Assembly: GCF_016859285.1 (NCBI RefSeq)
Contig: NC_053420.1
Span: 6,989,501 to 7,053,500, forward strand
Direction: 5' to 3'
Origin: Xiphias gladius
Taxonomy: Eukaryota; Chordata; Actinopteri; Istiophoriformes; Xiphiidae
DNA length: 64,000 nt
Shown: positions 1 through 64,000 of the stretch, in pieces
Layout: each line of letters starts with the position of its first letter
How positions within the stretch are numbered: the first letter of the stretch is position 1
Notes under the pieces: generated by a model
Seen by the model: the letters and a program-made list of their open reading frames with translations, nothing else
What the model was told of the DNA's origin: nothing
Database searches by the model: none
Made by a program: the position numbers and the translations under genes

Positions 1-219
1 TTTTTTTTTTGCTAAATGGTGCATTTTTTAAGAGCAAAATATGATTTAAAAAATCATGTATAAAATGAAATATCAAATTAAATTATAAATTCAAAATAGA
101 GGGATTTCACCTGCTAAAGTGCTGGAAAAAAAGAAAAATAAGTTGTTCTTAGTGTACATCTTCATTTTAATCCTATGTGTAATCCATACATTACAACATT
201 ACACATATTTTCCCCCACA

Positions 220-600
220 TGCGTGATGGGATGATGAGCGTGTGCTCAGTCAAAGTCATTGATCCCAGCATCAGGCAGCAGATCTGCTCTCTACAGGGTC
301 ACCACTTTCCCAGATTCACACAGAGCTCTGTGAGTGTCTCTCTATCACCCCCCCAGTCCTCCACCTGTTCCCCTGAGATCTAACTATTGTCCCTGAGGCA
401 ATGTAACACCATTCAGCATGATGCTGCTCCACACGCCTTATTGTCTCACCGAGCTCTCTGATTGGCTGAAACTGTGAGAAACTCCAACTAGAGCAAGACC
501 CACACATTCATATGGAGATGTGGGACTATAAATAGGAGGGATGAAACCAGCAGAGATCAGATTCTCTCTACAGAGACCGCTACAGCACAGAGATCCAGAC
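220..600 (+). promoter_or_regulatory. Proximal promoter of copy A
   Basis: TATAAATA lies at 527-534, exactly 74 nt before the ATG, as in every array copy. Upstream are an inverted CCAAT box (ATTGG, 461-465), an RBPJ/Su(H)-type site TGTGAGAA (473-480), a TTCCCA core near 318, and Sox-like ATTGTC motifs. The block from about 220 is shared by all six full-length family members, including the two outside the array. Confidence 0.8.
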
Positions 601-1109
601 ATGGCACCTACAATCACTGCAGCAATGACCAACTCTCAGGAGCATCTGACTCTGACCCACAAGGTAAATTGGAGATTCTAGGAGATTTAATCTTCATTCC
701 TGAGAGGCTGACTTTGTTCATGCTAACACTTTACTCCAGAACAAGTTTATTCATGACTTTGTTCTTCTTTCTGCAGCTCAGAAAACCTCTGGTGGAGAAG
801 TTACGCAGAGAGCGAATCAACAGCAGCATTGAGCAGCTCAAGTCTCTCCTGGGTCCAGAGTTCCTCAAACAGCAGCCAGACTCTAAGCTGGAGAAAGCAG
901 ACATCCTGGAGATGACAGTTTGCTTCCTGACACAGCTGCAGCAGCAGAATCAACAGCAGAGAAGACTGCTGAACCACGTCAACAAGCTGCAGTCTTCCTC
1001 TGATAAGAACCTGAGAGGCTGACTTCTCTCTCTCCTGAGCTCCACAGTCCAGACCAGCATCACCAAAGACAAGAGTCCACTCAACAGCGCCCTCTGGAGG
1101 CCGTGGTAG
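601..1109 (+). pseudogene. hes5-like: Hes5-type gene copy A, truncated before WRPW
   Basis: The exons are 601-663 (21 codons, starting MAPTITAAM) and 777 onward, split by a 113-nt GT-AG intron. Exon 2 begins LRKPLVEKLRRERINSSIEQ, a Hes basic region with the family proline, followed by helix-loop-helix ending EKADILEMTVCFL. The Orange domain is absent, as in copies B-D. A 2-nt loss in a GA run shifts the frame after DKNLR, so translation stops at 1020-1022 and gives 102 aa. A 2-nt gain just downstream restores the original frame, but past the stop, so the WRPW codons at 1095-1106 are not read. The product could still dimerise and bind DNA but could not recruit Groucho/TLE through WRPW. It is either a pseudogene or a dominant-negative form. 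Confidence 0.8.
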
Positions 1110-2151
1110 ACACCTGCAGACTGGAGTTTCTACCAGATAAACTGAGATGACCATGTTGGTCAAAGATCACTGGAACTGAATTCTATGAAATCTAAGGACT
1201 TGTTCTTCTGTATGAACAGAAGGTGGTATTTTGTGTGTTTTTTCTCTTTTTGTAAGACGACGTTTCCTATGGAAATGACAGCAACAATATCTTTCCTGTA
1301 AAGAAAGAGATCATCTTGTCATGCGTGTTGCATGAATCAAACATGATTGCATGAGCAATTATTACACCTCAGTGTACTTCATGTATTGGTCGTATATAAT
1401 GCCATGGTAACATTTGTTATCTTTTGATTGGTATTGATCATTGTGATAAAGTCTGTAAATGTCCTTATTTATGGACATATTGTCTTTATGGACATTACGT
1501 CACTTTAATTTCTCTTATTACTCAAAATTGATCTGTTTTAAGATCCAAAAGTTTATAACTTTTTTCTAATAGTTTTGTTAAAATCACAATTTTTGGTGAT
1601 ACTTATTATGCTTCACTGTGCGTCATGTATTGGTAAAATATAATGCACTAGTGATATTTGTTACCTCTTGAATAGTATTGATCATTTTGATCAAAATCTT
1701 AATTGTTCTTTCTATGGACATTTTGTCATAATAGACTTTGTGATTACTGAAAACTGATCTGTTATAAGATCAATATGTTTATCCTTTTACTGTAAAAGGT
1801 TTCATTTAATGTCACACTGTCACAGTTTTCCAGTGATAATACAATTTTTACATTTTGAGAATCAAGTGAACTTAGTGGTTATTTAGAATAATGTGACCTG
1901 TAGTGGGGTCAGTTTTTTCTGTTTTTTCTTTTGTTCATTAACTGCAAACGTTTAATCCATTTGGTAAAAGCTCTCAAAGGACAGTGAGCACTGTGTCCTC
2001 AAATATCTGTCTTTCATAAAGACTGTTGTTCCCCTACTCTCTCTGAGTACAGTGTGTCTTGTAGAAATCTACAGGTTGTTGTTGTGATGTATCATCACCT
2101 CTAGTTGCAGCTTCCATTCTTGTTGTGGGTCATTGTGCCTTGTTGAATAAA
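1110..2151 (+). other. 3' UTR of copy A
   Basis: No coding frame is conserved here, and the block is shared with copies B-D. It contains a partly diverged internal duplication (about 1360-1560 and 1602-1780). A perfect hairpin GTGATG-TAT-CATCAC lies at 2084-2098, and a poly(A) signal AATAAA at 2146-2151. Confidence 0.75.
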
Positions 2152-2600
2152 CAAACACTGCCAGATGAAAATGGTGTTCTCACGTCATGTGTGTCATGGT
2201 GACCTTCTTTATCATGATGAAAGACAGACATCCTCCTTTTTTTTCATTGTCAATCCATTGATAGATGTCTACATCATTGTTCCTACCTTTGACTGACAAA
2301 TCAAGATAAAATTAAGCACATAGTAACAGTCGATTCATGACATACCTGTTTTGTGTAAGTCTAAGCCCAGTAAATTGTAAAGTGGTTCAATTAAGATTTT
2401 TGATGAAGAGGGATTATTGATGTTATGTCACTTTGTTTAGTTGGAATAAGTCAAGTCGTCAAAGCAAATGAAAACTATACATTTCAAAGACACTTTTGTT
2501 TCACCATTATTTTGGTAGAATCTTCTGTTTCAGGTGTTTTAATGTAAAATATTTAAAGGTAAGCATTTCTTTTTTAAAGAGGTCACACATCGTATTTAAT

Positions 2601-2716
2601 GTGATGTATAATAGGACACACTTCTATTGTTCCTCCAGTGAAAGCAGTGAAAGGACAGAGTGTGGGAAGCCAGAGGAAACTCACTCACAGAGCCCTGTGG
2701 GACAATAGATCCAGAC
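2601..2716 (+). promoter_or_regulatory. Module E1, unit 1: RBPJ plus Sox-like enhancer element
   Basis: The core is CACACTTCTATTGT at 2617, then TGTGGGAA (RBPJ/Su(H)-type) at 2661-2668, ending with GGACAATAG, a second Sox-like site, near 2700. It occurs in all three array spacers, in a diverged form before gene F (22599-22712), and inverted before gene G (17454-17508). Enhancer activity is inferred from these shared sites. Confidence 0.65.
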
Positions 2717-3440
2717 CTTTGCCCTGAAGAGGCAGAGATCAAAAGGGACTCCTGCTCTAAAAAGGGGAACTTGTTTCAAACCACTTGCTGTGTAAATGGA
2801 CAGGGTAAAGTTTGACGTAGACTTGGTTTGGTATGTTTGTCCAAAAATGTAGCTGTATATTGGCAGAAGTCCCAACAGAAAGAACAGAACCAGGCTTTCT
2901 AGGAGTGGAGGAGCTGGGCTGACCGGCTGCACCTGAGCAACATTAGCTGTTAGCCCTTAACTGTTGGGGGGATGGCTTCGCTGCTGCTTATGTCTGTCAA
3001 GCTTTAGACTCGACTGAATTTCTTCATGTGTTGCACTTCTCTCATCCCTAATATTTCCCCATCTGCTGCCCTAACTAGACTCTCTAGCACTGGTGTAAAC
3101 TTTAAGTCACAAAAAAAAGTTTCTGAGACCATTTAAATGTCACGTTTTCATGTCAGCGGGTGAAGTCAATTCTGTGTGAAGGTCTGTATCTAGTGTCCAC
3201 TTCTCGTCACATTAATTATGACCTGAGTCGACAAAATTGGACAATCATAAGTAATGAACATGACATTTTAGCATCTTACAATAACAATGAATTATTCACA
3301 GGTCAACATTGTGAAGTAGTAATTCTTAATTTTCACATATTGTTCCAGTGACCACTTTTTCACTTTAACTATTTGTTGACTGGACACCACTGCCCACACA
3401 GTGCTTGTACACAGAACCCTCAAAAGACTCCATTTGCAGT
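2717..3440. other. Spacer between E1 and E2, unit 1
   Basis: About 720 nt without a recognisable gene. It is almost identical to 12429-13152 in unit 3, but largely different from the matching part of unit 2. Confidence 0.7.
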
Positions 3441-3570
3441 GAGGCACATGTCTATTTTTTGCTAATGGAGGGAGAGTGGGAAAGCTCTGGAGGGCAGAGC
3501 TGACTGTGAACCACATCCACTCCACCAGCAGCAAAGTAATTTCCCAAAGGGATTTGGCACACTTCATGAA
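3441..3570 (+). promoter_or_regulatory. Module E2, unit 1: E-box plus RBPJ-type element
   Basis: It starts with GGCACATGTCTATT, an E-box (CACATG), followed by GTGGGAA at 3476-3482 and a second inverted TTCCCA at 3541. Copies lie at 9089-9218 and 13153-13282, with a diverged copy at 23626-23770. The flanks of the last are very different, so this core appears selectively retained. Confidence 0.6.
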
Positions 3571-3803
3571 ACAATTAGGCTACCCCCCCAGTAAACCTCC
3601 CACCCACATGCACAGAGCTGAAATTTAAATCCCACTGATGGTCAGTAATGAGACATGATTATGACTGAAAGTTTGAAATGTACGACAATAACTGGAAGCT
3701 GTGAATGTGAGATGCCAATTCCCTTTACTGATATTTTACGACATATTTTTCACCATAATTTCAAATTTTACAAACTGTCAGTGCCAGCCAATGGGATCCT
3801 TTC

Positions 3804-3960
3804 CCTCCAGATGGCTGGTGATGTCAGACTCTGTTTCCATAACAACACACAGCCAGCATCTGTCACAGACGTCCCATTGTTGTCCATTGAGCGCAGCTCA
3901 GGGAGTCAGTGTGGGAAACGGAGCTCAGCTTGTTACTCACACTGACTACAAGGCACGTGT
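3804..3960 (+). promoter_or_regulatory. Module E3, unit 1: RBPJ/Sox/E-box element
   Basis: Begins CCTCCAGATGG, then two Sox-like CCATTGT cores, CAGTGTGGGAAAC (RBPJ site at 3910-3917), an inverted TACTCACAC half-site, and a CACGTG E-box near 3954. Copies lie at 9452-9608 and 13516-13672, with a diverged copy at 24341-24505. Two overlapping frames of 96 and 87 codons here are not kept in the diverged copy, so I read it as regulatory DNA. Confidence 0.6.
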
Positions 3961-4282
3961 CTAGAGACTCTGCTACATCTGGGCAGCAGCATGATGTTTG
4001 TCTTGACTTTATTTTAAATGCCATGAATGGGATTCACACTGTTTTCTGACATCTTATGGTGTTTTTTTGTTGCTAAATGGTGCATTTTTTAAAAGCAAAA
4101 TATGATTTAAAAAATCATGTATAAAATGAAATATCAAATTAAATTATAAATTCAAAATAGAGGGATTTCACCTGCTAGAGTGCTGGACAAAAAGAAAAAT
4201 AAGTTGTTCTTAGTGTACATCTTTATTTTAATCCTATGTGTAATTCATACATTACAACACACATATTTTCCCCCACGTGCGT

Positions 4283-4658
4283 GATGGGATGATGAGCGTG
4301 TGCTCAGTCAAAGTCATTGATCCCAGCATCAGGCAGCAGATCTGCTCTCTACAGGGTCACCACTTTCCCAGATTCACACAGAGCTCTGTGAGTGTCTCTC
4401 TATCACCCCCCCAGTCCTCCACCTGTTCCCCTGAGATCTAACTATTGTCCCTGAGGCAATGTAACACCATTCAGCATGATGCTGCTCCACATGCCTTATT
4501 GTCTCACCGAGCTCTCTGATTGGCTGAAACTGTGAGAAACTCCAACTAGACCAAGACCCACACATTCATATGGAGATGTGGGACTATAAATAGGAGGGAT
4601 GAAGCCAGCAGAGATCAGATTCTCTCTACAGAGACCTCTACAGCACAGAGATCCAGAC
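4283..4658 (+). promoter_or_regulatory. Proximal promoter of copy B
   Basis: Same layout as copy A: TATAAATA at 4585-4592, 74 nt before the ATG, with inverted CCAAT box and TGTGAGAA upstream. Confidence 0.8.
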
Positions 4659-5167
4659 ATGGCACCTACAATCACTGCAGCAATGACCAACTCTCAGGAG
4701 CATCTGACTCTGACCCACAAGGTAAATTGGAGATTCTAGGAGATTTAATCTTCATTCCTGAGAGGCTGACTTTGTTCATGCTAACACTTTACTCCAGAAC
4801 AAGTTTATTCATGACTTTGTTCTTCTTTCTGCAGCTCAGAAAACCTCTGGTGGAGAAGTTACGCAGAGAGCGAATCAACAGCAGCATTGAGCAGCTCAAG
4901 TCTCTCCTGGGTCCAGAGTTCCTCAAACAGCAGCCAGACTCTAAGCTGGAGAAAGCAGACATCCTGGAGATGACAGTTTGCTTCCTGACACAGCTGCAGC
5001 AGCAGAATCAACAGCAGAGAAGACTGCTGAACCACGTCAACAAGCTGCAGTCTTCCTCTGATAAGAACCTGAGAGAGGCTGACTTCTCTCTCCTGAGCTC
5101 CACAGTCCAGACCAGCATCACCAAAGACAAGAGTCCAGTCAACAGCGCCCTCTGGAGGCCGTGGTAG
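4659..5167 (+). CDS. hes5-like: Hes5-type bHLH-WRPW repressor lacking the Orange domain, copy B
   Basis: The exons are 4659-4721 and 4835-5167, encoding 131 aa. Residues 1-21 (starting MAPTITAAM) are exon 1. The basic region LRKPLVEKLRRER (22-34) and the HLH through about residue 72 are intact. Then comes a short Gln-rich joint (TQLQQQNQQQ) and a tail ending in WRPW. Hes proteins normally have an Orange domain after the HLH; here 30 codons are missing in frame relative to the intact genes at 21.1 and 25.2 kb. Family role: nuclear transcriptional repressor, target of Notch, binding N-box/E-box DNA and recruiting Groucho/TLE through WRPW. Losing Orange should alter partner choice and stability. 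It belongs to the her4/her15-type group, but I cannot assign an exact orthologue. Confidence 0.9.
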
Positions 5168-6206
5168 ACACCTGCAGACTGGAGTTTCTACCAGATAAAC
5201 TGAGATGACCATGTTGGTCAAAGATCACTGGAACTGAATTCTATGAAATCTAAGGACTTGTTCTTCTGTATGAACAGAAGGTGGTATTTTGTGTTTTTTC
5301 TCTTTGTGTAAGATGACGTTTCCTATGGAAATGACAGCAACAATATCTTTCCTGTAAAGAAAGAGATCATTTTATCATGTGTGTTGCATGAATCAAACGT
5401 GATTGCATGAGCAATTATTACACCTCACTGTACTTCATGTATTGGTCGTATATAATGCTATGGTAACATTTGTTATCTTTTGATTGGTATTGATCATTGT
5501 GATAAAGTCTGTAAATGTCCTTTTTTATGGACATATTGTCATTATGGACATTACGTCACTTTAATTTCTCTGATTACTCAAAACTGATCTGTTTTAAGAT
5601 CCAAAAGTTTATAACTTTTTTCTAATAGTTTTGTTAAAATCACAATTTTTGGTGATACTTATTATGCTTCACTGTGCGTCATGTATTGGTAAAATATAAT
5701 GCACTAGTGATATTTGTTACCTCTTGAATAGTATTGATCATTTTGATCAAAATGTTAATTGTTCTTTCTATGGACATTTTGTCATAATAGACTTTGTGAT
5801 TAGTGAAAACTGATCTGTTATAAGATCAATATGTTTATCCTTTTACTGTAAAAGGTTTCATTTAATGTCACACTGTCACAGTTTTCCAGTGATAATACAA
5901 TTTTTACTTTTTGAGAATCAAGTGAACTTAGTGGTTATTTAGAATAATGTGACCTGTAGTGGGGTCCCTTTTTCTGTTTTTTCTTTTGTTCATTAACTGC
6001 AAACGTTTAATCCATTTGGTAAAAGCTCTCAAAGGACAGTGAACACTGTGTCCTCAAATATCTGTCTTTCATAAAGACTGTTGTTCCCTTACTCTCTCTG
6101 AGTACAGTGTATCTTGTAGAAATCTACAGGTTGTTGTTGTGATGTATCATCACCTCTAGTTGCAGCTTCCATTCTTGTTGTGGATCATTGTGCCTTGTTG
6201 AATAAA
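5168..6206 (+). other. 3' UTR of copy B
   Basis: Same architecture as copy A: internal duplication, hairpin GTGATGTATCATCAC at 6139-6153, AATAAA at 6201-6206. Confidence 0.75.
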
Positions 6207-6650
6207 CAAACACTGCCAGATGAAAATGGTGTGTTCTCACGTCATGTGTGTCATGGTGACCTTCTTTATCATGATGAAAGACAGACATCCTCCTTTTTTT
6301 TCATTGTCAATCCATTGATAGATGTCTACATCATTGTTCCTACCTTTGACTGACAAATCAAGATAAAATTAAGCACATAGTAACAGTCGATTCATGACAT
6401 ACCTGTTTTGTGTAAGTCTAAGCCCAGTAAATTGTAAAGTGGTTCAATTAAGATTTTTGATGAAGAGGGATTATTGATGTTAGGTCACTTTGTTTAGTTG
6501 GAATAAGTCATCAAAGCAAATGAGAAAAGTTGTCCAAGACCCTTTTACTGCAACATTATTCTGGTATGACAGCCAGCTGCGTGCGTATAAATGTGAAGAA
6601 TTTAAAGTTAACCATTTCCCTCTTTAAAGAGGTCACACATCGTATTTAAT

Positions 6651-6766
6651 GTGATGTATAATAGGACACACTTCTATTGTTCCTCCAGTGAAAGCAGTGA
6701 AAGGACAGAGTGTGGGAAGCCAGAGGAAACTCACTCACAGAGCCCTGTGGGACAATAGATGCAGAC
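6651..6766 (+). promoter_or_regulatory. Module E1, unit 2
   Basis: Nearly identical to the E1 of units 1 and 3, with TGTGGGAA at 6711-6718. The sequence on both sides (about 6500-6630 and 6780-9080) is strongly diverged from the other units. Confidence 0.65.
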
Positions 6767-7071
6767 CTTTGCCCTGAGGAGACAAAGATTACAGGGACAC
6801 TGGCTCCCCAAATGGGAACTGTTCCTCAATGATGTAGACCAGCTTTACCACTTTTTATGATTCTGTCAGTGTGTGAACCAGTAGTTTTAGTAAGAGTTTC
6901 AAAAATGTCTGTCTCTTACTATGTAAGTTAACCTGTTTAACAAATTTAACATAAACATTTGGTTAATAACACTTAACGTTATGTTTCAGAGAATTACAAC
7001 CTCTTGAAACTTGGCCTGTGAACAGTATAAAGCCGAAACAGAAAAATTACTGCACACAGTTCAGATGCTAA

Positions 7072-7330
7072 GAGCAGTGGTGGAAGAAGCCCTCATATTT
7101 TTTACTTAAGTAAAAATAGCAATACAGCAAGGCAGAAATACTCTGTTACAAGTTAAAGTCATCCATTCAAAATTTCACTCTAGTAAAAATACACAAACTA
7201 TAAACATGAAAATATACTCCAAGTACCAAAGGTAAAAGTACTCATACAGGATGGGCCATCTGATAATAATGTATATTATATTTTCTATTATTATTATTGA
7301 TGCATTAATGTGTGCATCCCTCTAATACAG
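7072..7330 (+). mobile_element. Teleost interspersed repeat of the 'ACTTAAGTAAAAGTAC' type, fragment
   Basis: It begins GTGGTGGAAGAAG followed by TTTTACTTAAGTAAAAAT, AAATACTCTGTTACAAGTTA and GTAAAAGTACTCATA blocks, a signature common in spiny-rayed fish genomes. It is a non-coding, probably MITE-like element. Only one arm is present. Confidence 0.6.
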
Positions 7331-7334
7331 CAGC

Positions 7335-7395
7335 TGGCAGAGGTGGGTAACTTGTGAATTTCCCAATGGAACAATAAAGTCTTATCTTATGTTAT
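7335..7395 (+). mobile_element. LINE/SINE-type 3' tail
   Basis: The stretch AATTTCCCAATGGAACAATAAAG followed by TCTTATCTTA-like repeats resembles the 3' terminus of fish L2/CR1-type retroposons. Only the tail is present. Confidence 0.45.
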
Positions 7396-7789
7396 CTTGT
7401 AACAACACAATCAGGCACCAACATACTTTGAAACAACACACTCTTCACCCTCATTCCCAACACATTACTGTCTTTGCAGCTAACTACACCAATTATTCAA
7501 CACTAGGGACGGCACGACGCTGAAGTTAGGTTCCAACGTGTTCCTTTCAATTCATCAGTTAAGGGGAAATTTAGGGAAACTTAGATGATAATACTGAGTG
7601 ACTGATTTTCCGTTTATTGCACAATTTATTGTTGTGAGAGGGAGTTAAGACATCCTAGTTAAAGCCTTAACGCTGTTTAAAATCCACTTTCAGATTTCCG
7701 AAACCTTTTTTTTTTTTAATTTATGAAAGCAAAAAAAAGTGGTGATTTCATTGCGTTTTCTCCAACCAGATACAATTGACCAGGTCTGG

Positions 7790-8275
7790 CTTAAAAACAG
7801 CCCAATGTGTTGTACTTTAGATGTGACAAAGAAAAAAGTGAAATCGCCCTTTTTGTTTTTTCACATATAAAATAAAGGTTTCACAAATCTGAAACTGTTA
7901 AACTGTTAAACTATTAAAGAGTTTTTAGCTCCTCTGCGACAAAGTAGTCCAGATTTGACAAGTCTGAGTATAGTGGTTTTTGATCTAGACCTGGTCTGAT
8001 GTGGTCTAGATGGGTCAAAAGCTGTGAAATCATTAATCTATTTATTAATTTTGCATTTTCACAATAAAATAAAGATTTCACAAATCTGAAACTGTGTTTT
8101 AAAGAGCCTTTAGTTTGATTGGGATTGAGTAGTCCAGATTTGACAGGTCCAAAGATGGTGGTTTTTGAGCTGGACTTGGTCTGATGTGGTCCAGATGCGG
8201 GGGGAAAAAAGCAGTGAAACGTCCCTTTCCTATTTTCAGAAATAAAATAAAGTTTTCACAAATTTGAAGGTGGGT
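7790..8275. repeat. Degenerate tandem repeat, about 180-nt period, 2.5 copies
   Basis: Repeated blocks are AGTAGTCCAGATTTGACA, GGTCTGATGTGGTC and AAATAAAG.TTTCACAAATCTGAAACTG, each seen two or three times. It is found only in the enlarged spacer of unit 2. Confidence 0.65.
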
Positions 8276-9088
8276 TTGAAAAAAAATGAAGCTTTACTCA
8301 CCACGGAAACTTCAAGGGATTCGGGTCGGCGGTGAACCGTTGGAGGATAATATCCTTTCACTCATCATTAACGGTAACGGTGGAAACGATTTCTCAGATT
8401 GTAACAAATCTCTTTTCTTCTGCCGGTTTTTTTTTTTTTTTTACTTTTAAGCGCTTAAGTTTCAAATAATTACACTTGGTGTATTTTGGTTGATCCAAAA
8501 AATCTTCGCTATGTCGGTAAAAGTCCGAAGAGAGAGCAGCAGAACCAGTAAAAGTGTTTTAGGGGATGGAGGACCGGGGCTGACAGGCTGAAACCAACCA
8601 ACTTTAGCCGTGTAACATTTAACGAAGTCTCCACTTGTTGCACTTCTGTCGTCCCCGAACGTTTCTTCAGGTGCTACTCTATCGGGCCTCCCTATTGCTG
8701 GTGTGTACTTTGAGAAATGTTTGAAGACCATTTAAATGTTAATTTGTTGTTAGCTACCGAAGTCTTTTTTTTTTTTTTTTCGTAAGAGGTTGTATCAACT
8801 GTCCACTTCCTGTCACATTAATTATGACCTGAGTGGACAAACTCACACACTCAGAGGTTCCGCCCTCATGTTCTGACCCCAACCCAGCGCACAAACACGA
8901 GATTTTATCGTTTTACAATATTTCTTAATAAATTGTCTAAAGTGTTAAGTTATTCTGGTTTCTCATATGCCTTAAGTTCCCACTTTTCACTTTAGTGGGT
9001 AATTACTTTTTCAGGGGGCCCAACCTTCTATCCCTGGCCCCCACACACTGCTTACCCCGTAGAATCCTATAAAGAGTCCATTTGTGGT

Positions 9089-9608
9089 GAGGCACATGTC
9101 TATTTTCTGATAACGGAGGGAGAGTGGGAAAGCTCTGGAGGGCAGAGCTGACTGTGAACCACATCCACTCCACCAGCAGCAAAGTAATTTCCCAAAGGGA
9201 TTTGGCACACTTCATGAAACAATTAGGCTACCCCCCCAGTAAACCTCCCACCCACATGCACAGAGCTGAAATTTAAATCCCACTGATGGTCAGTAATGAG
9301 ACATGATTATGACTGAAAGTTTGAAATGTACAACAATAACTGGAAGCTGTGAATGTGAGATGCCAATTCCCTTTACTGATATTTTACGACAGATTTTTCA
9401 ACATGATTTCAAATTTTACAAACTGTCAGTGCCAGCCAATGGGATCCTTTCCCTCCAGATGGCTGGTGATGTCAGACTCTGTTTCCATAACAACACACAG
9501 CCAGCATCTGTCACAGACGTCCCATTGTTGTCCATTGAGCGCAGCTCAGGGAGTCAGTGTGGGAAACGGAGCTCAGCTTGTTACTCACACTGACTACAAG
9601 GCACGTGT
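9089..9608 (+). promoter_or_regulatory. Modules E2 (9089-9218) and E3 (9452-9608), unit 2
   Basis: Near-identical to units 1 and 3 from E2 onward. The E3 RBPJ site is at 9558-9565. The switch from diverged to near-identical sequence occurs just before E2. Confidence 0.6.
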
Positions 9609-9924
9609 CTAGAGACTCTGCTACATCTGGGCAGCAGCATGATGTTTGTCTTGACTTTATTTTAAATGCCATGAATGGGATTCACACTGTTTTCTGACAT
9701 CTTATGGTGTCATCTTTTTTTTTTGCTAAATGGTGCATTTTTAAAAGCAAAATATGATTTAAAAAATCATGTATAAAATGAAATATCAAATTAAATTATA
9801 AATTCAAAATAGAGGGATTTCACCTGCTAGAGTGCTGGACAAAAAGAAAGATAAGTTGTTCTTAGTGTACATCTTTATTTTAATCCTATGTCTAATTCAT
9901 ACATTACAGCACACATATATTCCC

Positions 9925-10310
9925 CTTCATGCGTGATGGGATGATGAGCGTGTGCTCAGTCAAAGTCATTGATCCCAGCATCAGGCAGCAGATCTGCTCT
10001 CTACAGGGTCACCACTTTCCCAGATTCAAACAGAGCTCTGTGAGTGTCTCTCCATCACCCCCCCAGTCCTCCACCTGTTCCCCTGAGATCTAACTATTGT
10101 CCCTGAGGCAATGTAACACCATTCAGCATGATGCTGCTCCACACGCCTTATTGTCTCACCAAGCTCTCTGATTGGCTGAGACTGTGAGAAACTCCAGCCA
10201 GACCAAGACCCATACATTCATATGGAGATGTGGGACTATAAATAGGAGGGATGAAGCCAGCAGAGATCAGATTCTCTCTACAGAGACCTCTACAGCACAG
10301 AGATCCAGAC
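9925..10310 (+). promoter_or_regulatory. Proximal promoter of copy C
   Basis: TATAAATA at 10237-10244, 74 nt before the ATG. The inverted CCAAT box and TGTGAGAA are retained. Confidence 0.8.
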
Positions 10311-10819
10311 ATGACACCTACAATCACTGCAGCAATGACCAACTCTCAGGAGCATCTGACTCTGACCCACAAGGTAAATTGGAGATTCTAGGAGATTTAA
10401 TCTTCATTCCTGAGAGGCTGACTTTGTTCATGCTAACACTTTACTCCAGAACAAGTTTATTCATGACTTTGTTCTTCTTTCTGCAGCTCAGAAAACCTCT
10501 GGTGGAGAAGTTACGCAGAGAGCGAATCAACAGCAGCATTGAGCAGCTCAAGTCTCTCCTGGGTCCAGAGTTCCTCAAACAGCAGCCAGACTCTAAGCTG
10601 GAGAAAGCAGACATCCTGGAGATGACAGTTTGCTTCCTGACACAGCTGCAGCAGCAGAATCAACAGCAGAGAAGACTGCTGAACCACGTCAACAAGCTGC
10701 AGTCTTCCTCTGATAAGAACCTGAGAGAGGCTGACTTCTCTCTCCTGAGCTCCACAGTCCAGACCAGCATCACCAAAGACAAGAGTCCACTCAACAGCGC
10801 CCTCTGGAGGCCGTGGTAG
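10311..10819 (+). CDS. hes5-like: Hes5-type bHLH-WRPW repressor lacking the Orange domain, copy C
   Basis: The exons are 10311-10373 and 10487-10819, encoding 131 aa. It starts MTPTIT rather than the MAPTIT of copies A and B. The bHLH is identical to copy B, with the same Gln-rich joint in place of Orange and the tail SPLNSALWRPW. An upstream in-frame reading frame continues into exon 1 and through the intron, but the splice sites (AAG|GTAAAT and TTTCTGCAG|CTC) and the position after the TATA box favour the start at 10311. Expected to act as a Notch-responsive nuclear repressor. Confidence in the family is high; the exact orthologue is unknown. Confidence 0.9.
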
Positions 10820-11863
10820 ACACCTGCAGACTGGAGTTTCTACCAGATAAACTGAGATGACCATGTTGGTCAAAGATCACTGGAACTGAATTCTATGAAA
10901 TTTAAGGACTTGTTCTTCTGTATGAACAGAAGGTTGTATTTTGTGTGTTTTTTCTCTTTTTGTAAGACGACGTTTCCTAAGGAAATGGCAGCAACAATAT
11001 CTTTCATGTAAAGAAAGAGAACATCTTGTCATGCGTGTTGCATGAATCAAACGTGATTGCATCAGCAATTATTATCACACCTCACTGTACTTCATGTATT
11101 GGTCGTATATAATGCTATGGTAACATTTGTTATCTTTTGATTGGTATTGATCATTGTGATAAAGTCTGTAAATGTCCTTTTTTATGGACATATTGTCTTT
11201 ATGGACATTACGTCACTTTAATTTCTCTGATTACTCAAAATTGATCTGTTTTAAGATCCAAAAGTTTATAACTTTTTTCTAATAGTTTTGTTAAAATCAC
11301 AATTTTTGGTGATAATTATTATGCTTCACTGTGCCTCATGTATTGGTAAAATATAATGCACTAGTGATATTTGCTACCTCTTGAATAGTATTGATCATTT
11401 TGATCAAAATCTTAATTGTTCTTTCTATGGACATTTTGTCATAATAGACTTTGTGATTACTGAAAACTGATCTGTTATAAGATCAATATGTTTATCCTTT
11501 TACTGTAAAAGGTTTCATTTAATGTCACACTGTCACAGTTTTCCAGTGATAATACAATTTTTACTTTTTGAGAATCAAGTGAACTTAGTGGTTATTTAGA
11601 ATAATGTGACCTGTAGTGGGGTCAGTTTTAACTGTATTTCTTTTGTTCATTAACTGCAAACGTTTAATCCATTTGGTAAAAGCTCTCAAAGGACAGTGAG
11701 CACTGTGTCCTCAAATATCTGTCTTTCATAAAGCCTGTTGTTCCCTTACTCTCTCTGAGTACAGTGTGTCTTGTAGAAATCTACAGGTTGTTGTTGTGAT
11801 GTATCATCACCTCTAGTTGCAGCTTCCATTCTTGTTGTGGATCATTGTGCCTTGTTGAATAAA
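10820..11863 (+). other. 3' UTR of copy C
   Basis: Hairpin at 11796-11810, AATAAA at 11858-11863, with the same internal duplication as the other copies. Confidence 0.75.
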
Positions 11864-12312
11864 CAAACACTGCCAGATGAAAATGGTGTTCTCATGTCAT
11901 GTGTGTCATGGTGACCTTCTTTATCATGATGAAAGACAGACATTCTCCTTTTTTTTCATTTCCCTCCATTGATAGAGGTCTCCATCATTGTTCCTACCTT
12001 TGACTGACAAATCAAGATAAAATTAAGCACATAGTAACAGTCGATTCATGACATACCTGTTTTGTGTAAGTCTAAGCCCAGTAAATTGTAAAGTGGTTCA
12101 ATTAAGATTTTTGATGAAGAGGGATTATTGATGTTATGTCACTTTGTTTAGTTGGAATAAGTCAAGTCATCAAAGCAAATGAAAAACTATACATTTCAAA
12201 GACACTTTTGTTTCACCATTATTTTGGTAGAATCTTCTGTTTCAGGTGTTTTAATGTAAAATATTTAAAGGTAAGCATTTCTTTTTTAAAGAGGTCACAC
12301 ATCGTATTTAAT

Positions 12313-13672
12313 GTGATGTATAATAGGACACACTTCTATTGTTCCTCCAGTGAAAGCAGTGAAAGGACAGAGTGTGGGAAGCCAGAGGAAACTCACTCAC
12401 AGAGCCCTGTGGGACAATAGATCCAGACCTTTGCCCTGAAGAGGCAGAGATCAAAAGGGACTCCTGCTCTAAAAAGGGGAACTTGTTTCAAACCACTTGC
12501 TGTGTAAATGGACAGGGTAAAGTTTGACGTAGACTTGGTTTGGTATGTTTGTCCAAAAATGTAGCTGTATATTGGCAGAAGTCCCAACAGAAAGAACAGA
12601 ACCAGGCTTTCTAGGAGTGGAGGAGCTGGGCTGACCGGCTGCACCTGAGCAACATTAGCTGTTAGCCCTTAACTGTTGGGGGGATGGCTTCGCTGCTGCT
12701 TATGTCTGTCAAGCTTTAGACTCGACTGAATTTCTTCATGTGTTGCACTTCTCTCATCCCTAAAATTTCCCCATCCACTGCCCTAACTAGAGTCTCTATC
12801 ACTGGTGTAAACTTTAAGTCACAAAAAAAAGTTTCTGAGACCATTTAAATGTCACGTTTTCATGTCAGCGGGTGAAGTCAATTCTGTGTGAAGGTCTGTA
12901 TCTAGTGTCCACTTCTCGTCACATTAATTATGACCTGAGTCGACAAAATTGGACAATCATAAGTAATGAACATGACATTTTAGCATCTTACAATAACAAT
13001 GAATTATTCACAGGTCAACATTGTGAAGTAGTAATTCTTAATTTTCACTTATTGTTCCAGTGACCACTTTTTCACTTTAACTATTTGTTGACTGGACACC
13101 ACTGCCCACACAGTGCTTGTACACAGAACCCTCAAAAGACTCCATTTGCAGTGAGGCACATGTCTATTTTTTGCTAATGGAGGGAGAGTGGGAAAGCTCT
13201 GGAGGGCAGAGCTGAGTGTGAACCACATCCACTCCACCAGCAGCAAAGTAATTTCCCAAAGGGATTTGGCACACTTCATGAAACAATTAGGCTACCCCCC
13301 CAGTAAACCTCCCACCCACATGCACAGAGCTGAAATTTAAATCCCACTGATGGTCAGTAATGAGACATGATTATGACTGAAAGTTTGAAATGTACGACAA
13401 TAACTGGAAGCTGTGAATGTGAGATGCCAATTCCCTTTACTGATATTTTACGACATATTTTTCACCATAATTTCAAATTTTACAAACTGTCAGTGCCAGC
13501 CAATGGGATCCTTTCCCTCCAGATGGCTGGTGATGTCAGACTCTGTTTCCATAACAACACACAGCCAGCATCTGTCACAGACGTCCCATTGTTGTCCATT
13601 GAGCGCAGCTCAGGGAGTCAGTGTGGGAAACGGAGCTCAGCTTGTTACTCACACTGACTACAAGGCACGTGT
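12313..13672 (+). promoter_or_regulatory. E1-E2-E3 enhancer-like block, unit 3
   Basis: E1 is 12313-12428 (TGTGGGAA at 12373-12380), E2 is 13153-13282, and E3 is 13516-13672 (TGTGGGAA at 13622-13629). The whole block, including spacers, nearly duplicates unit 1, so units 1 and 3 are closer to each other than either is to unit 2 between E1 and E2. Confidence 0.65.
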
Positions 13673-13984
13673 CTAGAGACTCTGCTACATCTGGGCAGCA
13701 GCATGATGTTTGTCTTGACTTTATTTTAAATGCCATGAATGGGATTCACACTGTTTTCTGACATCTTATGGTGTTTTTTTGTTGCTAAATGGTGCATTTT
13801 TAAAAGCAAAATATGATTTAAAAAATCATGTATAAAATGAAATATCAAATTAAATTATTAATTCAAAATAGAGGGATTTCACCTGCTAAAGTGCTGGAAA
13901 AAAAGAAAAATAAGTTGTTCTTAGTGTACATCTTTATTTTAATCCTATGTGTAATTCATACATTACAACACACATATTTTCCCC

Positions 13985-14362
13985 CACGTGTGTGATGGGA
14001 TGATGAGCGTGTGCTCAGTCAAAGTCATTGATCCCAGCATCAGGCAGCAGATCTGCTTTCTACAGGGTCACCACTTTCCCAGATTCACACAGAGCTCTGT
14101 GAGTGTCCCCCCCCCCAGTCCTCCACCTGTTCCCCTGAGATCTAACTATTGTCCCTGAGGCAATGTAACACCATTCAGCATGATGCTGCTCCACATGCCT
14201 TATTGTCTCACCGAGCTCTCTGATTGGCTGAAACTGTGAGAAACTCCAGCCAGACCAAGACCCACACATTCATATGGAGATGTGGGACTATAAATAGGAG
14301 GGATGAAGCCAGCAGAGATCAGATTCTCTCTACAGAGACCTCTACAGCACAGAGATCCAGAC
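13985..14362 (+). promoter_or_regulatory. Proximal promoter of copy D
   Basis: TATAAATA at 14289-14296, 74 nt before the ATG. The segment near 14105 has lost a CTCTCTATCA stretch present in the other copies; other elements are retained. Confidence 0.8.
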
Positions 14363-14871
14363 ATGACACCTACAATCACTGCAGCAATGACCAACTCTCA
14401 GGAGCATCTGACTCTGACCCACAAGGTAAATTGGAGATTCTAGGAGATTTAATCTTCATTCCTGAGAGGCTGACTTTGTTCATGCTAACACTTTACTCCA
14501 GAACAAGTTTATTCATGACTTTGTTCTTCTTTCTGCAGCTCAGAAAACCTCTGGTGGAGAAGTTACGCAGAGAGCGAATCAACAGCAGCATTGAGATGCT
14601 CAAGTCTCTCCTGGGTCCAGAGTTCCTCAAACAGCAGCCAGACTCTAAGCTGGAGAAAGCAGACATCCTGGAGATGACAGTTTGCTTCCTGACACAGCTG
14701 CAGCAGCAGAATCAACAGCAGAGAAGACTGCTGAACCACGTCAACAAGCTGCAGTCTTCCTCTGATAAGAACCTGAGAGAGGCTGACTTCTCTCTTCTGA
14801 GCTCCACAGTCCAGACCAGCATCACCAAAGACAAGAGTCCAGTCAACAGCGCCCTCTGGAGGCCGTGGTAG
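14363..14871 (+). CDS. hes5-like: Hes5-type bHLH-WRPW repressor lacking the Orange domain, copy D
   Basis: The exons are 14363-14425 and 14539-14871, encoding 131 aa. It is identical in layout to copies B and C: MTPTIT start, bHLH, Gln-rich joint, WRPW tail. It has one distinctive change in helix 1, SSIEMLKSLL instead of SSIEQLKSLL. It is the last plus-strand array gene; its 3' UTR is followed by unique sequence and not by another E1-E2-E3 block, so the enhancers that serve it most likely lie upstream. Confidence 0.9.
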
Positions 14872-15868
14872 ACACCTGCAGACTGGAGTTTCTACCAGAT
14901 AAACTGAGATGACCATGTTGGTCAAAGATCACTGGAAATGAATTCTATGAAATTTAAGGACTTGTTCTTCTGTATGAACAGAAGGTTGTATTTTGTGTTT
15001 TTTCTCTTTGTGTAAGACGACGTTTCCTATGGAAATGACAGCAACAATATCTTTCCTGTAAAGAAAGAGATCATTTTATCATGCGTGTTGCATGAATGAA
15101 ACGTGATTGCATGAGCAATTATTACACCTCACTGTACTTCATGTATTGGTCGTATATAATGCTATGGTAACATTTGTTATCTTTTGATTGGTATTGATCA
15201 TTGTGATAAAGTATGTAAATGTCCTTTTTTATGGACATATTGTCATTATGGACATTACGTCACTTTAATCTCTCTGATTACTCAAAACTGATCTGTTGTA
15301 AGATCCAAAAGTTTATAACTTTTTTCTAATAGTTTTGTTAAAATCACAATTTTTGGTGATAATTATTATGCTTCACTGTGCGTCATGTATTGGTAAAATA
15401 TAATGGTAAAATATTAATTGTCCTTTTTATGGACATTTTGTCATAGTAGACTTTGTGATTAGTGAAAACTGATCTGTTATAAGATCAATATGTTTATTCA
15501 TTTACTGTAAAAGGTTTAATTCAATGTCACACTGTCACAGTTTTCCAGTGATAATACTTTTTTACATTTTGAGAATCAAGTGAACTTAGTGACTATTTAG
15601 AATAATGTGACCTGTTGTGGGGTCAGTTTTTTCTGTTTTTTCTTTTGTTCATTAACTGCAAACGTTTAATCCATTTGGTAAAAGCTCTGAAAGGACAGTG
15701 AGCACTGTGTCCTCAAATATCTGTCTTTCATAAAGACTGTTGTTCCCTTACTCTCTCTGAGTACAGTGTGTCTTGTAGAAATCTACAGGTTGTTGTTGTG
15801 ATGTATCATCACCTCTAGTTGCAGCTTTCATACTACTGCTTGTGGATCAATTTGCTTCTTAGAATAAA
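14872..15868 (+). other. 3' UTR of copy D and end of the array
   Basis: Hairpin at 15798-15812, AATAAA at 15863-15868. Part of the second arm of the internal duplication is deleted near 15405. Similarity to the other units ends at about 15835. Confidence 0.7.
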
Positions 15869-17279
15869 AAAATATATATTATTTTTTTTGTCTTTTAGTC
15901 TTTTAATGATTTTTAACTAATTTACATTTTATTAGTTAGAGTAGAAGTTTCTTCCCACACTCTCCACATCATTGTGGGTGAAATTACTTATTGTACATTT
16001 TGAACCCCCCCTCCCCAACACCTATTTTCAGGATGAGTTCATTTTAAAGGGAAGAAGCACTTGGATTCAAGATAGCCAAGTTAATAAGCCAGTGATTCAA
16101 CAGTAAATAACAAAAACATTGTCTTACACTTAACGCAATTAAATTTTCAAGAAACCCCTCCTCACCACAGTCACATATACTAGGAATCTAGGAAACAAAA
16201 TATTCTCAAGGCAAAAAGCAAAAGACTCAGTAATATCATAATACCAAACCTGTGCATCATCATACCGTAGCGACGCCTCACTTACAATTTCTGTTGGATC
16301 GCGGCTTTAATCGTGGGGTAGGGTGTAGGAGGTGTTGGTGTTGGGGGGGGGACTCATAAATCTGTGTTCACCCTGCAGACTTCCTATAAAATGCACTCTG
16401 GTTATGCTTAATGTTGACGGTGCGTGAAGATGGTCTGGGTTTTCTCATAAAGTCAGCGTTTACTGCCAGAAATGTGCATTTGACTGACTGACAGAGTCAT
16501 AAATACAAGGGAATATCTGGGGTTTTGAGCCAGAAACCCCACAATTCCTGCCAGACACAGTCAGATTATTGATGAACTATTAAAATCTAACCTTTAAATC
16601 TAACCTTGTTGAGTTCCCTTACTTCAGTAGAAGTAGCAATACCACAACGGAAAAATACTTTATTACCAGTTAAAGTCCTGCATACAGAAGTACAAGCTGC
16701 TTACTGTACTTACAAGTACAAGTAAAAGTACTCATAATACAGAAAATTGACCCCTGTGAGAGTTATATAATTGTGTATGGTATTAATATTAGGTAAAGAT
16801 GGAGCTAATTTTAACTCATTTCTATACTGTTGGGTAGTTTCATTTATAACAGTGGATTCTAAATCTATCTGATGTTTGCTATATAAAATCTTAATTTGTA
16901 AAGACAAAAGATGTTAAATAAAGTTAATGGAGTAAAAAGTACATTTTTTCTGAAATGTGGTGGAATATAAGTATTAAGTAGCATAGAATAGAAATACTGA
17001 AGTATAATACAAGTACCTTTAAATTGTACTAAGGTGCTATACTTGAGTAAAAGTCCTTTGTAACTTTCCACAGCCGTCTGTGAGACGTATTTCCAAGCAG
17101 AATCATCATCCTCATGTCTTTGTTCTGTTCTTACCTTTACTTAATCTCTTTGATGCACATGAATGTATGTGCTTCGAGATACTGGTTTGAGTCGCGTTTC
17201 CTCGTCTGCGACTACTGTCTTGCCTTTTTTTGTTCATAATTATCTCTGAGCCCACGAGGACAGCTGATGTGTAACTCGG
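15869..17279. other. Intergenic, with one interspersed repeat
   Basis: AT-rich, no gene seen. It contains a decayed ACTTAAGTAAAAGTAC-type element (about 16610-17075) with arms at both ends: a left arm with AGTAAAAGTACTCATAATAC and a right arm ending ACTTGAGTAAAAGTCCTTTGTAACTTTCCAC. Confidence 0.55.
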
Positions 17280-17620
17280 TTCAGGTGGGATTGCCCTCCA
17301 GTGTATCTCCTCTCCATCTGCTCGTCTGTGTAGGGGCTCAGGTTTCCCAGCTCCCCTCCCCCTGGGCCCCCACAGCTCCCTCGGCAGGGCCGAGCGTGCC
17401 CTGGTCACACGCCCTCCTCTCTCTCTCTGGTGCTGGGAGCCGCCGCGACACACGGCTTCCCACACTTCTGTATGCACCCCGCTCAGCCGACCACACAATG
17501 GAAGTGTGTCTGCTCTCACAAAGCCCCAGGCCTGTTCTCAGGCAGGGAAAAGACAGGAGGCCACTTCTCACACAAACCATCTGCTTTAGCTGTAACTCAC
17601 CGCTGAGACACACAGAGTGA
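17280..17620 (-). promoter_or_regulatory. Inverted E1-like enhancer candidate upstream of gene G
   Basis: GC-rich island in AT-rich surroundings. Read on the minus strand, 17508-17454 gives CACACTTCCATTGT, then GTGTGGGAAGCC, with the two blocks 43 nt apart exactly as in array module E1. A further inverted RBPJ-type TTCTCACA lies near 17562. Open frames on both strands here look incidental. Enhancer function is inferred. Confidence 0.6.
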
Positions 17621-18064
17621 GAAAATACATCCTCAAAACTTTATCACTTTATTTATTGGTCATTTTTTTGTGAATGTTTTCTGTCATATGAGGTATCAGG
17701 GTTTTATTTTTTATTTATAGAAGTAATTGAAAGTTTTGTGAAGTGAATTAATTTATATCATTCATCTCAAGAAAGAAGGCAAAGAGTAAAGGTATATTTC
17801 TGAAGCACCTTACTTTCTGACATTAAGCGTATTAATACTTTTCAACTTTTGCCCATACTGTGTATCTAATTTACTGGAGTATTTGTGGATGCAGTTGAGA
17901 CATTGCCATGTTGTCTACTTTGTCATGTAATATTTTGCGTTATTTTTCGTTTCGCATTCCTAGATTAGTGTCATTTAAGGCTCTTTGCTTTGTCAAATCA
18001 TCCAGGTCTAAACGTCACAGTAGAAATTCTTTCTTTTTTTTTTTTTTTCCCGTGTCCACTTCAG

Positions 18065-18312
18065 GAAAAGCATTTTCCCACTGACCTCCCTGATGTGTGT
18101 TACACAGATAAAGCCTCCCACCTGTTCTGCGTGACAGCCATTAAATTCCCCCTATTGTCCGATGCTCTGAGGCTCGTGATTGGCTGAGCGGCAGAGAGAG
18201 CGCAGTATGAGCAGCATAAATGCCGAGCTGAGGCGCAGATGTCAACAGAGACATTGTCTGAACCTTTGCAGGCAACTCCTGAGCTCGCCACCGCCAGAAA
18301 ACAAGCTCTGAG
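18065..18312 (+). promoter_or_regulatory. Promoter of gene G
   Basis: Contains CCTATTGTCC, then GTGATTGGCTGA (inverted CCAAT box at 18179-18183), and a TATA-like CATAAATG at 18215-18222. The order and wording match the Hes5-type promoters (TTATTGTC, then CTGATTGGCTGA, then TATAAATA). A TTCCCAC core (inverted GTGGGAA) is near 18075. Confidence 0.6.
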
Positions 18313-18768
18313 ATGGCTCTCTACGCGGACCTCGCTCTTCAGGACAGCATGAAGGAGCAGCTCTTTAGGTAAGCCAGCGCTGCCTTCTGGAGCCAACCAA
18401 ACCATCATTATTGTACACCGTCAATTTAAAAAAATAAATGCCCCTAGTTGTTTTAATTCCTGTAAAAGTCCTCGTTTCTTCAATTTCTTTTTGCTGAACA
18501 TATTGATAAAGGTCATGACCTTGTTTCTCTCAGGTGTAAACTCCACATGTTGGAGAGAAAATGCTGCACCGGAGTGGAGAAGCTGAAGGCTCTGATTGGA
18601 GAACACCTGCACAACGGGATCCCTATCGCAGACATCCTGGAGAAAACCAAGTCCTTCCTCACCTTGAGAAAAGCCCTGCTGTCACACAACGGCTACTCCA
18701 AATATTCAAGGGACTTTTTGCGCCTGTTTCCCGACGCGGAGGACGACGTGGCTCCACTGTGCTTTTAA
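18313..18768 (+). CDS. Short HLH-only relative of Hes5 (no basic region, Orange or WRPW), gene G
   Basis: The exons are 18313-18368 and 18534-18768 (donor TTTAG|GTAAGC, acceptor TTTCTCTCAG), encoding 96 aa from MALYADLALQDSMKEQ to DDVAPLCF. Residues about 24-60 (MLERKCCTGVEKLKALIGEH, then ADILEKTKSFL) align with the Hes5-type helix 1 and helix 2 (RRERINSSIEQLKSLLG, then ADILEMTVCFL). The basic residues and family proline are mostly lost, the loop is about five residues shorter, and the C-terminus has neither Orange nor WRPW. Position and promoter place it in the same family. Such a protein would be expected to dimerise without binding DNA, as Id proteins do. It may be the local counterpart of a short fish her gene such as her2; I cannot confirm this. 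A decayed gene is the alternative, but the frame is open across both exons. Confidence 0.7.
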
Positions 18769-19497
18769 TGAGGACCAGGAATGGAGTAGAGAGAATCACT
18801 GAATCTGCATCAAACCGATGTTATTGATGCCACCTGCATGCATTATTTGCATTACGTCCAGCGGATATACAAAGGCTGATATAGCTCGTCTGCCTTATTC
18901 AGGCATGTTGCAGAAGAAAATTTCCACCTCACATGATATGGTTTCAGTCTAACTTTGACCACAGCCAGAGAATCCAGAAAGCTGGATTCAGAGTTAAGGG
19001 TGAAGGACGTTATTGACTTGACAGGAAACTGTTAAAATGAGCCGTGCTGCTATTTGTGGGATTTTTTGATTTTTTTCATTGAACAAGACCACAGAAGATA
19101 AATCCAGTCTGTTAACTATGCAGGAATTAGTTGCTGATGTTTATATATTTAGGACCAAAATGTTTTAATGGATTTTATTTTATCTTAAGAATTTTTACTG
19201 TTTAACTTCAGTAAAATCTGCTTAACGTTTTAAGCCCATCAACAATGTAAACCTATTCTGCCTGTGAAAATACTGTATAGGCTAATATTGTGTGATAACA
19301 GTTTGGATATTGCCTTGTTTCAAGGTATAATGTATCGTATTCTTAAACACCAACCTTTCTTCTGAAAAGGGATTTGATATTATTTTGTGTATGCCATGTA
19401 TGCATGTTTTGTTTTATTCATCAGTTTTATTTCTGTTCATCCAAAGTGGATTCAAATTTGTTTTGTTTTTTGTTTTTGCAGATTTCTAGAAAATAAA
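18769..19497 (+). other. 3' UTR of gene G
   Basis: AT-rich, ending at AATAAA (19492-19497). No similarity to the array 3' UTRs was noticed. Confidence 0.5.
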
Positions 19498-19639
19498 AAT
19501 GTAAAAGATGACAAGTTTTCTCATGTCAACTCATTTAAATCAATTTTGGGGAGTTAAAACGAATCATTTTCTACCGAAACTTTGAAAACTGAATTCAGAA
19601 CTTAGTCAGTTCAGTTTTATTCTGCACAGATAATTAAAT

Positions 19640-20085
19640 TTGGGGGGGAGTTTTTATCATAGTTCCAGGTCTTAAGTGGAACGAGTGCTTTTGAAACACC
19701 GCGTACAGCACTATTGCCTTCTCCATGACACACCCTGAGTTAACTGCCACCACGCCACAAGTACAGGCAGGTGACAAGCTACACACAAACCCGAACAGAG
19801 CAGGGCAGGAACAAACTCCATGAATGGTTCGCTGAGAACGAAAATGATGTGACTCATATTCTGTGGCCTTTTCATTCACCACATCGTCACCCAGTTGAAC
19901 ATCTGACTGACAGCTCTCCACTAGCACTCATCAAAACCCCATACGAGGGACTATCTTTCAGAAGAACGGCGTTCATCCGACCGGGACCTAGACAAAGAAA
20001 GTCTATTCCGACGCTGGAGGCTTGTGAAGACCCAACGCCTTACTCAGACACTTCCAGTCCGTTTTTCTGTTATGTAACACCACAA
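19640..20085 (+). mobile_element. Tc1-like DNA transposon, decayed 3' part
   Basis: Includes GGAACGAGTG, a stretch translating to HILWPFHSPHRHPVEHL (compare the Tc1 family LWPSQSPDLNPIEHL around the DDE catalytic region), and CCCAACGCCTTACTCAGACACTT, typical of the 3' end of fish Tc1-type elements. Heavily mutated, with no complete transposase. It lies between gene G and gene E'. Confidence 0.7.
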
Positions 20086-20467
20086 TTTGCATTGATTATA
20101 GATATTATTGAGGGGATCTCAGCCACAAGATCACAGATAAAGGGGTTGAGCCGGCAGCCCTCCCGACTGTCTGGCTTAGGGGCCATCATATGTTTGTGAC
20201 ATCTGTTCAAGATGTGGAATTATTGTGTAACAATCAACAAAACCCACTAATCACCCTCTGTCCAAGTTAGGATTGCAACTGTGGAATATTTTTGCCCGAG
20301 TTTACCCAAAGGTGGTGTTACTGAGATGCTTGGCTCAGAACTCCGCATCTGTCAGCGATACATGTTATAAAATATATTTTGAAACATACAGTGGATTAGC
20401 ATCAGTGCAAAGAAAATGGTTAAAATGAGACAAGCAAACGTTTTTCTTTGTTTTCTTTTCTGATTGT
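20086..20467. other. Unassigned intergenic sequence
   Basis: No gene, RNA or clear repeat recognised. Confidence 0.5.
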
Positions 20468-21075
20468 TTTATTGCGCATCACTTGGCTTGAAGAGATACA
20501 TTCAATTTGAGACATTTTCCGAACAACAAGCCCTTCATTGAAGGCATGGGTGCTGTCACTCACAGAGCGATAAATCAGCACATTTGTCTTGATGAGTTTT
20601 GTTCATACACAAACTTCATCTGCTAAAAATGCAGACAATGAAGACATTCAAAGAAATATCGTAAAGGACATTTCAATCAATTGGGTACGTGAATATCACA
20701 TATAAATCTAAAACATGTTCAACATGAATAACTGTGTCCTGAATGGAACAAGTGGACATACGTCACTGTCAGTGCTACTAACAATATATAGGCATTCCCA
20801 TTGAGAATAATAATGTCGACTTGACAGCATAACACCAGAATCAGAAATATTTGACTGCTTTTGCATCGCAAAGTAGTAGCTAACCTGCTGTCTGCAAATA
20901 TCACAGAAACACATGATTTAACCTTTACAAAAGCCAATAAAAAGGACAAACTGCAGTAACACATGCAATGACTCTTGGAAAACAGGATGACCACAAGAAT
21001 GCGTACCAGTACAGGTGCCTGTACAATATTACAGCTGCGCTCTTGAGCATCACTTTTATACAATTCCTTAGGGTT
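20468..21075 (-). other. Probable 3' UTR of gene E'
   Basis: On the minus strand the first AATAAA after the stop is at 20473-20468. The sequence differs entirely from the 3' UTRs of the other copies starting within a few bases of the stop codon. A 16-nt inverted repeat GTACAGGTGCCTGTAC lies at 21009-21024. Confidence 0.45.
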
Positions 21076-21674
21076 CTACCACGGCCTCCAGAGGGCGCTG
21101 TTGACTGGACTCTTGTCTTTGGTGATGCTGGTCTGGACTGTGGAGCTCAGGAGAGAGAAGTCAGCCTCTCTCAGGTTCTTATCAGAGGAAGACTGCAGCT
21201 TGCTGATGTGGTTCAGCAGTCTTCTCTGGGACTGAGTCTTCACCTCCTCCTTGGACAAGAAGTGCGCCACCTCTTGGACACATCTGGAATAGCCCTGATC
21301 GAAAGCTGCCGATTCCACAGCTTGATGATGTTGCTGTAGTCGCCTCAGGAAGCAAACTGTCATCTCCAGGATGTCTGCTTTCTCCAGCTTAGAGTCCGGC
21401 TGCCGTTTGAGGAACTCTGGACCCAGGAGAGACTTGAGCTGCTCAATGCTGCTGTTGATTCGCTCTCTGCGTAACTTCTCCACCAGTGGTTTTCTGAGCT
21501 GCAGAAAGAAGAACAAAGTCATGAATAAACTTGTTCTGGAGTAAAGAGTTAGCATGAACAAAGTCAGCCTCTCAGGAATGAAGATTAAATCTCCTAGAAT
21601 CTCCAATTTACCTTGTGGGTCAGAGTCAGATGCTCCTGAGAGTTGGTCCTTGCTGCAGTGATTGTAGGTGTCAT
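21076..21674 (-). CDS. hes5-like: Intact Hes5-type bHLH-Orange-WRPW repressor, gene E'
   Basis: Minus-strand gene with exons 21674-21612 and 21498-21076, encoding 161 aa. It starts MTPTITAARTNSQEHL. The bHLH (LRKPLVEKLRRERINSSIEQ onward) matches the array copies. The Orange domain is present (RRLQQHHQAVESAAFDQGYS, then CVQEVAHFLSKEEVKTQSQ), and the protein ends SALWRPW. The 113-nt intron is at the same place as in all family members here. Role: nuclear repressor, Notch target, recruiting Groucho/TLE by WRPW. It stands head to head with gene F and shares the 3.5-kb interval between them. Coding and intron sequence are almost identical to F while the 3' flank is unrelated, which suggests gene conversion or a recent inverted copy. 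Confidence 0.93.
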
Positions 21675-22050
21675 GTCTGGATCTCTGTGCTGTAGAGGTC
21701 TCTGTAGAGAGAATCTGATCTCTGCTGGTTTCATCCCTCCTATTTATAGTCCCACATCTCCATATGAATGTGTGGGTCTTGGTCTGGCTGGAGTTTCTCA
21801 CAGTCTCAGCCAATCAGAGAGCTCGGTGAGACAATAAGGGATGCAAGACGCTGAATGATGTTATTGCCCTTAGGGATAATGGTTAGATCTCAGGGGAACA
21901 GGTGGAGGACTAAGGGGGGGGGGGGCTCACAGAGCTCTGTGTGAATCTGGGAAAGTGGTGACCCTGTAGAGAGCAGATCTGCTGCCTGATGCTGGGATCA
22001 ATGACTTTGACTGAGCACACGCTCATCATCCCATCACGCATGTGGGAGAA
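21675..22050 (-). promoter_or_regulatory. Proximal promoter of gene E'
   Basis: On the minus strand TATAAATA is at 21748-21741, 74 nt before the ATG, with the inverted CCAAT box and TGTGAGAA upstream. Homology with the other promoters extends to about 22050 and then ends abruptly. Confidence 0.8.
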
Positions 22051-22598
22051 TGATAATGAAAACATTTTACATTTTCAGTTTTTTCTGAAATTGGAACATG
22101 CATATGTTTCTGTTTTACATAAATCAAACTCAGCGTATATAGTGTAAACCCAACGCTATCTGATGCATGAAGAGTATCCATCCCTGCTTGGTTGGTTTCT
22201 TTATTAACTGGGTGGTCAGGCAATGTATTGTGAATTTGCAGTTGAGGTCATACTAATACTAATACAACCGGATAAAGACGTTTCAAATAAAGTTTGATTG
22301 CAGCTCTTACAAATAAGCTTTAACTTCAAATTCGTAGCCTTACTATGCCATAACCAGCACCTTATCAATTCAGGGAATGGACTTATCCGTCCCGTAAAAA
22401 TAAACTGCCTGGAATGCAAAAGAACAATATGAATGTAAAGGAGGGGAGAAAAAAGAGTTTTTGAAGGTTCATTAATCTTTAGCATGACTGCATTCCTTAC
22501 ACACATTTAACAAAAGCTTGGTAATGACGAGTCCTGATGACAGGAATTTCCATTCAGAGGCAGTGAGACAAAACTCCTAAACTTACTCCATAATTAAT
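22051..22598. other. Intergenic between the E' promoter and E1
   Basis: AT-rich, unique. No gene or repeat recognised. Confidence 0.5.
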
Positions 22599-22712
22599 GT
22601 GATGTGCAACCAGACACACTTCTTTTGTTCTTGAAAGCAGTGAATGGACAGAGTGTGGGAAAACAGAGAAAAACTCATTCACAGAGCCCCTGTGGGACAA
22701 TAGATCCAGACC
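22599..22712 (+). promoter_or_regulatory. Diverged module E1 of the E'/F interval
   Basis: Retains GTGATGT, CACACTTC, TTTTGTTC, GAAAGCAGTGAA, GGACAGAGTGTGGGAA (RBPJ site 22654-22661), ACTCA-TTCACAGAGCCC and TGTGGGACAATAGATCCAGACC. Flanks are unlike the array, so what is shared marks constrained bases. The gap between the CACACTTC and GTGTGGG blocks is 38 nt, 5 less than in the array. Confidence 0.65.
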
Positions 22713-23625
22713 AGACAAAGACGTCTGAGGGGGTGGGGGGTGGGGGTCTCTACTACTGAATTTTAAATGTTTACATTTTATTTCACTAAGGCTTCCAATA
22801 TGTATAGATCGTATATTTTATTTTTACACGTTTTAAAAAATTGAAACTCAAACATGGGGGACAATCTAAATTCAGAGGTTTGTCGCTTGTTGAAAGAAAT
22901 TCAATTACATTTCAATAAACAAAAGGATTATTAAATCTGGTTGTTTGGTTTAATTTATACTTTAATAGCTATCAAAAATGCAGAGTGTTTATCCTCAAAG
23001 TAACAAAAAGGTGGCAATATTTTAAGTCAAACTCCCCATTTAACATTTATAAGCAGTATATATGCAGCTTATAAATGCTTATAAGTATATACTATACTTA
23101 ATAGTATAGGATATAGACATATAATAAATGGATATAAAGCTATATAAGTGTTTATTGATTTATGTGTCAACAACTATAACAATTTCTGTGGATTACCTTA
23201 AGTGGCTCAGCAGACAATGAATGACAATTAAAAAAAGCAGTTATAATAATGTAAAATGTGTCTTCAAAGGAGAAGTTAAAATTGTTGACAAATGCTGCAC
23301 CTTGACAAACACTCAACAACGAGCAAAAACGTCTTCTATCTGCTTACTATTACATTATAGTGTGTTATCAACCATTTATCAAATGTCTATATACTGCTTA
23401 TAAAGTGCTGGGGTTAAATTAAGTGTTGCTACATTGATAGAGTTCAGAGCTGTATCTAATTATAAAATCAGTACCCAAATTCATTTAGTTGATCGGTTTT
23501 TAGGTGACATCAGTCAAAATATTTGCGGTTATCTCTCTTGTCCTAATTGAGAGTGTCTAAACAACAAACTTTACCCTGGGGGTGGCTGGGAGCTGCTCTG
23601 TGTGGGGGTGAATTAGCATTTAACA
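22713..23625. other. AT-rich spacer between diverged E1 and E2
   Basis: No gene recognised. The 23030-23400 part has repeated TATAAG/CTTATA-type words; an open frame of 60 codons here looks random. Confidence 0.5.
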
Positions 23626-23770
23626 AGGCACATGTCTATTGTTGAGTGGCAGCTCCGTCAATGGGCCGAGTGTGGGAAAGCCGAGAGAGCAGAGTCACAG
23701 TTCAGTGTGATTAGCATCCTCGGCCCCACCAGCACCTGACTATTCTCCAGAGGGAGTTGGCACACTTCAG
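23626..23770 (+). promoter_or_regulatory. Diverged module E2 of the E'/F interval
   Basis: Retains AAGGCACATGTCTATT (E-box), CGAGTGTGGGAAAGC (RBPJ site 23671-23678), GGCAGAG-like and CCACCAGCA words, then AGGGAGTTGGCACACTTCA at the end, all in the same order as array E2. Confidence 0.65.
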
Positions 23771-24340
23771 AGGAAGATTCTCTTCTCTCCTCATTCTCTC
23801 TTTTGCTGAATCTCTTTCACTGTCCAGCTCTCTCTGGTGCCAACTCACTAACTTTTGCCAACTTAATTTCCCCTCTATTTAACAGGTCATCATTTCAATC
23901 TAAGCCTTTTCATTTGTTCCATTGACGGTTGCCAAACTCTCAGGGCAATGTGGCCCTAACAACAAGGGTTGTAGAGACTTTTGTTTTGCCTGATGTTTTG
24001 ACATACATATACCTTTACGTGAATGACACGTATTTTAAGAAACCTCAAAGTAAGCCGACTAGTTGACAAGCAAAAAGATCTCGCGGTGCAGAGGGTGGTC
24101 TCTGGATGGAACAGACAAGAGAAAATGAAGAAAATTTTGTTGGACTTTTAGGCCAAAATGAAATTGGAATTTGGTATTCCTCAAACGATTTATCAAGTAC
24201 CTGTAACCGGCTTTACATTCAAATCCCCTTCAACTTTGGACATTAGAAAACACTGTCTAAATATTGTGTTAAATAATAATAATAAGGTCTTTTTAGCATT
24301 TGCCAGAGCCCTTTAAAAGCTAAGCCCCTGCCTTTCTTTC
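23771..24340. other. Spacer between diverged E2 and E3
   Basis: No gene recognised. Confidence 0.5.
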
Positions 24341-24505
24341 CCCCCAGATGGTTAGTGCCGTCAGATTCCGTCCCTTTCACAGCGCAGGGACCTATAGTCA
24401 TCAGTGAAGCATTCAAACTCCCATTGTGCGGCACTGATCATAGCTCACAGGATTCAGTGTGGGAAACCCGGACTAACTCTTTACTCGCCGGAAAAACCTG
24501 TCACA
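24341..24505 (+). promoter_or_regulatory. Diverged module E3 of the E'/F interval
   Basis: Begins CCCCCAGATGG and retains GTCAGA, CCCATTGTG (Sox-like), CAGTGTGGGAAAC (RBPJ site 24458-24465) and TTACTC. The array CACGTG E-box is not conserved. Confidence 0.6.
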
Positions 24506-24839
24506 GGACACGGGGCTCTGTTTCATCTGGACTACTTTCAGAGGACTTAGGGTTTACTTTGCCATTTTACCAAGCTGATATTTTATTATATGCACATAGC
24601 TGGGACAACTTCGTTCACCAGTAAAACTGTGTTGCCTTAAAAGCCTTTCGGTACCTGGTCATAATAATTGATATACTGTTTGCTGGCTTTAGCATAGGTA
24701 AAATATCAATTTTAAATATGTGATAAGTTTGCTTTTAAAATATGACATTTCATTTCAAATTGGTTATCAAAGGCTGATAATTGTTTCAACAGCACAAATA
24801 TAAGAATACTTCTAATGTATGGAGGTGTTCTTAATGTTG

Positions 24840-25233
24840 TCACTCTCCCACGTGTGTGATGGGATGATGAGCGTGTGCTCAGTCAAAGTCATTGATCCCA
24901 GCATCAGGCAGCAGATCTGCTCTCTACAGGGTCACCACTTTCCCAGATTCACACAGAGCTCTGTGAGTCTCTCTCCATCACCCCCCCAGTCCTCCACCTG
25001 TTCCCCTGAGATCTAACTATTGTCCCTGAGGCAATGTAACACCATTCAGCATGATGCTGCTCCACATGCCTTATTGTCTCACCAGGCTCTCTGATTGGCT
25101 GAAACTGTGAGAAACTCCAGCCAGACCAAGACCCACACATTCATATGGAGATGTGGGGCTATAAATAGGAGGGATGAAGCCAGCAGAGATCAGATTCTCT
25201 CTACAGAGACCTCTACAGCACAGAGATCCAGAC
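24840..25233 (+). promoter_or_regulatory. Proximal promoter of gene F
   Basis: Array-type promoter with TATAAATA at 25160-25167, 74 nt before the ATG, inverted CCAAT box and TGTGAGAA. Similarity to the array begins near 24848 (CCACGTGTGTGATGGGATG). Confidence 0.8.
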
Positions 25234-25832
25234 ATGACACCTACAATCACTGCAGCAATGACCAACTCTCAGGAGCATCTGACTCTGACCCACAAGGTAA
25301 ATTGGAGATTCTAGGAGATTTAATCTTCATTCCTGAGAGGCTGACTTTGTTCATGCTAACTCTTTACAACAGAATAAGTTTATTCATGACTTTGTTCTTC
25401 TTTCTGCAGCTCAGAAAACCTCTGGTGGAGAAGTTACGCAGAGAGCGAATCAACAGCAGCATTGAGCAGCTCAAGTCTCTCCTGGGTCCAGAGTTCCTCA
25501 AACAGCAGCCAGACTCTAAGCTGGAGAAAGCAGACATCCTGGAGATGACAGTTTGCTTCCTGAGGCGACTGCAGCAACATCATCAAGCTGTGGAATCGGC
25601 AGCTTTCGATCAGGGCTATTCCAGATGTGTCCAAGAGGTGGCGCACTTCTTGTCCAAGGAGGAGGTGAAGACTCAGTCCCAGAGAAGACTGCTGAACCAC
25701 ATCAGCAAGCTGCAGTCTTCGTCTGATAAGAACCTGAGAGAGGCTGACTTCTCTCTCCTGAGCTCCACAGTCCAGACCAGCATCACCAAAGACAAGAGTC
25801 CAGTCAACAGCGCCCCCTGGAGGCCGTGGTAG
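25234..25832 (+). CDS. hes5-like: Intact Hes5-type bHLH-Orange-WRPW repressor, gene F
   Basis: The exons are 25234-25296 and 25410-25832, encoding 161 aa. It starts MTPTITAAMTNSQEHL, then the bHLH (residues 22-72), the Orange domain (about 73-110, containing FDQGYSRCVQEVAHFLSK), a linker QRRLLNHISKLQSSSDK, and the C-terminal WRPW. Compared with human HES5, the spacing bHLH, Orange (YSEGYSWCLQEA in human), WRPW is retained. It is probably the best representative of the ancestral locus: a complete protein, diverged E1-E2-E3 block, and closest to pank4, as in human where HES5 neighbours PANK4. Expected Notch-induced repressor of neuronal differentiation genes. Confidence 0.94.
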
Positions 25833-26556
25833 ACACCTGCAGACTGGAGTTTCTACCAGATAAACTGAGATGACCATGTTGGTCAAAAGTTATTATCAGA
25901 CATATAATACTGAAATTTAATAGAAGTTTCTGTGAAATTGAAACATTTATCTCAAAGTCCTATTGGACTGACATTTTCTTTCTCTCTGAAAGCATGTTTT
26001 CAAAGAAAAGTACACCATTTCTTTTCTTTCTGAAAGTATTGGGAAGCACAACATTGTATTCTATGAATAACATACTGTATATTCTCCTATTGATTTATCA
26101 ATATGTTTAAATATCATACCTGCCTTAAAAACCCTGGGGTCTGCTGTGTTAAGATCTGGCATATTTTAGCTACTTTGTGATAGCGTTTTACAGTGTGCAT
26201 CTTTTCTGATGTACTTTTATGTCTATTTTTTACAGTGTAAAAGATTATTGACCCATGTTGGGTCTTGAAGTCTTCTTTCCTATTATCAACATGTTTTGCT
26301 GTGTCAGCAGCATAAATGTGAATCTGAAAGTTATTTTCTCTCAGTGTAAGAGAGTGGGTTCATTTTTTTTTCAATTTTTTTTTTGGCTTGGACGAAATGA
26401 TTCCCTGTCTTTTGTAAAGATACTGAAGCTGTTCACTCGACTCCATTGGAGTACATTGTCTTGGACCACAAGGTTTTAGTTTGATGTATCATCACCACTG
26501 GTGCCTCTGTGGAGGTGCAGAAACACGATGTGACCCATGTATTCTTTTTGAATAAA
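25833..26556 (+). other. 3' UTR of gene F
   Basis: Only the first 50 nt match the array 3' UTRs, then it is unrelated, except for the hairpin TGATG-TAT-CATCA at 26482-26494 close to the poly(A) signal AATAAA at 26551-26556. Confidence 0.65.
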
Positions 26557-27950
26557 AAAAACGTCAACTAAATCTTGAGCTGTGCCATTTCATTCTTTGC
26601 ACCAAAAAAAAATAAATTAATAAATAAAACCCCTCATCTGAATCCAGTGACAGTGCAGGGATGATATCATTTATTGGGCTATTATAATGGATTGCAATTG
26701 TTTGTATGGTTGTCAGTATTGTCTCCATCCCTCAGTCTGTAGTCCACATGAACTGTAGCATCTTTCATTGGAGGACACTTTATGTTTCTATTATGGCTGA
26801 GCACTACCCTCCAGTGGTTAGTTTATGCATGTGCCCCTCACCACAAAGTCACATGGGAAGAGATGCAGTACCTAATGCAGTTTTAAAATACCATTGACCC
26901 CCTTTACATACAGTTTTTCCCCTTTGTTTCCCTTTTAGTAGCTTTAAGGTTGGTAAAATCATTTTATCCTACACCGTCTGACAGTAGCACGACTCAAATC
27001 ATTAAACAGAAATATTCTAGACCGTTCTGTGCGTCGATTTAAACCAATTTCCTCGACATTCAACCTAAAATATTCGGTATCCTTAAGTAGCTTTGGCATC
27101 TCCAAAGTCATCGTTTTGAGCCTAAGCTGGCTCAGGTTCAAAGAACTTATGGGCAAAGCAGGAGCAACTTGCCAACACTGCAACTTGGTGATTCCAAGAG
27201 GAATCTGGGTCACCAGTCACCGTTATATAATATCATATGTCTAATGCTTTTCAGACCCAAAATAACCACAGTGCAACAGTTTTCTACTAGTTTTATTTAA
27301 AAAAAACGGTGCCAATGCTGTGTGCATGTGCATATAACAATGAATAGAATTGTGTACTTATTTTCAGATATAAAACAAATGTAAAAAAAAAAGAAAAAAA
27401 GAAAAATATAAAAGCAATTTTAAAAATGTGAAAGGATGAACTCGATTGTCAGTTTATTAGAATTACTTTGCTAAAACTAATACAGTCTAATTCAACAGTC
27501 TTCCAATCGATCCTCCCTTCGTGTAGGTTAATCCCGTTCACTTTTTTTTCTCGAAACCGCGTTGAAGGGGTGTTGATCCAACCGCACGGTCGTTTCGGGG
27601 GCCGCAAGTTTTTTGTGCTTTCGATTTGCATTGCGCTATGTAGCCGGGTGTTTCCACTATTTCTGTCCAGCCCTATTCAAATAGGCGAGGGTAGGCTAAT
27701 TAACTGTTGGGGGGGAGGGGGAGCTCTCCGCATAATGCAATACATTTAAACAGCGGCGTGAACGGCAGCCTCCAGAGTGATCTTACAAGTTGAACCAACA
27801 CAGTTTCAACAAAAAGACTGCGTTGCTTCCAGCTGGCTGCTCCGTCGACGGAGTTTATGTCCGCGGAGGCTGTTGCGTTGTTTACAAGGCGACGCCCCCC
27901 TACCCGGACTGTGCGTGAGTGCTGATTGGACGGCGGGCTGCATCGCATCA
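26557..27950. other. Intergenic between gene F and pank4
   Basis: Mostly AT-rich. A minus-strand frame at 27213-26959 has a codon-like look but no family I recognise. From about 27700 GC content rises toward the pank4 start and probably includes its TATA-less promoter. Confidence 0.5.
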
Positions 27951-27952
27951 CG

Positions 27953-27998
27953 TCACGCACGCACGCACGCCACGCACGCACGCATGCACGCACGCAGG
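27953..27998. repeat. (ACGC)n simple repeat in the pank4 5' region
   Basis: About 10 imperfect ACGC units directly upstream of the pank4 start, probably in the 5' UTR or core promoter. Confidence 0.85.
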
Positions 27999-28020
27999 CA
28001 GCGTCAAGTCATTGCCGACC

Positions 28021-39706
<11,686 letters not shown>

Positions 39707-41242
39707 GCGAGAGGGTGCTCGCGTTTCAGGGGGACAGAACGTCGAAGTCGAGCAACCAGAAGGGATTAGCTGGAGCTCTGAATGTAAGGATGACGATTGT
39801 ATACTGCCACTGAGTGAATGACTGATTGTAAAGCTGATTGTAACATTTTGGTAGGTTTTTAAAGGTGATCATTTACAGAGAGGTTTTACATCTTATTTTA
39901 AAAGGTTATTGATTTTAGTGCGGGTGTCATAAAGAGCATTATCACTTCTTTCTCGCGGGTCTCTGCACATTATCCTGTACAATCACTTCGTTTGTCACCG
40001 TCATCACTACCTGTTGATCTCATTCAGCACCTGGAGTATGAAATTCGTCACTGGCTGGGTTCAGTCAAATTTAACAGACTCTTATGACAGATGAGATCTA
40101 AAGTTTGTAAGAAAATGAATCACAAAACAACACTTTATTTTAAAACCCTAGAATTGTTCATTAACATGCTGTCAACGCACCAAACTGTGCACCCACATGC
40201 ACAAAAGAGAGTCTTCAGCATGTGTGCGTTTGTGTGTTACAGAGGAGGAGAGCCGCAGGAGTACTGACAGCTTTCAGTGTTAACACGTTTCATATAAAGT
40301 GTATTTAATGTGCCTTGAAGTTGATGTGATAACAGCACCGTTCGCCCAGACTGCTTTCTGGAGGAGGACAGTACCACACACATATCTGCTTTTGTTTTCC
40401 GGCAGTCTCACGCCCCTAGACTAGGAAGAATCCATGGGTTTCCTGTTTTTTTTATGACTGCCAGTGAATTAACTGAGTTTAAAAAAGGAATCGCCGTCAC
40501 TGTCACTTGTGTTAGCTGTTGAAGTGCCATCAGGGAAAATGTGTGATCGGTGGGAGAAGCTGCATTTTATCACGGAGAGATTAGAGAGATCGGGTCGTGT
40601 TCCTCCACAAGGTGGCAGTATTCTACTGATGTATGTTTTTAAGAATTCTCCAATATTTCCCAGGGTGCTTGGTGTCAAAAATTAACAATGCATATTTCAG
40701 GTTAAATATTCTGTGTCTGAACAAAGCGTCACACGGATCTTACTGTCACCGAGCTGTCCGTGGCGTCAGTCCACGGACTCACTGTAAGTAACTTGTACAA
40801 CTGCACTCTGTAATCCATCCCTAAATCAAAAAATGCAACCGTTTGAAGGCAATAATACTGCAGCACCTAGTTGTAACAAATATTTAACACTGTGTGACTG
40901 TGAAGTGACTGACTGCATAGGTGACTTCATCGTAAATATCTGAAATCAAGGCGGGATGAGATTTGAAAAGCCTTGCCTTGGTGTGAAAATATTTTCCAAA
41001 GTTACAGCTGCTTGACATGTGGACTCAAGAAATTGTACGTGTTATTTGTACATATGTGATATACAAGTGTATGTATACATATATAACTATATATATATAT
41101 CCATATATATATGTATATGTGTGTGTATATATATCTATATATATATATCTATATAGATATAAAAATCCATTTGCATCACTTCAGTTAAGCACACCAAGCA
41201 CAATTTTGTGTATTATTCTCTTGACAATCAATTTTAAATAAA
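39707..41242 (+). other. 3' UTR of pank4 (probable)
   Basis: The first AATAAA I see after the stop is at 41237-41242, which implies about 1.5 kb of 3' UTR. It ends in an AT-rich (TA)n stretch (about 41077-41164). No other gene is visible. Confidence 0.5.
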
Positions 41243-41264
41243 TGGTTAAAACCTCTATTTTATT

Positions 41265-41269
<5 letters not shown>

Positions 41270-41355
<86 letters not shown>
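41270..41355. repeat. (GT)n microsatellite, about 43 units
   Basis: Uninterrupted GT run; the long CV- or HT-type frames across it are artefacts. Confidence 0.98.
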
Positions 41356-41357
<2 letters not shown>

Positions 41358-42599
41358 CTTTCTAGTATATAGATGTATCGGGGGGGGGGGTTTGCAGCCG
41401 TGTGGAGAAATGGGGAGAGTTGAGAGTTGCCCCATATTATAAAACCGAACTAGCTCCCAGCAGTATAGAAGCTCGACACCCTGGTATTTGGTGGTTGATG
41501 CCTGCTGCGGAGCTGCAAGCTGATAATGCATGAGGAGGCCTGGCAGGGGGTCCTCCTGCTCTCCCTCTCATCCCTCCCGACTGCCAAAACACACTCACCA
41601 GTTCTGCAAGACGCCCTCGAGATTTAGTAACAACTACATATAAAGTCTGGTCTTTATATCTATATACTGTAGCTACAGTTGTGTTTTTTTTTTATGGGTT
41701 TTTTTTGTTTGTTTTTTGTTTTTTTCTTACTTTACAATATGCTATGTGGACAGGAATGTTTTTTTTTTTCGTTTCCACTATGAGTGCACTCATGGATGGA
41801 TTACGAGACGAGGGGCTCGTGCACACAGGCGTGTGAAAGGCCCTTCAACCTTTCAACGCAGGAGCATAACACTCAGTCAGATGTACCAAAACTCACAGGT
41901 GCTGCTGTCGGTTAAGAAAAAGAAACTGCATGTAAACGTCAGTATTTGCAGGAAGATGAAGAGAGACAGTCTGACTCCTGCCCGAAGCCTCCTGCTACAG
42001 CAGATCCTCAGTGAGACTCCTCTGCACAGATATACACAATACAGCCCAAAATACAAAAATATCATAGGAAACCATCAAAGAACGCCTGAAGACAGGTTAT
42101 ATTTTCTTGCATCAGAGCCACTCTCCAATTTGGATTTAAGTTTCTTTACAAATTTTACTGCATTTTGATGTGTTGTTATTGTAGCCTCAGTGTGTGCTGA
42201 GCATCTGTGATACGAAGGAAAAGAAGACATCTTGGATTGGATTTGGAATCGCAACCTAGATATTATAATGAGTATAATCTGGATCAGGAGGAAAAAAAAC
42301 AAAACATGATCATGACCTCCCGGTTTTAAAGCGAGCTCTCTGACTTTTCAACGGGGAATATGAACAGTCACTTCAAACGGAAGCGCCTGGCCTAGGGGCC
42401 CGAGGAGTCAGGAGTCCCCTACCACGCGCGGTAGGTTGTTTGATAACTCATCATGGGTACAGCAAGTGTATTTGGGTGAAATATAGACGTAAGCAAAAAG
42501 GGACTTTGGCACCAGATAGACACAATAGCAACATTACTGACTCACAAAATGATGGAAATGTTAAGCTGTACTTCAGAACAGCCAAGTAGCCCCCAAAAA
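41356..42599. other. Intergenic
   Basis: No gene recognised. A 150-codon frame at 41716-42168 has no family resemblance. Confidence 0.5.
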
Positions 42600-42609
42600 A
42601 TATAGCAAC

Positions 42610-43065
42610 ACAACTCTCAAACATGTCGTGATGCGTTTAGTCAGGCCAGTGTCGTGGCTGAAGGGGCGACAATGTGTTGTCGGTCAGTCCACCACTTTGG
42701 CACAGACTGAAAAATCTCAGCAGCTAGTGGACGGATTGCCGTCGGATTGGTTACGGACATTGATGGCTCCCAGACGAGGGATCCTAAGGGCCCTTTGTGA
42801 TCTCCTGACTCGTCCCGCCAGCAGGCGAACATTCTTAAATCACACATCTCAACAGTTCACGCTGCGACGTTTGGTACGCAAAAAATCCTAATGACGTTCC
42901 CTGAATTTGTCCGATACTTTGGTTTAGGACTAAATTCTGGCAAAACTAATGACATTCCCATCGGCCCCAGCTGTACTTTTGTGTTTAGCGCCAGTTAGCA
43001 AATGTTTGCCTGCTAACAGGCTAAACTAGGACGGCGAACATCAGCAGGAGGTACACTGACATATT
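42610..43065 (-). mobile_element. Teleost interspersed repeat with 'ACTAATGACATTCCCATC' and 'TTGGCACAGACTGAAA' signatures
   Basis: Contains GTCCACCACTTTGGCACAGACTG, ATCTCAGCAGCTAGTGGACGGATTGCC, AAACTAATGACATTCCCATC and CAGCTGTACTTTTGTGTTTAG. These words belong to a non-coding repeat common in fish. A relative in the opposite orientation lies at 62540-63370. The class is uncertain, probably a non-autonomous DNA element. Confidence 0.6.
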
Positions 43066-45060
43066 AAGAAAAAAAAATCACAATACCTTACAACAGAATA
43101 CGTTACAATTAGCATTTGCTTTTCTCGATCACTCATTTTATTTCTCCTCAAGGGGCAACTGTAGAGGTTTTCTTTTTTAATGCGCTTGTCGTCTGAATGA
43201 ACTGATAAAGCGGCACAACGTTACAGTTTCCCCTAGACTTGTTCCTGCAGCTGCAGTGGGACAGACCGTATCTTTACATGCTTTTCCACTGGATAACTTT
43301 TTCTAATTATAGGCAAGGGGCTCATAACACACCGAGACCAGAGGCCCTGAGAAAATAGTGCAGCATCGACTGTAGCTGTTTGAATAACACCAATTACTGT
43401 ACTTACAGTAAACAACACTTCTGAAGGAGGTTTTCTTTTTCTTGAGCTTTGAATTCAACACGTGGTAGAGGAACCTTTTGTGGATTCCCAGTACCAATAA
43501 CAGCAATTTAATTGGTCAGGTGACCTGAAACATACATCATTTGTGTATCCCCATTTTTCAGATACATGTAAATAACAGTAAGTTTTTTTGTTATTCCTCC
43601 TGAGTAATTTTTAATGTCTTTCTCCTCACAGTTCTGCGTGTCTTTGGTCAAATATTATTTGGAAGATATTTAGTCTACTTAATGTGTCACTGTACCCACT
43701 GTACCGGGATATTCATGTAACGTCCTAAGATATTGTATATTCATAATACAGAGTTGTAAAATGCTAAAATGGCCTGCAAAAGGCAACACTCCTCTGGCTC
43801 TTACTGTTTTATCTACTGCAGTGGTTCCTGACCTTTTTTTTGGTCTGACATTTAACATTAACTTACACAAAAACAGATAGTTTTACAGGACGCACTCATC
43901 CCGGAATTGTTTTCTCTTCTTCAGCGAGTTTTGTCAAGTTCTCAGTCATGTTGTTACCACCTGGAGCCACAGAAGCTGCATATTCCCACCACTTATCCAT
44001 GAACTACTTTGATTTATCTGATTCCTTGCTACAGTTTTCATGGACTAGTCATCGCAGCGCGTGGTGTCCGGGTGTTAAAACTGTAAAAGTTGCCGCAGTC
44101 AGCCTGTCTTAGGTGGTAGTTTATTTTTTGGGGCAATAAATACACCAAAGATCAACCTCACGCCAACTTCTAGTTCTGTTTGTGTGTTTGTTTTCCCTTC
44201 CACACACACAAACACACACACAAACACACACATGTATATGAAGTATAAAGTTTTTTAAGCTGCAGAAGTAGAGAAGTACTTTCTGCAGGATTCCCCTCAG
44301 TTGGAAATCATCAACTGATCTATTGTAACAAACTCCGCCCATCTTCATTTCAAGTGGAGAAAAAGCTGCAGAATCCAGACCTGTGGGAAAACATTTGTAA
44401 AAAAAAACCAAACAAACTGTCTTCTAGCACACGGGAGCCACAGGGGTCCCATCCAAGTGCCGTCTCCTCCTTCGCAGAGCTGCTGATATTCCTGCTCGAA
44501 CGCGCCCTGACACAGGCACGAAGCAATACGTGGAAAAAAATCTCAGCCCGAGACAGAGGCTTAAAAAAAAAAAAAAAAAAAGTCGGAGAGTTTCAATGTG
44601 TTTTTTTTGAATACCAGAAAAATACTGACTGCGGGATCAAAAGGGCCGTGCCCAGTGAACGGGTGATGCGCGGATAAATAAAGAAACGCGCTCCCTACAC
44701 GTGTAACACACACAGATGAATCCGCAGGGCGCGCGTTTTGACGCACAGACTCACAATCGGACCCTCCACAAAGTTAAAGGCCCTTGAGGACCCGATGCGA
44801 TTTTCCTGAAGGCGCCTGGAATTTTTGCTCCGTTATCTTCCTTGCGCAGACTCACGTCCCTCTGTGGTGCGCTCGCGCTTCGCCGAGTGGCTCGTCAGCA
44901 TCGTTTTTGTGTGCGAACCAAACGCACGTAAAGCCCGCGCACTGGCCGCGATAACAAAGAGTTTTTCAAGGCACAAAACAAAGAGATTCTAAATGTCAAC
45001 CAACTCCCTTAAGTGAGCCCCACAAAAATCACCCTCCAAATATGCAGCATTAAATCTGTC

Positions 45061-45093
<33 letters not shown>

Positions 45094-46149
45094 CGGGGCT
45101 CGTAGAGTAGATTTAGAATGGGTCTTGCCGGCGCTCTGCGGTGAACCGAGTCTGTGGGATTGACAGAGACCAGGCCGTGAAAAATGCAGTTACGGGGTTT
45201 CACTGCAGAGGAGATCCATCAAGTAAAAAGACCGAACTGGCAATGGGTTGTTGCTGAAGGTGCTGCCGCAGGTTTGTTGGGCTGGTTACTCGGGAAAAAC
45301 GTTAAACCCCATGTGTGACCTTTTCTTCCAAAACCGTGGATGTTAATCGGCTGCTACAACAACCGCCCCCCCACCCCCCCCGCTCTTCTTGGGAGACTTT
45401 CCGCAAGATTTTTGGACCTGGCTGCAGGGATTTGCTCCCACTCAGCCACAAGAGCGTTGGGGAGGCCAAACACTGATGTTTACTTTATCCCCAAATCGTC
45501 GGATCCAGGTGTTTATTTATCTCTTTTGCCCTCCCAGATTTGGTTCCTTGTAGTCTGGAGAAGGCCAAGAACCTTCATCTTGGGGGAAACGAATCCACCA
45601 AAAGTACAACTGAACAGTCAACCACATAAACAAAGCTTGAAAAATATCCCTCCCTTTGGTTTCTGGTCGACATTTCCTGAGAGCCGAGAGGGGCTGTGTC
45701 GGGGGGAACATGGGATCGCAGCATTTCCGAAGTGCTGTCTGACATGTGGGTCGGGTTTCTGTCAGGGCTCACGTGCAGTCCAAGCTACTCCTTTATGGAC
45801 ATCACTTCGCGCGCGGTTGCAATATCGTGCTGGAACGGGAAAGGGGCCTTCCCCACACCGCTGACACAAAACTGGAAGCACACCACCACCCTCTAAAGCT
45901 TCACTGCGTGCGGCGGCATTAAGATTTACCTTAACTGGAAGACAGCAGAAGACCAAAAGTATGCGGTCGTCTGGCCAACGACTGCATCTCTGGAGCAAGT
46001 TATTGTAGCATGAAATAGACTTTAGACCCTGATGGAGCTTTCTCCTTCTCTCTTACCTCAGCCTCTACCGCAGGAATATTGACTCTAATGCCAATATACC
46101 CACAAAGCACAAAGCTAATACAACCCCCCCGCGCTGTCCTTATCTCACC
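43066..46149. other. Intergenic upstream of draxin
   Basis: No gene recognised. AC-type microsatellites lie at about 44203-44233 and 45062-45092. GC content rises from about 44650 and again before 46150. A 174-codon frame at 45340-45864 shows no known domain. Confidence 0.5.
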
Positions 46150-46332
46150 TGCTGGGACAAGCCCCTCGGTCGCTCCTGACGCGGACGCGCGCTCGGGTGC
46201 GCGCGCCCGGAGCCGGTGACTCTCCGCCTCATAAGAGGCAGGAGAGGCTCCGGATGCTCGGCACATCCCCGGGTGCACGGAGAGCGGACTACAGAGGTGC
46301 TGCCGCTTCTGCTGCTGCCGCCGCCGCCGCCG

Positions 46333-46378
<46 letters not shown>

Positions 46379-46482
46379 GCGGTGTTTCGCAGCCATATGA
46401 CCGAACTGGTTCTCAAACCTTCAGCAACATAAAAAGGGGAGAGAGAGAGAGAAAAAAAGCAACAGGAACAAACAATCGTAAG
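46150..46482 (+). other. draxin: Probable non-coding first exon and promoter area of draxin
   Basis: GC-rich block ending in a strong donor (CGTAAG|GTAAGCGG, junction after 46482). It carries a (GCTCCT)n hexamer run (about 46330-46378) next to (GCC)n. The first coding exon of draxin at 55.5 kb has an acceptor before its ATG, so a 5' non-coding exon is required; this is the best candidate. The transcription start is not determined. Confidence 0.5.
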
Positions 46483-47271
46483 GTAAGCGGGTTATCTTCA
46501 TCCAGGACTCGCATTATTCCAAGTGGAAGTGCTTGGGTCGGTTATAGTGGGTTTCATCTGAATTCCTAAGGAAAACCCACTAGTGTCGTGTCCCCGGTGC
46601 CCCACTGTTCCGTTTTTCGGTGTTTTCTGCGACGTTTAAATGAGTTTGCAGGCGACTTCATGGTCATCCGTGGCATTTTCATTCCCCCTCGTACCTTTTT
46701 TTTTTTTTTTTTTTTACATGTCGCCCTTGCACTAGACTGTCTCCGTTCTGCTGCCATAACTGACCAAAGTCCTTATCAACATCCTAGGTTTATTACATCT
46801 GCCCCCAGCGATCCGTCCGCCGCGCCAACGGGCTGCCAGGATTTTCCACCTGCGCGTAAAAACGCATCAACGTCTCGCCCGGATAACGTCAAAAAAAAAA
46901 GAAAAAAAAGAAAAAAGTTAACAACTAAATGACTGCAAATGGTTCCTTCCCAGTTTCCCCGCACAGAAAAGGAGCTGTTCGACCTGCAGACAGAGTGTCG
47001 CTCAGCGCACACGGGTTGAGAGCGAGAAGGACTGTTTGCAAACAGCAAATTAGATTTGGTTCGATACCGGAAAAACAGATTTAGTCCGATAATCAGTTTA
47101 ACTTGTGTGATGGCGGTGTTTCCTGCCGTCACGCTCTAAAATCAGATTAACATCACAAAAGCATTTATAGGGCGAACAGTGAGGAGAATCAGAAATGATT
47201 GCAGCGATTATCTCCTCTTGACAGCTCATTGTTGCACACTGCATACCAACGATAGTGTGAAAATGTGTGCC

Positions 47272-47319
<48 letters not shown>

Positions 47320-48642
47320 AGAGAGAGAGGGAGAGATAAAGGAAGGGAGGGAGGGATGAGAAAGGGAGAGATTCAAGTTGAGATTCTCGGTGTGGTACCA
47401 TTCAATTAAAAGTGAAACACGCTGCAAAGGAGCAGTATTTTTGGACTCACATGAAGGGGGTTAGTGTTAATTAATTGCGAGTCAGTCAGCGGGGAAGCAT
47501 TAGACGTGATCAGAGGGAGGTGTGGAGGGTTCCCCACCGCGAGCCGACCTCGGGCCAAAACAAAGCTCCGATCCCCCAACAGTGAGTGATAAGAAAAGAA
47601 CCTGAGAGGATGACCTGGGGGCACACTGACATCATTTGATGTTCGAGTGCTAATACATTTAAACATCCTCTAAAAAAAACAAAAAAGAGAAACAAACCAA
47701 TCCATTTTGGGCTTGAAATCATCTAACTCTCCATCATTTATCTGTAAGATATACAGGATCTAATCTGAAAGTGTCAGGCAGGAATTCAAACGACCATGAA
47801 AGAATCAAGACTTTGCTTTAAATTTGTTCTTAGCCAATCTTTTCACGTCGTTTGTCCCGCCAAGAGGCCACGCCGCTAAACGTCCATCCGGTCTCCTCCG
47901 CGGCGGCGTGAAACTCGCCTTGAACGCCACTGCCAAGCGTGGCTGCATCTGTTTGATCAAGACTCTCTCAACACTGGCAGGCAGTCAATGCTGCTCGCTT
48001 CCACCAAAGGAGGAGGGGGGGCTTTGGGTCCATATAATGCGTTTGCATGCTTCACTTCATCGTCTCTAAACAAGAGTGCCCCCCCCCCCTGCTGACCGGT
48101 CAAACTGTTCCCATGCGGAACGTCCAGATACAGACCCAGGTGTCCAGATTCGTTGTTGGGCTGGGAGAGCCAACGCTTTGTCGTCCTCTCTTGTGTGTGT
48201 GTTAGAAGGGATTCGGCTGGTGTCCTTATCTGCCACGAAATGAGAGATGCCACCGACACTTTGTTCTAATTAAGACGGGATAAATCCTCCCTCTGTCTGT
48301 CTCTCTCTCCCGCTTTGATTTCAGTGCCTCTGCTCTCCCTCCCTCTCCGTTTCTGTCTCACTTCTCTCCTTCTCCCTTTGCTCTCTCTCAGCATTACATC
48401 TTATTTTTCTCCTTTCCTCTCGGTCCCCCTCCTCCTCCTCCTCCTCCCCTTTGTCTCTCTCATTCGCTCCCCTCTCTGTGGGACGCCTCTTGCTTTGCTT
48501 CTGGTGCTTTTTGTGTCTCCCAGCATTTTTTTGGAACATGCCTCTGTGTGGGTGTCTGGAGGAGGTTTCCCCGCTGTGAGTGTGTACGCATTAGTGTGCA
48601 TGCATTGATTGCAACAGAGAGAAAATCTCTGAATGTGTGAAT

Positions 48643-48683
<41 letters not shown>

Positions 48684-51600
48684 TGCGCGCAGGCCTCGGT
48701 GCGCTCAGGCGGGAGATAAGGGCCACGTTGCCGGATGTCGCTGATGTTGCCATGCATCAGTGACAATGTTCTGGTCTCGCCCCACATCTGCTGTACCTGC
48801 GACCAAATTACCACTGAATCATTTGGTGTCTCCACTGTGCTCTGTGCTTCGGCTCACTTGCTGACAGATGGACCTTCCTTATGGTTCTTGTTTTTTTTTT
48901 TATCACCCTGTGTTGCTTCCAGGGGCCTTTACCATCCAATACACAGCTAAAAGCTGCGAAAAGCCTCCCGGTCGATATGTGAATCCCGCCGATGTAGTTT
49001 GCTGAGGATTTTGGGACACAGAGCACTTTTATATTGCTGAAGTCGGTGGTATTAGCCCCTTGAGGAAATGAAGTTTTGTGGTTTTAAGTGCAGCCTGGCA
49101 GAGGTGTTTATTTTTGCGTGGGGCTGTAATTTGGGTGCCTGTTGTCGAGCTGATATTTACAATAATTCATTTGCGTAAACTTTGCCCATTTTACACTGGA
49201 TGAGACAGAGTCTGTGCATCAGATATTCTGCATTGTTACTTTACGCCGGAGAGGAATGGTTCTGTTTGGAGCAAAGCGGAACTCTATTTGTGACACAACA
49301 GATAATACATCTGTCTTTCTTTGTGTCTTCTACGTTTGCAGTGCATTTTTCCTGTCATTACCCGTCGTGTCCGTTTAGAGCAGACCCCTGAGCTGCTGCT
49401 GGGTGAGCCGTGCGGCCCAGAGGAGAGGTTTAGCTTGCTCCTGAGCAGCCTCACGCTCCCCAAAGTGACCTCTAGGTCTCTGTTTGACGGCCTGTAATAC
49501 ATTTGCAAATTGAGCACATGTTCAAGAGCCTGATTAATAGGTGGTTGATGACTTTCTGTTCCAGTAGATATGATCTACTGAGTAATTCTGTCATTAATCA
49601 GCAGGAGAGTATTTAAACCTCTAATCTTTGCCTGTTGCCAGGAAAGAAAAAAAAAAAAAGATGGCCTCTGCCTGACATGGCAGCTCTGCTTCAGCCGCCT
49701 GTTTCCTGAGTCTTTGTTTGCTGGATCCTTATGGCCCCGCTGGTTGCCATGAGAGATAGAACAACGGGAGCAGATGGCTCCTGGAGGTTTGGTGTCACAG
49801 CAGGTGAGGCCGAAAGACGAGCACGTACGGCAGTTTAGTACCGGGGCCGCCTCCTGCTCTGTCTGGCCGCTTCTAACCTTCCTCCGCTCAGCCACGGATC
49901 CGGGTCCGCTCTCTCCGTTAAGTACGTTTTTTACGACGAGTGCGTCACAGGAGTGCCGCCCTGCTTAAGGGGACTGGCCGATTGACCACAGACTGGAGGG
50001 AGGTCTCCGGTCTCATCGGAGCTTAATCGTCCTTGCTCCAGTACTGCCCCCCTTTGCAGTTTTTTAGCACGATTACACATCACTTCATACTTAACTCACT
50101 CTGCTCCGATGCCTGTGTCTCTGGCGGCCTCTGGCACACACATATATTGTGTTTTCCGCAAAACTGTTCCCCACGATAACCCCAGTCTCCGCCTCTCTGC
50201 TCCGGCTTCCTGAAGATGTAGAATTGATTTGAAAGATTTTATGACACTTTACATGCTGAACTCAGATGTCCATAAACTCAACATTACGACCTCAAGAGCT
50301 GAGGTTCAGAGAAAACATCCGGACGGTCAAAGTGAGATATAAAGTTTTCTAAGTCGTGTTCGACCTTTTTTAAAAAACCCGTATTTGTTGGATTTTTACT
50401 CGGTTACTACTTCTGCACCGTAAATTTCCCCCGATATCATGAGCATCCTCTCCTCTTCTTAATTGGACGTCCTGGTTTTACACACACCTGGATTGCCAAC
50501 TGTAAACCCCACAGTGAGTATGACGAACTCATACAGACCAAGTGTGAGACAAGTATATTTTTATTACTTATTGTGTTCTTTTTATTTTGGTAAACTACAT
50601 TATTATGTTGACTAGGTTTTTTTTTCTTCCTGATTTACTATTTGGCTATAATTCTCTGGCAGAGCTCTATATTGATTTTTGAGGGGAAAAACTGTTTCTC
50701 AGCTTTTAACAGTATATCTACGTATGTTGTCTTATGTATGTTATTCATGACTAAAGGAGCAACAATTACAAACTTTCATGATACTATTATTGAACTAAAA
50801 ACTCTTCAAGACAGCGTGTGTGTGTGTGTGTGTGTGTGGTTTGACTGACAAAATAAGATAAGTGTCCCAGACCTGCCACCACACCTTGATTTAAATGTTG
50901 CTAAATCCTGATCGGTGCTTTTTTTTTTTTTTTTTCCAACATAAAAGCAGAAAGGAAGATTCTTGATAAAACCAGCACAAACAGAAATGTCTGAATAACC
51001 AAAGCTGTTCTAATTTTGGCAGAAAATGTGTTTATGCAGGAGCCCATCACTAAGAAGTAAGAAGCTAATTGAGAAACCAGGTTTTCGGGGCCTTTAACAT
51101 GTTTTCATTCTTTCAACCGAGAGCTATCGTAACAGCCTTATTACCATGAAAGCTTGAGTCCAAACTATTTTTTTTGTACAGAGACGCAGTACAAATAGTG
51201 GATTATCTCATTTGGGGAAGAAGCTCGTCAGCGTCGGGCCGCTCGTTTGGCCTCCCATCGCCTCACTGGCAGATGCCTGCCCCGCTGTGCTTTACCTACA
51301 GCACACACCCATGTTTAACACAGGCCCTGGCAGGAGGGCGTGCTGTTCGCGGAGGTTGTTTATCACAGGCGAGAGACCGTGCTTAAGAAACCCCGAATGC
51401 CACCCAGAGTGCTCCATTATTGTCCCCCATCCTGTGGTTCCTCAAAGGGCCACCTGTTAGCAGGCACATGAAAGTCTGAGAGAGGAAAACAGGGCACTGC
51501 CGTGCTGAGATACTCGGCCCTCTTCCATCACCTCCCGCCCCCCCTTTCACATGACAGGTCTATTCAGGCCTGAGGTTTGATGGGTTTGATGCGTGATGCC

Positions 51601-54600
51601 TTCTGTTTCTATGGAGGCGCTTCATCTTTCTTTATGACGGGAAAATGAATTTTTTGAAGGGTCGCGTTGTTGTGGCATTGCTTAGCTTCTGCGGTTATCT
51701 CCAGCTCGGGCGCCTCTGCGCCGGTTCCGTTTCCGCAAACACTTTGAGTGTTAATCCTAAATGAGATGTGCAGGGCGCCGACAAGAAATGGATGGATCTG
51801 CCCGTTGAAAAAAATTCAAATCGATTATTTCTTGGATGCGGTAAAGGGCAGGGTTAGGCTTGAAAAGAAGGAGTTCAGACGACTGGTTGTCTGACCACAT
51901 CAGAAGGCAAAGAGTGTTTGTACCTGTTCCGGAAGAAGCCCTTGAAGGAAGATTGAAAAGAGAGATCGTTTACATATGGGGATAATGGCACACATCTTCA
52001 AAAAGCCACTCCTGGAAGTCATTCACAGCCCCCCCCCCCAGATTCCAGGCGTGGAAAGGTGTACACCTACCGTACGAGTGTCTGTATTCTCTACAACAAA
52101 GTCCAGACAAAAAGGCAGCAATCCATAGTGGAAAAACAGCACAAAGAATCACTTCATGTATTGATCTTTAATCTTTGACTGGTGAGCCTCAGAGGTGCTG
52201 GTGGGTGGATTTTGTTACTGTCAGACAGACCCTGGCTTCCTGTTTCCAGTCCGTATGCTAAGCGAACCGACTGCAGGCTGTAGCTTCATTCAGACATTCA
52301 GTAAGACGGCTGTCAATCTTCTCATATAACTCATAAGCGCATTTCCCAAAATTCAAACTATTCCTTAAACAAATATACAGCATTTCGAGGACTCTTTATA
52401 TGTGGTCCCATAGACGGTCCTCTATCTACCCTGCCCTGCCCCACAGTTTAGTTTGGATGTTTTCTTTGTTTTCTCACTAAATCAATCTTTGGGCCGTACA
52501 GGATCCAGGCCACCCGACACCTGCAGCGCCTCATGCGTCAAACAGACAGAGTGTAATCCCGGCAACACGGTTTGTGCTTGACACGGGCGATTGCCATCCT
52601 CCGAAGGCCCTGTTTGGAGATAAAGGTCTCGCCTCGCCAGCCAACCATACACTCTTGTTTGCAAAACTCCACAGCTGGTCGAACTCCCAAAGGCCAGCCG
52701 ACGCGGTCTGCCTCTAAATCCCCCGGGAGGCTGCCTGCAATCACACTGCAAATTTCCCCTGACATCACCAGCACCCCCCCAAAACACACACACACACACA
52801 CACACAGACACACAACCTGCCGCCTATGTTCTGTTTTTAGAAACACCTACATAATCCCACGTAAACCCAAGAATGAGTGTTTTCTCAACTTAGTGTGTGT
52901 GTGTGTGTGCGTGTCAGTGTAATGATAGAGCAGAGACCTTATAAACCCCCCTAACTCCGCCACACAGAGAGACCCGCGACACACAACACCCACACCATCA
53001 CCAGCGGCTCAATACTTCTCCCTCATTGATTTTCTGTACGCCCTGCACTGCCGTTTGTCTTTTAACACAAAGGAGTCGCCCGCCACACCACCACAACGAC
53101 GCCGTGTGCGCCTGTGGCAAAAGGATTGCCTCAGCCCATTAAAGTGGAGGACAAAAGGAACCATATCATGTTTACCCTAACCTGTTATCTTACATAACAT
53201 GACAGAGTAAGAAGAGCGGGTGGTCCTTTATCTTGTACTAGTTGGTGCTGCTGTGGACAAAAATGTCAGAATATTGGGCTGGTTGATAATTACACCCTTT
53301 TTTTTTCAAGATAACCAAGAATGTTTGGTTGAAGTGAATAAATCAAAATCATGCTGTAGTAGTGAAGAGTTGGGCGCTTTAGATAATTAAAAATGATGGG
53401 ATTTAGCGTTGTAGTCATATCAACATGATCCTCCTGGTATTATCTATCAGTAAAGTTTGGATGTTTTTCTTTGTTTGTCTTCGCTCTTGGGTGTTCAAAG
53501 ACGAGCCAGTTGTGAGCCAGATTTCGTTTTTTCTGTTTTTTCGTTACTAAATTCCGTATGAATGATTCGTAAATCTGAACGTTTTCAAGTGAATTAGAGT
53601 CAAAAAACGAACAACAATATTCATTTAGGGTTTTGTTTAACGCGAAGAGTTTAATGCATGTGAAGTTCGCTGCATTAAACATAAATGTGGGGCTTTTATA
53701 TGTAATGCTCCAGACATTTATATGTTGGGACACAAATCTCGTACTTTAAATACCTGATATATCAAATTATAGAAATATCACCCGGGAAATATGGCTTAAT
53801 TATGCTATAATCACTCAAAATGGGCGAAAAAAACAAATGTTATTGTGAATGCAAATAAAAGTTTAATGACATGAAACTACAATTAGTCTTGAGCCTGACT
53901 GTCACGGAGTTTGGTACCTAAAGATGGAAATCAAAAAAGGAGAAGTGCTTCAATTCCTGCGCTTTGCTATTTTTGACTCAATGGTATCAATTTATTCACG
54001 TTTGGACAAGGTGCCGGGCCGTCGATGCAGACATACAGAACCTCATATTTCAGTTCAGTCACATCCCGCAGACATGTTGACTCTTGTAATGAAAGGTACG
54101 GTCGGAGGGCCCTCGAGACCACTGAACGGGCAGCGGTGAGGCTTGTGCGCACTGCGGTATCTCACATTGAGAAAGGCGTGAAGGTACAGGGATGAAGGCG
54201 GGGGAAGTCATTTCTAAAGAAGAAGTACGAGTGTCTGTCCGTCTCTTTATCACCTCCCCAAACCTACCACGTCCAGATAAGTGGGGCCATTCAGGAGGCT
54301 GAGAGAGATGTAGACCGGTGAGGGAAGAATGAGAGAGGACACATCTACAGAGGATATCTGGGGTTTCAGTCAAACTGAGGGATGTCCCTGTGAGGCGAGA
54401 GACATTCATTTACATGGCTGACATTTTTCCAGAAAAAGAAAAGTCCTGTATGTATTTGTTTACACAGCAGAATGTAAGGTGACAACCTCCCGCTATTTTT
54501 TTCGTTGAAATAGCTCATGAAATCCTACTTGTGCAACTTGCGTAACTTCAAAAGAGGGCTGATCTCCTATTGCTAAAAGAGACGGGTTTTTAAAAACCAT

Positions 54601-55530
54601 TGCAAATATCAGTTGATTTTATTTGACTGGTTACGGATGAAACTAAACTGAACTGGTTTGAATCCAGCGGAATATATATCAAACCTACGTTTTTTAGTTT
54701 TTAAGCTTTCTCCTTTACACAGGACGGAAGCTAGATTGTATTCACAAGCTAGCTGCCAAAAGGCACAATGGATTCCGGTGGGGGTCTACAGTCACAGCAG
54801 GGCGAGAAAGTGTGAAAACAAGAACATCTGAAACCGCTCTTGCAGTAAAGTCTGCTTTTCCACTGTCGATCCAGAAGTGGAGAATGTGGCATGATAAGCT
54901 TTGAGTATTTGATGCGGATGTTTTTGTTTTTGAAGGCGTCTGAAGGTTATGAACATAAATCATGAAGAAAATAGACTCCATTTACATTATTCAGCCTAAT
55001 GTACAAAATTAGTGTCTTAAACGTGTCGCCAATGATGTGTTGTCTAATTCTTATGCACAAACCTGTATTTCAAGAGGTCGTTCGATGTGGGGCTGCAACA
55101 AGTGATTATTTTCATTAGGGATTAATCTGCCAGTTCTCGATGAATCGAGTTATCGCTTGTTCCATACAAAGTCAGAAAATATTGAAAATTGCCAGTCACT
55201 GTCTCCTGAAGCCCAAAGTGATGTCCTCTCATTACTTGTTTTGTCTTTCCACCAGTCCAGAACCCTAAAATATGTGGTTTACCATCACTTAAGACAGAGA
55301 AAAGCAACAAATTCTCGTAATTGGTACTTTTTCTTGAAGATAACTTAAATGATTGATCCATTATCAAAATAGTTCTGGATTAATATATTTTCAGTTGACT
55401 AAGCCAGATTGTTTTGGACAAACATCCACCAGTGCAGCTTAAATCCACCTTAAGTTTCGGTGTCAGTTATTTGGATCTACTCACACAGCAGAATCTGTGA
55501 CGCGCTGACATGTATTTTCTGTCTTCCTAG
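46483..55530 (+). other. Probable draxin intron 1
   Basis: About 9 kb with no other gene recognised. Microsatellites: (GT)n at 47278-47317 and 48650-48680, CT-rich 48290-48480, (AC)n 52789-52806, (GT)n 50816-50837 and 52893-52910. A TTAATTAATTGCGAG homeodomain-type cluster lies near 47468. An interspersed repeat is at 55085-55400. Confidence 0.5.
55085..55400 (+). mobile_element. Teleost interspersed repeat with 'ATTATTTTCATTA...GATTAATC' start
   Basis: GTGATTATTTTCATTAGGGATTAATCTGCCA, GTCAGAAAATATTGAAAATTGCC, CTTAAGACAGAGAAAAGCA and ATTATCAAAATAGTTC follow the order of a very common non-coding fish repeat. The copy is decayed and lies just before draxin exon 2. Confidence 0.65.
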
Positions 55531-55555
55531 CAGGTGGCGTTGTGCTGCACAGACA

Positions 55556-58500
55556 ATGGCTCTCTCCTGGAGTCTGCTCCTGGCCTTCCTGCTCGGCACC
55601 CTGGCGCTGTCGCACAGTGCGGAGCCCGGGGCTCCTCACGGCAAGAGGAGACAGGCACAGACCTCAGCAGGTGGCAGCAACACCCTACAGCACCCTCTGC
55701 AAGGTCTACAGGGCCACAGTTACAGCAGGGACCGTGGAGGGCACGGGGCCCAGGGGGCCCGCGTTGCCAAAGGTGGAGCCGGGCTGCTCGCGCACAGGTC
55801 CCTGCACCCCCTGGCCAGGCCTGAGGATGATGGGACAGGCCTGGAGGGCTTGAGCCCCGTGAGACTGGAGATGGGCCCGGGCAGGGACAGAGACAGAGTT
55901 CGAATGAGTGTGAGGAGTCCATCCGGGTCCCGGGAAAACCAGCTCCTGGGGTCACGCAAGGGGAGAGGGCACGGACACGGGAATGGGCACGGACACGGAC
56001 ACCACTCGGAGCACAGGAGACAAGGGAGTCGGCGCGACAAGGGACGACACGGTAAAGGTGAGCTCTTGCTGGATCTGGACGTACAACATAACCTATTTCT
56101 GACAAATTAGCCTCGACTGCAGTGTTTTCCAGTGTTGGACAAACAACGGGGAGATGTAGTTCATTTTCACCCACTTGTTGTTTATTGTGAGACAACAGGG
56201 ATGGGTTCAGATCAATTTCAGTCAAAGGTCAGTTCAAAAGACATATTCAGTGTCTACCTGTGCAGAAATTTTGAAATCTGACATTAGACACAGTTGAAGT
56301 GAACAGAATTTTGGTTATTGTATTGAAGAAGACACCTAAAAATAATAAAAATCAATAACAAATTATGGAATTTGGGCGCTTTTGTGAAAGGTGAGATAAC
56401 ATGTTGAAGGAGAGTGAGTCTGGCTCAGGAGGTAGAGCGGGTCATCCACTAACCGTAATGGTCGGTGGTTTGCTCCTCCAGTCCGCATGTCGAAGTGTCC
56501 TTGGGCAAGATACTGAACCCCAAATTGCCCCCGACGTATCATCGGCGTGTTAGTGTGCGTGTCTATAGAAAGCTGCGTGAATGTGTGCGCGAATGGGTGA
56601 ATGTGGCATGTGGCGTTAAAGCGCTTTGAGAGGCTGTTCAGAATAGAAAAGCGCTGTGTAAGTGCAGCCCATTTACCGTCACATATTAAGAAGACAGTTC
56701 TGCTGAGTTAATGTACTCACATTAACATCAGTCTAGTATGGCAGGATAAAGCTTTAATTCACCAAATTATATATATATAAAAAAATTGATTTTGTGATCA
56801 GCGACTGACAAAACAATCTCGCCACAATGTCCATTTAGCTTTTGTCAGCGGGTGGAGTTTTCCCAGTTGTCATGGAACTGTACATGTGGAAACTTACATT
56901 ACCGTTTTAATTCAAAAGTTATAAATGGAAACTCGAACATCTACAAAAACTGAAATCAGGGCAGACCCCATCTGCTGAGGATGATCATGTAGTACAATCA
57001 AAAGCTCCAGATTAGCTACTAAACTGACCTCATGGTGAGATTCTTTGTAGGGAAAAAAATCTCACACTTTCCGTGATTTGATTGGCTGGACATAACCTTC
57101 ACACTCCATCAACTCTTTATAAAGGTGTGTTAATATTTGAACTTTTCTTTACATTTTTAACCAAAAATGGAAGTAAACTGAATCCACGTTTGTTGGAAGC
57201 TGGAAAACCTCGCATCAGTATTGGAACAATGTTTTCTCTCGCTGTCTATCATCTCTGTCCAGGGTTTCCTCCGGAGCTTGGGCTGAAGTCTGCCTTGAAG
57301 GACAGAGATCTGTTCGAGGACCCTCCCTCTTCCTCCTCCTCCTCCTCCTCCTCTGCTGCCTCCCCCTCCCTCAGTGTGACCCCGCCCAGTGAACCCCCCT
57401 CCCCCATCGCCGCCGTCTTTGGCTCTGGCTCCTCCATGGTTACCACGGTGATGAACGAGCATCCCCCAACGCTGCCCCCGGCCTCCACCAAACCCCAGGT
57501 AACCCCAGCGAAGCCCAAGTGCTTATTAAAGGCTGCGTCTGTTGTGCCTCAGTGTGGTTCTAGTGTGCGGGGGGGGGGGGCATAATGGGCCCCATTACTG
57601 CCGTTATGCTGCCGCAAACCTCATAGCTCATCTCGGAAATGACACTCTCTGCAGCGTCGACCTGAAAGTGCTGCCGGTGAAAAATACCCTCCAGCAGGCC
57701 AAACTCACCGGCTCCTGGCCACAGTGTGTTTGATAGATATGACCGTGTTCTTTGTAATAAAACTACGCCTCTGGAATCAAAATCACACATTTCCAGTCCG
57801 GCAGCACATTTTCTATTACTACCTTCCTTTTCCCTTATTAGAAACCACGTCAGGACGAAATGTATGTGACCACGGAGAGTCTTTTTTTTTTGTGTCCAAC
57901 TGTGGGCACATGTAATGAAAAATCTGCAGGAGTGCGTGGGACACCGCTCACCATCTGTCACATTCACCCAGCATAATGCTTAAACCGTATGTACAAACAT
58001 CATTTATGAGGAGAAAAAAAAAAAAAAGTCACCAGTGTTTTCCTGTCCCTCTTTCAGTCTCGGAACCATTGCAAAATTAGACTCTTTAAGACAAAACGGT
58101 ACCTGATGTCAACAGGTATTGGCATCCGTGCCCACGTCGTGAAATCTTTTACATTTGTCACGGCCGCTGTTACAAACATGTAGGGCGTTGTTCAGAAAAA
58201 AAAAAAAAGCTGCCATAGATCACTGACACTGGCTAATTGAAGGTCGCTGTTGAGGAGCTCTGTTCAAGAAAAAAAAAAAAAAACAGCACTAAAGACTGAA
58301 AAATAGAAAAGTAAAGGAAAGGATCTCATGGGCTGCGTCGAAACGGAGATGTTTAACCTTTTGAAATGACATATACAAATACATACGAGCCTCGATACTG
58401 CCGAGCATTGGCCACTGCAGCCCCATAAAGTGGTGGGTGTACACTTAACAGTGAGCATACAGTGCTCTCACTGCTCTCACTGTTAGAAACCCATCATTTC

Positions 58501-61500
58501 CCCACAACAGTTAAAACTCAAGTGGCCATGGGGAGCGAAACGTCTTGAAATCGAAACTCCGGTCCAGCTATTAGGATTCGGCCTTTTTCTCTAGACACTG
58601 TGCCAACGGAATGATTGCGATCAACCTTCGTGTGTTTTTTCAAGGTAATGTTTATACCAAGACGATGCAGTAAGGGTAGCCACCCTCTAAGAATATGTTT
58701 CGCAATCCATAACTCAGACTCAACTCTAAGCATGATTTAGATTATTATCGGGTGTATTTTGCCTCAGGGGAGCGACACACTCTATACATCACATAACACC
58801 CTCTGTCCTTAGACCCCGGATTTGGATTAGGAAACCCTCCCTTTAATGGGGAAAAAAATGGAAGAAACTCTCAGGAAGAGCAACAGAGGAATGGTCCCTC
58901 TTCCGAGACGAGAACAAGCCACGAAATCCTTTTCGTTCGAACAAACTGTATTTTAGGGGGCCCTTGCTCAACCTGGGGCCCTCCGTGATTATCCAGTACC
59001 ACTATCTAGAGCAGTGGTAGCGATCGACGAGTCCTCCCATTTAAATTGCACTTAACGGTTGCGCTTGCTTTCCAAAACAAACCCTCATGAGTCTTTTCTG
59101 ATCTGGTGTCCTCATCTGCAGTGTGACACTATACCTCAGTGGCTTCCAAAATGCACAACTATTACAAAAATCACTCATATGGAAATTTCTGGTCCGACGC
59201 CTCCACGAATAAGAATGACTTCCCTTTAGCAAACTAAAACTACGAGCCAGAATGCAAAGCACCGTGTCTTGTGTCAGAATCTCTGTCCGCACTTGGTGCA
59301 CCCAGTACTCCTGAGGTTTCTGCCGTCACCCTAAGGTCATCGTTGACGCTCAGAGGCAACAGTCATAATTTGCAGAAGGTCGCTTGTCAGGAAAAGGTAA
59401 ACATAGGTTGATTTTTTTTTTTTTTCAGGTGATCAACCAAACAACCGGTGCTTTCATTTTACTGGCGAGGAAAGTATCAAAAGATGGACCGTCCATTCTT
59501 CCACTGAGAAAAAATGCAAATTTCTTTTCAGACTGATATTTGCGGTGGATTCAGATTTACAGCACGTGGCTATTAAGTCACGGTGGCGCTGCGCGACTTC
59601 CCCGGTCGGTCTCTACGTTTGATGTCTGCAGACTGGCGGTCTGCTTGGTATTCTGTTTTCAAGGTGTCTGAGAACCCGGGAGACCTTGCATTGCCTTTAA
59701 TGTGAGTGTAGTCAAATATTATTAGACCGCGGAAGGAAAAAAAGCGATTGCCTTCTCTGAACCCAGGTTCAGTGGCACGAGCACGCAGGGAGGCTTCTTA
59801 ATTAATGTTCGATCAGCTGTTGATAGTTTAATGAGCAGCCGAGCAGAAGTAGGTGGCCCCCTGCAATTAATCTAATTGATATTTCCATACAGGCTTATTT
59901 CCCGAGGGTGAAAGGAAACAAGTATGGATCTGTTTACATTGAGAGCTTATTTTTTTGATGGATGAAGTATTCCTCAGAAGACACGTCAACGTCTCTCCGA
60001 CTTAATTATGCTGTGTGCGACATTTCTATTTTGTATCCTCTGTTTGAGGAAACCGACAGTAGTAATCTTTTATGGCTTTTGTTGCAGAATTTTATGGCTG
60101 AGCAATTCACCGAGGAGTTTTTTTGCTTTACAGCAATGCCGTAAAATACTCATCTGATTGATTATATTTTACAGAGGTAGAATAGCTGAATTTATGACAC
60201 TGCAACCTGTTGAATGAATTTATGGATCAGTCCAAAGGTATCCAAATACTGATTTTAACTATTTAGGAAAGCAGGAAAGCAGAAATTTAAAGTGTTTGTT
60301 GTCTATTTCCTTTTTCGACCCAACTCCAAGTATGTAAAACTGCACAAAGGAAAAACAGAACAACATACAAAATGATGCAAATATGTCAAAATGTGAATGT
60401 TACAAAATAAAATATAGCCATTACAGATCATGGGTGTTAAAGTGTGGAAGGAGACAGATTCTTATTTATATTTGTTGTAATCGCTGCACAATATATTTGC
60501 AACGACTCATAGTCTAAAGCCCCATGAGCAGTTTCCTTGAGTCTCACAAGTACAGGTATTGGTGGGTGGGGCCGTCCACTTGGGCTGATTGGGAGCACCT
60601 TTATGTTTTGTAGATAAATTCGTTAATTTTAAGCGTGTTTCTGGTGTCGCTCCCTTTACTTGCCATGGTCCTTTGAGCCGGGCACGACCATCACAGAGAG
60701 GGAAAAACACTTTTGTCCTGAGGGTGGCGCAAGAGTAGAAACACTTGAAATCATTCAAATCAAAGGGGTTTATCCTGCTGGGGGAGTGAACATGCTCGGC
60801 TAATTTCATGCCAGTCGGCATGGTGATGATGAGATATCTACTGCGGTGTGTTGACATTTTCACCAGAGATACATAAGGAGGGGTCAAGGGGTGTCCAAGG
60901 TGGAAGGTGTTTGGAGAACATTAATGTCCAGCGCTGGATTTTTAGAGTTCTTGACATTTCTTTTTGTACGCGTTACAATTTTGAGGCAGTGGAGGATCTG
61001 GTCGAAGGTAGAAAGTGTCTGACGGTGGTTTGCATCCCCTCTTCTCCCAAGATTTACCACTGGCTTCTTTCGACCATGAATAAGATCTTTTACTGACCTT
61101 AGTTAAGTACTTTTATTTGTCTAAACCTAAGCAAACCATAACCAAATAGGTGGCAGATGTGAAATGCTCAAACTGTATGATTTTTTTGTTGTTGTTGTAA
61201 TAGTCACATGGGAATTGACAAACTACCTGTTTTGTACAAGTACAATATGAGGACTTGTTGGTTTGATAAGAATGAGATTGGAGGCTGTTCACCAACAATA
61301 CTGCTATGCCAGAATAAGTGAGTAATGCAAAAATACCCCCAAAGGGACTCTTCCGAAATACTGACTATCCAATGTACTTACTTTTAAAAGTAACTGAGTA
61401 AATTAACAAATAACTAACTTTAAAAAACAAACTACTTTCCCTAACAATGCTACATATAGCAGCTTCAACCAAAATTAGAAGGTGACTTGACTTACGAATA

Positions 61501-63991
61501 GCATATATTTAAATGTCCTCCTAATCTAAAATAACACATACAGTGCAGAAATAATAGGCTTAATGCGATTGTTCAGCCCTTGATTACTGTAGTTGTAGGA
61601 GTTGCCTGCTGCCCAGAAATAACGGCTGAGGTTTTGTGTGATGAGCTGTGTGTTTCCATCTATATGTGTGTATATTGTATATGTAGAGGGCAGACCTGTT
61701 CTCTGTTACCAACTGATGGGTTTTCAAAGCTCTGCTGCTGTCTCTGTTGACTCTGTGCGGGCGTTTTATCAATCAGCGAAGCACTGCTGCCGCTCGTCAC
61801 AACACAAGTCCAGTGTGTTTCATCGAGAACACCCTGAGTGTTTTTACCTGCGAAACAGAGTGAACCAATTAAACAATAATCATCCTCTGCCGCTGTGGTT
61901 TAGCTGAAGTGACTGAAAATTCATCCGAGAAGACAGAATTAATCTCTCCAGTGCATTCTCTACAGCAGCTCATATGCTGGATAATGTCAAATTTAGGATT
62001 AGTATTTAATACATCACTTCATATTCTGATCACAATTGTTTTTGAATCCATAGATATAGAAGATGTATAAAATATTACAATGGAGGCAGAACCTACACAG
62101 CATGCTGACACTAAATGAAGATGGGATTAGGTGTTTACAGATCTGCATATCAGCATGTTTGAGCGTTTCCTGTGTGGATTTCTTATACAGAACGTGAGTT
62201 AAGCTGGTATGCAAATGTTCCCACTGAAAGTGGATAAAAGAGCAGTTCTAATGTAACAGAACATAAGGTGTAGCTTCAAGTTATGTTTTCCTTTTTTCAG
62301 AGGTCCGGTCGAGGAAAAGGACAAGGAGAGGTGATGCCGACGTTGGACATGGCGCTCTTTGATTGGACAGACTACGAGGATATGAAACCCGTGGACAACT
62401 GGCCAACCTCCAGGAAGAAAGGTTAATTATTAACTGTTAGTGCGCGTGTGTGGTCATAAAGGACTCTGATTTGAAAACAGTTTTGGTGGAAATAATCCAT
62501 TGTTAAATTTAAATAGCCATGCTGGCCGCTCTGTGCGGCTGGGCTTAGGTAAAATGGTGCTTGGAGCAAAACGCTCACTATCGGGATGCTAAGATGCTAA
62601 CAGTGACAATACTAGCATATTGATGTTTAGCAGGTATAATGTCTGACATATCCGCCGTCTTAGTTGAGCATGTTAGCATGCTAAAGTACAGCCGAGGCTG
62701 ATGGAAATGCCATTAGTTTTGCAGCCAAAATACTCGGCAAACGAAAACTTTGACCTGATGGTGGCGTTAGATGAAAGATGAAGGGGTCAAAGCATGTACA
62801 GTTCATGCTCTTGGAACAATTACATGACAATCCATTCAAATAGTTGTTCGGATATTTCAATAAAAACAAAAAATGTCAGCCTCATGGCGGTGATAGAGTG
62901 AAAGTCACCGAAGTCACATGGGTACGTCCTCTGGGCATCAATGTCTGTACAAAAGCTGGTGAGAATCCATCCAGTAACTTTTCAGATATTTTTGCCTGGA
63001 CCAAAGTGGTGGACTGATATTTTAATGAATAAGTTGACCTGCTGGTGGCGCCAGAAGAAAGGTCAGGGGATTTCAATCGTCAATATAATTTATCCTCAGG
63101 GAGCCTTGAATATCTGTGGCACATTTCATGGTAATTCATAGTTGTCAAGTTATCTCACTCGGAACCACAACTGCCAAGCTCATGTTGGCGCTAGAGGGGC
63201 AAAAAAAACCATTAGGAGATCGCCAGAGTCATTAGGATTAGTCCTCTGTGCAAAATTTTATGGTGATCCATCAAACAGTTTTTGAGACATTTTAGTCTGG
63301 ACCAAGGTGGTGGAGTGGCCAACAGAAGGACCAGCATTGCTATCCACAGAGCCATGCTAGCATTGCGAAAAACGACATTATTGACACTTTTTTAAAAACA
63401 AATCAGAGATGTTGAACATCTAAACTACTTTAAGCGCTACTGTGAGTATTTAAACTCATCAGGCTTTTTATTAGCACATTAATGTTAATATATGGCGAGA
63501 TAAGTAGCCAATCACAACTGGACGATCTAAAAACAACGTCACCAGTGTGATTTTCTGGACTAGGAAACATTTCAATTTATGTTCCCCTCTGGAATAAAAT
63601 GTGTGCTCCTAGTACTCCTACATACTACTGTGTATGTTAAACATCGAGTTGATTTCACTCTTTGGGAATAAACAATGGGACCATATCTGACCTGTGTTAA
63701 AACTGCAGGTCAGATATGGGCTGTCGAAGTGAAAAAGTCTTTGACCCCGGCCTTTTACGCGTTCCACACAGTAGAAATGGCTTCACCAGAAAGTAACAGG
63801 CATACTGAGAAAGCATAATTCTCTAACTGAGTGACATCTGTTTGGTTGAGGCTGCGTATTGATCAAACTGCTGTGTTTACTTCTTTTGCCTGCTGCAGAC
63901 AAGCGGCGGAGTAAGAACCTCAGCAGTGGAAACGCGACCGCCGACGCTGATGCCAGCGAGCCGTGTGACCACCACCTGGACTGTCTCCCAG
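55556..63991 (+). CDS. draxin: Draxin, 5' part (runs off the right edge)
   Basis: Coding exons are 55556-56057, 57263-57498, 62301-62421 and 63899-63991, joining in frame for 317 residues; the rest lies beyond the window. Residues 1-21 ([21 protein letters not shown]) are a signal peptide. The next 150 residues are low-complexity, rich in Gly, Arg and His, with [13 protein letters not shown] near residue 143. Exon 3 has a nine-Ser run and Pro-rich segments. Exon 4 holds the family signature [19 protein letters not shown] (256-274) followed by KPVDNWP. Exon 5 gives [12 protein letters not shown], the start of the Cys-rich dickkopf-like domain. Draxin is secreted; in vertebrates it repels or guides commissural axons, binding DCC and netrin, and antagonises canonical Wnt signalling. 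The start is the first ATG after the acceptor at 55530 or 55533. Confidence 0.95.
56400..56690 (+). mobile_element. tRNA-related SINE-like teleost repeat
   Basis: CTGGCTCAGGAGGTAGAGCGGGTC resembles tRNA A-box material and GGTGGTTTGCTCCTCC the B-box. It is followed by TGTCGAAGTGTCCTTGGGCAAGATACTGAACCC and AAAGCGCTTTGAG...AAGCGCTGTGTAAGTGCAGCCCATTTACC. A very common fish repeat, sitting in draxin intron 2. Confidence 0.7.
57499..62300 (+). other. Draxin intron 3
   Basis: 4.8 kb with no other gene recognised. Poly(A) and poly(T) runs occur near 58010, 58200, 58270 and 59410. A homeodomain-site-rich block lies at 59795-59900. A fragment of ACTTAAGTAAAAGTAC-type repeat lies near 61360-61445. Confidence 0.55.
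59795..59900. promoter_or_regulatory. Candidate intronic enhancer rich in TAAT cores
   Basis: Within 105 nt: TTAATTAATG, GATCAGCTGTTGATAG (E-box CAGCTG), TTTAATGAG, and CAATTAATCTAATTGATA. Such spacing of TAAT cores and an E-box fits neural homeodomain/bHLH enhancers. No direct proof from sequence alone. Confidence 0.3.
62540..63370 (+). mobile_element. Teleost interspersed repeat, long copy in draxin intron 4
   Basis: Contains GTTAGCATGCTAAAGTACAGC, GAGGCTGATGGAAATGCCATTAG, TTTGACCTGATGGTGGCG, and repeated ATCCATCCA...GTTTTTGAGA and TGGACCAAAGTGGTGGA words: a tandem structure with at least three similar segments. Same family as 42610-43065, opposite orientation. Non-coding and decayed. Confidence 0.65.
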
Positions 63992-64000
63992 GTCGGTCTG

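Follow-up and report, generated by a model that had tools for sequence, protein, structure and literature searches.

A Hes5-type cluster beside pank4

The window, that is, the whole 64-kb stretch of Xiphias gladius DNA that was analyzed, holds six near-alike Hes5-type copies (A to D and F are plus-strand genes, and E is encoded on the minus strand), followed by pank4, which is recognized by Fumble exons (29011, 30022, and 32409) and by exons resembling ARMT1 (36164 and 39416), the match at 39416 being below the Pfam cut-off. A Draxin exon lies downstream of pank4 at 55454-56107 on the plus strand (Pfam Draxin, E = 3.3e-20). By its position, the locus fits the pank4-linked hes5 genes that have been reported for gar, chicken, gecko, coelacanth, and frogs (PMC8320183). 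Three of the six copies, hereafter siblings, are laid out as follows.

14363 to 14871, plus strand: sibling D; ATG at 14363, exon 2 from 14539 to the stop; Orange core missing, WRPW kept
21076 to 21674, minus strand: sibling E; ATG at 21674, exon 2 from 21498; complete Hes5 architecture, Orange and WRPW included
25234 to 25832, plus strand: sibling F; ATG at 25234, exon 2 from 25410; complete Hes5 architecture; matches to Pfam HLH and Hairy_orange

Siblings A to D (777-1022, 4835-5167, 10487-10819, and 14539-14871, all plus strand) are without a 90-nt in-frame stretch holding the Orange core, which is present in E and F, while WRPW is present in B to D. Two copies were scanned for Pfam Hairy_orange, which is found in F and not in B. 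Annelid Hes genes that have lost the Orange domain have been described (PMC4172395), and the Orange-less Hes5-type repressors of this cluster are perhaps as interesting as the gene considered below. In sibling A, a 2-nt deletion at about 1010-1025 (plus strand) and a later compensating 2-nt insertion bring a stop ahead of WRPW, so that the protein ends NLRG; either this copy is a pseudogene or the assembly is wrong here.

Outside the Orange stretch, the six siblings (601-25832) are highly alike. Thus, from their sequences, recent tandem duplication or gene conversion among them is likely, and a further gene in their midst, here called G, is likely to have escaped it.

A short, probably coding gene amid the siblings

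Gene G comprises two exons, 18313-18368 and 18534-18768, which splice in frame to encode 96 aa and a stop.

18313 to 18368, plus strand: exon 1, coding part; 18 codons and 2 nt
18369 to 18533, plus strand: intron; 165 nt, phase 2, GTAAGC...TTTCTCTCAG
18534 to 18768, plus strand: exon 2, coding part and stop; basic stretch eroded, HLH present, perhaps a first Orange helix, WRPW absent
19492 to 19497, plus strand: candidate poly(A) signal AATAAA, 724 nt past the stop

The ATG at 18313 has G at both -3 and +4, and the intron is of the GT..AG type with good splice signals (donor TAG/GTAAGC; acceptor TTTCTCTCAG/G). The original prediction, made from the sequence without database searches, was of an in-frame join across a normal intron to give 96 aa; we find that the join, the length, and the splice signals hold, but that the exact intron position does not. 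G has an intron of phase 2 and 165 nt, and all six siblings have one of phase 0 and 113 nt. Just 3' of G, at 19744-20196 on the plus strand, lies an open frame that looks, by eye, like a degenerate Tc1-like transposase; it has no Pfam match at E 0.01.

The base composition of G is that of a coding sequence. GC content at the three codon positions is 0.526, 0.330, and 0.711 in G, and 0.519, 0.389, and 0.673 in sibling F. The GC3 of G (0.71) compares with a GC content of 0.34-0.38 in flanking noncoding DNA (0.376 in the intron and 0.343 in the 3' region), and G is therefore probably coding, or was so until recently. Among 1899 background frames of similar GC, 4 match this GC3 contrast, each of them interrupted by a stop, and 18 match the base-by-position chi-square; the background frames are overlapping windows on both strands with the window's other exons included.

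The 291 coding nt of G are free of visible stops, frameshifts, and splice lesions. In neutral simulations with indels, an open frame was retained in 18% of runs at 0.05, 3.5% at 0.1, and 0.3% at 0.2 substitutions/site; these simulations spared the start and stop codons, took G itself as the starting sequence, and assumed an indel rate. The divergence of G from F is about 0.56 per site (JC), measured over 27 codons chosen as best aligned, of which 17, 19, and 13 are identical at codon positions 1, 2, and 3, respectively. We infer that the bulk of this divergence arose while G was coding.

These data bear on one rival account, namely that G is a decaying duplicate in which constraint has relaxed and domains have been lost stepwise, leaving a recent pseudogene or an expressed gene with no function. 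The intact frame and splice signals argue against decay, as do the strong coding composition and the small share of simulated genes (3.5%) that keep their frame under neutral drift of 0.1/site. On the other side, the frameshift in sibling A means that lesions do occur in this array, and the dN/dS ratio between G and F is only mildly below 1 (dN 0.49, dS 0.82, ratio 0.60), a value to which we give little weight because its 27 codons were chosen for similarity. A very recent loss of function is possible, and the decay account as a whole is a doubtful but serious competitor.

HLH homology and its erosion

Local alignments (BLOSUM62) connect G with its neighbors: the score against exon 2 of sibling B is attained by 1 of 5000 shuffles, that against F by 12 of 5000, and that against the Hes1 HLH by 111 of 5000. 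When G is aligned with hhalign to a profile built from four window copies (F, E, B, and D) and Hes1, the score is 27.2, compared with 9.8 for reversed G. None of 400 shuffles attains the former, which bears out the predicted alignment of the G helices with the Hes5 HLH, though Pfam HLH has no match to G at E values up to 10. Taken by part, the signal comes from G residues 19-66 (0 of 200 shuffles); the C-terminal part (62-96) is equalled by 18 of 200 shuffles, and exon 1 has no detectable homology at the protein level (hhalign; 120 of 200). The homology-bearing part of G is therefore the HLH core, VEKLKALIG and ADILEKTKSFL. We conclude from these alignments that the HLH of G is homologous to that of the neighboring Hes5-type copies.

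Pfam and PDB searches with G placed it in no family. A tblastn search matched all six siblings (E 0.004 to 0.019) with the start of G aligned to their translated intron, and that part of the match is spurious. A match to KorB (E 0.26, below the Pfam cut-off) was dismissed as chance. A PDB chain search with the G sequence found no match, nor did Rfam within the window at gathering thresholds, and a scan of viral contigs gave 46 pattern matches and no relative, as expected of a vertebrate gene.

The alignment also shows that the HLH of G has changed. Its loop is 5 aa shorter than the loops of the siblings. In helix 2, the M and V of the MTV of sibling F are both Lys, and the V position is one that is usually buried. 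The residue before ADIL is Ile in place of a Lys that is conserved even in Id proteins. Ahead of helix 1, G is shorter by 3 aa; MAFFT places this gap in the basic region, and if the gap falls instead at ERIN, helix 1 of G would be one turn shorter. Because helix 2 has Lys for Met and Val, and because the start of helix 1 is perhaps shortened, pairing of G with its siblings may be weak.

Some of these changes are at positions typical of HLH pairing, and neither exon 1 nor the C-terminal part has significant homology. Both observations would suit a working short protein with another job, in which the helices form a hairpin or bind some other partner and do not pair with Hes proteins. Against this, the homology is carried by the HLH core itself, suggesting that pairing is what was kept, and we consider such another job improbable.

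Loss of WRPW and the basic residues, with a possible Orange remnant

The basic region of G departs from that of F however the two are aligned. In the ungapped register, E7 becomes L, K8 becomes H, R10 becomes L, R11 becomes E, I14 becomes C, and N15 becomes C, with R13 to K the sole charge kept. When a gap is introduced by eye, the Glu is retained and the arginine pair is replaced by Cys-Cys. A Hes basic region with the arginine pair and the following R-I-N is thus absent from G, and in either register the DNA-contact set is not intact. The stretch preceding helix 1 (RCKLHMLERKCC) has a nucleotide similarity to the F basic region that does not exceed chance, being attained by 842 of 2000 codon shuffles. 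The original prediction had the DNA-contacting basic residues gone; the specific residues are indeed lost, but the net charge ahead of helix 1 is still positive (+3, versus +4 in F).

The predicted loss of WRPW is confirmed: G ends APLCF, and a pattern search beyond the stop as far as 19700, covering three frames, found no remnant. The loss of Orange, likewise predicted, is not shown. The hhalign alignment continues through GYSKYSRD of G opposite GYSRCVQE of the F Orange, and a first Orange helix in G is therefore possible from this alignment, although the C-terminal part alone is not significant. Beyond its HLH, the local score of G against F is attained by 1968 of 5000 shuffles, and that against the Hes1 Orange by 611 of 5000; the best local alignments in these two tests lay elsewhere than GYS. 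The G alignments give no sign of the 90-nt Orange deletion of siblings A to D, Orange itself being undetectable in G.

These losses are open to two readings. A basic region that is not intact, a missing WRPW, an undetectable Orange, and an altered HLH are what stepwise decay would leave behind. The same features taken together, an HLH retained and a DNA-binding part lost, support G as a non-DNA-binding HLH paralogue, which is how the sequence had originally been read.

A shared promoter with weak links to Notch

Upstream of G, two features were found.

18154 to 18187, plus strand: promoter pair ATTGTC...GTGATTGGCTGA, common to G and all six siblings; 7 matches in the window, 0 of 100 shuffles
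18075 to 18081, minus strand: TTCCCAC (RTGGGAA), at -238; the sole such match within 700 nt on the 5' side of the G ATG

Each of the seven genes has a single copy of the pattern ATTGTC, 10-30 bases, GATTGGCTGA. ATTGTC is positioned at -159 in G and -161 in the siblings, and ATTGG at -134 in G and -140 in all six siblings. G was said to keep the promoter blocks of the family; the ATTGTC pair is present, but the second block, GTGATTGGCTGA, is one base different from the quoted CTGATTGGCTGA. By reading, TGATTGGCTGA is an inverted CCAAT box. Since the CCAAT box is a general promoter element, this block is evidence of ancestry and promoter function, and not of Notch control. G thus lies in a hes5 cluster beside pank4 and carries the promoter pair of that cluster.

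Notch control had also been proposed for G. It is weakly supported, because the CSL-like TGTGAGAA that all six siblings have at -128 is absent from G. A farther upstream match, at -271 to -286 in five of the six siblings (A, B, D, E, and F), is absent as well, and YRTGDGAA is not matched anywhere in the 700 nt that precede the G ATG. G has the one TTCCCAC at -238, a motif (RTGGGAA) whose frequency in the window is about 0.27 per 700 nt. The missing -128 site is also a point in favor of decay.

A further rival makes G the local equivalent of zebrafish her2, acting, like Her2, as a DNA-binding repressor. The zebrafish gene, reported to be perhaps only partly Notch dependent (PMC10112928), encodes 108 aa (G, 96 aa) in 2 coding exons and is clustered with her15.1 and her15.2 (PMC8320183). 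It is therefore likewise a short, two-exon gene within a Hes5-type cluster. Two exons are, however, common among ray-finned hes5 genes (PMC8320183 Table 2), so this layout says little about kinship with her2. Moreover, Her2 is reported to be 51% identical to frog hes5.1 (PMC8320183), whereas G reaches only 31-33% with the five siblings compared. Her2 binds N-boxes, as found by ChIP of overexpressed tagged protein, and a Her2 construct without WRPW failed to lower a reporter (PMC4696291). G has neither WRPW nor an intact basic region and so cannot be assumed to be Her2-like. This account is the least likely of those that we consider.

A proposed dimer-poisoning paralogue

G is a real, diverged Hes5 paralogue, and it is probably coding. 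Our preferred explanation, to which we give a probability of about one in three, is that G belongs to the Hes5-type (her) cluster as an old and diverged member that encodes, or until recently encoded, a 96-aa non-DNA-binding partner, one that would poison Hes5-type dimers. It is the best single mechanism for G, and decay is nearly as likely.

Under this explanation, the G protein would still pair through its HLH with Hes5-type siblings that are under the same kind of promoter. A mixed dimer would be unable to hold N/E-box DNA, half of its basic region being wrong, and would be without one of the WRPW tails for Groucho/TLE. The outcome would be weaker repression by the cluster proteins, as reported for HES6. 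Autorepression would then be relieved, and Hes5-type transcription of the cluster would go up. The original prediction of a brake on the array's own products is therefore apt for the proteins, whose repression would be lowered, but not for the genes, since disabling an autorepressor would raise their transcription.

Experiments in chick lend this mechanism plausibility by analogy. Unmodified HES6-2 lowers cHes5-1, whereas a variant in which the arginine pair was altered and WRPW deleted had the opposite effect, raising cHes5-1 in 78% of the embryos electroporated (n = 37; PMC2996300). The same double variant of HES6-1 raised cHes5-1 in 75% (n = 12), although HES6-1 does so even when unmodified (PMC2996300). 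Because G is without both features that were disabled in the HES6-2 variant, sequestration of Hes5-type partners by G is plausible; because it has a short loop in addition, dimer poisoning is its likeliest function, if it has one. The HES6 double variants described are otherwise unmodified (PMC2996300), whereas in G the HLH itself is altered.

In neural progenitors, the rise and decay of Notch output depend on how Hes5-type proteins repress their own genes. If our explanation is true, a natural sibling without DNA-binding and WRPW parts represents a genomic version of the HES6 double-mutant constructs, and G illustrates the evolution of an antagonist from within a tandem array. If G is a copy in decay, it documents the way in which a Hes gene comes to lose its parts. 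A more far-reaching proposal is that this is a Hes5 cluster with a built-in inhibitor, in which G, under a promoter related to those of its siblings, kept dimerization, shed DNA and co-repressor binding, and tunes autorepression across the array, having come to a Hes6-like state by another route. We regard this proposal as rather unlikely, though less so than the other job considered above. In our searches of the literature on the locus, on Hes5 paralogues without a basic region, on Hes6, and on HLH inhibitors, we found no report of such a fish gene.

Comparison with known systems

With the Hes5-type cluster genes (Hes5, her4, her12, and her15), G shares the pank4 locus, the promoter blocks, the ancestry of its HLH, and a single intron before the HLH. 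It differs from them in having no intact basic region, no WRPW, and no detectable Orange, and in the phase of its intron, which is 2 and not 0. Elephant shark her3, which is near pank4 and is reported to be without WRPW (PMC8320183), resembles G by description only.

Id proteins and Extramacrochaetae are, like G, HLH proteins without a functional basic region, a likeness that for G is drawn by sequence only. Id proteins mainly titrate E proteins. G differs from them in its ancestry with Hes5-type genes (locus and promoter), in the charged stretch before helix 1, and in its altered helix 2.

The likeness to Hes6 is of another kind. The loop of G is 5 aa shorter than those of its siblings, just as zebrafish Hes6 and Her13 have loops that fall five residues short of those in other Hes proteins (PMC3125270). 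Mouse HES6 is reported to be unable to bind DNA owing to its short loop and to act through heterodimers (PMC2996300); HES6-1 proteins, which also have short loops, are reported to inhibit Hes1 or Hes5 via mixed dimers and not by DNA binding (PMC2996300; PMC3125270). G is similarly predicted to be without N-box binding and is proposed to act via mixed dimers. There are also differences: HES6 has the basic arginine pair and WRPW (PMC2996300) as well as an Orange domain (PMC3125270), whereas G is without the first two and has no significant Orange, and its locus and promoter are of Hes5 type. In its proposed mechanism, G is closer to Hes6, whose loop is equally short, than to Id.
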